From: an uncultured Bacteroidota bacterium | Lineage (GTDB): Bacteria > Bacteroidota > Bacteroidia > Flavobacteriales > Flavobacteriaceae | Length of the DNA stretch: 64,000 nucleotides | Direction: 5' to 3' | Assembly: GCA_902587325.1 (NCBI GenBank) | Contig: CACIKV010000005.1 | Coordinates: 1-64,000 of the forward strand | Notes under the pieces: model-generated | What the model was told of the DNA's origin: nothing | The model's input: only the letters and a program-made list of their open reading frames with translations | Database searches by the model: none | Shown: positions 1-64,000 of the stretch, piece by piece | Layout of the letters: each line of letters begins with the position of its first letter | Position numbering within the stretch: position 1 is the stretch's first letter | Made by a program: the position numbers and the translations under genes

Positions 1-1626
1 AGGAACTATCCATTCTTTTTCTTCACTTTTAGATCTCAATTTTGAAATATTTTTAATTCTTTTCCACCCTGGTCCACCAGGGTTAGTTTTTTCATAAAAT
101 TTAATTAAGGTTTCATCATCATCTGGTTTTGTCATAAATGTCACTGTAATCCATACAAAGGTAGTTATTAATACAACTAATGGAAACTTAAAGTAAGGTT
201 GAATAAAATTTTCGTTAAAAATTAAATCTCCAATTGGGCTAAATTCAAATAATACAGAAACAATACCAGAACAAATCATAGCTGCAATTTCACTCCAAGC
301 GTTAATTCGCCACCAAAACCATCTTAATATAAATATTGAGCCTGTACCTGCACCAAACATTAAAATAATTTGAAACAATTGAAGTGCATTGTTTAAAACA
401 AGAGCAATTAAAGAACTTATAATCATTAGAAATACAACAGAAATTCTGCCAACATTTACCAATTTTCTTTCTGAAGCATCTTTTCCAATTAAGGATTTGT
501 AAAAATCATTGACAACATAGGAGGATCCCCAATTTAAATGTGTTGAAATAGTAGACATGTAAGCAGACACCAGAGATGCTAATACCAAACCCAAAAGTCC
601 TGATGGTAATAATGTTAACATTGCGGGGTATGCTAAATCATGACCTATTTTATCTTCTCCAACATTTGGAAATGTTTCTCTGATAGAATCTAAATCGGGA
701 AAAATAATCAATGAAGCAAGGGCAACTAAAATCCATGGCCAGGGTCTTAGTGAATAATGCATAATATTAAAAAATAAAGTAGCGCCAAGCGAATGATTTT
801 CATTTTTAGCGGCAAGCATCCTTTGAGCGATGTATCCACCTCCACCAGGTTCAGCACCTGGATACCATGAACTCCACCATTGCACAGCTAAGGGAATTAT
901 TAATAAAGTCCACAACAATTCTTTATCAGACAAATCGGGGAAAATTGAAACTTTTGATGAAACAACTTCATTAGTTAAAATACCTGTAATTCCACCAACA
1001 TCTGGTAAATTAATTAAGTAATATGCAGCACCTATTGATCCTGCCATTGCAGTAAAAAAAAGAATAAAATCTGTATAAACTACTCCTCTAAAACCTCCAA
1101 CAGCACTAAATACTAAAGTAACTCCACCTGCATACAATACAGTTTCAATGGCCGAAATATCAAGCATTATAGCACCAATTTTAATAGCAGCTAATGTAAC
1201 TCCAGCCATTGCTAAAACATTAAAAATAATTCCTAGATAAATCGAACGAAACCCCCTTAAAAATTTTCCAGCAGTACCACTATATCTTAAATCATAAAAT
1301 TCCATATCAGTATTTACACCAGATCTTCTCCATAATTTTGCATATACAAAGACAGTCAATAACCCTGTAAGTAGAAAAATCCACCAAACCCAGTTTCCAG
1401 AAACACCATTTTGCCTTACGATATCAGTTACTAAATTTGGAGTGTCTGTAGAAAATGTTGTTGCAACCATAGAAAGTCCTAACAACCACCATGGCATTGT
1501 TCTTCCTGAAAGGAAATATTCACTTGAGCTTTGTGATGATTTTCTTGAAACAGCAAAACCAATTGCTAATACAAGAAAGAAAAAAAAGAATATAATTATT
1601 TTGTCAAAACTAGTTAGCTGTATCAT
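1..1626 (-). CDS. Sodium:solute symporter (SSS family), 3' end outside the window
   Basis: The reading frame is open from an ATG at 1626 to the window edge, giving 542 visible residues that begin MIQLTSFDK and end at E-W-I-V-P. Many hydrophobic helices, an N-terminal helix followed by S-S-S-E-Y-F-L-S-G-R, and the later stretch with S-T-H-L-N-W-G-S-S-Y are typical of sodium-coupled SSS carriers of sugars, inositol or organic acids. It would sit in the inner membrane. It starts 31 bases after the stop of the nucleotidyltransferase-like gene and is the third gene of a minus-strand unit led by a sulfatase, so it may import the desulfated product (inference). The substrate cannot be read from sequence. 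SSS proteins of this type often run to about 550-600 residues, so little should be missing. Confidence 0.9.
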   Translation of the reverse strand, partial: MIQLTSFDKIIIFFFFFLVLAIGFAVSRKSSQSSSEYFLSGRTMPWWLLGLSMVATTFSTDTPNLVTDIVRQNGVSGNWVWWIFLLTGLLTVFVYAKLWRRSGVNTDMEFYDLRYSGTAGKFLRGFRSIYLGIIFNVLAMAGVTLAAIKIGAIMLDISAIETVLYAGGVTLVFSAVGGFRGVVYTDFILFFTAMAGSIGAAYYLINLPDVGGITGILTNEVVSSKVSIFPDLSDKELLWTLLIIPLAVQWWSSWYPGAEPGGGGYIAQRMLAAKNENHSLGATLFFNIMHYSLRPWPWILVALASLIIFPDLDSIRETFPNVGEDKIGHDLAYPAMLTLLPSGLLGLVLASLVSAYMSTISTHLNWGSSYVVNDFYKSLIGKDASERKLVNVGRISVVFLMIISSLIALVLNNALQLFQIILMFGAGTGSIFILRWFWWRINAWSEIAAMICSGIVSVLFEFSPIGDLIFNENFIQPYFKFPLVVLITTFVWITVTFMTKPDDDETLIKFYEKTNPGGPGWKRIKNISKLRSKSEEKEWIVP

Positions 1627-1657
1627 ATATTTAAAAGTAGAAAATCATTTTTTATTA

Positions 1658-2488
1658 TCATAAATCAAACAACTTATTTATCTCACTTATATCTGATTTT
1701 GATGTAAGATCTGGCACATGTTCAGAAATAGGAATTCCTTTCATATATGAGCTACTTTCATTAATCATGTTCATTATTGCAGTAGGAAGTTCTTTTTCTT
1801 TCCTAATTGGGTTTAAGGGACAATTTTCTAAAAACTTAAATATTTCACCACTAAACTTAAAAATATTCATACTAACTCTAATCTTATTTGAACTGTCGAC
1901 ATTGTCTTGAACTTGTTCGGGTGTTGGCTTTTCAATAAAGAAATTTAAATTATTATCCGAGTCCATTTTTACAATTGAAAATGAGGAAACTCTTTCTTCG
2001 GGGAATGCTAAATAATCTCTATCATATGCTAAAAAAGCATTAGTATATTCATTGTTCTTTATTAAATTAAAGGCGTTTACTGAATAAAGATTATCACTAT
2101 TACAAACACAGAAAGATGATTGTTTTAATTCTGGTATTTGTTTCATAGTTTGATAGACTGCATCAGAGGTTCCTAATGGCTTAAGTCTATCATTTGGTAT
2201 TTCTTGAATGGCAAATTGAATATTAAAATCAAATTCATTATTAAATTTTTCAATAGCATTTTTAAAACTCTCAAAATCTTTACTTACAAGTAAAATAACA
2301 TTATTAAAACCTGCTTTTGAAATATTTTTTAATAAATAAAATATAAAGGGTTTATTATTTCCAAATGTAATTAATGATTTACTTGATTTATTTGCTTGCT
2401 CAACTTTTTCATTCTCTAATTCAGTATCTTCAGATGTCTTCATTCTTGAGGACATTCCTCCAGCTAGTATAACGATTGTTTCAGTCAT
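1658..2488 (-). CDS. Nucleotidyltransferase (NDP-sugar pyrophosphorylase-like)
   Basis: This 276-residue protein starts M-T-E-T-I-V-I-L-A-G-G-M-S-S-R-M, the glycine-rich nucleotide-binding start of the NTP_transferase fold, and has C-N-S-D-N near residue 130, matching the family's metal-binding Asp region. Family members join a sugar phosphate to an NTP to make an NDP-sugar. A polar insert of about 20 residues separates the glycine motif from the first conserved lysine region, which is longer than usual. It lies between a sulfatase and a symporter with gaps of 33 and 31 bases, so the three are probably cotranscribed. The fold call is firm; the sugar and nucleotide are unknown. Confidence 0.8.
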   Translation of the reverse strand: MTETIVILAGGMSSRMKTSEDTELENEKVEQANKSSKSLITFGNNKPFIFYLLKNISKAGFNNVILLVSKDFESFKNAIEKFNNEFDFNIQFAIQEIPNDRLKPLGTSDAVYQTMKQIPELKQSSFCVCNSDNLYSVNAFNLIKNNEYTNAFLAYDRDYLAFPEERVSSFSIVKMDSDNNLNFFIEKPTPEQVQDNVDSSNKIRVSMNIFKFSGEIFKFLENCPLNPIRKEKELPTAIMNMINESSSYMKGIPISEHVPDLTSKSDISEINKLFDL

Positions 2489-2521
2489 ATTGATTAAACT
2501 TTTAGCAAAGATATTACACCA

Positions 2522-4054
2522 TTATTTATCTATTCCCTTAATCTTAAATTTTTCAAGTGCAGGAGATGTTCTGGCATCTAACATGATTGATTCAATTTTT
2601 TCTACAATCATTGGATTATCATCTGAAACATTATTTAGTTCTGTAATATCATCTTCAAGGTTAAATAATTTTAGAGGCTGAGGTCCCTTTTGAAGATCAG
2701 TTTTAATTCCTTTCCATTTACCATATCTAACAGCTTGTAAACCTCCTTTGCTAGCAATTTCCCAATATAAATATTTATGTTTTTTTTGATTTTCGTCAAT
2801 TAGTGTGGGCAAATAACTTATTCCATCAATCTTGTAAGGCGAATCAATATCAAGAATTTCACATACCGTAGGAAAAAAATCTTGAAAACCAGAAATATGA
2901 TCAGATTTCGATCCTTTTGTAATTAATTTTGGCCACGATGCAATAAACGGAACTCTAATTCCACCCTCATACACACTCCCTTTTAGTCTATTACTTTCAC
3001 CATTAAGGATTCCAGCACTATTAAAAAAATCTGTATCCACCTCTTTTTTGAAAGTTGGCCCATTATCACTTGTAAATATTATTAAAGTATTTTCATATTT
3101 ACCAATTTCCTTTAACTTTTCAACTATTTCTCCGACTTGCTCATCCATATAGCTTATCATAGCAGCATAAGTTGCCTTAGGAGTTAAGCTTGGATAATAA
3201 GATTTACCTGTAAAAGGTTCTTCTTTGCCAAATTTATCTCTATAATAATTTTCCCACTCACTAGGTGCTTGTAAAGCCAAATGCGGAATTTGATTTGCAT
3301 AATAAACAAAAAAATTATTGTTTTTATTTTTTTCAATAAAATCTATTAGTTCATCTTGTATGAGAGTGGGTGCATAATCTTTCTGATTAAATGGTTCATA
3401 ATTTACTGGATCATACTTATCTAAATAATTGTCTAAACCTCTTCCTCTTTCAATTATATAATTATCTAAAATGACTCTTTCTTCATTCCTCCAAAGGTGT
3501 GAGGGATAAAATGTATGAGCTATTCTTTGACAATTGTAACCATAAAAATGATCAAAACCTTTTTTATTTGGTATACTGTTAGTATTAGGAGCTCCCAATC
3601 CCCATTTTCCAAATATTCCAGTTTTATATCCTTTATTTTGTAGTAATTGTGCAATAGTTATAATTGAGTCAGGTAAGGGTCTTTGCCCCTCTAATGTATA
3701 ATCATCGAACATAGCTTTCAAGCTTCCAATATTTCCACGTTCACCCCACTCACCGTTATCTCTTATGGGGGTATTACCAGTGTGCAAACCTGTCATCAAA
3801 ACACTTCTAGATGGAGCGCAAACAGGAGATCCAGAATAATGATTTGTAAAAATCATTCCTTGCTGTGCTAACGCATCTATGTTTGGTGTTTCAATATGTT
3901 CCTGTCCATAAATTCCTAGTTCACCATAACCTAAATCATCAGCTAAAATGTAAATTATATTTGGACTATCATTAAATTTTTTTTCATCACAACTAATATT
4001 AAGCATTATAATCGATGTCAATATTAAAATTGTAAATATTCTTATTTTAATCAT
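2522..4054 (-). CDS. Secreted sulfatase, lipoprotein (arylsulfatase A-like)
   Basis: This 510-residue protein has a lipoprotein signal ending L-N-I-S-C (Cys22), so it should be exported and lipid-anchored. The type I sulfatase signature C-A-P-S-R is at residues 79-83, where Cys79 would become formylglycine. An early L-A-D-D-L-G-Y-G-E (D39, D40) supplies metal ligands, and a T-S-D-N-G-P motif lies later in the chain. Sulfatases hydrolyse sulfate esters from glycans or aryl compounds. It leads a minus-strand unit with the nucleotidyltransferase and symporter genes. The formylglycine-generating enzyme at 6453-7496 would activate it. The sulfated substrate is not predictable from sequence alone. 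Confidence 0.93.
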   Translation of the reverse strand: MIKIRIFTILILTSIIMLNISCDEKKFNDSPNIIYILADDLGYGELGIYGQEHIETPNIDALAQQGMIFTNHYSGSPVCAPSRSVLMTGLHTGNTPIRDNGEWGERGNIGSLKAMFDDYTLEGQRPLPDSIITIAQLLQNKGYKTGIFGKWGLGAPNTNSIPNKKGFDHFYGYNCQRIAHTFYPSHLWRNEERVILDNYIIERGRGLDNYLDKYDPVNYEPFNQKDYAPTLIQDELIDFIEKNKNNNFFVYYANQIPHLALQAPSEWENYYRDKFGKEEPFTGKSYYPSLTPKATYAAMISYMDEQVGEIVEKLKEIGKYENTLIIFTSDNGPTFKKEVDTDFFNSAGILNGESNRLKGSVYEGGIRVPFIASWPKLITKGSKSDHISGFQDFFPTVCEILDIDSPYKIDGISYLPTLIDENQKKHKYLYWEIASKGGLQAVRYGKWKGIKTDLQKGPQPLKLFNLEDDITELNNVSDDNPMIVEKIESIMLDARTSPALEKFKIKGIDK

Positions 4055-4122
4055 AAGTTAGTTATTAATAGGGTAATAAATATATCAAAACAATTTTACA
4101 ATAATTATCTTTACATTTTTGT

Positions 4123-5436
4123 ATGAAAGATGGATTTTCAAAATTATCTAAAGAAGAAAAGATAAAATGGGTCAACGAAACATTTTTTAATTCTGATTTT
4201 GAGAGCTTAGAATTAATTAAAAAATATTGGAATGAAGACAAATCCTTTCAAAAACTCCACGATGAATTTGCTGAAAACACATTAACTAATTTTTATCTGC
4301 CACTTGGTGTTGCCCCTAACTTTATAATTGATAATAAAAATTATACAATTCCAATGGTAACTGAAGAAAGCTCTGTGGTTGCTGCAGCGAGTAAAGCTGC
4401 AAAATATTGGTCTACAAGAGGTGGTTTTAAGTCAACTGTTATTAGTACGACCAAAACTGGTCAGATTCACTTTAAATTTAATGGTAGTTCAAAAAAAATT
4501 GAAACCTTTTTTATTTCAATTAAAAATAAACTTGAAGATTCATGCAAAGAAATAACAAAAAATATGAACAAAAGAGGTGGTGGAATCATTAATATCAATC
4601 TCTTGAATAAGACAAATTCAATTAAAGATTACTTTCAGATTGCTGTAAAATTTGATACCGTAGATTCAATGGGTGCTAATTTTATTAATTCATGTTTAGA
4701 ACAAATTGCATTAACATTTGAAACAGAATTTAATGAATCTAATATTTTTAATAAGAGTGATAAACTCAAAATAATTATGAGTATTCTATCGAATTATACA
4801 CCTGAATGTGTAGTCAAAGTTGAGTTAAAATCTAAAATTTCTAATTTAAAAAGTAAAGACATTTCTGATCCTGAAAATTTTGCTAAAAAATTTGTTGAAG
4901 CAGTTGAAATTGCTGAAAATGATATTTCAAGAGCCGTAACTCACAACAAGGGGATTATGAACGGAATTGATGCAGTTGTTATTGCAACTGGAAATGATTT
5001 CAGAGCAGTTGAAGCGGCTATACATGCCTACGCTTCCAAATATGGATCTTATATGAGCTTAACTCATGCAAAAATTGAAAATGATGAGTTTGTCTATTGG
5101 ATTGAAATTCCTATTTCAATTGGAACAGTTGGTGGAATAATCAATCTTCATCCAATGGTAAAATGGTGTCTAAACTTATTACAAAAACCAAATAGTAAAC
5201 AACTAATGAGTATCATTGGTGCAGCTGGTTTAGCTCAAAATTTTGCAGCTATTAAATCACTTATTACATCTGGTATTCAAGTTGGACATATGAAAATGCA
5301 TTTAATAAATATTTTAAATTCATTAGGTGCAGATGAGTATGAAAAAACAAAAATTGTTCAATATTTTAAAGCAAATAAAGTCACTTTTAATTCAGTCAAA
5401 ACAGCTCTTAAAAAATTAAGAAAAAATGAGTTATAG
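4123..5436 (+). CDS. Hydroxymethylglutaryl-CoA reductase, class II-like
   Basis: This 437-residue protein matches class II (bacterial) HMG-CoA reductases, which interconvert HMG-CoA and mevalonate. The catalytic set is visible: Glu81/Glu82 in T-E-E-S-S-V-V-A-A-A-S, Lys276 in N-K-G-I-M-N-G, Asp292 in A-T-G-N-D and His389 in V-G-H-M-K-M-H. The Lys-Asp spacing of 16 equals that of the Pseudomonas mevalonii enzyme. In Bacteroidota this enzyme acts biosynthetically in the mevalonate route to isoprenoids. Its 3' end overlaps the GHMP kinase gene by 11 bases, so the two are translationally linked. It starts only 68 bases from the divergent sulfatase gene. Confidence 0.94.
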   Translation: MKDGFSKLSKEEKIKWVNETFFNSDFESLELIKKYWNEDKSFQKLHDEFAENTLTNFYLPLGVAPNFIIDNKNYTIPMVTEESSVVAAASKAAKYWSTRGGFKSTVISTTKTGQIHFKFNGSSKKIETFFISIKNKLEDSCKEITKNMNKRGGGIININLLNKTNSIKDYFQIAVKFDTVDSMGANFINSCLEQIALTFETEFNESNIFNKSDKLKIIMSILSNYTPECVVKVELKSKISNLKSKDISDPENFAKKFVEAVEIAENDISRAVTHNKGIMNGIDAVVIATGNDFRAVEAAIHAYASKYGSYMSLTHAKIENDEFVYWIEIPISIGTVGGIINLHPMVKWCLNLLQKPNSKQLMSIIGAAGLAQNFAAIKSLITSGIQVGHMKMHLINILNSLGADEYEKTKIVQYFKANKVTFNSVKTALKKLRKNEL

Positions 5437-6334
5437 GATAGAGAGCTTTGGTAAACTTCTAATTTCTGGTGAATACTTAATTCTTAAAGGAGCAAAAGGA
5501 TTATCAATTCCAGTAAATTTTTCTCAAACACTAAATGTTGATGAAAACACAAGTGGATATTTTGACTGGAAAAGTTATGACAGTGATAAAAAAATCTGGT
5601 TCAGTTGTAAATTCAAAATTTCTGATTTTTACAACAAACAAAATTATAATAACAACCTATTATTATATGAAATCATAAAAAATTTAAATGAACTAAACCC
5701 TGGTATAATTTCAAATAAAAAAGGAGTATCATTTAAAACTAGTATGAACTTTAATCATAATTGGGGATTAGGTTCATCATCAACATTAATACATAATTTA
5801 TCAAAATGGGCAGATGTTGAACCATTTAGTGTATATTGGAAAGTTACCAGTGGCAGTGGATATGATTTAGCATCATGTAAATATGATAAACCAATTATAT
5901 ATCAATTAATTAAATCTGAAACGCCAAAAATTGAATCTGTAAATTTTTTTCCTGAATTCCATAAAAATTTATTCTTCATATACCTGGACAAAAAACAAAG
6001 TTCAAAATCTGAAATTGAATATTTTGATAAAATTAATATTTCATCAGAATATATATTTAAAGTAAATAGAATTACTGAAAAAATGATTAAATGCAATAAT
6101 GTTACAGATTTTCAAAATCTATTAAACCAACATGAAAAAATATTATCCGAAGTATTAAATAAAAAAAGCATTAAGGAAGAGTTATTTAATGATTATGATG
6201 GTGAAATTAAAAGTCTTGGAGCGTGGGGAGGTGATTTTATTTTAGCAGTTGGAAATGAAAATTCCAAAGATTATTTTAAAGAGAAGGGTTACAAAATAAT
6301 TTTTTCTTTTGATCAAATGTTAAAAAACACTTAA
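5426..6334 (+). CDS. GHMP kinase of the GYDIA type, probable mevalonate pathway kinase
   Basis: This 302-residue protein has the GHMP kinase phosphate-binding loop N-W-G-L-G-S-S-S-T (about residues 112-120) and a later G-S-G-Y-D-L-A segment, the variant of G-Y-D-I-A that names a kinase family found in Bacteroidota beside HMG-CoA reductase. The start overlaps the reductase stop by 11 bases. It probably phosphorylates mevalonate or phosphomevalonate, but this is inferred from the neighbour; the exact substrate of the family is not something I can confirm. A bidirectional terminator follows at 6412-6450. Confidence 0.82.
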   Translation: MSYRIESFGKLLISGEYLILKGAKGLSIPVNFSQTLNVDENTSGYFDWKSYDSDKKIWFSCKFKISDFYNKQNYNNNLLLYEIIKNLNELNPGIISNKKGVSFKTSMNFNHNWGLGSSSTLIHNLSKWADVEPFSVYWKVTSGSGYDLASCKYDKPIIYQLIKSETPKIESVNFFPEFHKNLFFIYLDKKQSSKSEIEYFDKINISSEYIFKVNRITEKMIKCNNVTDFQNLLNQHEKILSEVLNKKSIKEELFNDYDGEIKSLGAWGGDFILAVGNENSKDYFKEKGYKIIFSFDQMLKNT

Positions 6335-6411
6335 TGATAATAGTTTGGCACGATTAATGAAATATATATAACTCAGAAAGTATACAATATTTTTTGGTTA
6401 GTTGTTGTTTT

Positions 6412-6452
6412 AAATGCCTGTATCATCCACAAAAGATACAGGCATTTTATTT
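6412..6452. terminator. Bidirectional rho-independent terminator between converging genes
   Basis: A perfect 13-base-pair stem (6412-6424 with 6435-6447) encloses a 10-base loop and is followed by T-rich sequence on the plus strand and preceded by A/T-rich sequence that serves the minus strand. It sits between the GHMP kinase (plus) and the formylglycine-generating enzyme gene (minus), whose stop codon is at 6453, so it can end both transcripts. Confidence 0.88.
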
Positions 6453-7496
6453 TTACTTTGCCGAAACAACTGTCCTAAAACCAGTATGCAAAGAACTACT
6501 ATCTGGTGTTGTTTTCATTCTTGCAGCATTTCTATAACCACTACAATACGAATCATTACATAAAAAACTACCTCCCCTTATAACTTTCTTTTTACTAAAA
6601 GGTTCTGCAGGATCATAACTAGAATTTGGCCCTTTAGGATTTAAGGAACCTGTTTTTGGTAGCATTGAATAATAATTTGCATGATACCAATCAAAACACC
6701 ATTCCCAAACATTTCCAGCAATATCATAAATACCATAGTTGTTTGGCTTAAAAGATTTTATTGGTGAAGCATAATAGAATTTATCATTAATATCATTTTT
6801 AGTGGGAAATTCTCCTTCCCATATATTTGCTTTTAACTCTCCGATATCAACTTTTTCATTACCCCAACTGTAAATATTATTAATCTTACCACCTCTTGAT
6901 GCGTACTCAAATTCAGCTTCAGTTGGTAATCTTTTACCTGACCACTTACAATACTCATTTGCATCTTCCCAGCTAATATGAACTACAGGATAATTTTCTT
7001 TATCATCAATATTGCTTCCAGGTCCAAACGGTTGCCTCCAATTTGCATTTTTTATCAAAGACCACCATTTTGAATAATCATTTAGATTTGATACGGAAGT
7101 TTCTTTAAAAACAAGTGATGCAGGACTTAATAGACTGTCATGTGGCTTTGGGGTATTTGGTGGTAAAATTTTTTTTATTTCTTGCCAATCTATTTTTCTC
7201 TCAGCGGTCGTAATATATCCTGTTTCATCAACAAATTTTTTAAACTCAGCATTTGTTACCTCACTCTCATCCATCCAAAAAGAACTGATTGTAACAACAT
7301 GTTTTGGATACTCATCTTGTCTTGCTTCATCATTATCCCCACCCATTTCAAAATTTCCACCAGGAATAAAAATCATTCCCTCTTTTGATACTATTTTATC
7401 TTTTTTTGGATTAGAATTGTTACATGAAATATTGATAATCAATACAATACAAATTATTGATCTCAATGTTATTTTATTTCCAGAATAATTTATCAT
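6453..7496 (-). CDS. Formylglycine-generating enzyme (sulfatase-modifying factor), lipoprotein
   Basis: This 347-residue SUMF1/FGE-sulfatase domain protein has a lipoprotein signal ending I-N-I-S-C (Cys25). The C-terminal segment G-G-S-F-L-C-N-D-S-Y-C carries Cys313 and Cys318, the same spacing as the copper-binding active-site pair of human FGE (Cys336/Cys341), and continues with R-x-A-A-R and T-P-D-S-S as in genuine FGEs. Such enzymes oxidise the sulfatase Cys to formylglycine. Likely clients are the two sulfatases in this window (Cys79 and Cys65). The lipoprotein signal implies action after export, in the periplasm or at a membrane (inference). It is transcribed divergently from the ten-gene operon that starts at 7584. 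Confidence 0.92.
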   Translation of the reverse strand: MINYSGNKITLRSIICIVLIINISCNNSNPKKDKIVSKEGMIFIPGGNFEMGGDNDEARQDEYPKHVVTISSFWMDESEVTNAEFKKFVDETGYITTAERKIDWQEIKKILPPNTPKPHDSLLSPASLVFKETSVSNLNDYSKWWSLIKNANWRQPFGPGSNIDDKENYPVVHISWEDANEYCKWSGKRLPTEAEFEYASRGGKINNIYSWGNEKVDIGELKANIWEGEFPTKNDINDKFYYASPIKSFKPNNYGIYDIAGNVWEWCFDWYHANYYSMLPKTGSLNPKGPNSSYDPAEPFSKKKVIRGGSFLCNDSYCSGYRNAARMKTTPDSSSLHTGFRTVVSAK

Positions 7497-7583
7497 TTTA
7501 GAAAATTAATCAATTAATTAAACATTCTATGATTTTTATAAAATTATGATTAATTTAAAAAAATCAACAACAACTAACTTTTT

Positions 7584-7838
7584 ATGAAATCTAAAAAATC
7601 TAAGGATTATTGGAGGAAGAATTTAAAGTATTTAATTATTCTTTTGACAATATGGTTTACAGTATCTTTTGGCTTTGGTGTAATTCTAGTCGATCAATTG
7701 AACACATTTCAATTTTTTGGTTTTAAATTAGGATTTTGGTTTGCTCAGCAAGGCTCAATATATGTATTTGTTGTTTTAATTTTTGTGTATATATATTTAA
7801 TGAATCGATTAGATAAAAACTTTAGATCAAGCAAATGA
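7584..7838 (+). CDS. DUF4212 small subunit of a sodium/solute symporter
   Basis: This 84-residue protein has two hydrophobic helices (about residues 14-36 and 52-72) and the conserved W-F-x-x-Q-x-S motif region (F-W-F-A-Q-Q-G-S) of DUF4212, the small partner encoded just before a class of SSS carriers. Its stop overlaps the start of the large subunit by four bases (ATGA), indicating translational coupling. It opens a ten-gene operon. Its role is probably to help assemble or stabilise the carrier in the inner membrane. Confidence 0.9.
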   Translation: MKSKKSKDYWRKNLKYLIILLTIWFTVSFGFGVILVDQLNTFQFFGFKLGFWFAQQGSIYVFVVLIFVYIYLMNRLDKNFRSSK

Positions 7839-9511
7839 GTCTTCAATTTTCAATTTGGTTAATAGTTGGATTAACTTTTGCTTTATATATAGGCATTGCG
7901 ATTTGGTCAAGAGCAAGTTCAACAAATGAGTTTTATGTAGCTGGTAAAGGGGTCCATCCAATAGCCAATGGGATGGCAACTGCTGCGGATTGGATGAGTG
8001 CAGCATCTTTTATTTCAATGGCAGGGATTATATCATTCCTGGGTTATGATGGTTCTGTTTACTTAATGGGATGGACAGGAGGATATGTTTTACTGGCTTT
8101 ACTTCTAGCACCTTACTTAAGAAAATTTGGAAAGTTTACCGTCCCGGCATTTATAGGCGACAGATATTACTCTAATACTGCAAGAACAGTTGCTGTATTT
8201 TGTGCTCTAATTGTATCGTTTACATATATAGCTGGTCAGATGAGAGGGGTTGGCGTTGTTTTTTCAAGATATCTTGAGGTTGATATTAATTCGGGGGTAT
8301 TTATAGGAATGGGAATTGTTTTATTTTATGCGATTCTTGGTGGAATGAAAGGTATAACTTATACTCAAGTCGCTCAATATTGTGTATTAATTTTTGCTTT
8401 CATGGTTCCTGCTATTTTTATTTCGATAGAAATGACTAATAACCCTATCCCTCAATTTGGATTTGGATCAGTAGGATCTGATGGTGTATACTTACTTGAC
8501 AAACTTAATGGGCTTCATCAAGAATTAGGATTTAGTCAATATACTTCTGGATCAAAATCAAAACTGGATATTTTCTTTACCACTGCTGCATTAATGATTG
8601 GAACAGCAGGTTTACCACATGTAATCGTAAGATTTTTTACTGTAAAAAAAGTAAGTGATGCAAGAAAATCAGCTGGATGGGCTTTACTATTTATAGCAAT
8701 ATTATACACTACAGCTCCTGCTATTGCAGTTTTTGCAAGAACAAATTTGATAGAAACAGTTTCAGAAAAAAATTATAATGATATGCCCTCTTGGTTTAAA
8801 AAATGGGAGGACACAGGGTTATTAGAGTTTAACGATAAAAACAATGATCAAATTATACAATATAACGGTGATGACACTATTAATGAATTAACAATTGATA
8901 GAGATATTATGGTTTTAGCTAATCCCGAAATCGCACAACTACCTAACTGGGTAATTGCTTTGTTAGCTGCCGGTGCTTTAGCAGCAGCATTATCCACGGC
9001 TGCGGGGCTTCTCTTGGTAATTTCATCATCAGTTTCACATGATTTAATTAAGAGAATAGTTAAACCTGATATTACAGAAAAAGGCGAACTTATAGCAGCA
9101 AGACTCTCAGCTTTTTTTGCTGTACTACTAGCTGGATATTTTGGCATTAATCCTCCTGACTTTGTTGCTGCAACTGTCGCTCTTGCTTTTGGTTTAGCAG
9201 CTGCATCCTTTTTTCCTGCTATTGTATTAGGCATATTTTATAAAAGGATGAATAAAGAAGGTGCTATTTCTGGTATGATAATAGGAATATTATTAATGCT
9301 ATTTTACATGACAAAATTTAAATTTGGATGGTTTGGTGGAGGAGATTCTTCAGATTGGTGGTTTGGAATATCCCCTGAGGGATTTGGAACTGTAGCAATG
9401 ATTGTAAATTTTATAGTTTCTATTACAATTTCAAATTTAACTAAAGAACCGCCTAAAGAAATTATCGATTTAGTTGAAAACATTAGACTTCCAAATGATA
9501 CTGACGATTAA
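7835..9511 (+). CDS. Sodium:solute symporter, large subunit (acetate-permease-like)
   Basis: This 558-residue protein has about 13 predicted membrane helices. The early segment F-Y-V-A-G-K-G-V-H-P and A-A-D-W-M-S-A-A-S-F match the SSS subfamily that pairs with DUF4212, related to acetate/pyruvate permeases. It would couple sodium entry to uptake of a small organic acid or similar solute. The stop codon shares its last base with the next ATG (TAATG), so the downstream hydrolase is in the same transcript. The substrate is unknown; carboxylates released by the operon's esterases are an attractive guess. Confidence 0.92.
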   Translation: MSLQFSIWLIVGLTFALYIGIAIWSRASSTNEFYVAGKGVHPIANGMATAADWMSAASFISMAGIISFLGYDGSVYLMGWTGGYVLLALLLAPYLRKFGKFTVPAFIGDRYYSNTARTVAVFCALIVSFTYIAGQMRGVGVVFSRYLEVDINSGVFIGMGIVLFYAILGGMKGITYTQVAQYCVLIFAFMVPAIFISIEMTNNPIPQFGFGSVGSDGVYLLDKLNGLHQELGFSQYTSGSKSKLDIFFTTAALMIGTAGLPHVIVRFFTVKKVSDARKSAGWALLFIAILYTTAPAIAVFARTNLIETVSEKNYNDMPSWFKKWEDTGLLEFNDKNNDQIIQYNGDDTINELTIDRDIMVLANPEIAQLPNWVIALLAAGALAAALSTAAGLLLVISSSVSHDLIKRIVKPDITEKGELIAARLSAFFAVLLAGYFGINPPDFVAATVALAFGLAAASFFPAIVLGIFYKRMNKEGAISGMIIGILLMLFYMTKFKFGWFGGGDSSDWWFGISPEGFGTVAMIVNFIVSITISNLTKEPPKEIIDLVENIRLPNDTDD

Positions 9512-10263
9512 TGAAATATATATTTTTAATATTTTCTGTTCTTACAATATATTCTCAGAATGAAAATTTTGAAAAGAAATCTTTCATCTATGAAACAGAT
9601 ACTCTTAATTATAGAATTTTAAAACCACTTAATTATGATTCAACTAAAAAATATCCTGTTCACCTATTTTTACATGGCGCAGGTGAAAGAGGTAATGATA
9701 ACGAATCTCAATTGATTCATGGATCTAATTTATTTTTGAAAGAAAATAATCGAAAAAAATATCCATCCTTTGTAATATTTCCACAATCTCCTAAAAACGA
9801 TTGGTGGGGAGGTCATTATGATCCTTATAAATTTGATTACCAAGTCAAAAATTCAAAAGCACTAAAATTAGTGATTAATCTCATGGATGAATTTATTATG
9901 AGAAGTGATGTAAACAAAAATAAAATTTATGTAAGTGGATTATCTATGGGTGGTATGGGGACCTTTTCAATATTAAGTCAAAGGCCTGATATGTTTGCAG
10001 CAGCAACTCCAATTTGTGGTGATGGAGATCCAAAAAGTGTAAAGTCATTTGCTAAAAAAGTACCAATTTGGATATTCCACGGTGCACTAGACAGAGTTGT
10101 TCATCCAAATAGATCTTTAATTATGGCTCAGTCCATAATTGAAGAGAGCGGAAGTCCAAGAGTTACCATATATGAAAATATTTACCATGATAGCTGGAAT
10201 AATGCATTTGATGAGAAAGATTTTTTATCATGGATACATTCAAAATCCAAAACCAATGAATAA
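9511..10263 (+). CDS. Secreted alpha/beta hydrolase (esterase/phospholipase-type)
   Basis: This 250-residue protein begins with a signal peptide (M-K-Y-I-F-L-I-F-S-V-L-T-I-Y-S-Q). It has the oxyanion region L-F-L-H-G-A-G-E-R-G-N-D, the nucleophile elbow G-L-S-M-G-G (Ser145), Asp194 in H-G-A-L-D-R-V-V and His226 in Y-H-D-S-W, which together make a complete Ser-Asp-His triad. The family includes carbohydrate esterases and phospholipase/carboxylesterases. It probably removes acyl groups from a polysaccharide or oligosaccharide outside the cytoplasm, judging from the operon. The following gene starts inside its last codons. Confidence 0.86.
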   Translation: MKYIFLIFSVLTIYSQNENFEKKSFIYETDTLNYRILKPLNYDSTKKYPVHLFLHGAGERGNDNESQLIHGSNLFLKENNRKKYPSFVIFPQSPKNDWWGGHYDPYKFDYQVKNSKALKLVINLMDEFIMRSDVNKNKIYVSGLSMGGMGTFSILSQRPDMFAAATPICGDGDPKSVKSFAKKVPIWIFHGALDRVVHPNRSLIMAQSIIEESGSPRVTIYENIYHDSWNNAFDEKDFLSWIHSKSKTNE

Positions 10264-10966
10264 ATTTTTATTATTATCAATTATTTTTTTTAGTTTATCA
10301 TGTAATAGTGGGAAAATGAGCAGTGAAGTTTATATTCAAGGAGGTGGTACAATTAATGATTGGGCCAACCTATCCAAATACGCTGAATCTAATCTCGAAT
10401 TAAAAAAACAATTTGATGTTAATAGGGTTGTATTTATGGGAAATTCTATTACTGAAGGTTGGTATAATTTTAATCCTGATTTTTTTATTAAAAACCCATT
10501 CGTTAATAGAGGAATAGGCGGTCAAACAACACCTCAAATGCTAATTAGATTCAAGCCTGATGTGGTAAACTTAAAGCCTAAAGCTGTTGTAATTTTAGCG
10601 GGAATTAACGATATAGCTGGAAATACTGGTCCTATGGAAATTGACAATATTGCTGAAAATATTTTTTCGATGACAGAAATTGCAAAAGCAAATAATATTG
10701 AAGTATACATTTGTTCAGTTCTACCTGCCAAAGATTTTCCTTGGTCACCAGGATTAAATCCTGCTGAAAAAGTTATCAGTCTGAATACTATTTTAGAAAA
10801 TTATTGTAAAGAAAATAATATAAAATACGTTGATTATTATTCTAAAATGAACGATGGCAATGGCGGATTAAAAGTTCCTGACTTAACTTCTGAAGATGAT
10901 TTGGTTCATCCTAATAAACAAGGATATAGTGTAATGGAATCTGTCATACTAAATGCTCTTGATTAA
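10256..10966 (+). CDS. SGNH/GDSL-type hydrolase, lipoprotein
   Basis: The start chosen is the ATG at 10256, because it gives a lipoprotein signal M-N-K-F-L-L-L-S-I-I with lipobox L-S-C (Cys16); a longer in-frame start at 10139 would lie deep inside the previous gene. The 236-residue protein has block I G-N-S-I-T-E-G (Ser64), block II-like G-I-G-G-Q-T-T, block III A-G-I-N-D and block V D-L-V-H-P-N. These define an SGNH hydrolase, often an acetyl esterase acting on glycans. It overlaps the upstream hydrolase by eight bases. A deacetylase role in the operon is inferred. Confidence 0.88.
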   Translation: MNKFLLLSIIFFSLSCNSGKMSSEVYIQGGGTINDWANLSKYAESNLELKKQFDVNRVVFMGNSITEGWYNFNPDFFIKNPFVNRGIGGQTTPQMLIRFKPDVVNLKPKAVVILAGINDIAGNTGPMEIDNIAENIFSMTEIAKANNIEVYICSVLPAKDFPWSPGLNPAEKVISLNTILENYCKENNIKYVDYYSKMNDGNGGLKVPDLTSEDDLVHPNKQGYSVMESVILNALD

Positions 10967-10996
10967 TCTATTTAATTTTTTTAAATTGAGATTAAC

Positions 10997-13261
10997 ATGA
11001 AAAAAAATATTTTTTATTTCATTATACCTCTTATTTGTGTGTTAATGATCAAATTCATTAATACTTCAACTCAAAGTGAGGAAATAACTATCTCAAATTC
11101 AATTGATTTGGTATTGACTAATAGCGTTCCTGAAAATATTGACTTTAATTTTCATATAAAACCAATTATTTCAGATAAATGCTTTGCCTGTCATGGTCCT
11201 GATGAAAATGAAAGAGCAGCAAACTTAAGGCTTGATACTGAAAAAGGATTGTATCAACTTACAGAAGACTTAAGTTCATATGTAATTAATAAGGAAAATC
11301 CTGAAAAAAGTGAATTATTAAGAAGAATATTTCATGATAATAAGTCAATCAGCATGCCCCCTCCAGAATCTAATTTAATTTTAACTGATCATGAAAAAAG
11401 CGTTCTTGAAAAATGGGTAATGCAAGGAGCTGAGTGGAAAAAGCATTGGGCATATATAAAACCATCTCTTCCAAAAATTCCTCAAGTCAAAAACAAAGAT
11501 TGGGTTAGTAACCCTATAGATAATTTTGTATTAAAAAATATTGAAAATAATCAATTGAGTATTTCTAATATTGAAAGTAAGGAAATATTAATTAGAAGAT
11601 TATATTTTGATTTAATAGGTTTACCTCCAAGTGTTCAAGAAGTTGATGATTTCATTAATGATAAAGATCAAGATTCTTATTTGAAATTAGTTGATAGATT
11701 ATTGGATTCCAAAAGCTATGGTGAGAGGATGGCTTCAATTTGGATGGATATTGCTAGATATGGTGATAGCCATGGTTATCAAGATGATTTAGAAAGAGTA
11801 ATGTGGCCATGGAGAGATTGGGTGATCCATGCTTACAATACTAATTTATCTTATGACAAGTTCATTACATGGCAAATTGCTGGTGACCTTATTCCAAATG
11901 CAACAAAAGAACAAATTATTGCTACTGGATTCAATAGAAATCATAAAATAACTCAAGAAGGTGGTGTTATACCTGAGGAATATCGTTCTGAGTATGTTGC
12001 AGACAGAACTAATACAACATCAAAAGTTATGATGGGGTTAACTATGGAATGTGCAAGATGTCATAGTCATAAATATGATGATATTTCACATGAGGAATAT
12101 TATGGAATGTATAGCTACTTTAATAACGTTGATGAAGATGGCTTGATTACTTACAGTGATAAAGCTCCAAAACCAAACATAACAGTAACCAGAAATGACA
12201 TTGAAAAAGATCTTGGATTTATTAATCTTCCAGATTCGATAAGTGAAGTTACTTTTATGGTTATGAAGGAGACGGAAAATTTAAGAAAAACTTACATTCT
12301 CAATCGTGGATCTTATGATTCACCAACTAAAGAAGTAAAATCTATGACACCAACTGCAGTATTACCTATTAATAAAAGCAATTCTAATAGATTAGATCTA
12401 GCTAATTGGTTTTTTGATGATGAAAATCCTTTAACATCAAGGGTTGTTGTAAATAGATTATGGCAACAATTTTTTGGTGTTGGAATAGTAGCAACACCTG
12501 ATGATTTTGGAAGTCAAGGGAATAGACCAACTAATCCCGATTTGTTAGATTGGTTATCAGTTACATTTATTAACGATAATTGGGATACTAAAAAATTTAT
12601 TAAAAGAATTGTCACCTCATCAACTTACATGCAAACGAGTAAGGTTAATACTTCAAATAAAAAATTAGATCCGGAAAATGTGTTCTTATCTTATTTTCCA
12701 AGACAAAAATTAACCGCGGAAATGATAAGAGATAATATTTTAGCGTCTAGTGGTTTATTAGTTAACAAGATTGGAGGACCAAGTGTAAAACCTTATCAGC
12801 CTAAAGGATTATGGGACGAAGTAATTGGTGGAGGTGGTGGAAGTTTAGCCAGGTATGTACCTAGTACGGGTGAAAACTTGTATAGAAGAAGTGTCTATAC
12901 TTTTTGGAAAAAAACAGTTCCTCCTCCATCAATGATGATTTTTGATGCATCAAGTAGAGATAACTGTGAAGTTAAAAGACAAGACACAAGTACACCTCTA
13001 CAATCACTAACTCTGATGAATAATCCAGAATTTATAAAAGCAGCTAATTATTTAGCTGATAGAATTTTTAATGAAGAGACTTCTTTGGAAAATAAAATTA
13101 AATTACTTTACAGAACAGTTACTGGACGAAGTCCAAGCGATATTGAAATTGAAAAACTTGCTCGATATTATGATGATGAAAATTTAGGTGATGATTTTTT
13201 AGCATTTAATAAATTAACAATGTTGGTTTACAACTTAGATGAAACAAGTCAAAAAAGCTAG
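10997..13261 (+). CDS. PSCyt1/DUF1549/DUF1553 protein with two CxxCH motifs
   Basis: This 754-residue exported protein opens with a hydrophobic N-terminal segment. A PSCyt1 cytochrome-like domain follows with C-F-A-C-H (Cys62-His66), then DUF1549 with L-G-L-P-P-like D-L-I-G-L-P-P and a second C-A-R-C-H (Cys352-His356), then DUF1553 with V-N-R-L-W-Q-Q-F-F-G near the middle and a C-terminal T-P-L-Q-S-L motif. These architectures are best known from Planctomycetes, usually next to a DUF1501 gene, as here. The haem motif suggests an extracytoplasmic redox step, but the reaction is not established. The stop abuts the DUF1501 ATG without a gap. Confidence 0.9.
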   Translation: MKKNIFYFIIPLICVLMIKFINTSTQSEEITISNSIDLVLTNSVPENIDFNFHIKPIISDKCFACHGPDENERAANLRLDTEKGLYQLTEDLSSYVINKENPEKSELLRRIFHDNKSISMPPPESNLILTDHEKSVLEKWVMQGAEWKKHWAYIKPSLPKIPQVKNKDWVSNPIDNFVLKNIENNQLSISNIESKEILIRRLYFDLIGLPPSVQEVDDFINDKDQDSYLKLVDRLLDSKSYGERMASIWMDIARYGDSHGYQDDLERVMWPWRDWVIHAYNTNLSYDKFITWQIAGDLIPNATKEQIIATGFNRNHKITQEGGVIPEEYRSEYVADRTNTTSKVMMGLTMECARCHSHKYDDISHEEYYGMYSYFNNVDEDGLITYSDKAPKPNITVTRNDIEKDLGFINLPDSISEVTFMVMKETENLRKTYILNRGSYDSPTKEVKSMTPTAVLPINKSNSNRLDLANWFFDDENPLTSRVVVNRLWQQFFGVGIVATPDDFGSQGNRPTNPDLLDWLSVTFINDNWDTKKFIKRIVTSSTYMQTSKVNTSNKKLDPENVFLSYFPRQKLTAEMIRDNILASSGLLVNKIGGPSVKPYQPKGLWDEVIGGGGGSLARYVPSTGENLYRRSVYTFWKKTVPPPSMMIFDASSRDNCEVKRQDTSTPLQSLTLMNNPEFIKAANYLADRIFNEETSLENKIKLLYRTVTGRSPSDIEIEKLARYYDDENLGDDFLAFNKLTMLVYNLDETSQKS

Positions 13262-14752
13262 ATGAAAGAGTTACATAATCATTTTATAAATAATAATAGA
13301 AGAAACTTTCTAAAAAAAACTGGATTGTGTATTGGTGGTTTAGCCTTAGGATCAATGTTAGATCCGTTCGGTAATCAAAAAAGCGATCCATTTTCAGTTA
13401 TTTCTAATAATCTAAATCTACCTCACTTTGCCCCAAAGGCAAAGAGAATAATTTATTTATTTCAAAGTGGCGGACCTTCACAACATGATTTATTTGACTA
13501 TAAACCAAAACTTAACGAAATGAAGGGAATTGATTTACCAGAATCAGTTAGAATGGGTCAAAGACTAACAGGAATGACATCAGGACAGTCAAATTTTCCT
13601 CTCGTAGGTAGCGCAGCAAATTTTAAACAATATGGAGAAGCTAGAGCATGGGTAAGTGATTTACTTCCATACATAGGGAAGATATCTGATGAATTGTGTT
13701 TTATAAAATCAATGCATACTGAAGCGATTAACCATGATCCTGCAGTTACTTTTTTTCAAACAGGATCTCAACAACCTGGTAGGCCAAGTATGGGATCTTG
13801 GCTTAGTTATGGATTAGGAAGCTTAAATAAAAACTTGCCTGATTTTGTTGTTTTACTCTCAAGAGGAACTGGTCGTCCAAAAGGGCAACCACTTTATTCA
13901 AGACTGTGGGGTAATGGCTTTTTGAGTTCCTTGCATCAAGGTGTTCAATTCAGATCAGCAAAAGACCCTGTATTGTTTTTAAAAAATCCTGAAAGTCTTT
14001 CAAAACAAGAAAGAAGAAAAATGTTGGATTATTTATCAGAGCTAAACGAAGAACAAGAGAAAAAATTTGGCGACAAAGAAGTTTCTAACAGAATATCTCA
14101 ATATGAAATGGCTTACAGGATGCAAACATCAGTTCCAGAAACTATGGATATTTCAGATGAGCCTGAAAACATTTTAAAGTTATATGGTCCAAATGCAAAT
14201 AAACCAGGAACTTATGCAGCCAATTGTATACTAGCAAGAAAATTAATTGAAAAGGATGTAAGATTTGTTCAACTTTATCATATGGGTTGGGACCAACATT
14301 CAGATTTACCAATGCAAATTAAGGGTCAAGCTAATGATGTTGATCAACCAACCGCTGCACTAATAATGGATTTAAAACAAAGAGGTCTATTGGAAGATAC
14401 ACTCATAGTTTGGGGAGGAGAGTTTGGAAGAACTTCATATGGACAATTACAAACATCATTGAGTAAAGAAGACTTGAGGGTTATTAAAGCTGGTAAATAT
14501 GGTAGAGATCATCACCCCAGATGTTTTACAATATTTATGGCAGGAGCTGGTGTTAAGCCTGGTTTTTCTTACGGTCAGACCGATGACCTTGGTTATAATA
14601 TTGTCAAAGACCCAGTCCACGTGCACGACCTTCAAGCTACAATTTTACATCTTTTTGGAATTAATCATGAAAAAATGGTATACAAATATCAAGGTAGGAG
14701 ATTTAGACTTACTGATGTATTTGGTAAGGTTAAGCATGATATTTTATCATAA
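13262..14752 (+). CDS. DUF1501 (sulfatase-like fold) Tat-exported protein
   Basis: This 496-residue protein has a twin-arginine signal R-R-N-F-L-K-K at residues 13-19. Its body carries family landmarks such as L-F-Q-S-G-G-P-S-Q-H-D, N-H-D-P-A, L-I-V-W-G-G-E-F-G-R-T and G-R-D-H-H-P, which fit the metal-binding alkaline-phosphatase/sulfatase superfamily fold of DUF1501. There is no C-x-P-x-R sulfatase site, so it is not a formylglycine sulfatase. It directly follows its usual partner, the DUF1549/DUF1553 protein, with no spacing, and Tat export suggests it folds with a cofactor before secretion. The biochemical role of the pair is unknown. Confidence 0.92.
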   Translation: MKELHNHFINNNRRNFLKKTGLCIGGLALGSMLDPFGNQKSDPFSVISNNLNLPHFAPKAKRIIYLFQSGGPSQHDLFDYKPKLNEMKGIDLPESVRMGQRLTGMTSGQSNFPLVGSAANFKQYGEARAWVSDLLPYIGKISDELCFIKSMHTEAINHDPAVTFFQTGSQQPGRPSMGSWLSYGLGSLNKNLPDFVVLLSRGTGRPKGQPLYSRLWGNGFLSSLHQGVQFRSAKDPVLFLKNPESLSKQERRKMLDYLSELNEEQEKKFGDKEVSNRISQYEMAYRMQTSVPETMDISDEPENILKLYGPNANKPGTYAANCILARKLIEKDVRFVQLYHMGWDQHSDLPMQIKGQANDVDQPTAALIMDLKQRGLLEDTLIVWGGEFGRTSYGQLQTSLSKEDLRVIKAGKYGRDHHPRCFTIFMAGAGVKPGFSYGQTDDLGYNIVKDPVHVHDLQATILHLFGINHEKMVYKYQGRRFRLTDVFGKVKHDILS

Positions 14753-14755
14753 AAA

Positions 14756-15712
14756 ATGAAAAAGTTTTTTTTATTGTTGGTTATAATAACTACTAATGCT
14801 CAAGAAAAAAAATTTGAGAATTATAATCAAAAAATTGCCGGTAATGACTATCGATTAGAAATGATTGCAATTCCATCTGGAATATTTAATATGGGTAGTC
14901 CAAATTATGAAAAAAATAGATTAGCAGATGAGGGACCTGTTCATAAAGTAAAAGTTGATTCATTTTGGATAGGGAAATTTGAAATAACTTGGGATATTTT
15001 TGAACTTTTTATGCTCAGAGAAATAGACTCAAAAAAAATAGTTTACGGAAATGAAGTAAAAAAAGATGTTGATGGTATTTCTGGTGCAACGACGCCTTAT
15101 GTTGATATGACTTTTGGGATGGGATTGGAAGGATATCCTGCAATCTCAATGACACAATTATCTGCTTCCAAATTTTGTGAATGGCTTTCAGCTATGACTG
15201 GTAATTACTACAGGCTACCTACTGAAGCTGAATGGGAATATGCTTGTAGAAGCGGATCATCAACTGCTTATCATTATGGTGACAATCCTGATGAACTTGA
15301 CGAATACGCCTGGTATGAGTCTAATAGTGATGGAAAGTATCAAATGGTTGGAATGAAAAAACCTAATGAATGGGGAATTCATGATATGCATGGAAATGTT
15401 GCTGAATGGACTTTAGATCAATATAACCCTAAGTCATATTACAGCAATATTGATAAAACTTCAAATAACCCGTATAAGTTTGCAACAAAATTATACCCAA
15501 GAGTTGTTAGAGGTGGTTCATGGATGAATCCTAATTATAGATTAAGAAGTTCATCAAGATTACCCTCTAACAAAAGTTGGAAAAAACAAGATCCTCAGAT
15601 ACCAAAAAGTCTTTGGTGGCATACTGATGCTCAGTTTCTAGGTTTTAGAATTGTTCGACCATATAAAACACCAAATGATGATGAAAAAGAAAAATATTGG
15701 ATTGAAAAATAA
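14756..15712 (+). CDS. SUMF1-domain protein lacking the catalytic cysteines, secreted
   Basis: This 318-residue protein has a signal peptide (M-K-K-F-F-L-L-L-V-I) and a full FGE-sulfatase/C-type-lectin-like domain: I-P-S-G-I-F-N-M-G-S near the start, R-L-P-T-E-A-E-W-E-Y in the middle, H-G-N-V-A-E-W, then R-G-G-S-W-M-N-P-N-Y-R and G-F-R-I-V at the end. The two active-site cysteines of formylglycine-generating enzymes are replaced (Asn and Arg lie in that stretch), so it should not modify sulfatases. Such paralogues may bind ligands or catalyse other reactions. It sits three bases after the DUF1501 stop and probably works with that pair. Confidence 0.88.
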   Translation: MKKFFLLLVIITTNAQEKKFENYNQKIAGNDYRLEMIAIPSGIFNMGSPNYEKNRLADEGPVHKVKVDSFWIGKFEITWDIFELFMLREIDSKKIVYGNEVKKDVDGISGATTPYVDMTFGMGLEGYPAISMTQLSASKFCEWLSAMTGNYYRLPTEAEWEYACRSGSSTAYHYGDNPDELDEYAWYESNSDGKYQMVGMKKPNEWGIHDMHGNVAEWTLDQYNPKSYYSNIDKTSNNPYKFATKLYPRVVRGGSWMNPNYRLRSSSRLPSNKSWKKQDPQIPKSLWWHTDAQFLGFRIVRPYKTPNDDEKEKYWIEK

Positions 15713-15728
15713 TCATTAAATTAAAAGC

Positions 15729-16640
15729 ATGTTTAGACGAAATTTTTTGAAAAGTTCCGCATTGGGATCTGGTATAGCTTTTTTTCCATTTGAAAAAATT
15801 ATTTATGATTATCCAAAAAATAAATTTAATTTAAACTACGCACCCCACTTTGGAATGTTTAAGCATTCTGCTGGAGAAGACCTTATTGATCAACTTAACT
15901 TTATGGCAGACGAAGGATTTACTGCTTTTGAAGATAATAATCTAAAAAAAAGAAGTATTTCAGATCAAAATAAAATAGCCTCAACATTGACAAAAAGAAA
16001 TTTAAGAATGGGGGTTTTTGTTGCTCATTCCATTTACTGGAAAGAGCCTAATCTTGCTAGTGGGAGTATAGACAAAAGGGAGGAATTTCTAAAAGAAATT
16101 AGAGAATCTGTAGAAGTTGCAAAAAGAGTAAATGCTAAATGGATGACAGTAGTCCCCGGATACAAAGATCTGAGGCTTAAAGACTCCTATCAACAAACTA
16201 ATGTAATTGATTCTCTCAAATACGCATGTGATATTCTTGAGCCATATGATTTAACTATGGTTTTAGAACCTCTAAACTTTAGAAATCATCCAGGTTTATT
16301 TTTAACAGATAGTCCTCAAGCATTTGAAATTTGTAAAGCTATCAATTCAAAGTCTTGTAAGATCTTATTTGATATTTATCACCAACAAATTCAGGAGGGT
16401 AATTTAATTCCAAATATTGATTTATGTTGGGATGAAATTTCGTATTTCCAAATTGGTGATAACCCTGGGAGAAATGAACCAACAACTGGTGAGATTAATT
16501 ATAAAAATATTTTTAAATTCATATATGAAAAGGGATTTAAGGGTATTTTGGGAATGGAACATGGCAATTCTATTAAAGGAAAAATTGGAGAAAAACAACT
16601 TATTGAATCATATAAAAGTGTAGATAATTTTAAAATATAA
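15729..16640 (+). CDS. TIM-barrel sugar isomerase/epimerase-like protein, Tat signal
   Basis: This 303-residue protein begins M-F-R-R-N-F-L-K-S-S, a twin-arginine signal. The rest fits the xylose-isomerase-like TIM barrel (AP endonuclease family 2), with closest look to hydroxypyruvate isomerase-type proteins: M-A-D-E-G-F-T-A-F-E-D, V-L-E-P-L-N, F-D-I-Y-H and G-M-E-H near the C terminus, where Glu, Asp and His ligands for a divalent metal are expected. It would isomerise or epimerise a keto-sugar or sugar acid. Being followed two bases later by an oxidoreductase gene supports a shared sugar pathway. Confidence 0.86.
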   Translation: MFRRNFLKSSALGSGIAFFPFEKIIYDYPKNKFNLNYAPHFGMFKHSAGEDLIDQLNFMADEGFTAFEDNNLKKRSISDQNKIASTLTKRNLRMGVFVAHSIYWKEPNLASGSIDKREEFLKEIRESVEVAKRVNAKWMTVVPGYKDLRLKDSYQQTNVIDSLKYACDILEPYDLTMVLEPLNFRNHPGLFLTDSPQAFEICKAINSKSCKILFDIYHQQIQEGNLIPNIDLCWDEISYFQIGDNPGRNEPTTGEINYKNIFKFIYEKGFKGILGMEHGNSIKGKIGEKQLIESYKSVDNFKI

Positions 16641-16642
16641 TT

Positions 16643-17938
16643 ATGAAAAATATTAAAAGAAGATCTTTTCTTAAAAGCTCATCGATATTAACTGGGGGCT
16701 TGGTCCTTCCATCTTTTTCATTTAAAAAGAAATCGCAAATAAACAAAAAATTAAAAATTTCTGTCGTAGGGTGTGGTGGAAGAGGAACGGGTGCTGCAGT
16801 ACAAGCGCTGAGAGCTGACAGAAATGTTGAACTTGTTGCCCTTTGTGATGCCTTTAAGAACCGACTGGAGGGGAGTTATAATGCTATCCTAAATGAACTT
16901 GATGGAGAAATTGAAGTCAAAGTAAAAGAAAAAAATAAACTTGTAGGGTTTGATAGTTATAAAAAGGCTATTGATTTATGTGATGTAGTAATTTTGGCAA
17001 CTCCACCTGGATTTAGACCTGATCATTTCAAATATGCTGTAGAAAAAAGTAAACATATCTTTATGGAAAAGCCTGTTGCAACTGATGCACACGGTGTTAG
17101 AAAAGTTTTAGAAGCTGCAAAACTTGTTAAAGAAAAAAAAATAAATGTAGTAGTTGGTCTTCAAAGACGATATCAATTAAGTTATTTAGATATTTTTAAA
17201 CAAGTTAAACGCGGAATTATTGGAAAAATTATTTCTGGAACAGTTAGATGGAACAGTAGTGGAGTTTGGGTAAATAAAAGGAAACCTGGGCAATCTGAAC
17301 TTGAATATCAAATGAGAAATTGGTACTATTTTAATTGGATTTGTGGCGATCATATTGTTGAGCAACACATTCATAATCTAGATGTAGCAAACTGGTTTCT
17401 TGGTGAACACCCTATTACTGCACAAGGCATGGGTGGAAGGGAAGTAAGAAAAGGTATTGATCATGGTGAAATTTTTGATCATCATTATGTTGAATTTAAA
17501 TATCCATCTGGAGCTGTGATTCATAGCCAATGCAGACACCAGCCAGGTACAGTAAGAAATGTTAATGAGGTATTAGTTGGGACAAAAGGTGTTGTTAATT
17601 TAAGTGGAAATGGTGTTGTAAGAATAAATGATCACAACGGCAGCCTTTTACACAAATATGACCCAAAAGATGATCTAAGTCCATATCAAATTGAACATAA
17701 TAAATTATTTAAATCTATACGATCTGGTGGACAAATTGATGATACTGAGATTGGCGCAACTGCGACTATGACTGCAATCATGGGAAGAATGGCTACTTAT
17801 ACAGGGAAATTAATCGAATGGGACAATGCTATTAATACTGATGATAATCTTGTCCCTGAAAATATGAGCTGGAGTAGTGAACCCCCTGTTTTACCTGATA
17901 AAAATGGAAAATATAAAATTCCTGTACCAGGTAAATAA
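16643..17938 (+). CDS. Gfo/Idh/MocA-family oxidoreductase, Tat signal
   Basis: This 431-residue protein has a twin-arginine signal (K-R-R-S-F-L-K-S-S, residues 5-13). It then shows the dinucleotide-binding loop V-V-G-C-G-G-R-G-T-G (about residues 41-50) and the family signature E-K-P at 142-144, with D-H-I-V-E-Q-H-I-H-N-L-D in the C-terminal domain. Members reduce or oxidise sugars and related polyols with NAD(P), often with the cofactor retained. Tat export is consistent with folding around a bound nucleotide before secretion. The substrate is unknown. It is followed 12 bases later by the GH109-like paralogue. Confidence 0.9.
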   Translation: MKNIKRRSFLKSSSILTGGLVLPSFSFKKKSQINKKLKISVVGCGGRGTGAAVQALRADRNVELVALCDAFKNRLEGSYNAILNELDGEIEVKVKEKNKLVGFDSYKKAIDLCDVVILATPPGFRPDHFKYAVEKSKHIFMEKPVATDAHGVRKVLEAAKLVKEKKINVVVGLQRRYQLSYLDIFKQVKRGIIGKIISGTVRWNSSGVWVNKRKPGQSELEYQMRNWYYFNWICGDHIVEQHIHNLDVANWFLGEHPITAQGMGGREVRKGIDHGEIFDHHYVEFKYPSGAVIHSQCRHQPGTVRNVNEVLVGTKGVVNLSGNGVVRINDHNGSLLHKYDPKDDLSPYQIEHNKLFKSIRSGGQIDDTEIGATATMTAIMGRMATYTGKLIEWDNAINTDDNLVPENMSWSSEPPVLPDKNGKYKIPVPGK

Positions 17939-17950
17939 GAAATAATAATT

Positions 17951-19330
17951 ATGAGAGAGTACAACAGGAGAAAATTTATTCAAACTTCCACTCTTGGTGT
18001 AATTGCAACATCATCTTTAAGTTTAAATTGTCAAAGAAATTTAAGTTCTGAAAGAAAAGGCTCATACATGGGTGACTTTAAAGACAAACCTTTAGAAAAT
18101 ATTCGAGCAGCGTTTATAGGTATAAACAGAGGTAGTACACACTTAAAAAACTTTGCAAATTTACCTGGAACTGAGATTGTAGCTTTATGCGATTTATATG
18201 AAGATATTGTAGTCAGGGAATTAAAAAAACTTGAATCATACAGGGCTAATTTTTCAAATGTCAAAACATATTGGGGAGATAAAAACCAATGGAAAGTAAT
18301 GTTAAAAGAAGTTAGACCCGATGTAGTATTTATAAGTACAAATTGGAGAAATCATGCTCCAATGGCAGTTCAATGTATGAAAGACGGAGCACATGCTTTT
18401 TCTGAGGTTCCGCTGGGTGTAAACCTTGAAGAGCTATGGGATATTGTGAATACATCTGAAAAAACAAAAAAACATTGTATGATGATGGAAAATGTGAATT
18501 ATGGAAGAGATGAATTGATGTTTTTAAATATTTGTAGAAAAGGTTTGATTGGTGAACTACTACATGCGGAAGCTGCATACATTCATGAGCTCAGATGGCA
18601 AATGTTTAATGCGGATAGAGGAACTGGAAATTGGAGAACTTTGCATTATTCTGAAAGTAAAGGTAATTTATATCCAACTCACGGTTTAGGTCCAGTTGCA
18701 CAATACATGAATTTAGCAAGGCACGATGATAATTTTAAACATATAATATCGTTATCATCCCCTGCAATTGGAAGAAATAATTTTGCAAATGAAAATTTTG
18801 ACAGCAATCATAAATGGAATAAAATGGATTTTTCCAATGGTGATATAAATTCATCTATAATAAAAACTAATTTAGGAAGAACAGTTTTAGTTCAATGGGA
18901 TGAAACAAGCCCCAGACCGTATACTAGATTAAATTTAATTCAAGGAACAAAAGGAACTCTAGCGGGTTTTCCAACTAGGGTTGCATTTGAGAATGGATTT
19001 GAGGGATTAACAAAGGACCATCTTTCTTGGGTTGAAGGTGATGAATTAAAAAGAGTCTATGAAAAATATGACCATCCTTTGTATAAAAGATTAAATAAAA
19101 AGACAATATCATCTGGTCATGGCGGAATGGATGGAATTATGATGTACAGAATTGTTGAGTGTTTAAAAAATGGCTTAGCACTAGATCAAAATGTTTATGA
19201 AGGGTGTTTTTGGAGTGCTATTACTCCACTTAGCGCACGCTCAATTGAAAGAGATGGTGCCCCACAGTCTTTTCCCGACTTTACAAGAGGCGATTGGAAA
19301 AAAACAAAAACATTAAAAATAGTTTTATAG
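17951..19330 (+). CDS. GH109-like Gfo/Idh/MocA protein (possible alpha-N-acetylgalactosaminidase)
   Basis: This 459-residue protein has a Tat-like start (N-R-R-K-F-I-Q) and could also be read as ending its signal at L-S-L-N-C (Cys27). The body resembles the NAD-dependent glycosidase family GH109 rather than ordinary dehydrogenases: M-M-E-N-V-N-Y-G-R-D, then Y-I-H-E-L-R (Tyr210, His212), L-Y-P-T-H-G-L-G-P, Y-D-H-P-L-Y, G-H-G-G-M-D and W-S-A-I-T-P-L-S. The canonical E-K-P is changed to E-V-P at 152-154. GH109 enzymes use a redox-elimination mechanism with NAD to cleave alpha-GalNAc, but the family also holds untested members, so the substrate is tentative. It ends the ten-gene operon. Confidence 0.83.
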   Translation: MREYNRRKFIQTSTLGVIATSSLSLNCQRNLSSERKGSYMGDFKDKPLENIRAAFIGINRGSTHLKNFANLPGTEIVALCDLYEDIVVRELKKLESYRANFSNVKTYWGDKNQWKVMLKEVRPDVVFISTNWRNHAPMAVQCMKDGAHAFSEVPLGVNLEELWDIVNTSEKTKKHCMMMENVNYGRDELMFLNICRKGLIGELLHAEAAYIHELRWQMFNADRGTGNWRTLHYSESKGNLYPTHGLGPVAQYMNLARHDDNFKHIISLSSPAIGRNNFANENFDSNHKWNKMDFSNGDINSSIIKTNLGRTVLVQWDETSPRPYTRLNLIQGTKGTLAGFPTRVAFENGFEGLTKDHLSWVEGDELKRVYEKYDHPLYKRLNKKTISSGHGGMDGIMMYRIVECLKNGLALDQNVYEGCFWSAITPLSARSIERDGAPQSFPDFTRGDWKKTKTLKIVL

Positions 19331-19331
19331 T

Positions 19332-19363
19332 AAAATAAAAAAAGCTCTCCTATTGGAAAGCTT
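19332..19363 (-). terminator. Rho-independent terminator for the second sulfatase transcript
   Basis: A nine-pair stem with one mismatch (19342-19350 with 19355-19363) and a four-base loop is followed, on the minus strand, by a long T-rich tract (complement of 19332-19341). It lies 115 bases downstream of the sulfatase stop and just past the converging GH109-like gene. Confidence 0.72.
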
Positions 19364-19382
19364 CTCATTGGTTTCTACAAAC

Positions 19383-19403
19383 CTCTTGGTAAATAACCAA
19401 GAG
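19383..19403. other. Perfect 8-base-pair inverted repeat in the convergent gap
   Basis: Bases 19383-19390 pair perfectly with 19396-19403 around a five-base A-rich loop. There is no T tract on either side, so it is not a classic terminator. It may stabilise the 3' ends of the converging transcripts, or be chance. Confidence 0.5.
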
Positions 19404-19477
19404 TACACAACATTACAAATATAATATTATTTAACAAACAGAATAAATTTATTCCTGAACAATTAATTTTCAAAATA

Positions 19478-20896
19478 TTAATTATTAGAAAATAACAGTG
19501 AATAAGGTTCTCTTTTAATATATCTAGAATATTCTTTTCTATTGATCCATTTCTTGAAAAAAGGAAAGTATTTATCAGAATCACGCCACTGGACAGCATC
19601 AACTATTTTCTTTTTTTTAATATCTGAATCAACAGTTTTATTCCAAAAAATATATTCATCCTTCATTTTTTTGAATAAATCTTTTTCTATTAGTGAAATA
19701 TCATTTGATTCCGTAGGATCATTTGATAAATTATACAGCTCAAAATCTAAATTTCTAATATCGTGTACAATAAGTTTAATATTATTATCAATCAAAGCGC
19801 CTCTGTTATCAAAGCGAAAAGGAATTTTGGTCGATCTTTTTTCTTTTCCAGAATTAAATAAGTCAACAATACTCTCCCCATCAAAATAATTTAATTTTTT
19901 ATAATTCTTTAATCTAATAATTTCTAAAATTGTAGGAAATATATCCATAGTAGATGCAGGATATTTAGTAACTCCAGGTTTAATCATTTCAGGCCACTCA
20001 ATAATTGCAGGAACTCTTAAACCACCCTCCCACATAGTATTTTTACCTCCTTTTAATCCACCAACAGTTGATGGTTTTATGTTTTTTAAACCACCATTAT
20101 CACTACAATACCATAGAATTGTATTTTCAAAAATCCCCATTTCAAGTAGAGAATTTCTTAAAACTCCCAAGCTTCTGTCAAATGCAACGATCTCACCATA
20201 ATGTTCTCTACTCTCTTTATTTAAATTTTCAAAACCTTTTTTATCATTTTCATCTGATTCAAAAGGATCATGGGGAGATCCGTCCCATATCACAGTAAAA
20301 AAAGGTTTCCCTTCTTTAACATTTTTTTCTATAAATTTTAAAGCTTCATTCACAATAACTTCAGAAGAACTTCCAAAAAAATCCATGAAAGTTCCATTAT
20401 GACTTAATACTGGATTTACGTCAAAAAAATTCGAAGTGCTTATCCACTCGTCAAATCCAAAATTACTTGGACTGTATTCATCATCTTTGAAAATTGGTAC
20501 ACCTGGTCCTCTGAATCCATTTAAATGCCACTTTCCAAAATGGCCAGTTGAATAACCAATTTTTTTTAATTCTTGAGCAATAGTTATCTCATTCTTATTA
20601 AGAGGATAACCGTGATAAAAAACACCTGTTCTATCATTATTTCTTCCTGTTAAAACACTTGCTCTTGTAGGAGAACATTGAGGAGCACCAGCATAAAATC
20701 TGTCAAAACGTAATCCATTTGCTGCCATTAGATCTAGATTAGGTGTTTTTAAAACAGGATGATTATAATAGCTAGTCTGTCCCCAACCCTGATCGTCGGT
20801 CATAACTAAAATGATATTAGGGAATTCAATTTTATTATTTTTTTTACAAGAAAAAAAAATAAGAAACAATATGATGAAAGCTAATTTTTTTATGAT
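19478..20896 (-). CDS. Secreted sulfatase, lipoprotein; non-ATG start
   Basis: Type I sulfatase of about 470 residues. From the TTG at 20869, C-S-P-T-R falls at residues 65-69 (formylglycine site Cys65), with M-T-D-D-Q-G-W-G metal-ligand region early and S-D-N-G-G later. That TTG start leaves only seven residues before the lipobox S-C. Upstream in frame, codons read I-I-K-K-L-A-F-I-I-L-F-L-I-F-F-S-C, a perfect lipoprotein signal, but beginning with ATC/ATA at 20896-20891 rather than ATG, so an unusual start codon is likely; the start given is the ATC. It is the second gene of a unit with the SMP-30 gene, whose stop (20899) lies two bases upstream of this start. The substrate is unknown. Confidence 0.88.
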   Translation of the reverse strand: MIKKLAFIILFLIFFSCKKNNKIEFPNIILVMTDDQGWGQTSYYNHPVLKTPNLDLMAANGLRFDRFYAGAPQCSPTRASVLTGRNNDRTGVFYHGYPLNKNEITIAQELKKIGYSTGHFGKWHLNGFRGPGVPIFKDDEYSPSNFGFDEWISTSNFFDVNPVLSHNGTFMDFFGSSSEVIVNEALKFIEKNVKEGKPFFTVIWDGSPHDPFESDENDKKGFENLNKESREHYGEIVAFDRSLGVLRNSLLEMGIFENTILWYCSDNGGLKNIKPSTVGGLKGGKNTMWEGGLRVPAIIEWPEMIKPGVTKYPASTMDIFPTILEIIRLKNYKKLNYFDGESIVDLFNSGKEKRSTKIPFRFDNRGALIDNNIKLIVHDIRNLDFELYNLSNDPTESNDISLIEKDLFKKMKDEYIFWNKTVDSDIKKKKIVDAVQWRDSDKYFPFFKKWINRKEYSRYIKREPYSLLFSNN

Positions 20897-20898
20897 AT

Positions 20899-21906
20899 TT
20901 AATTTTTAACTTTCATTCTAAATACTTTAGGATTATCTACAAATCCAGTTGCATAAACATATCCTTCATCATCATCAAATGTCACATTAGTTAAATGTCC
21001 TAAATCAATTTTGGCCATTAATTTACCTTCATTAGACACAACCAATAATCCACCTGGACCAGATGTAAAAATATTTCCAGAAGAATGTACTGTCATACCA
21101 TCAAAATAACCTTTATACATTTCCATTAATTCTTTACCATCAAATAATTCGGTTTGATTATAATTATCAATATCTATCTTTATAATTTTAGGGTTGCCGT
21201 CTAAAACACTCATCTTGTTTACATATAAAAATTTATTATCTGGAGAAATCCCAATTCCATTAGGTAGATCAATTTTATCAGTAATCAAAGATAGATCATT
21301 ATTTTCTGGATTATATCTATACACTCCATTAAAATTCAACTTTTTTATATCATCCTCAACAAATTCAAAAGTTTCAAGGTTAAAAAATCCAAATGCAGGA
21401 TCAGTAAAATATATTGAACCATCATTACCAAATACTAAGTCATTAGGACTATTAAATTTTTTACCCTCAAAGTTATCAATAACTGTTAAAAATTCAGGTT
21501 TGGTTGACGGATTAATACTAGTTTTAGCTATTCTTCTATCTCCGTGTTGACACAAAAATAATTTACCATTACTATCAATAGCCAAACCATTAGCCCCTAA
21601 CATACCAAAATCCAAATTAGGAGCATATCCGGTATTTCCACTAGGAGAAATAAAATCAGAAACTCCATCAGCACTATTCCATTTATGGACTTTGTTATTC
21701 ATAATATCAACGAAAAGTAAAGAATTTGAATTTGAGTCCCACACAGGCCCTTCAGGTAGAGCTATTGAATCGGCAATAATTTCAATTTGAGAATAAATAT
21801 CTATTATTGATTCAATAGAACTATCATATATTTCAATTTTTGAATTTGGTATTGGATCTGAGCAACTAATTAAAGTTATCAAAATAAGCAAAAGAGTCTT
21901 TTTCAT
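20899..21906 (-). CDS. SMP-30/gluconolactonase-family lipoprotein
   Basis: This 335-residue protein has a lipoprotein signal ending L-I-S-C (Cys15). The beta-propeller landmarks of the SMP-30/Gluconolaconase/LRE family are present: L-P-E-G-P-V-W with the metal-binding Glu, F-N-S-P-N-D-L, T-D-P-A-F-G and L-P-N-G-I-G-I-S-P-D. Members hydrolyse sugar lactones. It would act outside the cytoplasm on a lactone formed by a sugar oxidation, which fits the neighbouring oxidoreductases. It lies just upstream of the sulfatase on the same strand and probably in one transcript. Confidence 0.88.
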   Translation of the reverse strand: MKKTLLLILITLISCSDPIPNSKIEIYDSSIESIIDIYSQIEIIADSIALPEGPVWDSNSNSLLFVDIMNNKVHKWNSADGVSDFISPSGNTGYAPNLDFGMLGANGLAIDSNGKLFLCQHGDRRIAKTSINPSTKPEFLTVIDNFEGKKFNSPNDLVFGNDGSIYFTDPAFGFFNLETFEFVEDDIKKLNFNGVYRYNPENNDLSLITDKIDLPNGIGISPDNKFLYVNKMSVLDGNPKIIKIDIDNYNQTELFDGKELMEMYKGYFDGMTVHSSGNIFTSGPGGLLVVSNEGKLMAKIDLGHLTNVTFDDDEGYVYATGFVDNPKVFRMKVKN

Positions 21907-21941
21907 TATTATAATTTTAGAATGTTAATATAAAATTTTTT

Positions 21942-21968
21942 AAATAAAAACCCTCCATTGGGAGGGTT
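21942..21968 (-). terminator. Rho-independent terminator after tRNA-Asp
   Basis: On the minus strand an 8-base-pair GC-rich stem (21961-21968 with 21949-21956) and a four-base loop are followed by a T-rich tract (complement of about 21942-21950). It lies nine bases past the tRNA-Asp gene and probably ends the trxA/tRNA transcript. Confidence 0.87.
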
Positions 21969-21976
21969 GTAGTAAG

Positions 21977-22050
21977 CGGTCTGGACGGGACTCGAACCCG
22001 CGACCCCCTGCGTGACAGGCAGGTATTCTAACCAGCTGAACTACCAGACC
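21977..22050 (-). tRNA. tRNA-Asp (GTC)
   Basis: The minus strand folds as a complete cloverleaf. The acceptor stem G-G-T-C-T-G-G pairs with C-C-A-G-A-C-C, the discriminator base is G, and the anticodon stem C-C-T-G-C/G-C-A-G-G frames loop C-T-G-T-C-A-C with anticodon GTC. The T arm with G-G-T-T-C-G-A-G-T-C-C is intact. The 3' CCA is not encoded. It lies 35 bases downstream of trxA on the same strand. Confidence 0.96.
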
Positions 22051-22085
22051 AGAATTATAAGTGTAAAAATACACTACTAATTTTA

Positions 22086-22403
22086 TTATAAGAGAGCATC
22101 AATATAATCCGAATAAACACTTTTTTGAGAAACACCTACTTGTCGGTTCACTAGCTCACCATTTTTAAAAATTAGAACAGTTGGGATATTTCTAACTCCA
22201 AACTGAGCTGCAAATTGTTGATTACTATCTACGTCAACTTTTCCAATAACTGCTTTTCCATCATAATCTGAGCTTAGCTCCTCAATAATTGGACCTAACA
22301 TCCTGCAAGGGCCACACCATTCAGCCCAAAAATCTACTAAAACAGGTTGAGAGGATTTTAAAACAAGCTCTTCAAAATTTGCATCTGTAATTTCTAATGC
22401 CAT
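22086..22403 (-). CDS. trxA: Thioredoxin
   Basis: This 105-residue protein is a full-length thioredoxin with the redox motif W-C-G-P-C at residues 29-33 (Cys30, Cys33) and the cis-proline region R-N-I-P-T. It reduces protein disulfides in the cytoplasm with electrons from thioredoxin reductase. It starts 35 bases after the dnaE stop and has its own exact -7 box at 22417-22424. The tRNA-Asp gene lies downstream. Confidence 0.96.
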
Positions 22404-22416
22404 AATTAATTTTTGC

Positions 22417-22424
22417 CAAAAATA
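22417..22424 (-). promoter_or_regulatory. Candidate -7 promoter box for trxA
   Basis: The minus strand reads T-A-T-T-T-T-T-G, an exact match to the Bacteroidota -7 consensus TAnnTTTG, 13 bases upstream of the trxA ATG. No convincing TTG was found about 19 bases further upstream. Confidence 0.5.
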
Positions 22425-22438
22425 TGAATAATAATAAA

Positions 22439-25400
22439 CTAATTTAATCTAAAGTCTAATTTTTTTTCCTTCAAACTTTTTAATAACTCTTCATTTATTT
22501 TTACCTTATATTTAGTCGAGTTTAAATTAACTTTAAGTCCATCATCATTTCCAAAAACATTAAAAACTAACTCTTGATCGCCTTTATTTTTTTTTAGTAA
22601 ATCTTTAAAAAATTTAACATGTTCATCTTCAATGAGATCAATTTCAAGCTTAACTGATAATCGTTTAGCATTGCTAGACAAACTGTCCTGTAGTTGTTGA
22701 AAATTTAAAAATTGAATTCTTGGATCTCCAACTCTTCCTGAATCAGCATCTTTCCAACCTTCTTTTATAAACAACTTGATAAATACAAAGTTATTTTCAT
22801 AGAGAAAATGTTTAAATCTTAAATATTCTTCACCAAATATTCTAAGTTCCTGAGATTCATAATAATCTTCTACTATAAATGTTGCCCAACCTTTTCCATT
22901 TTTAGAAACCCTGTGTTGAACTTCACCGATTATTCCTCCAAACCTAATTTCTCTATCAACTAAAGGCCTTAAATCTCGTAGACTAGACAATTGAATATTA
23001 GATAAGAATTTAATTGTATCTGTGTAATCATCTAATGGATGACCAGAAATATAAATTCCAACAACATCTTTTTCCTTCTTTAATTGTTCGAGTTTAGTCC
23101 ATTTATCACAACTTGGAAATTCTGGTTCAACAATTTGAACTTCCTCCGATTCAGCAAATAGACTAACTTGTGAAGAGTTTTGTTTTTCTTGAAATTTTGA
23201 GCCAAATCTTATGGCTTTCTCAATAAAAGTTTGTCCATCCATATTTTCAAAAAAGTATTGAGCTCTGTGCGAAGATGAATCAACCGAGTCAAAAGCACCG
23301 GCTAGAACCAAACTATCAAATGCTTTTTTATTAGCTGATCTTAAATCAACTCTTTTAGAAAAGTCAAATATTGAATTATATTTACCTTGTTCTCTAGATT
23401 CAATGATTGCAGAAACAGCACTTCTTCCAACTCCTTTAACAGCTCCCATACCAAACCTAATTGCATTATTTTCATTTACTGTAAACTTATAGAATGATTC
23501 ATTTACATCAGGCCCCAAAACATTAATTGACATATGCTTGCACTCTTCCATGAAAAAACTAATCTGCTTAATATCATTCATGTTGTTAGATAGAACAGCA
23601 GCCATATATTCTGCAGGATAATGAGATTTTAAATATGCTGTTTGATATGCAATTAAAGCATAACATGTTGAATGAGATTTATTAAAAGCATATGATGCAA
23701 AAGCTTCCCAATCCTTCCATATTTTTTCTAAAACATCTTCTTTATAACCATTTTTAACACCACCTTCAATAAATTTGGGTTTTAATTTTTGCAGTAAAGA
23801 AAATATTTTTTTGCCCATAGCTTTTCTTAACAAATCTGCATCACCTTTGGAAAAATCTGCTAATTTTTGAGATAGTTGCATGACTTGCTCTTGATAAACA
23901 GTAATCCCATAAGTTTCTTTTAAATTTTCTTCCATCTGAGGAATATCATAAGTGATTTTTTCGAGACCATTCTTTCTTCTAACAAATGATGGAATATATT
24001 CAAGAGGGCCTGGCCTATACAAAGCATTCATTGCAATTAGATCCTCAAATACAGTTGGCTTTAAATCTCTTAAATATTTTTGCATTCCAGAACTTTCGTA
24101 CTGAAAAATACCAACAGTATCTCCTCTTTGAAATAATTCATATGTTTTCTTATCATCTAGTGGGATCGATTCAATATCAATATCTTTATTGTGAATGTAT
24201 TTAACTAATTTGATCGTATCCTTAATTAAGGACAATGTTTTCAATCCTAGGAAATCCATTTTTAAAAGCCCAGCACTTTCAACGACTGAATTATCATATT
24301 GTGTTACAAATAATTGAGAATCTTTAGCCGTAGCAATTGGAACAAAATTCGTTATATCATCAGGTGTAATGATAACTCCACACGCATGTACTCCAATATT
24401 TCTTAAACTACCTTCAATGACTCTGGCCTGGTTAATAGTTTCTGCTTGTAAATCATCTCCATCTGAAAGCTTCTTTAGCTCCATAGCATTAGAATAATCA
24501 TCCGATCTTAATTCAGAATTTAATTTTTTATCATCCTTAGTAAATATATCAGAAAGCTTAACTGTATTAGGTACTAATTTTGCCAAAAAATCAGCATCTG
24601 ACAGAGACAAGTCCAAAACTCTAGCAGTATCTCTCAACGAAGATTTTGCGGCCATTTTCCCATAAGTGATTATTTGAGCAACTTGTTTTGAGCCATATTT
24701 ATCAATAACATAATCAATGACTTTTGATCTTCCCTCATCATCAAAATCAATATCAATATCAGGCATACTAACCCTGTCAGGATTTAAAAATCTCTCAAAA
24801 AGCAAGTCGTACTTTATTGGATCAATCTTTGTAATTTCTAAACAATAAGCAACAACAGAGCCTGCAACAGATCCTCTACCAGGCCCAACAGAAACATTCA
24901 TTTTCCTGGCAGCATTTATCAAATCTTGTACGATTAAAAAATATCCAGGATAACCTGAATTTCTTATGACTTCTAATTCAAAATTAATTCTTTCAGCCAA
25001 ATCTTGATTGATTTCTTTATATATACTATTAGCTCCTTGAATAGTTAAATGTCTTAAATATTCATTTTCTACATCATCATTAGTAGATTTAAAATCTTTT
25101 GGGATTTCAAATTTTGGTAATAAAACTTCTCTATGTAAATCAAAGATTTCAATCTTTTCAACTAATTGCGATATATTAGAGATTGATTCTGGAATATCCC
25201 GAAAAAGATTAATCATATCTTTGGGAGATTTGAAATAATATTCTTGATTTTTTAAACCATATCTAAAATTTCTTCCCTTTCCTATAGGCGTTGATTGTTT
25301 TTCACCGTCCTTAACACATAATAGAATATCATGAGCATTTGCATCTTCTTTATTTATATAATGTGTGTTATTAGTAGCAATTAATTTAATATCAAAAGTT

Positions 25401-26755
25401 TTACTAAATTTTAAAAGTTGGTTATTTAGCACTTCATCTTCTTCTTCACCGTGTCTAATTAACTCTAGATAAAAATCATCATTGAATTTACTCTTCCACC
25501 ACTCAAGCGCTTCAATAGCTTGATTCTCACCAACGTTTAATATTTTATTAGAAATCTCTCCATATTTATTTCCCGAAAGAACAATTAAACCTTCTGTGTA
25601 TTTTAAAACTATTTCTCTGTCAACTCTTGGCACATAATAAAATCCTTCAGTATAACCAATTGAGCACATTTTGATAAGGTTTTGATAACCAATTTTATTT
25701 TTAGCTAAAAACACTATTTGATATCCATCATCTCTACTGCTCTTATCAATATGATTTTCACACACATTTAACTCACATCCAATAATTGGTTTAATTTTCT
25801 TTCCTTCTTCATTATTTTCATTAAAATTTTTAATTGCACGATAAAAATGAAAACAGCCCATCATGTTTGCTTTATCAGTTAAAGCAACTGCACTCATTCC
25901 CATTTCGGATGTTTTTTTAACTAGGTCAGCAATTTTTGAAGTAGATTGAAGAACTGAAAATTGAGAATTATTATGAAGATGAACAAAATGGTTTTCTAAA
26001 CCTGCGGTTTTATCAGACTTGTTTATTATTTCTGCAACAACTTCCTCTTTAGTTTCATTCTTAATTTTATCAGATTCTTCCTTTAAATTAAGATGTTTTA
26101 TTCCAAAAAGTCCAACCTTATCTTTTGTGTCTGAATTTAATTTATTTAAAATCTCATTAAAATCCTCAAAATCATTAACATTAAAATTATTTATTCTAAT
26201 TAATTCAAAAAAAGCTCTTGAAGTTGCTTCAACATCAGCGGATGCATTGTGAGCCTGTTGAAAATCATCGTTAAATAAATACTTATATAGTTCAATAAGA
26301 GTTGGAAATTTGAATTTACCTCTACCACCTTGTATTTGACATAGATTTGCAGTTTTTTCAGTACATGTGTCTAAAATGTTTTTTTCATTTAAAGAATTGT
26401 CCATTTTCAAGCGAAAAAACTCTGCCCCGACTATATTAATATCAAATTTTAAATTATGACCTACAATATATTTTGCTTTAGATAAGTCAGAATTAAATTT
26501 TTCAAGAACGTGGTTTAAATTTTCACCTATTTTATTCGCTAAAACTGTTGATATTCCATGTACTTTTTCAGATTCGAAAGGAATGTCAAATCCATCAGGT
26601 TTAATGATCGAACTTTGATTTGATATTAATTTTCCGTTATTATCATGTAATTGCCAAGCTAATTGAACACATCTCGGCCAGTTTTCAGAATCAGAGATTG
26701 GAGCATTCCATTTTTTTGGTAAACCAGTTGTTTCAGTATCAAAAATTAAATACAT
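22439..26755 (-). CDS. dnaE: DNA polymerase III alpha subunit with fused N-terminal 3'-5' exonuclease
   Basis: This 1438-residue protein carries two activities. Residues 1 to about 195 form a DEDDh exonuclease (F-D-T-E-T-T-G with Asp6/Glu8, and [10 protein letters not shown]). A PHP domain begins near residue 258 (H-L-H-N-N-S), and the polymerase active site is [10 protein letters not shown] at about 664-673. An OB-fold region lies towards the C terminus. Ordinary DnaE is about 1160 residues; the extra length is the proofreading domain, as known in Bacteroidota. It is the replicative polymerase. It has its own promoter (26766-26795) with a very short leader, and trxA follows. Confidence 0.95.
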
Positions 26756-26765
26756 AAGTACCTTT

Positions 26766-26795
26766 TAAAATTACAGATCTTTTTTCTGAATTCAA
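26766..26795 (-). promoter_or_regulatory. Promoter of dnaE
   Basis: On the minus strand a TTG (26793-26795) is followed after exactly 19 bases by T-A-A-T-T-T-T-A (26766-26773), one base off the TAnnTTTG consensus. The box ends ten bases before the dnaE ATG, which implies a leader of only a few bases. Confidence 0.65.
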
Positions 26796-26819
26796 TGTCT
26801 AAAAAAAAAATAATTTTAC

Positions 26820-26849
26820 TTGGTTATTTAATAAATTCATTTATTTTTG
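26820..26849 (+). promoter_or_regulatory. Promoter of the rpsP operon
   Basis: TTG at 26820-26822 and T-A-T-T-T-T-T-G at 26842-26849 are separated by 19 bases, an exact fit to the Bacteroidota sigma-ABfr promoter. The ATG of rpsP is 44 bases downstream of the -7 box. The same 138-base gap also holds the divergent dnaE promoter. Confidence 0.8.
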
Positions 26850-26893
26850 CTGTCCATTAATAAAGGTGGTTTAGGACCTCAAAAATTAATAAT

Positions 26894-27496
26894 ATGGCAG
26901 TAAGAATAAGACTACAAAGACACGGCAAAAAAGGCAAACCATTCTACTGGATTGTTGCAGCCGATTCAAGATCAAAAAGAGATGGTAAATTCCTAGAAAA
27001 ACTAGGAATCTATAATCCAAACACAAACCCACCCTCAGTTACATTAGATGTTAATGCAACTGTTAGTTGGATTCAAAAGGGTGCTCAACCATCTGATACA
27101 GCTAGAAATATCATATCCAAAGAAGGTGCACTTTTAAAAAATCATTTATTAAATGGTGTGAAAAAAGGTGCATTAACTGAAGATGAAGCTGATAAAAAAT
27201 TTAATGATTGGATAAATGAAAGAGATAAAAATATCGAGAAGAAATTATCTGCACTAGAAAAAGAAGCTGCAGATAAAAGAAAAAAAGCTCTTGAACTTGA
27301 AAAAGAAGTTAGTGAAAAAAGAAAGTTAGCTGCTGAAGAAGCTGCTCTAGCTGCAGAAGAAGCACCTGCTGCTGAAGAAGCACCTGCTGCTGAAGAAGCA
27401 CCTGCTGCTGAAGAAGCACCTGCTGCTGAAGAAGCTCCTGCTGCTGAAGAAGCACCTGCTGCTGAAGAAGCATCTGCTGAAAAAGAGGAAAAGTAG
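26894..27496 (+). CDS. rpsP: 30S ribosomal protein S16 with a repetitive acidic C-terminal tail
   Basis: Residues 1 to about 80 are the conserved S16 core (M-A-V-R-I-R-L-Q-R-H-G, V-A-A-D-S-R-S-K-R-D-G, G-A-Q-P-S-D-T). The protein is 200 residues, more than twice the length of E. coli S16. The extension is a charged coiled-coil-like stretch followed by six A-P-A-A-E-E units. Long Ala/Glu tails on S16 are common in Flavobacteriia, but their role is not known to me. It leads the rpsP-rimM-rluF operon and has a strong promoter. Confidence 0.95.
   Translation: MAVRIRLQRHGKKGKPFYWIVAADSRSKRDGKFLEKLGIYNPNTNPPSVTLDVNATVSWIQKGAQPSDTARNIISKEGALLKNHLLNGVKKGALTEDEADKKFNDWINERDKNIEKKLSALEKEAADKRKKALELEKEVSEKRKLAAEEAALAAEEAPAAEEAPAAEEAPAAEEAPAAEEAPAAEEAPAAEEASAEKEEK
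27362..27469 (+). repeat. Six tandem 18-base repeats inside rpsP
   Basis: Six in-frame 18-base units, each encoding A-P-A-A-E-E, run without interruption. Five are identical (beginning gcacct) and the fifth differs by one base (gctcct at 27434). Because each unit is a multiple of three, copy-number changes would keep the frame. Confidence 0.95.
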
Positions 27497-27521
27497 TATT
27501 AATTAACTACCTTTAATTTTA

Positions 27522-28037
27522 GTGAAAAATCAAGATTGTATTTATCTTGGAAAAATCTTAAAACCCTTCAGTTACAAGGGAGAGTTAAAGATCTACATTG
27601 AAGATTTTTATACAGATCAAATTAAGGGATTAAATTCATTTTTATTAAAGGTTCAAGGTTCTTATATTCCTTTTACAATTAAAGCAATAACAAAAAATAA
27701 ATCAAATATTTTTAGAATCAGTCTTGATGGAATTGATTCAGAAGATTTAGCAAAAAAATTCGCAGGTGTTGAAATATACACTGAAAACAATTTGATAAAA
27801 AGTGCAATTTTAGGGAAAAATAACAACTATTTTTTTATCGATTATTTAATATATAATAATAATTCAATTATTGGAAAGATTATTGATGTTGTAGAAAATA
27901 AAAATCAAGATTTATTTGAGGTTGTCTTTAATGAAAAAAGAATTTTAATACCACTAGTTGATGAATTTGTAGTAAATATTGACAACGAGAATAAGAAGAT
28001 AATTATGAATCTACCTGAGGGTCTTACTGATCTATAA
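27522..28037 (+). CDS. rimM: Ribosome maturation factor RimM, GTG start
   Basis: This 171-residue protein starts at GTG (27522) and shows the RimM layout: an N-terminal domain with Y-L-G-K-I-L-K-P-F-S-Y-K-G-E and a C-terminal PRC-barrel region ending with I-L-I-P-L-V-D-E-F-V. RimM binds S19 and helps 30S head maturation. It lies 25 bases after rpsP, its usual neighbour. No ATG near the family start is available, so GTG is preferred. Confidence 0.93.
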   Translation: MKNQDCIYLGKILKPFSYKGELKIYIEDFYTDQIKGLNSFLLKVQGSYIPFTIKAITKNKSNIFRISLDGIDSEDLAKKFAGVEIYTENNLIKSAILGKNNNYFFIDYLIYNNNSIIGKIIDVVENKNQDLFEVVFNEKRILIPLVDEFVVNIDNENKKIIMNLPEGLTDL

Positions 28038-28043
28038 ACTATT

Positions 28044-28739
28044 ATGGAAACAAGAATAAATAAATATTTAAGTCAGGTTGGTTATTGTTCTAGAAGAGAA
28101 GCTGACAAGCTTATTGATCAAGGTAGAATTACAGTTAACAATAGTGTTGTTGAACATGGTTATAAAATAACTCAAGGAGATATAATCAAAGTAGATAGTG
28201 AGAAAATCAATAATAGCATTAAAAGTAGAACATATCTGATTTTCAATAAACCAAGAGGAATTGTTTGCACTACAGATACTGAAAAAGAAGATCAAAATAT
28301 TATTGATTACATCAATTATAAAAAAAGAATTTTTCCAATTGGCAGATTGGATAAAATGAGTGAGGGATTGATTTTTTTAACGGATGACGGTGAAATTGTA
28401 AATAAAATTTTAAGATCAAGATATATGCACGAAAAAGAATATTTAGTCACTGTAAATAAAAAAATAAATTCATCTTTTTTAGAAAAAATGGCTAATGGAA
28501 TTCCAATATTGAATACAATAACAAAAAAATGTATTGTAAAATTTGTAAGTGATTATCAATTCAAAATAATTTTAACTCAAGGTTTAAATAGACAAATAAG
28601 AAGAATGTGTGATTTTCTTAACTATAAAGTAAAAAAACTCGAGAGAATTAGAATTATGAATATAAAGTTAGATGTACCAAGAGGAAAATGGAGGAAGTTT
28701 TCAAATAATGAAATAAATGAACTTAAAAATTTAATCTAA
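28044..28739 (+). CDS. rluF: 23S rRNA pseudouridine synthase RluF
   Basis: This 231-residue protein has an N-terminal S4 domain (I-N-K-Y-L-S-Q-V-G-Y-C-S-R-R-E-A) and the RsuA/RluB/RluE/RluF catalytic motif G-R-L-D-K-M-S-E-G-L with nucleophile Asp103. Segments such as H-E-K-E-Y-L-V-T-V and G-L-N-R-Q-I-R-R-M-C closely follow E. coli RluF, which acts on 23S rRNA U2604. It lacks the long basic tail of the E. coli protein. It lies six bases after rimM. Confidence 0.88.
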   Translation: METRINKYLSQVGYCSRREADKLIDQGRITVNNSVVEHGYKITQGDIIKVDSEKINNSIKSRTYLIFNKPRGIVCTTDTEKEDQNIIDYINYKKRIFPIGRLDKMSEGLIFLTDDGEIVNKILRSRYMHEKEYLVTVNKKINSSFLEKMANGIPILNTITKKCIVKFVSDYQFKIILTQGLNRQIRRMCDFLNYKVKKLERIRIMNIKLDVPRGKWRKFSNNEINELKNLI

Positions 28740-28741
28740 TA

Positions 28742-30754
28742 ATGAAACGTATTTTATCAACATTAATTTTAACTCTTTATACTTCAATATGTTTTAGTCA
28801 AAACATTAAAACTATTGATACAATTAATCTTGATGAGGTTGCGGTTAAAATCTTAAGGGAACCCAATAAAAAAAACTTATCAGTTTTTTCAATAAACTCA
28901 ATAAGCACTGAAGAAATTCAAAGGTATGCCTCGCAAATAAATTTAAGTGAGTATTTAAATCTCATTCCTAGTGTTTTTATAATGAACAACAATAATTTTG
29001 CTCAAGATGAAAGAATATCAATTAGAGGTTTTGGAAGTAGAGCAAACTTTGGAGTTAGGGGAATTAAAATTTTTGTAGATGATATTCCTGAAACCTTTGT
29101 AGATGGTCAATCTCAAATTGACAATATAAACTTTGAAATTATTGACAACATTGAAGTTTTAAGAGGAGTCAATTCTTCACTTTATGGAAGTTCATCTGGA
29201 GGTGTAATTTCAATTAGAACAATCGAAAATTTTAATGATAAATTAGTTAAAGCAAATTTATCATTAGGGTCATTTAATACATCGAAATTTTATTTTACGT
29301 ACGGAGTAAATAAAAATGATAATAAATTAATATTACACTTAAATCAGACTAAATCTGATGGCTACAGGGACAATAGTGAATTTAAAAATTTGAACTTCAA
29401 TTTAAAGTATATTAAAGACTTAAATAAGGGAGAGTTAAAAATTATTGCAAACTACTTAAACAGTCCATATGCTAATGACCCTGGAGGATTAAGATTTGAA
29501 GAGGTCAATGCAAATAGAAGATCAGCTAGAGATAGAAATTTACAATATGATTCTGGAGAAAAAGTTGAACAATTTAAAATTGGGATTCATTTAAAACAAA
29601 AATTAAAAGAAAATTTAGCATTACAAAATCATGTTTTTTTTAACAAGAGATTCTTCGATGGAAAGTTACCATACTCAAATGGTGGAATAATTGACTTAAC
29701 AAAAAACTACTGGGGATATAATTTAAATATTATTAGATATGGCTTGTTGAATCATAATTTTGGTTTAGAATTTAATAATCAAAGAGATTTAAGAAAACGA
29801 AATATTAATAACAATGGAATTTCAGGAGATTTAGTTATGAATCAGAATGAAGACTATAAGAATTTCTCAATTTATTATTCAAATTCTTTTAATCTTGGAA
29901 AGTTTACATTTAACAACAGTATTAGATATGATCATAATAATATTGGTTTCTTAGATAATTTAAATAAAAACCAAGGAGATATTTCACTGAGCACATTCAG
30001 CCCAGCATCCAATATTAATTATGAGTTTAATAAATCAAATGAACTTTTTGTTAATTATTCAAGCGGTTTTGAAACACCTACTTTGAATGAACTTTCATCT
30101 ACTGTAGATAATTCTGGATTTAATGGCAATTTAAAAACTTCGAAATTTAATAATCATGAAATTGGATATTCAAATTTAAAATCAAATAATAAAATTAAAT
30201 TTAGAATTACTTATTTCTATTCAATATCTAGCAATGAAATATCACCTTATGAGCTAGAAAATTATCCAGGCCAAAAATTTTACAGAAATGCTGGTAAAAC
30301 AGTTAGAAAAGGTGTCGAATCTGAATTTAAAATAGGGATAAGTAAAAAATTATCTTTTGATTATATTTCATCAATAGGTTCATATAAGTTTTTAGATTTT
30401 ACTATAGGTTCAAATAGTTTGAACAATAACAGAATGCCTGGAATACCAAATTCCACACACTACTTTAACTTAGATTTTAAATTAAATAATAAATTAAATT
30501 TATTGATAAACTGTAAATTAACTGGTGATATGTATGCAGATAATTTTAATAACAGTAAAATAGAAAATTATTCGATTTTTAACCTGAAATTCTTGAGTCA
30601 GATAAACTTATCTAAAACCAAATTTAATGCATTTATTTGTTTAAATAATATACTTAATAAGAAGTATTTTGATAATGTCAGAATAAATGCTTTCGGATCA
30701 AGATATTATGAACCGGCACCTGGATTTAATATTATGTTTGGTATAAGAAAATGA
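28742..30754 (+). CDS. TonB-dependent outer-membrane receptor
   Basis: This 670-residue protein has a signal peptide (M-K-R-I-L-S-T-L-I-L-T-L-Y) and a plug domain with I-S-I-R-G-F-G-S-R and V-L-R-G-V-N-S-S-L-Y-G-S. A 22-strand-type barrel follows, ending in the terminal beta strand of outer-membrane proteins (M-F-G-I-R-K). It lacks the N-terminal carboxypeptidase-like domain of SusC proteins and looks like FecA/BtuB-type receptors for iron chelates or vitamins. No SusD partner is adjacent. It begins two bases after rluF, and its stop overlaps the next ATG by four bases. The ligand is unknown. Confidence 0.9.
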   Translation: MKRILSTLILTLYTSICFSQNIKTIDTINLDEVAVKILREPNKKNLSVFSINSISTEEIQRYASQINLSEYLNLIPSVFIMNNNNFAQDERISIRGFGSRANFGVRGIKIFVDDIPETFVDGQSQIDNINFEIIDNIEVLRGVNSSLYGSSSGGVISIRTIENFNDKLVKANLSLGSFNTSKFYFTYGVNKNDNKLILHLNQTKSDGYRDNSEFKNLNFNLKYIKDLNKGELKIIANYLNSPYANDPGGLRFEEVNANRRSARDRNLQYDSGEKVEQFKIGIHLKQKLKENLALQNHVFFNKRFFDGKLPYSNGGIIDLTKNYWGYNLNIIRYGLLNHNFGLEFNNQRDLRKRNINNNGISGDLVMNQNEDYKNFSIYYSNSFNLGKFTFNNSIRYDHNNIGFLDNLNKNQGDISLSTFSPASNINYEFNKSNELFVNYSSGFETPTLNELSSTVDNSGFNGNLKTSKFNNHEIGYSNLKSNNKIKFRITYFYSISSNEISPYELENYPGQKFYRNAGKTVRKGVESEFKIGISKKLSFDYISSIGSYKFLDFTIGSNSLNNNRMPGIPNSTHYFNLDFKLNNKLNLLINCKLTGDMYADNFNNSKIENYSIFNLKFLSQINLSKTKFNAFICLNNILNKKYFDNVRINAFGSRYYEPAPGFNIMFGIRK

Positions 30755-32262
30755 AAAACAACGTTGTAATATTAGGTGCAGGCGTGAATGGATTAGTTGC
30801 TGCTAATTATCTAAAAAAAAATGATTTTAATGTAACAATTCTTGAGAAAAAGAATTCTGTGGGAGGCGCATGTGTTAAAGATTCTACAATAATCAACAAC
30901 AAAAAAATTGATTTTGCATATGGAGCTACAGTGTTAGGAATGATGCCAAATTTTATTTATAAAGAAACTGGACTATCAAAAAAAATAAAAACTTTTTGTC
31001 CCGATAAGCCTAAGCTTGTATACTTTGAAAATGAAAATTCTCCAACAAGAATTTATAGAGATATTACATTGTTAGAAAAAGAACTTAAAGATAGATGGGA
31101 TGAAAAAGGTGATGTAAAAGCTTTTAGAAATGATGAAAATAAGGTAATTGAATTTATTCAAAAAATTTGCAAAGAGGGAACCCCTCCAAATCTTGATCAA
31201 GCAGTTAACGAAATTGGACAAGACTTAACTGAACTTTGGATAAAAGGCTCAGCTAAAGACCTTTTAGATCACTATTTTACAAGTGAAAAAACAAAAGTAT
31301 ATATGGGTATGACAGTAATTGAAAGCAGTCCAACTTCATACAATGAAAAAGGCACTTCTTTTACAATTCCATTAATGGATTCTGGATCCATTTTTGGTGG
31401 TTATTGGGGATTTGTTAAACAAGGAATATGGAAGATTTCTGATGAGCTTTTTAAGCTAAATAATGAACTTGGTATCGAAACAATTCTAAATTCAGAAATT
31501 AATGATATAGATATTAAACAAAGAAAAATATCTTATACTAGTAACAATCATGATTCCAAGATATATTATGATTATCTACTTTTTTGTACTGATCCTCTTA
31601 CACCTTCAAAAATTCTTGATGATAATGGCTCATGCATAGAGAAAAAAAATTATTTAGGAAGCAGCGGTAAGTTAACAATGTTTTTTAAAAAACCTGTTGA
31701 ATGGAAAAAAGAGAAAGCTCTTGAAACCTCTTTTAGATTTGTTTTTTCACAAGATACTCTTGATGGCTTGAACGATTCAGGACAAATGGCATTAAACTCT
31801 CAGAATAATTATACACCTGGCTATATTCAAATTTATCCCGACGGTGCAGCTCAAAGAAAATTAAATAATTCTGAAAATTTTGACAAAATAATATGTTTCA
31901 CAAAAAATTTCTCTTTTAATAAAAACTCTGTTGATCTAATTTATGCTGAACAAAATATTATTGAAAAAATTTCTAAGCTTATTAGTAATCCAGAAGATTT
32001 AGTTGGAACAAAATTTATAACGCCTAAAGATCTTAATGAGGTTTTCTTTTTTCCTAAAGGTAATATTGATCACTTAGCAATGGATGGATCACAAAATTTC
32101 GAAAAAAGAACTTTTTCTTCAGATCCCATAAATAATTTTTACAATTACAGTAATCATGAAAATATTTTTTGTGGAGGTGCTGGTACATTTCCTTGTGGAA
32201 GTGTTTCAGGAACAGCAGGATATATGTCATCTAAACAAATAATTATGAAAAATAAATGTTAA
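30751..32262 (+). CDS. FAD-dependent oxidoreductase, phytoene-desaturase-like
   Basis: This 503-residue protein starts with a dinucleotide-binding fold, V-I-L-G-A-G-V-N-G-L (GxGxxG at 9-14), then L-E-K-K-N-S-V-G-G-A. A C-terminal F-C-G-G-A-G-T-F-P-C-G-S-V-S-G-T-A-G-Y is typical of the carotenoid desaturase/isomerase superfamily (COG1233). Such enzymes desaturate or isomerise polyenes, but many members in Bacteroidota are untested. No phytoene synthase or other carotenoid gene is nearby. It overlaps the TonB receptor gene by four bases. Confidence 0.83.
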   Translation: MKNNVVILGAGVNGLVAANYLKKNDFNVTILEKKNSVGGACVKDSTIINNKKIDFAYGATVLGMMPNFIYKETGLSKKIKTFCPDKPKLVYFENENSPTRIYRDITLLEKELKDRWDEKGDVKAFRNDENKVIEFIQKICKEGTPPNLDQAVNEIGQDLTELWIKGSAKDLLDHYFTSEKTKVYMGMTVIESSPTSYNEKGTSFTIPLMDSGSIFGGYWGFVKQGIWKISDELFKLNNELGIETILNSEINDIDIKQRKISYTSNNHDSKIYYDYLLFCTDPLTPSKILDDNGSCIEKKNYLGSSGKLTMFFKKPVEWKKEKALETSFRFVFSQDTLDGLNDSGQMALNSQNNYTPGYIQIYPDGAAQRKLNNSENFDKIICFTKNFSFNKNSVDLIYAEQNIIEKISKLISNPEDLVGTKFITPKDLNEVFFFPKGNIDHLAMDGSQNFEKRTFSSDPINNFYNYSNHENIFCGGAGTFPCGSVSGTAGYMSSKQIIMKNKC

Positions 32263-32301
32263 AATTTTTTTATTAAAAAAAGTCTTTAATTAATTTTAAT
32301 T

Positions 32302-32949
32302 ATGGAAATAAGTTTACCCAAAACAAATCTTTACAATGAACTTTTAAAAGTAAAAGGAAAAAGTTCAATAATCAATAAAAACCCTTTTTTTGAATTCGAG
32401 TATAATATATCAAAAATCGATTCTAATAAGTTATTCCATGTTAATCAAATAAAAAAAATATGTATAGACTACAGGTTGAGATTTTTAGAGCTAAATCTTT
32501 TTAAAGGTAAAGTTCCCAAAAAAGCTTATCAAAATTTAGAAAAATTTAAAGCTGACCATCCTAATTTAAAGTTTGATTTAAAAATAATGGCACCCTCAAA
32601 ATTATTTGAACTTGAAAATTATGATGATCCTCTTCTATTTGCAAGTCTCGGAAATGGTTATTACTATCTAATTCACAAGTGGGGTAATGATTTAAGTTTT
32701 TTTAGAAAGATATCGGTTTGGCCATTTAAAAATTTAGTGAATATTTTAACATTTATTTCAATAATATCTCTAGTAATTACTGCATTGGTGCCTGGAAATA
32801 TTTTTTATTATGATGGTAAGCCAGGTACTCAATTTTTTATCACTTTCCTTTTTATTTTAAAATCAGTAATCGCAATTTTTATCTATTACGGTTTTTCTTT
32901 GGGTAAAAACTTCAATGAATTTATCTGGAATAGAAAATACTTTAACTAA
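32302..32949 (+). CDS. Unknown protein with C-terminal membrane helices
   Basis: I do not recognise this 215-residue protein. Residues 1 to about 140 are hydrophilic with many Lys, Asn and aromatic residues and contain K-I-C-I-D-Y-R-L-R-F-L-E-L and F-A-S-L-G-N-G-Y-Y-Y. Two hydrophobic helices follow (about 143-166 and 178-196), with a short segment between them, so the N-terminal domain is probably cytoplasmic. It follows the FAD oxidoreductase by 39 bases on the same strand and precedes a terminator, so it may be the last gene of the rpsP-headed array. No function is proposed. Confidence 0.75.
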   Translation: MEISLPKTNLYNELLKVKGKSSIINKNPFFEFEYNISKIDSNKLFHVNQIKKICIDYRLRFLELNLFKGKVPKKAYQNLEKFKADHPNLKFDLKIMAPSKLFELENYDDPLLFASLGNGYYYLIHKWGNDLSFFRKISVWPFKNLVNILTFISIISLVITALVPGNIFYYDGKPGTQFFITFLFILKSVIAIFIYYGFSLGKNFNEFIWNRKYFN

Positions 32950-33021
32950 TTATAATTAATTTGGAATTTTGTTTTCATTATTCTAAAAAAAGAAATCAAT
33001 TTTTAGACTCCTGCAATTAAT

Positions 33022-33063
33022 AAAAAAAGGGACAATACAAAATTTTGTTTTGTCCCTTTTGTA
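33022..33063. terminator. Terminator shared by the plus-strand array and the minus-strand tRNAs
   Basis: An 11-base-pair stem (33025-33035 with 33050-33060) flanks a 14-base A/T loop. The minus strand has a T tract after it (complement of 33021-33028), just past tRNA-Leu. The plus strand also ends its stem in T residues, following the unknown gene at 32302-32949. Confidence 0.82.
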
Positions 33064-33147
33064 CTCGGGGCGGGACTTGAACCCGCACGAACATTACTGC
33101 TCATTGGATTTTAAGTCCAACGTGTCTACCAATTCCACCACCCGAGC
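33062..33147 (-). tRNA. tRNA-Leu (TAA)
   Basis: The 86-base minus-strand sequence has a long variable arm as expected for tRNA-Leu. The anticodon stem T-T-G-G-A/T-C-C-A-A frames loop C-T-T-A-A-A-A with anticodon TAA. The D loop contains G-G-T-A-G-A and the T arm G-G-T-T-C-A-A-G-T-C-C. The acceptor begins G-C-T-C-G-G-G and closes with a G-T first pair. CCA is not encoded. Confidence 0.95.
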
Positions 33148-33156
33148 ATTTTAATG

Positions 33157-33228
33157 AGCGAAAGACGGGATTTGAACCCGCGACCCTCACCTTGGCAAGG
33201 TGATGCTCTACCCCTGAGCTACTTTCGC
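33157..33228 (-). tRNA. tRNA-Gly (GCC)
   Basis: This 72-base minus-strand gene has acceptor stem G-C-G-A-A-A-G paired with C-T-T-T-C-G-C, loop T-T-G-C-C-A-A with anticodon GCC and a normal T arm. It lies nine bases upstream of tRNA-Leu on the same strand and 41 bases downstream of mutS, so the two tRNAs are probably cotranscribed. Confidence 0.95.
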
Positions 33229-33269
33229 AAAAATGGTAAGTAAATTTAAAAAGAAAATTAAAAAGACTA

Positions 33270-35861
33270 TTATTTTTCATCTGTTATTTTATTTTTCAAT
33301 TCACTCAGTTTTACTAAAGCTTCCATGGGAGTAATATTATCTGTGTCAATTGCTCCTAATTCATTTTTAAATTCCTCATAATTTTTATTTTCCATGTCGA
33401 AAAAAGTTAATTGCATTTTAGAACTTTCATTAATTTGAATATCCTTATTTTCTCGATGAGATTTTTCTAGACTTTTTAAAATATTTTTAGATATTTTAAT
33501 AATTTCAGAGGGCATCCCAGCCATTTTTGCGACATGAATTCCAAAACTGTGAGCACTTCCACCTGGAATTAATTTTCTCAGAAAAATAATATCCTTTTCA
33601 GTTTCTTTAATTTGTATGTTGAAATTTTTAACTCTTTTAAATTTATCACACATCATATTAAGCTCATGATAGTGTGTTGCGAATAGTGTTTTTGCTTTTG
33701 TATAGTGATCATGTACAAATTGAGTTATAGCCCAAGCTATTGAAATTCCATCATAGGTACTTGTTCCACGACCAATTTCATCTAATAAAATTAAACTTCT
33801 ATTACTAAGATTATTAACTATAGAGGCTGCTTCTAACATTTCCATCATAAATGTAGATTCACCTTGTGAGATATTATCACTGGCTCCAACTCTTGTAAAT
33901 ATTTTATCAAAAAATCCCATCTTAAGTTTTTTGGCAGGAACAAAAGAACCCATTTGAGCTAATATTGAAATTAAAGCTGTTTGTCTTAGTATTGCAGATT
34001 TACCAGACATATTTGGTCCAGTAATCATTAATATTTGTTGGTCCGTTTTATTGATTCTTATATCATTAGGGATATAAGATTTACTTTCTTCTAAAGTATG
34101 TTCTATCACCGGATGTCTACCATCAATTACTTCAAAATTGTCAGACTCATCAATTATAGGTTTTGAATAATTATAAGCTTTTGATGTTTCTGCAAATGAT
34201 AATAAACAATCAGAATAAGCAACAATTTTGGCAATATCTTGTAAATTACTTATGTGTGGGATTAACTTAGCTAACACTTTATTAAATTCAATGACCTCAA
34301 TCTCTTTAATTTTTTCTTCAGCAATTAAAATTTTTGATTCATATTCTTTGAGCTCTTCTGTTATATATCTTTCAGCATTAACAAGGGTTTGTTTTCTAAT
34401 CCAATTTTCAGGCACTTTATGCTTATGGGCATTGGTTACCTCCAAATAATAACCAAAAACATTATTAAAAGATATTTTTAAAGAATTTATTCCTGTATTT
34501 TGAATTTCTCTTTCTAAAATTTTTTGGAGATGTTTTTTACTATTATTGAATACATCACGAAAATTATCAAGGCTTTTGTTAATTCCATTTTTAATGGTAT
34601 TACCTTTGTTTATATTAACTGGAGATTCATCAAAAAGATTTTTTTCAATTAATTGAACAACCTGATTAGAATCCTTAAATTTTTTTGATAATATCTTTAA
34701 ATTTTTAGAGTTACTATTTAATTCTTTTTTGATTTCATAAACCTTTAAAAGGGAAAATTTAAAGTTTATTAGTTCTCTTGGATTTACCTTGTAATTTGTA
34801 ATTTTTGAAATTATTCTTTCAATATCAATAATTGAATTATATTTTTCAATTAGATTAGTAGTCGACAACTTAGAAAATTCTTCAACAATATCATGTCTAA
34901 ATTTAATTTCACTTAGATCGACTGACGGAAAACACAACCATCTTCTTAAAAGTCTTGAACCCATTGGAGTGGAGGTTTTATCAATTATGTCTAAAACTGA
35001 CTTTCCACCTGGAAATTTTGAATTAACCAATTCTAAGTTTGAGATTGTAAACCTATCCATCAATAAAAATGATTTATTATTAATAGGATTTATTTTTTTT
35101 ATATGTACTAAACGCTTTTTGTGTGAATCCTCCAAATAATGAAGAATCATAGATGCTGAAATCACACCTAAACTATTATCACTAATTCCAAAACCTTTTA
35201 AGGTTTTAACATCAAAATGATTGTAGATCTTTTTTAACGAGGTGTCAAAATTTATCATCCAATCATCAACAAAAAAGAAATAATCTTCATTTATATTTTT
35301 ATTTTCAAATAATTTTTTATCGGCTTTTGAAATAAGAATTTCTTTAGGCTCAAAGTTTTCAATAAGATTTAAACAATAATCAAATGAACCTTCACTTGAA
35401 ATAAATTCACCAGTTGAAATATCAAGAAATGCTATACCAACATTTTTTTTACTAAAGTTAATTGCTGCGAGAAAATTATTTTTTTTCTGAATTAATATTT
35501 CATCATTTAATGCTACACCAGGTGTAACCAAATCAGTAACGCCACGTTTGACAATAGTTTTTGTTAGTTTAGGATTTTCTAATTGCTCACAAATTGCCAC
35601 TCTATGTCCTGCTTTTACTAATTTATGTAAATATGTATCCAATGAATGATGAGGAAATCCAGCTAATTTAGTTTCTTTATTTATTCCAGATCCTCTCCTT
35701 GTTAAAACAATTCCTAAAACCTTAGAAGTAACAGTCGCATCTTCATGAAAGGTTTCGTAAAAATCTCCAACCCTGAATAATAAAATTGAATCAGGATATT
35801 TTTCCTTAATCTTCCGATATTGCTTCATTAATGGTGTTTCTTTACTTACCTTAGAACTCAA
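33270..35861 (-). CDS. mutS: DNA mismatch repair protein MutS, TTG start
   Basis: This 863-residue protein has the mismatch-binding domain with F-R-V-G-D-F-Y-E-T-F near residue 26, a Walker A motif G-P-N-M-S-G-K-S near residue 613 and L-L-D-E-I-G-R-G-T-S for Walker B. It recognises base mismatches and small loops. The start used is TTG at 35861, which preserves the E-T-P-L-M-K-Q-Y segment typical of the family; the first in-frame ATG (35828) would remove it. The divergent methyltransferase gene starts 36 bases away. Confidence 0.95.
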   Translation of the reverse strand: MSSKVSKETPLMKQYRKIKEKYPDSILLFRVGDFYETFHEDATVTSKVLGIVLTRRGSGINKETKLAGFPHHSLDTYLHKLVKAGHRVAICEQLENPKLTKTIVKRGVTDLVTPGVALNDEILIQKKNNFLAAINFSKKNVGIAFLDISTGEFISSEGSFDYCLNLIENFEPKEILISKADKKLFENKNINEDYFFFVDDWMINFDTSLKKIYNHFDVKTLKGFGISDNSLGVISASMILHYLEDSHKKRLVHIKKINPINNKSFLLMDRFTISNLELVNSKFPGGKSVLDIIDKTSTPMGSRLLRRWLCFPSVDLSEIKFRHDIVEEFSKLSTTNLIEKYNSIIDIERIISKITNYKVNPRELINFKFSLLKVYEIKKELNSNSKNLKILSKKFKDSNQVVQLIEKNLFDESPVNINKGNTIKNGINKSLDNFRDVFNNSKKHLQKILEREIQNTGINSLKISFNNVFGYYLEVTNAHKHKVPENWIRKQTLVNAERYITEELKEYESKILIAEEKIKEIEVIEFNKVLAKLIPHISNLQDIAKIVAYSDCLLSFAETSKAYNYSKPIIDESDNFEVIDGRHPVIEHTLEESKSYIPNDIRINKTDQQILMITGPNMSGKSAILRQTALISILAQMGSFVPAKKLKMGFFDKIFTRVGASDNISQGESTFMMEMLEAASIVNNLSNRSLILLDEIGRGTSTYDGISIAWAITQFVHDHYTKAKTLFATHYHELNMMCDKFKRVKNFNIQIKETEKDIIFLRKLIPGGSAHSFGIHVAKMAGMPSEIIKISKNILKSLEKSHRENKDIQINESSKMQLTFFDMENKNYEEFKNELGAIDTDNITPMEALVKLSELKNKITDEK

Positions 35862-35897
35862 TACAAATAATTTATTGTTAAAATTTATTTTTGGTTA

Positions 35898-36434
35898 ATG
35901 AAAAAATTAAAAAATTCTGAGCTTGACAGAATTGATGTTTCAACTTTTAAATCTATTAAAAAAACTCCACTAATCATCATTCTAGATAACATTAGAAGTT
36001 TAAATAATATCGGCTCTATTTTTAGAACCTCAGATGCTTTTTTAATTGAAAAAATTTACTTGTGTGGAATAACTGCCACTCCACCGAATAGAAAGATTAC
36101 AAAAACTGCAATTGGTTCAACAGAAACTGTTGAATGGGAATATATAAATGATATAAATGATTTGATAGATAATTTAATTAATCATCAAGTTAAAATTTGG
36201 TCAGTAGAACAAGTAGTAAAGTCCACTAAACTTCAAGATTTGAAATCAATTGATTCTAAAAAAAAACATGCTTTAATTTTTGGAAATGAAATAGATGGAG
36301 TAAGTCAAGAAGTCATTAACAAGTCAGACGGATTAATCGAAATAAACCAATATGGAACAAAACATTCTCTAAATATTTCAGTAGCAGTTGGAATTGTAAT
36401 TTGGAAGTTTTATAATCTTATAAAATCAAATTAG
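35898..36434 (+). CDS. SpoU/TrmH-family RNA 2'-O-methyltransferase
   Basis: This 178-residue knotted methyltransferase has motif 1 (N-I-G-S-I-F-R-T-S-D), motif 2 (L-I-F-G-N-E-I-D-G-V) and motif 3 (H-S-L-N-I-S-V-A-V-G). It transfers a methyl group from SAM to a ribose of tRNA or rRNA. The small size and absence of an N-terminal rRNA-binding domain suggest a tRNA target, but this is unproven. An exact -7 box (35886-35893) lies four bases before the ATG without a matching upstream element. Its stop overlaps the folK stop by four bases. Confidence 0.87.
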   Translation: MKKLKNSELDRIDVSTFKSIKKTPLIIILDNIRSLNNIGSIFRTSDAFLIEKIYLCGITATPPNRKITKTAIGSTETVEWEYINDINDLIDNLINHQVKIWSVEQVVKSTKLQDLKSIDSKKKHALIFGNEIDGVSQEVINKSDGLIEINQYGTKHSLNISVAVGIVIWKFYNLIKSN

Positions 36435-36925
36435 GAATTAACCTTAATTATATCTAATCTTTCAGGCAATACCAAAAGAAGTTCATGAACAGTCTTTTTT
36501 TTAATAGGATGAAAAATTTCTTTACTTATTTCACATAGAGGAATTAAAACAAAATGTCTTGTATGCATTCTGGGGTGAGGTATCGTTAAACTTTGTGTTT
36601 TTAATACAATATCCTCTATAAAAATAATATCTATATCAATATTTCTAGATTCGTAAAAACCTTTCGCTTTTCTTTTTCTTCCAAATAAATTTTCAATTTT
36701 TAAAATTGAATTTATCAAATCGCTGGGCGATAAATTTGATTCAATATGTAAACATGCGTTTAAAAAAAATTCACCAATAAATCCCTCAGCTGGATTGCTG
36801 TAAAAATTTGAGACCTTAACAATATTACCTATTGATTTTTCAATTTGTACTATCGCTAAGTTTAAATTATATTCTTTATCCCCAATGTTAGAGCCGATTG
36901 ATAAATAAACGTTTCTTTTTTTCAA
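36431..36925 (-). CDS. folK: 2-amino-4-hydroxy-6-hydroxymethyldihydropteridine diphosphokinase
   Basis: This 164-residue protein is full length for HPPK: Y-L-S-I-G-S-N-I-G-D at the start, F-L-N-A-C-L-H-I-E in the centre, the signature R-N-I-D-I-D-I-I-F and I-P-H-P-R-M-H-T-R-H-F-V-L-I-P-L. It transfers pyrophosphate from ATP to the pterin in folate synthesis. It converges on the methyltransferase gene with a four-base overlap (TTAG). Confidence 0.95.
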   Translation of the reverse strand: MKKRNVYLSIGSNIGDKEYNLNLAIVQIEKSIGNIVKVSNFYSNPAEGFIGEFFLNACLHIESNLSPSDLINSILKIENLFGRKRKAKGFYESRNIDIDIIFIEDIVLKTQSLTIPHPRMHTRHFVLIPLCEISKEIFHPIKKKTVHELLLVLPERLDIIKVNS

Positions 36926-36961
36926 TATTAAATTCTTAAGGATTAAATTTATTATAATAAA

Positions 36962-37672
36962 ATGGATTACAATAATACTGAAAAAGTTGAGTTAGCAAAA
37001 AAAATATATTTATATCTAGGTGCAATTTTTATAACTTCATTAGTTGTATCAAACTTAATTTTCCAAAAGTTTTTTTACTGGTATCCTTTTGATATATCAC
37101 TTTTTGGATTTAATTTATTTGAACTATCGGTTGGAATTTTACCTTATCCAATTACTTTTCTAGTTACTGATTTAATTTCTGAAATATATGGGAAAAAGAA
37201 TGCTAATAAAATAGTTGTGGCTGGAATTTTTGCTTCATTTTTTTCATTATCAATTATATATGTTGCAAACTCAGTTCCTGCAATAGATTCATCACCTGTT
37301 AATAATGAAACCTTCACTAGTGTTTTTTACTTATCTGGCCTAGCAGTTTTATCTTCAATGCTTGCTTATCTTTTTGCACAATTTATAGATATTAAAATAT
37401 ATCACTATTGGAAGAAAAAAACTAAGGGAAAAATGTTGTGGTTAAGAAACAATTTTTCAACTTTCTCATCACAGTTTATAGATACTTTTACAGTAGTTTT
37501 TTTACTGTGTGTAACTAACACACTTCCGTGGGATATGTTTACAGGTTTGCTTATTTCTGGATTTTTATTTAAAGTATTAGTCGCCCTTATTGATACTCCT
37601 CTTTTATACTTAGGTGTTTATTATTTTAGAAAAAAGTTTGATCTCAAAATAAATGAGGAAATTGATATTTAA
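36962..37672 (+). CDS. Queuosine precursor transporter (YhhQ/VUT family)
   Basis: This 236-residue membrane protein has about six helices and the family segments Y-P-I-T-F-L-V-T-D-L-I-S-E-I-Y-G and S-S-Q-F-I-D-T-F. YhhQ-type carriers import queuine precursors such as preQ0 or preQ1 for tRNA modification. It is divergent from folK by 36 bases and its stop overlaps that of the DUF2797 gene (TTAA). Confidence 0.9.
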   Translation: MDYNNTEKVELAKKIYLYLGAIFITSLVVSNLIFQKFFYWYPFDISLFGFNLFELSVGILPYPITFLVTDLISEIYGKKNANKIVVAGIFASFFSLSIIYVANSVPAIDSSPVNNETFTSVFYLSGLAVLSSMLAYLFAQFIDIKIYHYWKKKTKGKMLWLRNNFSTFSSQFIDTFTVVFLLCVTNTLPWDMFTGLLISGFLFKVLVALIDTPLLYLGVYYFRKKFDLKINEEIDI

Positions 37673-38460
37673 TCTATTTTAATATTAACCACCAAGCCTT
37701 CATTAGATCTAACGTTAAAAACTGTACTATCCTCAAAAATTAAATACTGTCCTTTAATCCCAATTAACTTGCCTGAAAAGGTTTTCATTTTTTTTATGTT
37801 TAAACTTTTTGGAGTTATTATACTATTTGAAATTGGATAATTAATTTTTAAAGTCTTTGATTTACTTAAAAAATAGTTTTTTGCTTCCTCTGGAAGAATT
37901 GAGTAACATTCATTTTTTTTGCTTAACAAATCAATATTAGACTTATTTGTAGTTAACATTGTTCTCCAATTTGTTTTGTCTTTAAAATATTTTTTTAACT
38001 CAATCTCACAAATACCAGCTAAATATCTATTTGGCAATTCTGCAATTTCAATTGCTTCAATAGCACCTTGATCAATCCATCTAGTTGGGACTTGAGATTT
38101 TCTTGTAACACCCACTTTTACATCACTTGTGAATGATAAATATATAGAGTGTGGTTGCAACTGAATTTTTTTTTCATAATCTAAGTCTCTATCCTGAATT
38201 CCTAAATGAGCTTTACTTAGCTCAGGTCTAATAATCCATTCTGCTGTACTCGGAGATTCAAAAAAACATTTTTTACAATGTCCTTGACGAAAAATTTCTT
38301 GATCAGAACTACAACTTAAGCAAGAATAACCTTTAAAATCAATTGTTAAATGCTTATTTAATATTGAATCTGAAATTAAAAACTCATTATTCATATCTAA
38401 AAAATATTTTACTGAATTACTAATTTCAGATCTCATCTTATTTAAAACACCCGTAAACAT
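37669..38460 (-). CDS. DUF2797 protein with cysteine-rich zinc-ribbon-like segment
   Basis: The start at 38460 (M-F-T-G-V-L-N-K-M) is preferred because relatives begin with such a segment; an earlier ATG at 38508 would overlap the divergent GH3 gene and add 16 residues. The resulting 263-residue protein has C-x-x-C pairs (C-L-S-C and C-K-K-C) in a probable zinc ribbon, then G-V-T-R-K-S-Q-V-P-T-R-W-I-D-Q-G-A, the hallmark of DUF2797. The R-W-I-D-Q region resembles GIY-YIG-like folds. Function unknown; it tail-overlaps the queuosine transporter gene. Confidence 0.82.
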   Translation of the reverse strand: MFTGVLNKMRSEISNSVKYFLDMNNEFLISDSILNKHLTIDFKGYSCLSCSSDQEIFRQGHCKKCFFESPSTAEWIIRPELSKAHLGIQDRDLDYEKKIQLQPHSIYLSFTSDVKVGVTRKSQVPTRWIDQGAIEAIEIAELPNRYLAGICEIELKKYFKDKTNWRTMLTTNKSNIDLLSKKNECYSILPEEAKNYFLSKSKTLKINYPISNSIITPKSLNIKKMKTFSGKLIGIKGQYLIFEDSTVFNVRSNEGLVVNIKID

Positions 38461-38488
38461 TTTTATATTAATTTTATCATATAAATAT

Positions 38489-39997
38489 ATGCCATTTTCA
38501 TTATTCAATACAGTAGTTTCCTGGATGCTTAAAAAAAGAATTCATCAAATTGAATTATTTATGAAGTATCCACATGATGTTCAAAATGAGGTTTTAAAAA
38601 AACTACTTAATCAATCCAAGGATACTTTTATTGGTAAACAATATGATTTTAAATCAATAAATAGTTACAAAGATTTTTCAGAAAGAGTGCCTGCAAGAAC
38701 CTATGAAGAATTTTTTCCATATATAAAGAAAACAATTGATGGAGATCAAAATATTTTTTGGAATGAGAATATTAAATGGTTTGCCCAATCAAGTGGGACA
38801 ACTAATTCAAAAAGTAAATTTATACCTGTTAGTAACTCTGCGTTAGAAGATTGTCATTTTAAGGCTGGTAAGGATATGTTATGTCTTTATATTAACAATA
38901 ATGAGAATTCAAATTTATTTTCTGGAAAATCATTAAGGCTTGGTGGAAGCAGAAAAATATATGAAAATAATAATAACTATTTTGGTGATTTATCTGCAAT
39001 TTTAATCGATAATCTACCTGTTTGGGCAGAGATAATTAGTACTCCAAATAATTCTATTTCTCTAATGGATAAATGGGATGAAAAAATTGAAGCTATAATT
39101 GAAGGTACTTTAAATGAAGATGTAAGAAGTTTAGCTGGAGTTCCTTCATGGATGCTGACTCTTTTAAATAAACTTCTTGAAAAGACTGGAAAAAAATATA
39201 TTGATGAAATTTGGAATAATCTGGAAGTATACTTTCACGGTGGTGTAAGTTTTAATCCATACAGAAATGAATTTGAAAATATTATATCAAAAAAAGGATT
39301 TAAATTTTATGAAATTTACAATGCATCTGAAGGGTTTTTTGCAATTCAAGACTCAAATGAGAGAAATGATTTACTACTAATGTTAGATTATGGTATTTTT
39401 TATGAGTTTATATCAATAGATGATAGCAGTAAAAAAGAAACAATAATTGGTTTGTCTCATGTTGAACTAGGAATTAATTATGCCATACTAATAACTACTA
39501 ATTCAGGGTTGTGGAGATATAAAATTGGTGACACTGTCAAGTTTACCTCTTTAAATCCTTATAGAATTATTGTATCAGGAAGAACAAAACACTATATAAA
39601 TACTTTTGGTGAAGAGGTTATTATAGACAATGTTGAAAATGCCCTTGAAAAGGTTATTAAAATTCATCAATGTAAAATTGTTGATTACACCGTTGCTCCA
39701 AAATTCATGAAATCTGGAAAAAAAGGTAAACATGAGTGGATTATTGAATTTTCTAAAAAGCCAAAAAATTTAAAAAAATTTATTGAAGATATGGATTTTG
39801 AAATTCAAAAAGTTAATACTGACTATAAAGCAAAGAGATTTAAAAATATAACCTTAGACACTCCTGAATTATATATAGCTCGAAAAAACTTATTTTACGA
39901 TTGGTTAAAAAATAAAAATAAAGTAGGGGGGCAAAATAAAATACCTAGATTATCTAACGATAGAACATTCTTTGAGGAATTACTAAAAATAAATTAA
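38489..39997 (+). CDS. GH3-family acyl-adenylate/amide synthetase-like protein
   Basis: This 502-residue protein belongs to the GH3 family, named after plant auxin-conjugating enzymes and widespread in Bacteroidota. The ATP-binding motif S-S-G-T-T-N-S-K-S-K is at about residues 101-110, and a later Y-R-I-I-V-S-G-R-T-K segment corresponds to the C-terminal hinge. Plant homologues adenylate a carboxylate and join it to an amino acid; the bacterial substrate is not known. It starts 28 bases from the preferred start of the divergent DUF2797 gene and its stop overlaps that of clpX (TTAA). Confidence 0.9.
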   Translation: MPFSLFNTVVSWMLKKRIHQIELFMKYPHDVQNEVLKKLLNQSKDTFIGKQYDFKSINSYKDFSERVPARTYEEFFPYIKKTIDGDQNIFWNENIKWFAQSSGTTNSKSKFIPVSNSALEDCHFKAGKDMLCLYINNNENSNLFSGKSLRLGGSRKIYENNNNYFGDLSAILIDNLPVWAEIISTPNNSISLMDKWDEKIEAIIEGTLNEDVRSLAGVPSWMLTLLNKLLEKTGKKYIDEIWNNLEVYFHGGVSFNPYRNEFENIISKKGFKFYEIYNASEGFFAIQDSNERNDLLLMLDYGIFYEFISIDDSSKKETIIGLSHVELGINYAILITTNSGLWRYKIGDTVKFTSLNPYRIIVSGRTKHYINTFGEEVIIDNVENALEKVIKIHQCKIVDYTVAPKFMKSGKKGKHEWIIEFSKKPKNLKKFIEDMDFEIQKVNTDYKAKRFKNITLDTPELYIARKNLFYDWLKNKNKVGGQNKIPRLSNDRTFFEELLKIN

Positions 39998-41223
39998 GAA
40001 GCTTCTTTTAAATCAGTAAAATTTGTATAATCTAATTTTGATAATATATAGCTTTTATCAACAATTAGCTTTTTTGTTTTTGATCCGGGAAGGTTAAACA
40101 TATCATCAATTAAAATAGTCTCGCATATAGATCTAAGTCCTCTGGCTCCTAATTTAAATTCAACAGCTTTTTCTACGATATAATCTAAAGCTTCATTTGT
40201 GAAAGTCAGTTTAATATTATCTATTTCAAAAAGACGTATATATTGTTTTGTAAGAGCATTTTTTGGCTCAATCAGAATTTTTCTAAGAGTTTTTGCATCT
40301 AGTTCAAGCATGTAAGTAAGAACTGGAAGTCTACCCAGTATTTCTGGAATTAAACCAAAGTCTTTTAGATCATTAGGCTTTATATTTGAAATAATTGTAC
40401 TTTCATCAATTTTAGCTTTTAATTTTGAGTTTTTAAATCCAACTGAACTCATGTTTAGTCTTCTATTAATTATTCTTTCAATTCCATCAAAAGCTCCACC
40501 TGCAATAAATAATATATTTGAAGTATTTAATTTAATAAAGTTTTGATCTGGATGTTTTCTTCCACCTTTAGGTGGAACATTAACAATAGTTCCTTCCATT
40601 AATTTTAATAAAGCCTGTTGAACACCTTCACCAGAAACATCTCTTGTAATAGACGGGTTATCTGATTTTCTAGATATTTTATCAATCTCATCAATAAAAA
40701 TTATACCTTTTTCAGCTTTTTCAATATTATAATCTGCAGCTTGTAAGAGTCTTGTTAAAATATTTTCAACATCTTCTCCAACATAACCTGCCTCAGTTAA
40801 TACAGTTGCATCGACAATTGCTATGGGAACATCTAACATCTTAGCAATAGTTTTAGCTATTAATGTCTTACCAGTGCCTGTTGGACCAGCAATTATTACA
40901 TTACTTTTTTCAATTTCAAGATTATCATTTGTCGCTTCCTGATTAATTCTCTTATAATGATTGTAGACACAAACAGAAATTACTTTTTTTGAGTATTCCT
41001 GACCAACAACATAATCATCCAAGAATTTCTTAATCAATTTTGGATTTAAATGTGAAATATCATCATTAGGTTTAATCTCTTTAATTTGTGTTTGATGATT
41101 TAAAATAGAATAAGCTTGTTCAATGCATTGATCACAAATATGAGCATTCTCACCTGCAACAAGGATTTTGGTTTGCACTTTACTTATTCCGCAAAAGGAA
41201 CATGATAGGCTTTCATCAGACAT
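39994..41223 (-). CDS. clpX: ATP-dependent Clp protease ATP-binding subunit ClpX
   Basis: This 409-residue AAA+ unfoldase has an N-terminal zinc finger (C-S-F-C-G then C-D-Q-C), Walker A G-P-T-G-T-G-K-T, Walker B I-I-F-I-D-E-I-D and the pore region G-Y-V-G-E-D. It unfolds substrates for ClpP. It starts three bases after clpP stops and belongs to the tig-clpP-clpX operon. Confidence 0.97.
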   Translation of the reverse strand: MSDESLSCSFCGISKVQTKILVAGENAHICDQCIEQAYSILNHQTQIKEIKPNDDISHLNPKLIKKFLDDYVVGQEYSKKVISVCVYNHYKRINQEATNDNLEIEKSNVIIAGPTGTGKTLIAKTIAKMLDVPIAIVDATVLTEAGYVGEDVENILTRLLQAADYNIEKAEKGIIFIDEIDKISRKSDNPSITRDVSGEGVQQALLKLMEGTIVNVPPKGGRKHPDQNFIKLNTSNILFIAGGAFDGIERIINRRLNMSSVGFKNSKLKAKIDESTIISNIKPNDLKDFGLIPEILGRLPVLTYMLELDAKTLRKILIEPKNALTKQYIRLFEIDNIKLTFTNEALDYIVEKAVEFKLGARGLRSICETILIDDMFNLPGSKTKKLIVDKSYILSKLDYTNFTDLKEAS

Positions 41224-41226
41224 AAT

Positions 41227-41886
41227 CTAATTTTTGACAAGTACTTCATCGATCATACCGTACTTTTTAGCTTCCAATGCTTTCATCCAATAGTCTCTAT
41301 CAGAATCAGCATGAACTTTATCATACTTTTGCCCAGTATGCTTCGCTATAATCTCGTACAATTCTTTCTTGAGTTTTCCAATTTCTCTAGCAGTGATTTC
41401 TATATCAGATGCTTGACCTTGAGCGCCGCCAAGAGGTTGATGAATCATTACTCTAGAGTGCGTCAAACCTGATCTTTTACCCTTTTCTCCTGCACAAAGT
41501 AATACTGCAGCCATGGATGCGGCGATTCCAGTACATATTGTCGCAACATCAGGTCCTATAAATTGCATAGTATCATAAATACCTAAACCTGCATAAACAG
41601 ACCCACCTGGCGAATTTATATAAATTTGAATATCTTTTTCCTTATCAGTACTTTCAAGAAATAAAAGTTGAGCTTGAATAATATTAGCGATTGAATCATT
41701 GATCGCAGTTCCTAAAAAAATAATTCTATCCATCATTAGTCTAGAAAAAACATCCATTTGAGCTACATTAAGTTGTCTTTCTTCAATAATGTATGGGGTC
41801 ATACTACTTATCATTTGATCGTAATACAGTGAGTTGACACCTTGATGTTTTATTGCAAATTTTTTAAATTCTTTTGAGTAATTCAT
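41227..41886 (-). CDS. clpP: ATP-dependent Clp protease proteolytic subunit ClpP
   Basis: This 219-residue serine peptidase has Ser124 in G-I-A-A-S-M-A, His149 in R-V-M-I-H-Q-P and Asp198 in D-S-D-R-D-Y-W-M, giving the full triad. It forms the tetradecameric chamber that degrades substrates delivered by ClpX. It lies nine bases after the tig stop. Confidence 0.97.
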
Positions 41887-41895
41887 AGAATAAAT

Positions 41896-43221
41896 TTAAT
41901 CATTTTTCTTGTAAGCAAGTTCAATATATTTTTCGTAAGATATTTCTTTTTCCTTTTTTTTAATTTTTTCCTTATATATTGATAGAAGCTTTTCACTGAT
42001 TAATTGATGAGTCATTCTTTTAACCTCTTCATTATTTGTTAAAATTCTTGCTGTAATTTTTTCTAAATCTTCATTTTTAGGTTCAGGTTGACCATAAGCA
42101 ATCATTTGATTTTTAATTGATTTTTCAGCAAAATCTTTAATCATTAATTGATCAATTTTAATATCATTATCCTCTAATAATTTAGATTCGATTAATTGAT
42201 ATTTTAATCCGTTTTTAGAGTTATCGTATTCCTTCTGAATATCTTCATCCGTTAATGGATCCTTAGAATTTATTTTAATTAATTTTTTAATAAAGTTTGT
42301 TGGCAAATCAATTTTTATGGATTTAATTAACTCATCTGTAACATCATTTAAAAATTTTTGATCTGATTGATTGATAAATTGTTTTTCAATTTCTTCTTTT
42401 ACTCTTTTCTTAAATTCAATTTGATTCTTTGGAGTGTTTTCTTTATATATTTTATCAAATAAAGACTTTTCAAGCTTTGCTTTTTCTGTTTTACTAAACT
42501 CTTTAATCTCAAAATTAACTTTTTCAATTGTTTCAACTTTATCTTTTTCAATCCCAGTTATTGCTTCAAAGTCTCCCTTGGCTTTAAAGATATTATTACA
42601 ATTAAAATCTACATAATCACCTACTTTTAATTTGGAGATTGTTTCATAAGATTTCTTAGAAAGTCTATCTGCAGAAATATTAACTTCTTTTTTTAGTTCA
42701 ATCGTATCATTAATGATCATTGCAACTACATTCGATTTTTTTTCAATTTTTGTTAATGAGATAATTTTTCCATATTGATTTTGAATTGATTCAATTTGAT
42801 TATCAACCATATTTTTATCGGCAATTATTTTGTAATAATTGATGCTCTTTTTAAGTTTATAATTCAATTTAAAATCTGGAGATTTAGCAATTTCAAATTT
42901 TAAAGATATATTATCGTCAGTCCACTTTATTTTTTCATTATCAATTGGTACAGGTGTTCCCAGTAGGGAAAGTTTTTTTTCAGAGATAAATTGAGTCAGT
43001 TTTGATTGAACTATTTTATTAATTTCATCAACTTTTACAGGAATTTCATACTGTTTTTTAATTAAACCAATTGGAACAAATCCTTTTCTAAAACCTGGAA
43101 TGTTAGCTTTTTTTCTGTAATCATTTAGTATTGATTTTACCTTTTCATCATAATCATTTTTTTTAATATCTAAATTGACTACAGATATTTGTTTATTAAG
43201 GTCTTCGATCGAAATACTCAT
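41896..43221 (-). CDS. tig: Trigger factor
   Basis: This 441-residue protein has the ribosome-binding signature N-I-P-G-F-R-K-G-F-V-P near residue 40 and the overall three-domain length of trigger factor, a ribosome-associated chaperone. The central domain looks weakly conserved relative to FKBP-type peptidyl-prolyl isomerases, as is common in Bacteroidota. It is first in the operon with clpP and clpX and has a near-perfect promoter at 43238-43269. Confidence 0.93.
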   Translation of the reverse strand: MSISIEDLNKQISVVNLDIKKNDYDEKVKSILNDYRKKANIPGFRKGFVPIGLIKKQYEIPVKVDEINKIVQSKLTQFISEKKLSLLGTPVPIDNEKIKWTDDNISLKFEIAKSPDFKLNYKLKKSINYYKIIADKNMVDNQIESIQNQYGKIISLTKIEKKSNVVAMIINDTIELKKEVNISADRLSKKSYETISKLKVGDYVDFNCNNIFKAKGDFEAITGIEKDKVETIEKVNFEIKEFSKTEKAKLEKSLFDKIYKENTPKNQIEFKKRVKEEIEKQFINQSDQKFLNDVTDELIKSIKIDLPTNFIKKLIKINSKDPLTDEDIQKEYDNSKNGLKYQLIESKLLEDNDIKIDQLMIKDFAEKSIKNQMIAYGQPEPKNEDLEKITARILTNNEEVKRMTHQLISEKLLSIYKEKIKKKEKEISYEKYIELAYKKND

Positions 43222-43237
43222 AGTAAAAAATTGGCCC

Positions 43238-43269
43238 CAAAAATAGCCTTTTTTATTTTGTATGACAAA
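43238..43269 (-). promoter_or_regulatory. Promoter of the tig-clpP-clpX operon
   Basis: On the minus strand a TTTG (43266-43269) is followed after 20 bases by T-A-T-T-T-T-T-G (43238-43245), an exact -7 consensus. The box ends 16 bases before the tig ATG. It fills the short gap after the upstream hydrolase gene, whose stop codon begins at 43270. Confidence 0.78.
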
Positions 43270-44040
43270 TCAAGCTAATAATAGTTTTTTACAAATATCA
43301 AAGAATTCTAATTGTTTTTCATAATGCAACCAATGACCACCATCTTCTATAGAAATTACTTCATAATTAGTAAAAAGAAGTGACGATTTTTTTAATCCTT
43401 CATCAGTCACATAATCAGATTTTGTACCCCGAATGAAAAAGATATTTTTTTCATAAAAATAATTGGATTCAATTTCGTTAAGTATATTATTAATGTTACT
43501 TATTAGTGATGCTAAATTAAATTTGAATTTGAATATTCCATTGTTTGATCTAATAAGATTTTTAGATAAAAAAGAAATAAAAAGCTCATCTTTAAAATAA
43601 TTTTTTAAGTGATTATCAAAATCAGACCTTTTTTGTACAGAATTTAGGTTTACTGAATTTAACGCTTTGAAGATCAAATCATAATTATTATCATACTTAA
43701 TTGGAAGTATATCTACAATAATTAGTTTTTCAACTAAAGTTTTATGATGAAGAGCAAAACAGCATGCTGTTTTTCCGCCCATTGAGTGCCCAATAATTGA
43801 AACTTTATCAAGATTTTTATATTCAATATATTTTTTTAAATCCTCAGACATTAACTTATAAGTAAATTCATCGGAATGGAAACTTTTTCCATGATTTCTT
43901 TGATCTAATACATGAACTTCAAAACCAATCACTGAAAATTTTTTGGCAATAGTTACCCAGTTATCAAGAGATCCTAAAAAACCATGCAGAATAATCAGCT
44001 TTTTTTCTGAGTGACCAAAAATTCTACTATTTAAAATCAC
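43270..44040 (-). CDS. Alpha/beta hydrolase (YbfF-like esterase)
   Basis: This 256-residue cytoplasmic protein has L-H-G-F-L-G-S-L-D-N-W for the oxyanion region, D-Q-R-N-H-G-K-S, the nucleophile elbow I-G-H-S-M-G-G-K (Ser86) and a C-terminal D-G-G-H-W-L-H with the catalytic His. This layout matches YbfF/BioH-like esterases. The substrate is unknown. Its start overlaps the pdxJ stop by four bases, so it is the second gene of the pdxJ transcript. Confidence 0.88.
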   Translation of the reverse strand: MILNSRIFGHSEKKLIILHGFLGSLDNWVTIAKKFSVIGFEVHVLDQRNHGKSFHSDEFTYKLMSEDLKKYIEYKNLDKVSIIGHSMGGKTACCFALHHKTLVEKLIIVDILPIKYDNNYDLIFKALNSVNLNSVQKRSDFDNHLKNYFKDELFISFLSKNLIRSNNGIFKFKFNLASLISNINNILNEIESNYFYEKNIFFIRGTKSDYVTDEGLKKSSLLFTNYEVISIEDGGHWLHYEKQLEFFDICKKLLLA

Positions 44041-44753
44041 CTACTTAGCTTATCTATATATAAGTTTATAACATTATCAATTCCCATATATATTGACTCA
44101 CTTATTAATGCATGACCAATGGAAACTTCATCCAAATAAGGAACATTTTTAGCGAAAAACTCAATGTTTTTTAGAGATAAATCATGACCAGCATTAACAC
44201 CAATTTTTAAATCATTTGCTAACCTAGAACACGCAGCATAGCTTTCAATTGAGCTTTTATCGCCAGATTCATACATTTTTGCAAATTTTTCAGTATATAA
44301 TTCAATTCTGTCTGTTCCAGTTTTTTTTGCATACTCAACCATTTCTAAATCAGGATCAACAAATATTGATGTTCTAATTTTAGCTTTTTGAAACTTATGA
44401 ATAATAGGTTTTAGATAATTACAATATTTTTTAGTATCCCAACCTGCATTTGAAGTTATGGCATCAACTTCATCTGGAACTAAGGTTACTTGTGTTGGTT
44501 TTATTTCTAAAATTAAATTAACAAACTTATCAATTGGATTACCTTCGATATTAAATTCTTTCTTAACAGATTTACCCAAATCAATTGCATCATTGTAACG
44601 AATATGTCTTTCATCAGGCCTTGGATGGACAGTAATACCGTCGGCTCCAAAAGTTTGAATATCTTCAGCCATCTTCAACAAATTTGGTGTATTGCCTCCT
44701 CTTGCATTTCTTAAAGTTGCAATTTTATTAATGTTAACGCTTAACTTAATCAT
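44037..44753 (-). CDS. pdxJ: Pyridoxine 5'-phosphate synthase
   Basis: This 238-residue protein is full length for PdxJ, with N-I-N-K-I-A-T-L-R-N-A-R-G-G at the start, G-A-D-G-I-T-V-H-P-R-P-D-E-R-H-I and G-V-N-A-G-H-D-L-S-L. It condenses 1-deoxyxylulose 5-phosphate with 3-amino-1-hydroxyacetone phosphate to form vitamin B6. The need for deoxyxylulose phosphate is notable beside a mevalonate-type isoprenoid pathway. Its promoter is at 44763-44770. Confidence 0.96.
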   Translation of the reverse strand: MIKLSVNINKIATLRNARGGNTPNLLKMAEDIQTFGADGITVHPRPDERHIRYNDAIDLGKSVKKEFNIEGNPIDKFVNLILEIKPTQVTLVPDEVDAITSNAGWDTKKYCNYLKPIIHKFQKAKIRTSIFVDPDLEMVEYAKKTGTDRIELYTEKFAKMYESGDKSSIESYAACSRLANDLKIGVNAGHDLSLKNIEFFAKNVPYLDEVSIGHALISESIYMGIDNVINLYIDKLSR

Positions 44754-44762
44754 AAACTAGTT

Positions 44763-44792
44763 CAAAAATAATAAGTTAAATCCTTTAAACAG
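44763..44792 (-). promoter_or_regulatory. Promoter of pdxJ
   Basis: The minus strand reads T-A-T-T-T-T-T-G at 44763-44770, an exact -7 box. A CTG (one base off TTG) lies 19 bases upstream at about 44790-44792. The box ends nine bases before the pdxJ ATG, so the leader would be very short. Confidence 0.62.
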
Positions 44793-44828
44793 TATATTTT
44801 TTATTTAATTTGTATAATAGAATATAGA

Positions 44829-45707
44829 ATGAAAATAGCTCTTTTTTCTCAAGATATTAATAAGGATGTTGAAACAGTTTTTCAATCAATTCTTTCCCAC
44901 GATGAAGCAACAAAATGCAATTTCTTCATCTTTAAAAATTTACGCAACAGTGTTGCTAAAACTGATCAAAATTTATATGAATTTTTTGATAATTACAGTG
45001 ATTTAACTGAAAATTTAGACATATTTGTAAGTATTGGTGGAGACGGTACTTTTTTAAGATCGATAGAGTTTGTTAGAAATTTAAATCTACCAATCATTGG
45101 TATAAATACAGGAAGATTAGGTTTTTTAGCTAGTACAAAAAAAGAGAATCTTGAAAAGTCTTTAATAAAAATTTTTAATAAAAAGTTTGTTTCTGAGAAA
45201 AGATCCTTATTAAAAGTTACTACAAATTGTAATACAATCTGTGAAAAATCCTTTCCATATGCTCTAAATGAAATAAGTGTCGTAAGAAAAGATACAACAT
45301 CTATGATTAATGTTAGAACTAGTCTAGATGGGACATATATTAATTCATATTGGTCAGATGGTTTGATAGTATCCACTCCAACAGGATCTACTGGATATTC
45401 ATTAAGTTGTGGAGGACCAGTAATTTCTCCATCAAGTAATTCATTAGTATTAACTCCAATATCTCCACACAATCTCAATGCAAGACCTCTGGTAATATCT
45501 GACTCTACAAAAATTGAAATTAGTGTTGAAGGAAGAGAGGATTTTCATTTACTTACTATCGATGCAAAAATTTATACTTTAAAAAATGAAACTAAAATTT
45601 TTCTGGAAAAAGCAGATTTTGATATTAAAGTTGCTAACATAAATAATTATAATTTTTTTAAGACTTTAAAAGATAAATTATTGTGGGGTAAAGACAAAAG
45701 AAATTAA
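44829..45707 (+). CDS. nadK: NAD kinase
   Basis: This 292-residue protein has the G-G-D-G motif at residues 70-73 (Asp72), N-T-G-R-L-G-F-L-A, and the conserved S-T-P-T-G-S-T-G-Y-S-L-S-C-G-G-P region. It phosphorylates NAD to NADP. It is divergent from pdxJ by 75 bases and heads the plus-strand envelope gene array; the next gene starts two bases after its stop. Confidence 0.96.
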   Translation: MKIALFSQDINKDVETVFQSILSHDEATKCNFFIFKNLRNSVAKTDQNLYEFFDNYSDLTENLDIFVSIGGDGTFLRSIEFVRNLNLPIIGINTGRLGFLASTKKENLEKSLIKIFNKKFVSEKRSLLKVTTNCNTICEKSFPYALNEISVVRKDTTSMINVRTSLDGTYINSYWSDGLIVSTPTGSTGYSLSCGGPVISPSSNSLVLTPISPHNLNARPLVISDSTKIEISVEGREDFHLLTIDAKIYTLKNETKIFLEKADFDIKVANINNYNFFKTLKDKLLWGKDKRN

Positions 45708-45709
45708 AA

Positions 45710-46432
45710 ATGAGATTAAAGAAAATCTTTTTATTTTTTTTTATGACTTTTTTTTTATTTAAAATAGGAACATCTCAAAATAATGAAGTTGGAATCTTTT
45801 TAGGGCTAACAAATTATATAGGCGATGTTGGGCCAACAACTTATATTAATCCTTTTTCTGATGATAAATATAGTGTATTCGGTCTTTTGTACAAGAAAAA
45901 TATTTCAAAAAGACTTGTAATTAGGGGTGGAATAAATTTCGCTAAAATTGGTTCTAATGATATTTGGAAGGGATCTTCAGACTACAGAGCAGAAAGAGAG
46001 AAGTCTTTTGAAAATAAATTGGAAGAAATAAATTTAAGTTTAGAGTTCAATTTTAGAGAATTTGATGTAACATCAGAAAAATTTCAACACTCTTCTTACA
46101 TCAGGTCAGGACTTTCTTACTTCAGATTTGATGATTTATTTTACCCCGAAGGAATTAATCAAGCCCAATCGTTTGCAAAACATAATGAATTTGCAATTCC
46201 AATAGCAGTTGGTTATAAAATTAAACCCAATAAAAGTTTTGCCTTAAGTTTTGAAATCACAGCAAATCAATCTTTTAGTGAAAACTTAGACGGAAGTTAC
46301 CCAAAAAGATTTGAAGATTATGAACTATATTCGCAAAAATCTTTTGGAGGAAATTTAAGTCAAGATTGGTATGTTTTTACTGGTTTTACACTAACTTACA
46401 TATTTGGAAATTATGAATGCTATTGTCCATAA
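45710..46432 (+). CDS. DUF6089-like outer-membrane beta-barrel protein
   Basis: This 240-residue protein has a signal peptide and begins its mature part with N-N-E-V-G-I-F-L-G-L-T-N-Y-I-G-D, then alternating strands of an eight-strand-type barrel and a C terminus rich in aromatic residues. The location between nadK and uppS is where Bacteroidota carry DUF6089 proteins. Its function is unknown. The uppS start lies inside its last seven codons. Confidence 0.8.
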   Translation: MRLKKIFLFFFMTFFLFKIGTSQNNEVGIFLGLTNYIGDVGPTTYINPFSDDKYSVFGLLYKKNISKRLVIRGGINFAKIGSNDIWKGSSDYRAEREKSFENKLEEINLSLEFNFREFDVTSEKFQHSSYIRSGLSYFRFDDLFYPEGINQAQSFAKHNEFAIPIAVGYKIKPNKSFALSFEITANQSFSENLDGSYPKRFEDYELYSQKSFGGNLSQDWYVFTGFTLTYIFGNYECYCP

Positions 46433-47162
46433 AAATTTAGGTGAAATCATTGACTATTCCAACATTCCTAGTCATGTTGCAATCATTATGGACGGAAATG
46501 GAAGGTGGGCTAGGAAAATAAATAAAGAAAGATTTTTTGGTCATAACAGAGGAATAAATTCTGTTAAGGAATCAATTGATGTATCAATAGAGCTTGGAAT
46601 TGAAACTTTGACTCTATTTGCGTTTTCGATGGAAAATTGGAAAAGACCAAAAAGTGAAATTAATGCCCTGATGACTCTTTTATCGAGTTCAATTGAAAAT
46701 GAACTCAAAAGTATAATTGAAAATAATATTAAACTTAATGTTATTGGAGATTTAGATCTGGTCCCAAAAAAAACAAGAGATAAGCTTTTAAACGCAATTA
46801 TTAAAACAAAAAATAATGATGGATTGAACTTAAATTTAGCAGTAAGTTACGGAGCAAAGCAAGAATTAGTAAGAGCAATAAAAATTATTTCTCATAAAGT
46901 TAAAAAAAATATAATTTCTGAAGAAAACATTGATGAAGAGACAATAAATGAGCATCTTTACACAGAAAATTCAAAAAATGTTGATTTATTGATTAGGACA
47001 GGTGGAGAATTTAGGGTTAGTAATTTTTTACTTTGGCAAATCTCTTATGCTGAATTAAATTTTCAGAAGGTTTTGTGGCCCGATTTCAAAAAATACCATT
47101 TTTTGAATGCTATCATTGATTATCAAAATAGAACTAGAAGGTTTGGAAAGATTCACGCATAA
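46413..47162 (+). CDS. uppS: Isoprenyl transferase (undecaprenyl diphosphate synthase)
   Basis: Start ATG at 46413 is preferred to an in-frame TTG at 46404. The 249-residue protein has the signature A-I-I-M-D-G-N-G-R-W-A-R with catalytic Asp27, and the later R-T-G-G-E-F-R-V-S-N-F-L-L-W-Q region. It makes the C55 lipid carrier for peptidoglycan and other envelope polymers from the products of the isoprenoid pathway. It overlaps both the previous gene and the N-terminal coding region of bamA. Confidence 0.95.
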   Translation: MNAIVHKNLGEIIDYSNIPSHVAIIMDGNGRWARKINKERFFGHNRGINSVKESIDVSIELGIETLTLFAFSMENWKRPKSEINALMTLLSSSIENELKSIIENNIKLNVIGDLDLVPKKTRDKLLNAIIKTKNNDGLNLNLAVSYGAKQELVRAIKIISHKVKKNIISEENIDEETINEHLYTENSKNVDLLIRTGGEFRVSNFLLWQISYAELNFQKVLWPDFKKYHFLNAIIDYQNRTRRFGKIHA

Positions 47163-49674
47163 GTTTTTATTGTTTTTAATCATTTTGTTAAATGGATTGT
47201 TTCTTTTCAGTCAAGAAACAAATTATCAAAAGGGTGAATTATATACAATTGATGAAATTAAAGTAACTGGATTAAAAAGTTTTAATGAACAAACTGTTAT
47301 AGCATACACAGGCCTTTCAAAAGGAAAAGAATTAAGAATTCCTGGAGAAGAAATAAGCCGAGTAATTAATAAGCTTTGGAAACTTGAATTATTTAGTGAT
47401 ATAAATTTTTATCTTACCAAAATTCAAGATAAAAAAGCTAGTATTGAAATTAGTATTAAAGAATTACCCTCACTTTCTGAATTTAGTATAATTGGTTTAA
47501 AAAAATCAAAAGAAGAAACAATAATTGATGAAATAGAAATTAAAAAAGGTCAAAAAATTACAGAAAATTTTATTGAAACAACCAAAAATTATATAGTTAA
47601 TAAATATAAAAAAAATGGTTTTTTAAATACAAAAGTTTCCATAAATACTAGACCTGATAGTGTTGGTATTAATAATGAAAAGATGCTTATTAATATCGAT
47701 TTGGGTGACAGAGTTAAAATAAATTCCATCAATTTTGAGGGAAATAAAATAGTAAAGTCTTCAAACTTAAAAAAACAAATGAAAAAAACTAAAACCAAAC
47801 TACCCGGCAGGTTTTGGAAAAAATCTAAGTTTATTGAAGAAGATTATAAAAATGATCTTTCGGCAATTGTTGATTATTATAAAGAAAAAGGATACAGAGA
47901 TGCTAGAATTTTAGCCGACTCTGTTTTAGTTGATAAAAATACAATTGATTTAAATATTGAAATTAACGAAGGAAATAAATATTATTTTGGAAACATAAAC
48001 TTTTTAGGAAATTCAATATACTCCGATGAATTATTATCAAGAGCATTAGGCCTATATAAAGGAGATGTTTATAATGGAGTTCTTTTAAAAAAGAGGATTG
48101 CTGATGATTCAAAACCTGATGGAGAAGATATAACAAATTTATATCAAAACAATGGTTACCTATTTTCAACAATCAATGCAGTTGAAATTGCTGCAGATAA
48201 TGATACAATAAATTTTGAAATAAGAATTAATGAGGGTAAACCTGCTTTTTTTGATAAAATTACAGTTATAGGTAATGATAGAACAAATGATAATGTTATT
48301 TACAGAGAATTAAGAACTAAACCTGGTGAGTTGTATAGTAAAGATAAAATTGTAAGAACCGTTCGTGAACTTGGTCAATTAGGGTTTTTTGATCCCGAAC
48401 AAATTAGTCCAGACTTTAAGAATGTTGATCCAAACGCAGGAACAGTTGATATTGAATATGGATTAGTTGAAAAATCTGCAAGTCAAGTTGAACTTCAAGG
48501 TGGCTACGGAGGAGGTGGGTTTATTGGAACTTTAGGTCTTTCTTTCAATAATTTTTCATTAAAAAATTTAAAAAATAAATCTGCCTGGAAACCTGTTCCA
48601 ATGGGTGATGGTCAGGCACTTTCACTTAGACTTCAAGCCAATAGGTTTTACAGGGTATACAGTTTTTCTTTATCTGACCCTTGGTTTGGAGGAGAACAGC
48701 CTGTTCAGTTTTCTACATCTTTTTCTCACACAAAACAATACAGATATAATTTTTTTACTGGGAGAGTTGATAAGAGTCAATCATTTGAAATTACAGGTGC
48801 AAGTATTGGTTTGGCAAAAAGATTAAGAGTACCTGATGACTATTTTTTACTATCTCAGACTTTATCATATCAATATTACAATTTAAATAATTATTATACT
48901 GGCCTATTTACTTTTGGTGAAGGTAAATCTAACAATGTTTCATACACTGTAGCATTGTCAAGAAACAACACTTACACAAACCCTATATTTCCTTTGGGTG
49001 GCTCTGAGTTTATGTTGTCAGCTAGATTTTCGCTGCCCTATTCACTTTGGAACGGTGTTGATTATGCAAATTTGGGTAATCTAGATGAGTATCAGGATAA
49101 TGATGGAAATCCTGATCAAGCAAAAATTGATCAAGAAAGATTTAAATGGCTAGAATTTTATAAAATTAAATTTAAGGGAACTTGGTATACTAGGTTAGTT
49201 GACAAGTTAGTGCTTAGGACTCATACCGAGTTTGGATTTTTAGGAGCATATAATAATGATAGAGGAGTAATCCCTTTTGATAGATTTTTTCTTGGGGGCG
49301 ATGGTATGTCTCAATATGCCATGGATGGTAGAGAAATGATAAGTTTACGAGGATATCCCAATCAATCATTGTCAACTACAAATGGCTCAACTATTTACAA
49401 TAGATTTTCACTTGAACTTAGATACCCAATTACATTAAAACCTGCTGCTTCAATTTTTGGATTAACTTTTTTAGAAGCTGGTCAAGGATATGATAATTTT
49501 AGAGAATTTAATCCTTTTAACTCAAAAAGATCAATGGGGTTTGGTTTAAGAATTTTTATGCCAGCATTTGGCCTTCTAGGGATTGATTTTGCATATGGAT
49601 TAGATAATACAAATGATGCTGACTTAAGTCCTAATGGATGGGAAACCCATTTTGTTATAGGTCAACAATTTTAA
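47143..49674 (+). CDS. bamA: Outer-membrane protein assembly factor BamA
   Basis: The protein has a signal peptide (T-H-K-F-L-L-F-L-I-I-L-L-N-G-L-F-L-F-S-Q), several POTRA domains over roughly the first 420 residues and a C-terminal barrel that ends with phenylalanine (V-I-G-Q-Q-F). G-G-Y-G-G-G-G-F-I-G-T marks the first barrel region. BamA inserts beta-barrel proteins in the outer membrane. The start is uncertain: TTG at 47143 gives a normal signal peptide (843 residues), while ATG at 47107 adds 12 residues. Both lie inside uppS, so translation is probably coupled. Confidence 0.92.
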   Translation: MERFTHKFLLFLIILLNGLFLFSQETNYQKGELYTIDEIKVTGLKSFNEQTVIAYTGLSKGKELRIPGEEISRVINKLWKLELFSDINFYLTKIQDKKASIEISIKELPSLSEFSIIGLKKSKEETIIDEIEIKKGQKITENFIETTKNYIVNKYKKNGFLNTKVSINTRPDSVGINNEKMLINIDLGDRVKINSINFEGNKIVKSSNLKKQMKKTKTKLPGRFWKKSKFIEEDYKNDLSAIVDYYKEKGYRDARILADSVLVDKNTIDLNIEINEGNKYYFGNINFLGNSIYSDELLSRALGLYKGDVYNGVLLKKRIADDSKPDGEDITNLYQNNGYLFSTINAVEIAADNDTINFEIRINEGKPAFFDKITVIGNDRTNDNVIYRELRTKPGELYSKDKIVRTVRELGQLGFFDPEQISPDFKNVDPNAGTVDIEYGLVEKSASQVELQGGYGGGGFIGTLGLSFNNFSLKNLKNKSAWKPVPMGDGQALSLRLQANRFYRVYSFSLSDPWFGGEQPVQFSTSFSHTKQYRYNFFTGRVDKSQSFEITGASIGLAKRLRVPDDYFLLSQTLSYQYYNLNNYYTGLFTFGEGKSNNVSYTVALSRNNTYTNPIFPLGGSEFMLSARFSLPYSLWNGVDYANLGNLDEYQDNDGNPDQAKIDQERFKWLEFYKIKFKGTWYTRLVDKLVLRTHTEFGFLGAYNNDRGVIPFDRFFLGGDGMSQYAMDGREMISLRGYPNQSLSTTNGSTIYNRFSLELRYPITLKPAASIFGLTFLEAGQGYDNFREFNPFNSKRSMGFGLRIFMPAFGLLGIDFAYGLDNTNDADLSPNGWETHFVIGQQF

Positions 49675-49687
49675 TATATTGTATCAA

Positions 49688-50368
49688 ATGCATTTCAAAA
49701 ATAGCCTTAAAATTGTTCTATTCACTCATTTATTTCTATTTGTGTCCATATCTAAAATGATGTCTCAAAAAAACTTAAGAATTGGATATATTGATATGGA
49801 ATATATATTAGAAAATTTAGATGAATATAATTTAGCGAATCAGGAATATTCATTAAAACTTGAAAAATGGAGAAAAGAGATTGAGGAAAGATCAAAAAAA
49901 ATTGAACAAGAATATGAAGAACTAGAGATAAAAAGACCTTTAATAACTTCCACAATATATACCGAATTTAAAAAGGAAATAGATTTTAAAAAAATCCAAC
50001 TTGAAAACTACCAACAAAAAAGATTTGGTGCTGAAGGTGACTGGATAACTCAGGAAAAAATTTTAATTCAACCTATTCAAGATGAGGTACTTGACGCGGT
50101 AAAGAAAATAGTTGAAAAAAATAAATTTGACTATATTTTTGACAAATCATCTGCCATAGTTATGCTATATTCGGAAAAAAAATACGATATTAGCGAGCTG
50201 GTTTTAAAAAGTATTTTAAGACAAGAAAAAATTGAAAATCTTCAAATGAATTTTGAAGATGAAATAAAACAAAAAAGGAGGGATTCATTATCAAAAGTCA
50301 AGGAGCTTAGAAAATTATCCATCCAAAAAAGAAGAGACAGTATATTAAACGCAAGAAAAAACAAATAA
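49688..50368 (+). CDS. OmpH/Skp-family periplasmic chaperone, first copy
   Basis: The ATG at 49688 is preferred to an in-frame TTG at 49679. The 226-residue protein has a signal peptide and a mature start I-G-Y-I-D-M-E-Y-I-L-E. A long charged coiled coil follows, as in Skp, with a basic C-terminal tail (K-K-R-R-D-S-like segments) that extends beyond typical OmpH. Skp holds unfolded outer-membrane proteins for BamA. It lies 13 bases after bamA and is followed by a second copy. Confidence 0.88.
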   Translation: MHFKNSLKIVLFTHLFLFVSISKMMSQKNLRIGYIDMEYILENLDEYNLANQEYSLKLEKWRKEIEERSKKIEQEYEELEIKRPLITSTIYTEFKKEIDFKKIQLENYQQKRFGAEGDWITQEKILIQPIQDEVLDAVKKIVEKNKFDYIFDKSSAIVMLYSEKKYDISELVLKSILRQEKIENLQMNFEDEIKQKRRDSLSKVKELRKLSIQKRRDSILNARKNK

Positions 50369-50375
50369 AATTATT

Positions 50376-50879
50376 ATGAAATATTTAAAATTATTTACAA
50401 CCATACTTTTTTTAGTTATAAGTTCAGTCCATTTTGCCCAAAATAATGTTGCTCATATTGATTCTCAAGCATTAATAAGTGAAATGCCTGAAGTTTTAGA
50501 AGCACAAGCTCAAATTGAAAAATTACAAAAAACATATCAATCTGAGATTGAATCATCAATGAAAGAGTATCAAACTAAATTACAAACATACTCAGCTGAT
50601 ACACAAAATCAAACTGAAGTTACAAATCAAGCAAGAGCTAAAGAACTCCAAGGAATGGAACAAAATATTCAACAATATCAACAAACTGCATCGCAAGATA
50701 TTCAGCAAAAACAAGCTGATTTGCTTAGACCTTTAATTGAAAAGGCTAGAGCTGCGATTCAAAAAGTTGCTAGAGAACAAGGGTTTGTTTATGTAATTGA
50801 TGCCACACCAGGTGGTGCACTAATTCTTTCAGACGGTAAGGATTTAATTGCCGATGTAAAAAAAGAATTAGGTTTTTAA
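50376..50879 (+). CDS. OmpH/Skp-family periplasmic chaperone, second copy
   Basis: This 167-residue protein has a signal peptide ending near H-F-A-Q and the mature start N-V-A-H-I-D-S-Q-A-L. A Gln-rich coiled coil and a C-terminal V-Y-V-I-D-A-T-P-G-G follow, standard for OmpH in Bacteroidota. It is closer to the usual Skp length than the preceding copy. It lies seven bases after that gene and is followed by a strong terminator. Confidence 0.92.
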   Translation: MKYLKLFTTILFLVISSVHFAQNNVAHIDSQALISEMPEVLEAQAQIEKLQKTYQSEIESSMKEYQTKLQTYSADTQNQTEVTNQARAKELQGMEQNIQQYQQTASQDIQQKQADLLRPLIEKARAAIQKVAREQGFVYVIDATPGGALILSDGKDLIADVKKELGF

Positions 50880-50907
50880 CATATAAAATTTTGAGATTTA
50901 ATAAATT

Positions 50908-50937
50908 AAACTATCTATTTTTATAGATAGTTTTTTT
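50908..50937 (+). terminator. Rho-independent terminator directly before murI
   Basis: A perfect 11-base-pair stem (50908-50918 with 50923-50933) around a TTTT loop ends in a run of T residues to 50937. The murI ATG begins at the very next base. Confidence 0.85.
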
Positions 50938-51711
50938 ATGAATAATAAGTCCATAGGTTTTTTTGATTCTGGTATAGGTGGAATTACAATTTTAAATTCC
51001 ATTATCAAATTATTACCTAATGAAAATACAATTTATCTAGCTGATTCAATTAACTCTCCATATGGGACAAAAAGTAACGAAGAATTAATTAAAATCTGTA
51101 AAAAAAATGTAGAATTTCTGATTAATAGTGGATGTAAATTAATAGTGATAGCCTGTAACACTGCAACTACAAACTCTATTAGTTACTTAAGACAAAATTA
51201 TAAAATACCTTTTATTGGAATTGAGCCTGCGATTAAACCCGCAGCCTTAAATACAAAAACTGGAAAAATCGGTGTTCTGGCTACAAATGGAACTTTAGGC
51301 AGTAATCTATTTGAAAAAACATCCACTTTACATGGTCAAAATATTGAAATAATTGAAAAGCAAGTTAATGGACTTGTTGAATTAATTGAAAAAGGTATTT
51401 TTTCTGGATCTAAAATTGATATATTATTAGAAAAATATATTACACCTATGATTAATATTGGAATAGATAAGTTGGTTTTAGGATGTACTCACTATCCTTT
51501 AGTTATAAATTCAATTGAAAAAATAACTAAAAAAAAAATTGAAGTGCTAGAGTGTAGTCATCCTGTTGCATTACAAACAAAAAAAATTCTATGTAGTTTA
51601 AATTTAGAGAATTTAGAGAAAACAGAAATTAAAAATATATTTTACACTAATGGAAACGATAATATATTAAAGGCTATGCTCGATGAAAAATTTGAAATAT
51701 TTAAAATTTAA
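50938..51711 (+). CDS. murI: Glutamate racemase
   Basis: This 257-residue protein has G-F-F-D-S-G-I-G-G at the start, the catalytic Cys73 in I-A-C-N-T-A-T-T-N and Cys183 in L-G-C-T-H-Y-P-L. It converts L- to D-glutamate for peptidoglycan. The family start (N-K-S-I-G-F-F-D-S-G) places initiation at 50938, directly after a terminator T tract, so the gene needs readthrough or a promoter overlapping the hairpin. Confidence 0.95.
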   Translation: MNNKSIGFFDSGIGGITILNSIIKLLPNENTIYLADSINSPYGTKSNEELIKICKKNVEFLINSGCKLIVIACNTATTNSISYLRQNYKIPFIGIEPAIKPAALNTKTGKIGVLATNGTLGSNLFEKTSTLHGQNIEIIEKQVNGLVELIEKGIFSGSKIDILLEKYITPMINIGIDKLVLGCTHYPLVINSIEKITKKKIEVLECSHPVALQTKKILCSLNLENLEKTEIKNIFYTNGNDNILKAMLDEKFEIFKI

Positions 51712-51713
51712 TT

Positions 51714-52589
51714 ATGAGTTATAAATTAGAAATTTTAAAATCAGAAGATAAAAATAATCTTGTTTTATCTTCTGAAAATTTAATATATGAGAAAAGAGTT
51801 AAACTAAATGAAAATTCTGATTTAAATCAGTTTCCATTAGTTAAACAATTATTTTTTCTACCTTTCATAAAATCTGTTATACTTGACAAACACTTAATTA
51901 TTATTGAAAAACTTGATTTTTTAAAATGGGATGAAGTTCAAGATGACGTTGTAAAACAACTTGAAAATTATCTAAACAATGGCGGTGCAATATATTCAGG
52001 TAACTTAAATGCAATCACTGTTTATATAGAAAGTACACCAAACCCAAATGTCATGAAGTTTGTTTGTAATAAAAGATTAGTTAATGTTTCTCATGAATTT
52101 AAAAAAATTAGTGATGCTAAAAGATGTAATATTGCTAAAGCTCTTTTTAATCATGAATTCGTTAAGGAAATTTTTATTGATTTTAACTTTGTATCAATTA
52201 CTATTAACTCAAATAGTAATTGGGACAATCATAACTTGGAAATTAGGGAATTCATTCTTTCATACATTAAAGATGGAAATGAAATAATTGACCCTTCAAT
52301 AGATGAAAATAAAAAGGCTGACAACATTGTAGCAATGAATAGACTTGATGAAATATCTCAAAAAATTTCAGAGCTAATTGAAACACAAATAAAACCAGCA
52401 GTAGCATCTGATGGTGGAAATATTTTATTTCAATCATACGATAAAGATACTAAGGAAGTAAATGTAATTTTACAAGGTGCTTGTAGTGGTTGTCCATCCT
52501 CTACCATTACTCTTAAAAATGGAATTGAAACCATGCTTAAAAGTGAATTACCAGGAAAAATTTCCAACGTTGTTGCAATAAACGGTTAA
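51714..52589 (+). CDS. Nfu-type iron-sulfur cluster carrier with two N-terminal domains
   Basis: This 291-residue protein has a C-terminal NifU domain with G-A-C-S-G-C (Cys257, Cys260), which holds a cluster between two subunits. The middle third (about 103-190) is an Nfu_N/scaffold domain with S-T-P-N-P-N-V-M-K-F. Residues 1 to about 85 look like a second, degenerate copy of that domain that lacks the T-P-N-P motif. It probably delivers Fe-S clusters to target proteins. It starts two bases after murI and its stop overlaps tsaB by four bases. Confidence 0.9.
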   Translation: MSYKLEILKSEDKNNLVLSSENLIYEKRVKLNENSDLNQFPLVKQLFFLPFIKSVILDKHLIIIEKLDFLKWDEVQDDVVKQLENYLNNGGAIYSGNLNAITVYIESTPNPNVMKFVCNKRLVNVSHEFKKISDAKRCNIAKALFNHEFVKEIFIDFNFVSITINSNSNWDNHNLEIREFILSYIKDGNEIIDPSIDENKKADNIVAMNRLDEISQKISELIETQIKPAVASDGGNILFQSYDKDTKEVNVILQGACSGCPSSTITLKNGIETMLKSELPGKISNVVAING

Positions 52590-53251
52590 TTACTTGTTTT
52601 AAATTCTTTAAGATATTTAGGTTCACAATAAGCAGTATCTTCAAAGTCTGCAATCTTAAATTTTTTAAATGATAATAAATTCATGTTTTTTGCAGAAGGT
52701 TTTTGAATATTATTGTCCCAATTAAAATTAGAATCAAAATCAATAATTTTTTTACATTTAAATTGACCACTTCCAACAATTAATATTTTAGATTTACTAG
52801 AATAATTCAAAAATGATTTTGAATTAATAATTTCAGGAATTTCAGGCCTGATAATTTTCTTGTTTTTATCATAAATACATGAATAAACTTCATCTCTTCT
52901 GGCATCAATTGTTGGTATTAAAAATCCATTAAAATCAATATTTGCAATTAAATTTTCAAGTGATGATGTTGAGATTAAGGGAATATTTAAAGCATAACAT
53001 ATTCCTTTTGCAGCTGAAAGTCCAATTCTCAAGCCAGTGTAAGAACCAGGGCCAATACCTACACCAACTGCTTTTAAATCATTAAATAATATTTTATTTT
53101 TTTTCATTATTTCATTTATAAAAGAATGTAGTTTTTGAGAATGTGAATAGTTAGTAGAATCTTTTTCAAAACAATCAACTAATTTTCCATTATTTGACAA
53201 AGAAACTGAACAGTTAGTGCTTGATGTTTCAATATTTAATATAAGTGACAT
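52586..53251 (-). CDS. tsaB: tRNA threonylcarbamoyladenosine biosynthesis protein TsaB
   Basis: This 221-residue ASKHA-fold protein has I-L-N-I-E-T-S-S-T-N-C-S-V at the start and G-I-G-P-G-S-Y-T-G-L-R-I-G near residue 66, the TsaB signature. It forms the complex with TsaD and TsaE that makes t6A37 in tRNA. It is the last gene of the minus-strand array that begins with the efflux operon, starting directly after the TolC-like gene stop. Confidence 0.94.
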   Translation of the reverse strand: MSLILNIETSSTNCSVSLSNNGKLVDCFEKDSTNYSHSQKLHSFINEIMKKNKILFNDLKAVGVGIGPGSYTGLRIGLSAAKGICYALNIPLISTSSLENLIANIDFNGFLIPTIDARRDEVYSCIYDKNKKIIRPEIPEIINSKSFLNYSSKSKILIVGSGQFKCKKIIDFDSNFNWDNNIQKPSAKNMNLLSFKKFKIADFEDTAYCEPKYLKEFKTSN

Positions 53252-54667
53252 TTAATCAATCTTTACTGGAATACCAAAATAAAATTCTAAAACTTTAATC
53301 CTAAATATTAAATCAAATTTAGATCTTATCAAATCTGATTGAGAGGATTCATATCTCTGCTTAACTTGGCTATACTCATATGGATTTAAAACTCCTAAAT
53401 TTAATTTCTCTTGAGCATATTCAAAGGATAGTTTTCTAGAACTAAAAGATTTTTTTGATGCTTGATAAGCCTTTAAAGATCCAATAGCATCATTGTAGGC
53501 TTGATTAATTGTATTCTCTAAATCTAATTTTGTTTGAAAAAGTAAGTTTTCACTTTTTTGAATATTAACTTTACTTCGGTTAACATTAGATCTTACTGAA
53601 AATCCATTAAAAACAGGTATTGATAAGCTTAAACCATAATTTTGGCCTTTATTTATATCAAATTGATCTGAAAAAGATTTAGGAGGAATAATTTTAGTGT
53701 TTTGCACAGGAGATAAAACTCTCTGATTAGTATTCTCCACGATTCCAATTGGAATATAACTGAAATCACCTGCTCCTACAAGTCTGTCACTATAAGCTAT
53801 TCTAGTACTAAGCGAATAAAATGCAGATAATCTTGGCTGAAGAAAACTTTTATTAAACTCTAAAGACTTTTTTGCAATCTCTAAATTTGTTTCTGCAATT
53901 TTTATTTCATTTTTATTTTCAACTGCATACGCAAAAATTTCATTAGGTGATTTTTCTAAAATATTAGAAATTTCAAGTTTATAATCTTTATCAACTATAT
54001 CAAAATTTTCATAATCTTCAATCAATAAAACTTGTGCCAATGACATTTTTGCAAGTTTAAGGCTATTTTCAGCATCAATTAATGTTTTTTCAACGCTACT
54101 TAAATTCGCTTCAAACTCATATAAGTCTCCCCGTGGAATAACGCCATTATTTACAAGTTCATTTGCTCTTAATACTTCTTCTTTTGAAATTTCTAATTGT
54201 AATTTTTGAACTTTTAAAATTTCTTTATTAAATAAAATTTGCAGAAATGAATTAGCAACTAATAAAGAGATATTTTCTTTCATATCTGCCAACTGATATT
54301 GATTTGCTAAAATTGAAAGATTTGCTAAATGTAATTGCTTTATATTTTTCAAGCCATTTAAAATATCAATATTCATATTTAGATTCATTGAACTAAATTG
54401 AGTAGTAATATTTTCTAATAATCCTGTTGTTATATTTTGATTTAGACCTATATTCCAAGAATGTGAGCTACCTATATTCAGGTTTGGAAGAAAATTTCCA
54501 ATAGCTGTTTTTCTTGAAATTTCTGAATCTAAATAGTCTAACTCCGCTTGCTTAATGGAAATATTTTCATTTAGAGCTCGGTTTACACATTCTTCTAAAG
54601 TCCAAAGCTTTTGAGTAAATGAATTGAAACTGAAGAATATTACTAATATTGAAATAATTTTTTTCAT
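53252..54667 (-). CDS. TolC-family outer-membrane efflux protein
   Basis: This 471-residue protein has a signal peptide (M-K-K-I-I-S-I-L-V-I-F-F-S) and the start L-W-T-L-E-E-C-V-N-R-A-L-N-E-N. Two long alpha-helical repeats follow, the pattern of TolC-like trimeric channels. It begins two bases after the adaptor gene and would provide the outer-membrane exit for the MacB-like pump. Confidence 0.92.
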   Translation of the reverse strand: MKKIISILVIFFSFNSFTQKLWTLEECVNRALNENISIKQAELDYLDSEISRKTAIGNFLPNLNIGSSHSWNIGLNQNITTGLLENITTQFSSMNLNMNIDILNGLKNIKQLHLANLSILANQYQLADMKENISLLVANSFLQILFNKEILKVQKLQLEISKEEVLRANELVNNGVIPRGDLYEFEANLSSVEKTLIDAENSLKLAKMSLAQVLLIEDYENFDIVDKDYKLEISNILEKSPNEIFAYAVENKNEIKIAETNLEIAKKSLEFNKSFLQPRLSAFYSLSTRIAYSDRLVGAGDFSYIPIGIVENTNQRVLSPVQNTKIIPPKSFSDQFDINKGQNYGLSLSIPVFNGFSVRSNVNRSKVNIQKSENLLFQTKLDLENTINQAYNDAIGSLKAYQASKKSFSSRKLSFEYAQEKLNLGVLNPYEYSQVKQRYESSQSDLIRSKFDLIFRIKVLEFYFGIPVKID

Positions 54668-54669
54668 TA

Positions 54670-55806
54670 TTAATTATCGTATTTAAATTCTTGTTCATCA
54701 ACATCCCCCCTTTTCAAAGGTTCGGTTTTATTCCAAACTTTAATATTATCACCCTCCGAAATTCCTCCTAAAACTTCTGCGTAAACTCCATCTGAGATAC
54801 CAAGCTCAATATCTCTTCTCTCAAATTTTTGACCAGTTATTTGTATTTCAACAAAGGCTTTCTTTGTTGCATTATCGAACTGTAATAAAGATTCATTTAT
54901 AGATAATATATCTTTTTTTACATTAGTAATTATTGTAGCATTTGCACTATAGCCTGCTCTCACAACATACTCATCATCAAGATAAACTTCTCCTTCAATC
55001 TTAAATTGAATTGCTCCAGCAACTTCCATACCCTTAGGAGCTATGTTAATTAATTTAGCATTATATTCCTTTCCCTCAATTGCACCTAACGATATTTTTA
55101 ATGGCATTCCTGCTTTTAATTTACCAACCTCTCCCTCATCAACTCTTCCCTCAAAAATCATTTTATTTAAATCTGCAACTGTTGCTATTGTGGTACCTGG
55201 GTTAAATGTATTAGCTTCAATTGCTTGATCACCCTCTTTTACAGGAATCAGTAAAACTGTTCCTGCAACAGTTGATCTTACATTAGTATTAGTAAGTGCA
55301 GAACCACCGACTGAACCTAACCTAATAATTTGTAAATCAGATAATGCATTTTCTAAGTTTTGTTGATCTTGATTGTATCTTAACTCAATATTATTAAATT
55401 CTTGTTCAGAGATAACACCTTTTACAAATAATTTCTTATTTCTATCAAATTCCTTTCTCGAATTATTTAATATTATTCTAGAAGATTTTACTCTTCCTTC
55501 AGCACTATTCAAAGCCTGTTCATTGGGAACAACTTTAATTTTTGCTAAAAGATCCCCGGCTAAAACTTCATCACCTTCATCAACATAAATTTCATCAATT
55601 ATACCACTAATTTGAGGAACAATATTAACCTCGTCCTCAGGCAAAACACTTCCAGTTGCAACAATTTTTTCTTCAATTGTTTGTATTGTAAGTTTAGAAG
55701 TTTCATATGTAATTGCAGATCTACTATTAGTTTTAATGTAATAAGCCATTGAAAATAAAAATCCAACTATAATAAAGCCTATTCCAACATATTTTAAATA
55801 TTTCAT
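54670..55806 (-). CDS. HlyD/MacA-type periplasmic adaptor
   Basis: This 378-residue protein has one N-terminal helix (about residues 8-25). The biotinyl-lipoyl halves follow (V-P-Q-I-S-G-I-I-D-E-I-Y-V-D-E-G-D-E-V and the later G-T-V-L-L-I-P-V-K-E-G-D), with a coiled-coil hairpin between them. It links the inner-membrane permeases to the TolC-like channel. It lies 14 bases after the permease gene. Confidence 0.93.
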   Translation of the reverse strand: MKYLKYVGIGFIIVGFLFSMAYYIKTNSRSAITYETSKLTIQTIEEKIVATGSVLPEDEVNIVPQISGIIDEIYVDEGDEVLAGDLLAKIKVVPNEQALNSAEGRVKSSRIILNNSRKEFDRNKKLFVKGVISEQEFNNIELRYNQDQQNLENALSDLQIIRLGSVGGSALTNTNVRSTVAGTVLLIPVKEGDQAIEANTFNPGTTIATVADLNKMIFEGRVDEGEVGKLKAGMPLKISLGAIEGKEYNAKLINIAPKGMEVAGAIQFKIEGEVYLDDEYVVRAGYSANATIITNVKKDILSINESLLQFDNATKKAFVEIQITGQKFERRDIELGISDGVYAEVLGGISEGDNIKVWNKTEPLKRGDVDEQEFKYDN

Positions 55807-55820
55807 ATTATTAAATTATA

Positions 55821-57086
55821 TTATACTTCTCTTAGCGCATCTATTGGTTTAATATTAACAGCTTTTTGTGCTGGTATTAAACCAATTAATGTACCTAACG
55901 TAATCATTAATGCCAGAGCTCCAAAAATAAATCTTAACGGAACAGTTGGATTAGTGTATGGAAAATCTGATAAATCTTCAGTTGCCATATTAATTCCATA
56001 GAGAATTATCGTACCAAATATAATTCCAATTATCCCAGATAAAATTGTTAAAAAAACTGATTCTGTAATTATTTGATTTCTTATTTGTATAGGCGTTGCA
56101 CCCAAAGCTCTTCTTATTCCAATTTCCTTTGTTCTTTCTTTTACTGAAATCAATAAAATATTTCCAATTCCAATGACACCCGCTAAAATTGTTGCAATCC
56201 CAACTATTAATGATAAAAATGATAACCCCTCTACAAAGTTCACAGTGTCTTTGAATATTTTTCCTAAGTTAAAGGATCCAAGTGCTTCATGATCTTTTGG
56301 ATTAATATCTTTTATATCCTTTAGTACAGCCTTGACCTCTTTTTCTACTTGAACAATATCACTATTGTCGTATGCTGACATCATAAAAAAACCAACATCT
56401 TCTCCTGTATTAAATAAATCTTTGAATGTAATAAATGGAATGTAGATATCACCATCATCTCCAAACCCACCTCCCTGAACAAATTTATGAATCCCAATAA
56501 CTTTAAATGAAATATTATTTATTGATAAATATTTTCCGATTGGATTTTCATCTTCTTCAAATAATTCTTTAACGGTTCTTTCTCCAATAACACAAACTTT
56601 TCTACTTTTAGTCATATCAGTTTGATTTATGAACCTTCCTCCGTCAAATACTTTTGTAGTTGCAATTTTTATATATTCAGGATACTCTCCATAAACAGCA
56701 TATGTACCGGAATTTGAACCTCTTACAACACTTCCCCCAGATGAACCAAAAACGCCTCTGACATTTCTAGGTGCAATATATTCTATATCAGGAACTCTTT
56801 TTTTAATTATTGGAACGTCAGTTGTTTTTAATTGTATTTCTCTTCTGGATTTATATCCTGCATATGGCATCGATGTATATTGACCCCACACAAACAAACT
56901 ATTTGATGATATTGAAGCAAAAGCCTTTTCAAATCCATTATCAAGACCTTTTGCAGTTCCAGATAATGTTATATAAATAAAAATACCCCACAAAACACCA
57001 ATCATTGTAATAATTGTTCTTGTTCTATTTTTTTGAATGGATCCAAAAATTTCTTGCCAGGTATCTTTTGAAAATAATTCTTTCAC
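55821..57086 (-). CDS. MacB-type ABC permease (FtsX family), second copy
   Basis: This 421-residue protein has an N-terminal helix, a large periplasmic MacB core domain and three C-terminal helices with the FtsX signature V-K-E-R-T-K-E-I-G-I-R-R-A-L-G-A. It starts immediately after the paralogous permease stops. The two probably form a heterodimer, since a MacB dimer is required and a single ATPase gene is present (inference). Confidence 0.92.
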   Translation of the reverse strand: MKELFSKDTWQEIFGSIQKNRTRTIITMIGVLWGIFIYITLSGTAKGLDNGFEKAFASISSNSLFVWGQYTSMPYAGYKSRREIQLKTTDVPIIKKRVPDIEYIAPRNVRGVFGSSGGSVVRGSNSGTYAVYGEYPEYIKIATTKVFDGGRFINQTDMTKSRKVCVIGERTVKELFEEDENPIGKYLSINNISFKVIGIHKFVQGGGFGDDGDIYIPFITFKDLFNTGEDVGFFMMSAYDNSDIVQVEKEVKAVLKDIKDINPKDHEALGSFNLGKIFKDTVNFVEGLSFLSLIVGIATILAGVIGIGNILLISVKERTKEIGIRRALGATPIQIRNQIITESVFLTILSGIIGIIFGTIILYGINMATEDLSDFPYTNPTVPLRFIFGALALMITLGTLIGLIPAQKAVNIKPIDALREV

Positions 57087-58319
57087 TTATTTATCATTTA
57101 AGGCAATTATCGGTTTAATTTTTGCAGCTCTTTTAGCTGGAATATAGCCAGCAATAGCACCAAAAATAATTAACATGATAGTTGCTAATATAGCAGTATT
57201 TAAATCTACGTAAGGATCCGTAATATAAAATTCTTTTTTCAAAGTATCACCCAATGATGACAGAAACACAACTCCAATAAATAAACCTATGTATCCTGAT
57301 ATTGTAGTAATGAAAATAGACTCTTGTAAAACCATCCAGACTATGGATGATGGTGTAGCACCTACAGCCTTTCTTATTCCAAATTCTTTTGTTCTTTCCT
57401 TAATAACAAAAACCATAATATTAGAGATTCCAATAATACCAGCCAGCAGCGTTCCAATTCCAACAAAAATGATAATATAATTCAAAGCCATTGAAAAATC
57501 TTGATTATTTTTTAAGTCTTGTGCTGCACTTCTCAATCTCAAGCCTCTCGGATCAGAGGGATCTATCTTTTTTTTATTCTTCAAGAATCCTTTTAGTTTT
57601 TTTTCAAGCTCAATTGCACCATCAAATCCAATGGATGGTTTGTATGATAAAATAATTGAATTAACCTTATCTGTATTTTTTAAAATTTTTTGGAGAGTTG
57701 TATATGGTGTATAAATTACACGTTCCTCATTATCCCCGCCATCATCTTGAAAAACACCGATAACTTTCCATGATCTACCCCCGCCACTCACATATTTACC
57801 AATTGGATCCTCTTCTCCAAATAGATCCTGCTTAACCAATCTGCCTAAAACAATATTTTTTTCATTATTTAAAACATCCAGCTCATTAATATACCTACCA
57901 AACATGAGTACGTTCATTTCACTGTCTTGATTTGAAGGCCCGACACCACTAATTGTATAATTGTTTGATTTTAATTTGTAGCCAACTTCGCCACTAATAC
58001 TTATTCTAGGAGTTAAACCGTCAATAAAAAAATTGAACTTTTCAGAAATATCTTGTAGATCATCATTATCAAGTTCTATAAGTCTATTAGACTCATATCC
58101 AGCAAAGGGTTTTGATGTTCTTCCACCACTAATGTAAATATTATTAAATTTTGTATCAGTAAAATATTCATCAAATGTATTTTGTAGACCATTCCCTAAT
58201 CCAAATAAAACAACAAAAATTAATATTCCTAAAGCTACTGTAAAGCCAGCTAAAAAAGTTCTTAGTTTATTACTTTTTATGGTTTCAAATATCTCTGACC
58301 AACGATCTAAATGAAACAT
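57087..58319 (-). CDS. MacB-type ABC permease (FtsX family), first copy
   Basis: This 410-residue paralogue has the same layout, with V-I-K-E-R-T-K-E-F-G-I-R-K-A-V-G-A in the FtsX region and a large exported domain. Its start codon shares a base with the ATPase stop (TAATG), showing translational coupling. It would export small molecules or lipoprotein-like substrates by a mechanotransmission mechanism, as known for MacB. Confidence 0.92.
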   Translation of the reverse strand: MFHLDRWSEIFETIKSNKLRTFLAGFTVALGILIFVVLFGLGNGLQNTFDEYFTDTKFNNIYISGGRTSKPFAGYESNRLIELDNDDLQDISEKFNFFIDGLTPRISISGEVGYKLKSNNYTISGVGPSNQDSEMNVLMFGRYINELDVLNNEKNIVLGRLVKQDLFGEEDPIGKYVSGGGRSWKVIGVFQDDGGDNEERVIYTPYTTLQKILKNTDKVNSIILSYKPSIGFDGAIELEKKLKGFLKNKKKIDPSDPRGLRLRSAAQDLKNNQDFSMALNYIIIFVGIGTLLAGIIGISNIMVFVIKERTKEFGIRKAVGATPSSIVWMVLQESIFITTISGYIGLFIGVVFLSSLGDTLKKEFYITDPYVDLNTAILATIMLIIFGAIAGYIPAKRAAKIKPIIALNDK

Positions 58320-59011
58320 TATAAAGCTTTTTTTTGATTAATTTTCTTATCCTCAACTATTACGCCATCTTTAAGTTTTACAACCCTAGAACACATCTGA
58401 GAAATATCATGTTCATGAGTTACAACAAGAATGGTTTTTCCTGCCCCATTAATTTTTTGAATTAAATTCATTACTTCTTTGGAAGTATTTGAATCTAAAG
58501 CACCTGTAGGTTCATCAGCAAGTAGAACTTTTGGTTCAGAAACCATAGCTCTTGCAATCGCAACTCTTTGTTTTTGACCACCAGACAATTCATTTGGTAA
58601 ATGAGAAGCCCATTGTTTTAAACCTACATCATCTAAATATTTTAAAGCTTTTTCTTCTCTCATTTTTTTTGTTAGTCCTTGATAGTATAAAGGAAGAATG
58701 ACATTTTCTAAAGCATTTTTATAATTGATTAAATTAAATGACTGAAAAACAAATCCTAGGAATTTGTTCCTATACTTAGCTGCTTTTGTTTCATCCATTT
58801 TCTCAATGATTACTTTATCTAGTTCATATGTTCCATGATCGTGATTATCAAGCATTCCAATAATATTTAGCAGTGTTGATTTACCTGAACCAGAGGAACC
58901 CATAATAGCAACTAATTCACCCTCTTGAATCTCAAGATCTAGGCCTTTTAGGACATGAAGAGAATTTTTACCCATTTTATAAGACTTATGTAAATTTTTA
59001 ATTTTTATCAT
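58319..59011 (-). CDS. ABC transporter ATP-binding protein (MacB/LolD-like)
   Basis: This 230-residue ATPase has Walker A G-S-S-G-S-G-K-S-T, Q-loop V-F-Q-S-F-N-L, signature L-S-G-G-Q-K-Q-R and Walker B V-L-L-A-D-E-P-T. It energises the two permeases that follow. It overlaps the PadR gene by four bases. Confidence 0.95.
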   Translation of the reverse strand: MIKIKNLHKSYKMGKNSLHVLKGLDLEIQEGELVAIMGSSGSGKSTLLNIIGMLDNHDHGTYELDKVIIEKMDETKAAKYRNKFLGFVFQSFNLINYKNALENVILPLYYQGLTKKMREEKALKYLDDVGLKQWASHLPNELSGGQKQRVAIARAMVSEPKVLLADEPTGALDSNTSKEVMNLIQKINGAGKTILVVTHEHDISQMCSRVVKLKDGVIVEDKKINQKKAL

Positions 59012-59331
59012 TTAATTAACTTATCAATGGATGAATTAACTTCTTGAAAACATGTCTGAAATTGCTTTAAATAAGTTTTTCCTCTTTTGGTTAAAAAAAA
59101 ATATTTTCTAGGTGGTCCTTGCCTTGATTCAGCCCATTCTATATTAACATATTCTTTATTTTCTAATCGATTTAAAATAGGATATAAAGTTCCTTCTACA
59201 ACATTCATATTTGATTCATTCAGCATAGCAATTATTTCTGAAGCATAAAATTTATTTTTGGAAAGAATTTGAAGGATACAAAACTCTAATAAACCCTTTC
59301 GAAGCTGTATTTTAAAATTCTCGCTGCTCAA
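59008..59331 (-). CDS. PadR-family transcriptional regulator
   Basis: This 107-residue winged-helix protein has the PadR core: L-R-K-G-L-L-E-F-C-I-L, Y-A-S-E-I-I, then E-G-T-L-Y-P-I-L-N-R-L-E and R-K-Y-F-F-L-T-K-R-G. Small PadR proteins repress neighbouring efflux genes and are relieved by ligands. It overlaps both the small lipoprotein gene and the ATPase gene by four bases. A candidate operator is at 60849-60870. Confidence 0.93.
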   Translation of the reverse strand: MSSENFKIQLRKGLLEFCILQILSKNKFYASEIIAMLNESNMNVVEGTLYPILNRLENKEYVNIEWAESRQGPPRKYFFLTKRGKTYLKQFQTCFQEVNSSIDKLIK

Positions 59332-59534
59332 TTAATTTCTTCTTCTTTTTTTTGAATTTTAATTGTAATGACGCCATCAATTTCATCAGTTGTAATTACC
59401 CACTCTCCTTCAATTCCTTCAACATTTTCACCATCAATTTTTAAATCAATAATCTGCTCAACTCTTATATCAGGCTTAATATCAACACAGGAGAAAAATG
59501 AGAAAATGAGTATTATTAAAAAAAAATTTTTCAT
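59328..59534 (-). CDS. Small lipoprotein of unknown function
   Basis: This 68-residue protein has a lipoprotein signal ending F-F-S-C (Cys16) and an acidic 52-residue mature part with many Ile and Val that suggests a few beta strands. I do not recognise it. It overlaps the PadR gene by four bases and starts five bases after the DUF975 gene, so it is a conserved-looking part of the operon, not a shadow frame. Confidence 0.75.
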   Translation of the reverse strand: MKNFFLIILIFSFFSCVDIKPDIRVEQIIDLKIDGENVEGIEGEWVITTDEIDGVITIKIQKKEEEIN

Positions 59535-59539
59535 AAGTA

Positions 59540-60316
59540 TTATTTTAAATTATCAAAAAACTTAGCATAAGATGTATATATATAAGGGTTTAAAAATATG
59601 AACCCTATGAAAATTGTTAGTATTGACAGAAAAACCCATCCAATAAAGCTCAACTGAAGTAAAAACAAGTTAAGTTTTTGATTTTTCATCAATATCCAAC
59701 TTTTTTTAAAGGCTTCTAATCCAGAAATATTTTCATCATCTGCAATTATGAAAAATATCTGAGATAAGCTAAGGCTTATATATATCATTGGGATTAATAC
59801 CACTAAAATAAAACCTAAAATAATTACCATCCAATTTTGATCATTTGAAATACTATCAATTACATTGGGTTCGTAGAGCGGTAATTCAGTTTGAATATTA
59901 AATGCATTTAAATTTCCAGTAAATTCACCAATCGATTCGAAAAATTTTTCAATTGTGTCTTTACCAATTATTAGAAAAATCCAAATAATTAATGATACAA
60001 TTAATGTTGGAACAACCAGTGCAATAATTAAAAGAAAAGCTACAAGTGATGCTAAAAATTGATTTTTATTTTTAAATGCTAGAAAAAGATCTTCAATTTC
60101 TACTTGTTCATCTCTTGAAATTTTTAAATAAAAATACATTAGGCCAACAGCAAAGGGACCCCCTAATAATATATTTCCAATCGGTCCAATAATTGGTATC
60201 AGCCCTATGGCTTGTGTAATAATAAAATAAATTAAAAAACCTCCAATAGCAATACCCCATTTACCATTACCAAGAGAAATCCTTGCCTCAGATCTTAATT
60301 GTGAATTTGATATCAT
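59540..60316 (-). CDS. DUF975-family membrane protein
   Basis: This 258-residue protein begins I-S-N-S-Q-L-R-S-E-A-R-I-S-L-G-N-G-K-W-G, the DUF975 start, has about six helices and ends with F-F-I-I-A-D-D-E-N-I-S-G-L-E-A and S-F-I-G-W-V. The function of the family is unknown. It begins two bases after the DUF4199 gene and lies upstream of the PadR-regulated pump in the same transcript. Confidence 0.85.
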   Translation of the reverse strand: MISNSQLRSEARISLGNGKWGIAIGGFLIYFIITQAIGLIPIIGPIGNILLGGPFAVGLMYFYLKISRDEQVEIEDLFLAFKNKNQFLASLVAFLLIIALVVPTLIVSLIIWIFLIIGKDTIEKFFESIGEFTGNLNAFNIQTELPLYEPNVIDSISNDQNWMVIILGFILVVLIPMIYISLSLSQIFFIIADDENISGLEAFKKSWILMKNQKLNLFLLQLSFIGWVFLSILTIFIGFIFLNPYIYTSYAKFFDNLK

Positions 60317-60318
60317 AA

Positions 60319-60828
60319 CTAATTAGATTTTTTTATAAGTATTCCTGAGCACAATGAAAATAGTAAACCAAAAAATAAAGAAAACAATAAAATGGCAGGA
60401 TAAGCTATCCACATAAATGGTTCAGAATTTTCAATAAAGGTTTGTTCGTTCATTTGACTTGTAAACTCAGGATTACTTTCAACCATTTGGGCATAAGAAA
60501 TTTGAAGTGCTTTAATATTAAAATCAGGTTCAATAAAATTTGTTAATAAAAAATAATAAAGAAGACCTAATATTGCTTGAACTAAACTTATTCCAACTCC
60601 AACTTTTAGACACTCACTAAATGAGACTAAACCACCATTTTCTTTTCTAAAAGCTAGTTGTCCTAAGACAATACCAGTGATCAAAATAATTGAGCCCACA
60701 ATCTGGGAAACTACATCATTTTCATAATGTGTTCCCATGATGAATTGAATTATTCCCCAAGTTATAGCAACAACACCAGTTAAAAATCCATACTGATAGA
60801 TTACATTTTTTGAACTTATTTTTTTCAT
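60319..60828 (-). CDS. DUF4199-family membrane protein, first gene of the PadR operon
   Basis: The ATG at 60828 (M-K-K-I-S-S-K-N) is preferred to an in-frame TTG two codons upstream. The 169-residue protein has about four helices, with F-R-K-E-N-G-G-L-V-S-F-S-E-C-L-K-V-G between helices two and three, the DUF4199 hallmark. Function unknown. Promoter and palindrome lie directly upstream. Confidence 0.85.
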   Translation of the reverse strand: MKKISSKNVIYQYGFLTGVVAITWGIIQFIMGTHYENDVVSQIVGSIILITGIVLGQLAFRKENGGLVSFSECLKVGVGISLVQAILGLLYYFLLTNFIEPDFNIKALQISYAQMVESNPEFTSQMNEQTFIENSEPFMWIAYPAILLFSLFFGLLFSLCSGILIKKSN

Positions 60829-60848
60829 TAGCAATTATTTTATTTAGT

Positions 60849-60870
60849 CTTGGTACTATGTAATACCAAG
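60849..60870. promoter_or_regulatory. Candidate PadR operator palindrome
   Basis: Seven-base arms (60849-60855 and 60864-60870) are perfect inverted repeats around an eight-base centre. The site starts 21 bases upstream of the DUF4199 ATG and four bases downstream of an exact -7 box, so it covers the expected start of transcription. A repressor bound here would block the operon that contains the PadR gene. Confidence 0.6.
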
Positions 60871-60873
60871 TAG

Positions 60874-60881
60874 CAAACTTA
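60874..60881 (-). promoter_or_regulatory. -7 promoter box of the PadR-efflux operon
   Basis: The minus strand reads T-A-A-G-T-T-T-G, an exact TAnnTTTG box, three bases upstream of the palindrome. I could not find a clear TTG 19-20 bases further upstream, so the promoter may be weak or need activation. Confidence 0.6.
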
Positions 60882-60892
60882 GAAAAAAAATA

Positions 60893-61066
60893 TTAAGTTT
60901 TTATGAAAAACTTATAATAAATTAAAAAACCAATCAGAGCTACTAATACGTATGGAATAGCCATTAAATAAACTATACCATCATTTAAACTTTCGGCAAC
61001 TTTTTGATCTGCCCCTGACTCAAGAACAGCTTTACACATTGAACATTGAAAAATAGTATACATCAT
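60893..61066 (-). CDS. Small membrane protein with a C-x-x-C motif
   Basis: The start chosen is the ATG at 61066, which overlaps the DUF420 stop (ATGATG with TGA inside); a longer frame from 61126 would run through the DUF420 gene. The 57-residue protein has C-S-M-C at about residues 8-11 and one C-terminal helix with a basic end (Y-Y-K-F-F-I-K-T). It has the feel of a short oxidase-assembly or metal-handling protein found behind DUF420 in flavobacteria. The function is unknown. Confidence 0.75.
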   Translation of the reverse strand: MMYTIFQCSMCKAVLESGADQKVAESLNDGIVYLMAIPYVLVALIGFLIYYKFFIKT

Positions 61067-61653
61067 GCGTAATAAGGTGAAATCATTAGATAAACAACAA
61101 CTCCAGTTGTAGCTACATACAACCAAATTGGAAAAGTAATTTTAGCAATTTTTTTATGTAAAATAAATTTTGACTTAATAGCCCGCGAATAGCTAATTAA
61201 AACCAAAGGAATAACGACTATTGAAAGTAAGATATGAGTAATTAAAATAAAAAAATATAAATATGATATTAATCCAGTGCCACCAAATGAGGTTGGATCA
61301 GTAGTGAGGTGGTATGCAATATACATAACCAAAAATGACAATGATAAAGCAATACAAACTTTTATCAAACTTTCATGAATTTTTCTCTTTCCATTTTTAA
61401 TATAATAAACTGCAAGAACTAATAATATTGCAGTTAATCCATTAATTGTCGCATAAATCGGTGGAAGAAAAGTTAAAGGCTTAGCAATTGGCAGATTCTC
61501 CAATAAAATAATTGGATCAGAATTTGGAATTCTCATATCAAAGACTAATTGATCATAATCCCATTTCATAAAAAGTAATAGTGCAACAACAATAGGAACA
61601 AGGACTGAAACAACCCATATCAAAATATCATAAATAATTTTGCTCCTATCCAT
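61063..61653 (-). CDS. DUF420 membrane protein
   Basis: This 196-residue protein has about five helices with His residues in the membrane (for example H-E-S-L-I-K, A-Y-H-L-T-T, T-H-I-L-L-S and H-K-K-I-A-K), which fits DUF420, a family linked to haem-copper oxidase assembly. It overlaps the SCO gene by eight bases and the small C-x-x-C gene by four. A role in cytochrome oxidase maturation is inferred from position. Confidence 0.88.
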   Translation of the reverse strand: MDRSKIIYDILIWVVSVLVPIVVALLLFMKWDYDQLVFDMRIPNSDPIILLENLPIAKPLTFLPPIYATINGLTAILLVLAVYYIKNGKRKIHESLIKVCIALSLSFLVMYIAYHLTTDPTSFGGTGLISYLYFFILITHILLSIVVIPLVLISYSRAIKSKFILHKKIAKITFPIWLYVATTGVVVYLMISPYYA

Positions 61654-62350
61654 TTTCGAGCAATTTAATAATGTCCTCTTTAATCATATCTATTCCCTGC
61701 TTACCATCTCCAGAGGTTATACCTAAATAATAAACTATTGGATTACCATTTGAGTCTCTTCTAGATCGAATGTATCCGTTTTTATCAATTAAAGCAAAAT
61801 ACCCTTGGTGTTCAAAACCACCAGCAACGGCCGGATTTACACCCGCAAAAATATTAAACCCACTATTTGATAGTTCATAAACATCATCAATTTTACCAGT
61901 CAAAAAGTGCCAATTCAGAGATTTAACATTCAATCTTTCAGAGTATTCTTTCAATACCTTAGGAGTGTCAGTAATTGGATCAATTGTAAACGAAGCAATA
62001 CCAAAATCTTCACGATTTCCAAATTCCTCATCCAGAATTTTCATGTTTTGATTCATCTCTATGCAAATATTAGGACATGAGGTGAAAAAAAATTCAGCTA
62101 CATATACTTTCCCTGTAAAATCCTCATTAGATATATATCTATTGTCTTGATTTAAGAATATAAAATCTGGAACTTTTCTAGATTCACCATTTAACTTAAC
62201 AAAAGACAATTTAGATGATTGAGTTATTTTCTCAGTTCGATTTGATTCAATAATTTTATCAGATTTAATTCTATTATTTATTCTCGGAATAAACCATACT
62301 GCAAAAATTAAAACTATAATTACTAATGGGATGTACTTTTTATTTTTCAT
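61646..62350 (-). CDS. SCO-family copper chaperone/thiol protein
   Basis: This 234-residue protein has one N-terminal helix and a thioredoxin fold with F-F-F-T-S-C-P-N-I-C (Cys92, Cys96) and His181 in F-E-H-Q-G-Y-F. This is the complete copper-binding set of SCO proteins, which metallate the CuA site of cytochrome c oxidase subunit II. It overlaps the SCO-like paralogue by 11 bases and DUF420 by eight. Confidence 0.94.
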   Translation of the reverse strand: MKNKKYIPLVIIVLIFAVWFIPRINNRIKSDKIIESNRTEKITQSSKLSFVKLNGESRKVPDFIFLNQDNRYISNEDFTGKVYVAEFFFTSCPNICIEMNQNMKILDEEFGNREDFGIASFTIDPITDTPKVLKEYSERLNVKSLNWHFLTGKIDDVYELSNSGFNIFAGVNPAVAGGFEHQGYFALIDKNGYIRSRRDSNGNPIVYYLGITSGDGKQGIDMIKEDIIKLLENG

Positions 62351-62969
62351 TAAAAATATTATTCTTTTTAAGAGCTAATCTATATTCTGCCAAAATTATT
62401 TTTACATCATCAAGCATGTTATTATTTATATCTGCTACTGACCTAGAATCGTATCCAAATTTTATGCCATCAGAATCGTCTCTTCCTCTCAAAGACGAAT
62501 CCTTGTCAATTATAAAAGCAAAAGGAGATCCTAAATATTCATCCAATTCTAAACTTGTATCTAAGCTTTTAAATACAGAAATTATTTCATCATTTGATAA
62601 ATGAATAAAGCTCCAGTTTTTCATATCAGTATTTGTTCCTGATGATAACTTTTCTCTCAGCAAACTTGATTTTTTTTCATTACCAATTGGTGAAATAGAA
62701 ATAAATTGAAAATCTTTAAATTGATAAAATCGCTTATATATTTTTTGATTCAAATTTAGAGCATCTCCTTCACGTAAATCAATCTCACTACCAATAAAAA
62801 AGAGGATTGTAATTTTATTATTAAAAGGTTGATTTATAAGACTCTCTAAATTTTTAATATTGTTTGTTAACACAGGTAATTTTGCAAAATTATTTATACC
62901 AGACGCAAAAAAAAGATATGCAACCAGCGGAAGTACAAATAGAACGATAAGGACTAAGTACTTTTTCAA
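62340..62969 (-). CDS. Cysteine-less SCO-like membrane-anchored protein
   Basis: This 209-residue protein has an N-terminal helix and a thioredoxin-like body without any cysteine. Its C-terminal half lines up by eye with the neighbouring SCO protein: F-I-I-D-K-D-S-S-L-R-G-R-D-D-S-D-G against A-L-I-D-K-N-G-Y-I-R-S-R-R-D-S-N-G, followed in both by an aromatic-Gly segment and a final helix. It therefore looks like a diverged SCO paralogue that has lost the copper ligands. It may help oxidase assembly without binding copper. Confidence 0.72.
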   Translation of the reverse strand: MKKYLVLIVLFVLPLVAYLFFASGINNFAKLPVLTNNIKNLESLINQPFNNKITILFFIGSEIDLREGDALNLNQKIYKRFYQFKDFQFISISPIGNEKKSSLLREKLSSGTNTDMKNWSFIHLSNDEIISVFKSLDTSLELDEYLGSPFAFIIDKDSSLRGRDDSDGIKFGYDSRSVADINNNMLDDVKIILAEYRLALKKNNIFNEK

Positions 62970-62981
62970 TAAAAAACAAAA

Positions 62982-63365
62982 TTAAAAATTCCAACTAACA
63001 AAGCCTTCGAAAAAAACATCGTAAATATAATTACCCTCAACTAAAAGAATAAATGCTAAATAAGCAATTAAAAAAATAAGTGAAATAACAACTGATGCTT
63101 GTAACCCAAATGTTTCATCTCGCATGTGCATAAAATCCCACGTTATATAATATGCTTTAACAATTGTTAATATTAGAAATATCCAATTAATTAACTTTAA
63201 GCTGAGAAAAGATGACATTAAAATTTCAGGCTTAACAATTCCCAATGCAACTTCAATTGCAGTCACAATTGACAGAAAGATTAAAACTCCCCAAATCTTT
63301 TGAACATTAGATTTAAATTTAATTAAACCTCTAAAAATTTCTAATTTGTGCGTGTGTTGTCCCAT
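62982..63365 (-). CDS. Cytochrome c oxidase subunit IV-like protein
   Basis: This 127-residue protein has three membrane helices and the family segment Y-Y-I-T-W-D-F-M-H-M-R-D-E between the second and third, as in COX4_pro_2 proteins. It is an accessory subunit of the haem-copper oxidase. It starts three bases after the subunit III stop. Confidence 0.9.
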   Translation of the reverse strand: MGQHTHKLEIFRGLIKFKSNVQKIWGVLIFLSIVTAIEVALGIVKPEILMSSFLSLKLINWIFLILTIVKAYYITWDFMHMRDETFGLQASVVISLIFLIAYLAFILLVEGNYIYDVFFEGFVSWNF

Positions 63366-63368
63366 AAA

Positions 63369-64000
63369 TTAAACCAAATAGAAAAATGTAAATACAAAAA
63401 CCCAAACTAAATCAACAAAGTGCCAATACAAACCTACTTTTTCAACCATTTCATAATGACCTCTTTTTTCATAAGTACCAATTAAAACATTTAAAAAAAT
63501 AATAATATTTATAACAACACCAGAAAAAACGTGAAAACCATGAAAACCAGTTATGAAGAAGAAAAAATCTGCAAATAATCTATTACCATACTCATTTCTT
63601 ATCAGGTTAGCACCTTCAACTACATAAACAGCTTGTGATACTTTTTCAATTGACTCTTCTCGAGACAAAATTATTTTTTTACCACTATCATCAAGCTTTT
63701 GAGATCTTACTAATAAATTGGAGTTAGCTAAAAAACCCTGATAAACCTCATCAAGAGTGAAATTAGGTAATGATGATTCATCTCTAAACCACAAACCATT
63801 ACTTCTTTGATGCTGTTGTCTTTCCTGAGGAATGAATTCAGCAAAATCTTTTAAGGCAATTCTTTTATTAGAGTTATTGCTATCTACAAACTGTATTATT
63901 TGACCCCCTTTTGTTTCAAGAGCGCCATATTCACCTCTTATGAAATTTGCCCATTCCCATGCTTGAGAACCTACAAAAACAGCCCCACCAACAATAGTTA
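63369..64000 (-). CDS. Cytochrome c oxidase subunit III, 5' end outside the window
   Basis: The frame is open from the window edge (last complete codon at 63998) to the stop at 63369, giving 209 visible residues. It shows F-V-G-S-Q-A-W-E-W, F-H-G-F-H-V-F-S-G and Y-W-H-F-V-D-L-V-W, the conserved subunit III segments. Between the helices there is a hydrophilic insert of roughly 110 residues (about 63600-63930) rich in charged residues, longer than in proteobacterial subunit III. It is an inner-membrane part of the terminal oxidase. Confidence 0.92.
   Translation of the reverse strand, partial: TIVGGAVFVGSQAWEWANFIRGEYGALETKGGQIIQFVDSNNSNKRIALKDFAEFIPQERQQHQRSNGLWFRDESSLPNFTLDEVYQGFLANSNLLVRSQKLDDSGKKIILSREESIEKVSQAVYVVEGANLIRNEYGNRLFADFFFFITGFHGFHVFSGVVINIIIFLNVLIGTYEKRGHYEMVEKVGLYWHFVDLVWVFVFTFFYLV

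Follow-up and report, generated by a model that had tools for sequence, protein, structure and literature searches.

What can a SCO-like protein do at an oxidase once the copper ligands of SCO are gone? The question is raised by an ORF in the window, that is, the whole stretch of 64,000 nucleotides from an uncultured member of the Flavobacteriaceae that was analysed here. The ORF (62340-62969, minus strand) encodes a protein of 209 aa with a TTG start, named SCOX here. A sequence-only reading had suggested that it may partner with SCO as a scaffold in CuA assembly, or have a new function at the oxidase.

Sco proteins are reported to act on subunit II of the oxidase by reducing its cysteines or by loading copper, and this varies among organisms (PMC6696091, PMC9145763). 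In Arabidopsis, HCC2 is a SCO paralogue that lacks the copper motif and exists beside a canonical SCO; other higher plants are described as having such a pair (PMC3971200). A ligand-less paralogue is, therefore, known already, and the suggestion of a new function was too strong as stated. What is new is that such a paralogue occurs in bacteria, operon-linked and across a family, that it goes with one oxidase, and that 35 of 59 members lack any cysteine. A literature search, with most subscription journals outside it, found no title or abstract that describes the gene. A copper survey of one genome, that of Bizionia argentinensis, names only SCO proteins keeping CxxxC in its accessible part (PMC11213822). 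With SCOX, a large bacterial family gains an oxidase-linked gene that seems to have gone unrecognised. The features that the argument needs are as follows.

63369..63998, minus strand: cytochrome c oxidase subunit III (PF00510, E 2.6e-9); runs past the window end, 326 aa in full
62982..63365, minus strand: cytochrome c oxidase subunit IV (COX4_pro; PF03626, E 1.3e-13)
62340..62969, minus strand: SCOX, Cys-less SCO paralogue (ORF, 209 aa, TTG start)
62904..62963, minus strand: predicted N-terminal hydrophobic (membrane) helix of SCOX, residues 3-22 (helix 2-21 of the 208-aa model)
62751..62792, minus strand: SCOX segment in place of the SCO CxxxC site, residues 60-73, G...NL (from the ligand-column alignments)
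62481..62489, minus strand: invariant RGR of SCOX, residues 161-163, C-terminal SCO-like pattern (identical in 59/59)
62346..62438, minus strand: long conserved C-terminal helix of SCOX, residues 178-208 (helix 177-207 of the 208-aa model)
62340..62350, minus strand: overlap of the SCOX end and the SCO start, 11 bp (from ORF coordinates)
61646..62350, minus strand: canonical SCO (CPNIC, His; PF02630, E 3.9e-25)
61063..61653, minus strand: CtaM-type (DUF420) oxidase maturation protein (PF04238, E 5.2e-42)
60893..61066, minus strand: small membrane protein with a CSMC motif at the cluster end; ORF listed from a TTG at 61126, start at 61066 estimated

The gene, its neighbours and its fold

The genes are arranged in the order COX3, COX3, COX4, SCOX, SCO, CtaM-type DUF420 and a small CxMC membrane protein. 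Ahead of the COX3 genes, beyond the window end, lies a protein that we take to be heme O synthase, CtaB. The neighbour of SCOX is a true SCO (PF02630, 88.8 bits, with CPNIC), and the overlap of the two genes that had been read from the sequence was confirmed at 11 bp, with the SCO ORF at 61646-62350 on the minus strand. Such an overlap is not universal in the family. It was seen in 28 of 58 pairs, while 45 of the 58 overlap or lie at most 20 bp apart and the widest gap is 141 bp, all of these spacings resting on estimated start codons. A role in oxidase maturation is described for DUF420/CtaM (PMC13344008, PMC9145763). In Bacillus subtilis, CtaM is reported to be required for aa3 and caa3 activity, and it has been proposed that CtaM exports copper, which Sco then binds (PMC9145763, PMC13344008).

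The start of SCOX is nearly fixed, because the open frame has just 213 aa between stops; the position of its TTG is occupied by Met in most aligned relatives. The protein contains no cysteine and a single histidine, and consists of an N-terminal hydrophobic helix followed by a soluble domain. This helix is the only N-terminal hydrophobic one in the structure model, whose numbering is one lower than that of the protein since the model covers 208 aa without the first residue. The same was observed by eye in the alignment of 59 homologues, where one sequence (L048) starts at a contig end. The helix is thus predicted to be a single membrane anchor, as in SCO/SenC. SCOX is single-copy in its own genome, the second row of the search being weak (E 0.086) and interrupted by stops.

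In a single BLASTP comparison, SCOX and the neighbouring SCO share 29% identity over 108 aa (E 5e-4). The SCO-type C-terminal pattern, which was pointed out from the sequence, is found within this alignment as IDK...LRGRDDSDG in SCOX and IDK...IRSRRDSNG in SCO. When the profile of 59 SCOX homologues was compared with that of 57 SCO neighbours, the match reached E 2.2e-10 over 199 columns, and it remained at E 1e-9 over 151 columns with the N-terminal helix cut off. The profiles of unrelated neighbouring families reached probabilities of 0.2% (DUF420), 0.1% (COX4) and 2.8% (COX3) against SCOX. In the SCOX-SCO profile alignment, SCOX is about six residues shorter in the SCO loop region. In four family genomes (G061, G107, G146, G172), the second match of a whole-genome search with the SCOX profile is the frame just downstream, in the place of SCO. 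The likeness is above chance and, by these sequence comparisons, SCOX is a SCO homologue.

The curated models do not reach this far. The window protein falls under every Pfam and NCBIfam cut-off and has no PF02630 match even at E up to 10, and PF02630 is absent among the matches listed for the 59 homologues (25 of 32 families). Weak matches to Redoxin, Thioredoxin_8 and AhpC-TSA occur in 3 to 5 of the 59 members (best E 0.0013). The two PF02630 genes of the window's own genome (1.48 Mb, 84.8% complete) are the SCO neighbour and one on another contig; neither is SCOX. SCOX shares with SCO/SenC (PF02630; BsSco 1xzo, human SCO1 2ggt, yeast Sco1 2b7k) the N-terminal anchor, the thioredoxin fold, the C-terminal pattern and the oxidase cluster. 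However, it lacks CxxxC, in 58 of 59 members it also lacks the ligand His, and the window protein has no match to the family model. On the criteria of ligands and model, SCOX is not filed in SCO/SenC.

An AlphaFold model built on 68 sequences (pLDDT 83.1, pTM 0.73) suggests a SCO-type thioredoxin fold. Its best solved matches by VIA-align are 4hde (Z 14.6; 2.7 Å over 150 residues) and 1xzo_A (Z 13.6; 2.8 Å over 150), and both are SCO proteins. They are followed by human GPX8 (Z 12.5) and human SCO1 (11.8), with peroxiredoxins and ResA-type proteins at Z 10.5 to 11.5. In Foldseek, 4hde and 1xzo again supply the chains of the first three rows, with a best E of 3.5e-5, though the TM-scores are only 0.46 to 0.59. 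The SCO-like fold proposed for the protein was thus upheld, since SCO proteins and not some unrelated fold head the matches of the predicted model. Solved chains gave only chance matches by sequence.

Another thioredoxin-fold enzyme was rejected as GPX, peroxiredoxin and ResA score under the best SCO entries, though some of these folds tie with human and yeast SCO1 against the SCOX model. A thiol enzyme of the GPX, peroxiredoxin or TlpA-ResA kind needs a catalytic cysteine, and the window protein has none.

Loss of the copper site in a conserved family

The missing copper ligands, first noticed in one protein, turned out to be a family-wide trait. In the ligand columns of SCOX, Cys occurs at either position in 0 of 59 sequences and His in one (L023). 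The same columns hold C, C, H in all 58 family SCO proteins, i.e., 57 cluster partners and the second SCO of the window's own genome. A C...C motif was found in none of the 59 aligned SCOX sequences and in none of 80 public loci. One duplicate row (L002, of L003) was left out, as was the truncated L038 from the SCO sets. The further claim that the protein is free of cysteine holds for the window protein but is not a rule of the family, as 24 of the 59 homologues have one cysteine. From the alignments, the conserved trait of the SCOX family is the absence of copper ligands rather than zero cysteine, and the CxxxC and distal His that mark SCO/SenC are lacking from its aligned members apart from that single His.

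The commonest His and Cys columns of SCOX reach 28/59 and 18/59, so neither residue is conserved; Met 185, kept in 56 of 59, is the one conserved Met. Across 59 sequences from 59 genera, seven residues are invariant (P14, L31, G60, R161-G162-R163 and D188 in protein numbering). Mean pairwise identity in SCOX falls from 0.51 in the N-terminal helix (residues 4-23) to 0.42 in the Trx core and rises again to 0.50 in the C-terminal part, while in SCO the respective values are 0.59, 0.60 and 0.54. The most conserved part of SCO is the core; that of SCOX is the membrane helix and the C-terminal helix. Constraint is, therefore, partly gone from the core of SCOX and kept in the anchor and the last helix.

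SCOX is found in 59 of the 60 family genomes of a first set and in 289 of 298 of a larger one, which comprises the window's own genome (84.8% complete) and 297 others drawn at 95% or more completeness. Two of the 289 (G457, G588) are included by weak matches, although their ORFs score somewhat higher with the SCO model than with the SCOX model; in both, a CxxxC-less SCO-like ORF follows COX4, and a small protein and then a CPTIC SCO come after it. In the public loci, COX4 lies to the left of SCOX in 80 of 80. On its right, 79 loci have SCO and the remaining one a contig end; the SCO partner carries CPxIC in all 79 readable loci, so that the survey bears out the conservation of the pair. In the 60-genome set, the SCO profile is found in the same 59 genomes that bear SCOX. 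In one of 59 loci (G016), about 1.5 kb separates COX4 from SCOX and SCO is on another contig; SCOX is kept despite this rearrangement. A local artefact or an error in a metagenome-assembled genome is ruled out by the 289 of 298 genomes and by isolates such as Zobellia uliginosa DSM 2061.

By a counting method, SCOX dN/dS is about 0.11 between the window and its three nearest relatives, with synonymous sites near saturation, and 0.05-0.06 among those three. The values for SCO are similar, about 0.06-0.07 in the three pairs available. SCOX is under purifying selection.

A separate observation concerns the genus g319 (L245 6196-6930, L246 1491-2195). Here, the gene after COX4 is SCO-like but strongly diverged and without CxxxC, and the small CxMC protein sits between it and the true SCO.

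Tie to the aa3-type oxidase and the likely role

The subunits I and II are encoded elsewhere in the genome, apart from the COX3-COX4-SCOX cluster, and the CuA motif of the genome's own COX2 is intact (CAKICGSSHYNM). COX2 was found in 70 of 70 SCOX-positive genomes tested, and the same COX2 type in none of nine SCOX-negative ones; these nine span five genera, and G023 is counted once. In the 60-genome set, PF00116 finds COX2 in 57 genomes, 55 of them over the cut-off. It misses COX2 in G002 and G025 and places G024 and G053 below the cut-off, while the window genome's own COX2 as query finds all four, including two of the three genomes without a PF00116 match. In the third, G023, a search for COX2, SCO and SCOX found none of them. 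The remaining eleven positives were hand-picked from the second set, nine at will and two for their weak SCOX matches, and all have COX2 at E 5e-69 or better.

In seven of the nine SCOX-negative genomes, the searches gave no COX2 match. The other two (G422, G499) give a weak match only, to the short COX2 of another oxidase whose operon has SCO and is without SCOX. G513 keeps a strong SCO match, with COX2 and SCOX not found by the same searches; SCOX, therefore, tracks the oxidase more closely than SCO does.

The own-genome oxidase genes are thus divided between two places. The genes beside COX2 and COX1 are presumably those of an alternative complex III, ActC to ActF, and these complex III-like genes run straight into COX2 and COX1 (L223 75-6599, contig C8). 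It was also observed that a heme-copper oxidase operon of another kind is present in two family members that lack SCOX (L248, L249); it includes a short COX2 (CAEICGIGHANM) and a SCO, and a DUF420 gene lies nearby.

For a ligand-less SCO fold that shares the gene row and is missing where the oxidase is missing, binding without chemistry is the simplest explanation. We propose that SCOX is a pseudo-SCO which works for the aa3-type oxidase alone. Alongside SCO and CtaM, it would help to assemble COX2/CuA as a scaffold in the membrane, free of metal; we hold this to be just on the probable side. SCOX would have lost the copper and redox site and kept the N-terminal anchor and the SCO-type thioredoxin fold, so as to serve one machine, the aa3-type cytochrome c oxidase. 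Anchored in the membrane, with the domain facing the periplasm, it would bind the nascent oxidase (apo-COX2) and/or SCO itself through surfaces common to SCO. In this manner, it may hold COX2 or the COX2-SCO pair while SCO fills the CuA site; CtaM perhaps supplies SCO with copper, and SCOX itself would carry no metal. The mechanism is the part that we infer here; homology, ligand loss, place, selection and co-occurrence come from the data above. Several points weigh against such a scaffold. SCOX and SCO are parted in the one rearranged locus; the same cluster in other Bacteroidota families contains a single canonical SCO but lacks SCOX, which makes the role a non-universal one; and the negative side of the co-occurrence consists of nine genomes from five genera. 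Moreover, HCC2, the nearest precedent, is reported as unneeded for oxidase activity (PMC3971200), which is normal in its knock-outs (PMC6307045).

The conservation of the anchor and C-terminal helix would equally suit the main rival, an accessory subunit that stays permanently in the aa3 oxidase or in the supercomplex of this oxidase with complex III, the SCO fold now being structural. The tie to the oxidase, closer than that of SCO, the gene order COX3-COX4-SCOX and the helices outranking the Trx core, where SCO has its highest conservation, all speak for a subunit. Yet SCOX stands with the assembly genes SCO and CtaM and overlaps SCO in about half of the pairs, and we regard a subunit as rather unlikely. 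No solved chain matches SCOX by sequence beyond chance, which carries little weight because, to our knowledge, the aa3 part of the supercomplex has no resolved structure. It is improbable that SCOX, as an inactive paralogue, forms dimers with SCO and so controls how active or stable SCO is, leaving the oxidase untouched. The genes are indeed adjacent and often overlapping, and human SCO2 is reported to act on SCO1 (PMC3971200, PMC6307045), but SCO2 works through cysteines that SCOX does not have, and SCO also occurs where SCOX is missing, both in other families and, together with another oxidase, in G422 and G499. Human SCO2 and yeast Sco2 resemble SCOX as a second SCO beside a first, though both are described as keeping the cysteines and the copper site (PMC6307045). 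A redox or oxidative-stress role apart from oxidase building, as proposed for HCC2, seems more improbable still. HCC2, without the copper motif, does partly rescue the stress phenotype of a yeast that has neither Sco2 nor Sod1 (PMC6307045), but no cysteine means no thiol chemistry, and SCOX is absent where the aa3-type oxidase is absent. Finally, a decaying pseudogene might be suspected as the known active-site residues are all gone; with 289 of 298 genomes, dN/dS of about 0.05-0.11 and seven invariant residues in 59 sequences, its likelihood is negligible, and it is rejected on dN/dS and conservation.

Going by the sequences, SCOX fits the HCC2-type definition of a paralogue without the copper motif plus a canonical SCO in the same genome. 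However, HCC2 is reported to keep other cysteines, and hidden copper binding is stated to be one thing that could not be excluded there (PMC6307045), whereas most SCOX members have none; and in contrast to HCC2, which oxidase activity does not need, SCOX is operon-linked and co-occurs with the oxidase gene, a link that speaks for a role at the oxidase although it has not the force of a knock-out. A review called it 'very surprising' that HCC2, lacking the cysteines and copper-binding features, could complement the lack of another SCO, and left its function for research to find (PMC6696091). The assembly factors CtaM (DUF420) and CtaK/PCuAC belong to the same pathway, and a CtaM-type gene is part of the SCOX cluster, but the DUF420 profile gave no sign of a sequence relation with SCOX.

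Tentatively, the Flavobacteriaceae may build CuA with an obligate pair of a metal-carrying and a metal-free SCO, the metal-free half being needed for the oxidase; we consider this possible, if somewhat doubtful. If true, the SCO fold has a second, copper-independent job, i.e., oxidase binding or holding, which has been split onto a gene of its own, and the same principle would explain the puzzling HCC2 of plants. SCOX makes a SCO role apart from copper and thiols testable in bacteria with deletion genetics, which exist for complex III in Flavobacterium johnsoniae (PMC8552683).

Ligand-less genes beyond the family and the small CxMC protein

Beyond the family, the SCOX profile matches in 73 of 119 genomes of the order and 65 of 198 of the class, and many of these matches are canonical SCO. 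In 80 loci chosen among them (L143-L222), a single canonical SCO fills the slot after COX4 in most cases, and 73 of 79 SCO-type rows have C, C, H. One of the six exceptions (L213) has CDDTC, its His being absent through the alignment only. SCOX followed by SCO was seen in six of the 80 loci (L143, L144, L177, L178, L182, L216) and SCOX followed by CtaM in one (L207).

The other five exceptions are SCO-like oxidase-cluster genes with broken ligands in two other Bacteroidota families, f29 (L198, L201, L208) and f36 (L200, L220). As in SCOX, the ligand set is broken, and four of the five come directly after COX4; unlike SCOX, each is the single gene in the slot and nests among canonical SCO. Another PF02630 gene, located elsewhere, is present in four of the five genomes and has CxxxC in G189 and G232; G268 shows the broken gene alone. 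A quick tree built from 101 rows groups family SCOX in a single clade (SH-aLRT 99) to which two other families attach (98), and it places the f29/f36 genes, all five, inside canonical SCO. This suggests a separate origin for them. An AU test did not reject a single clade of all ligand-less genes (p 0.43). A branch with SH-aLRT 96 has all genes labelled SCOX on the same side, a grouping that may be attraction because several of them are long branches. Given the nesting and the AU result, the repeated loss of the copper site in the slot after COX4 is only a lead.

The small membrane protein at the cluster end (60893-61126, minus strand) falls under all Pfam and NCBIfam cut-offs. All 53 aligned family rows have CAMC or CSMC as the CxMC motif; in other families, C-x-x-C is kept in 60 of 60 rows and CxMC in 59 of 60. 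Judged by this motif, it may be a partner of CtaM and SCO that binds metal or acts through thiols, and is perhaps chemically more interesting than SCOX itself.
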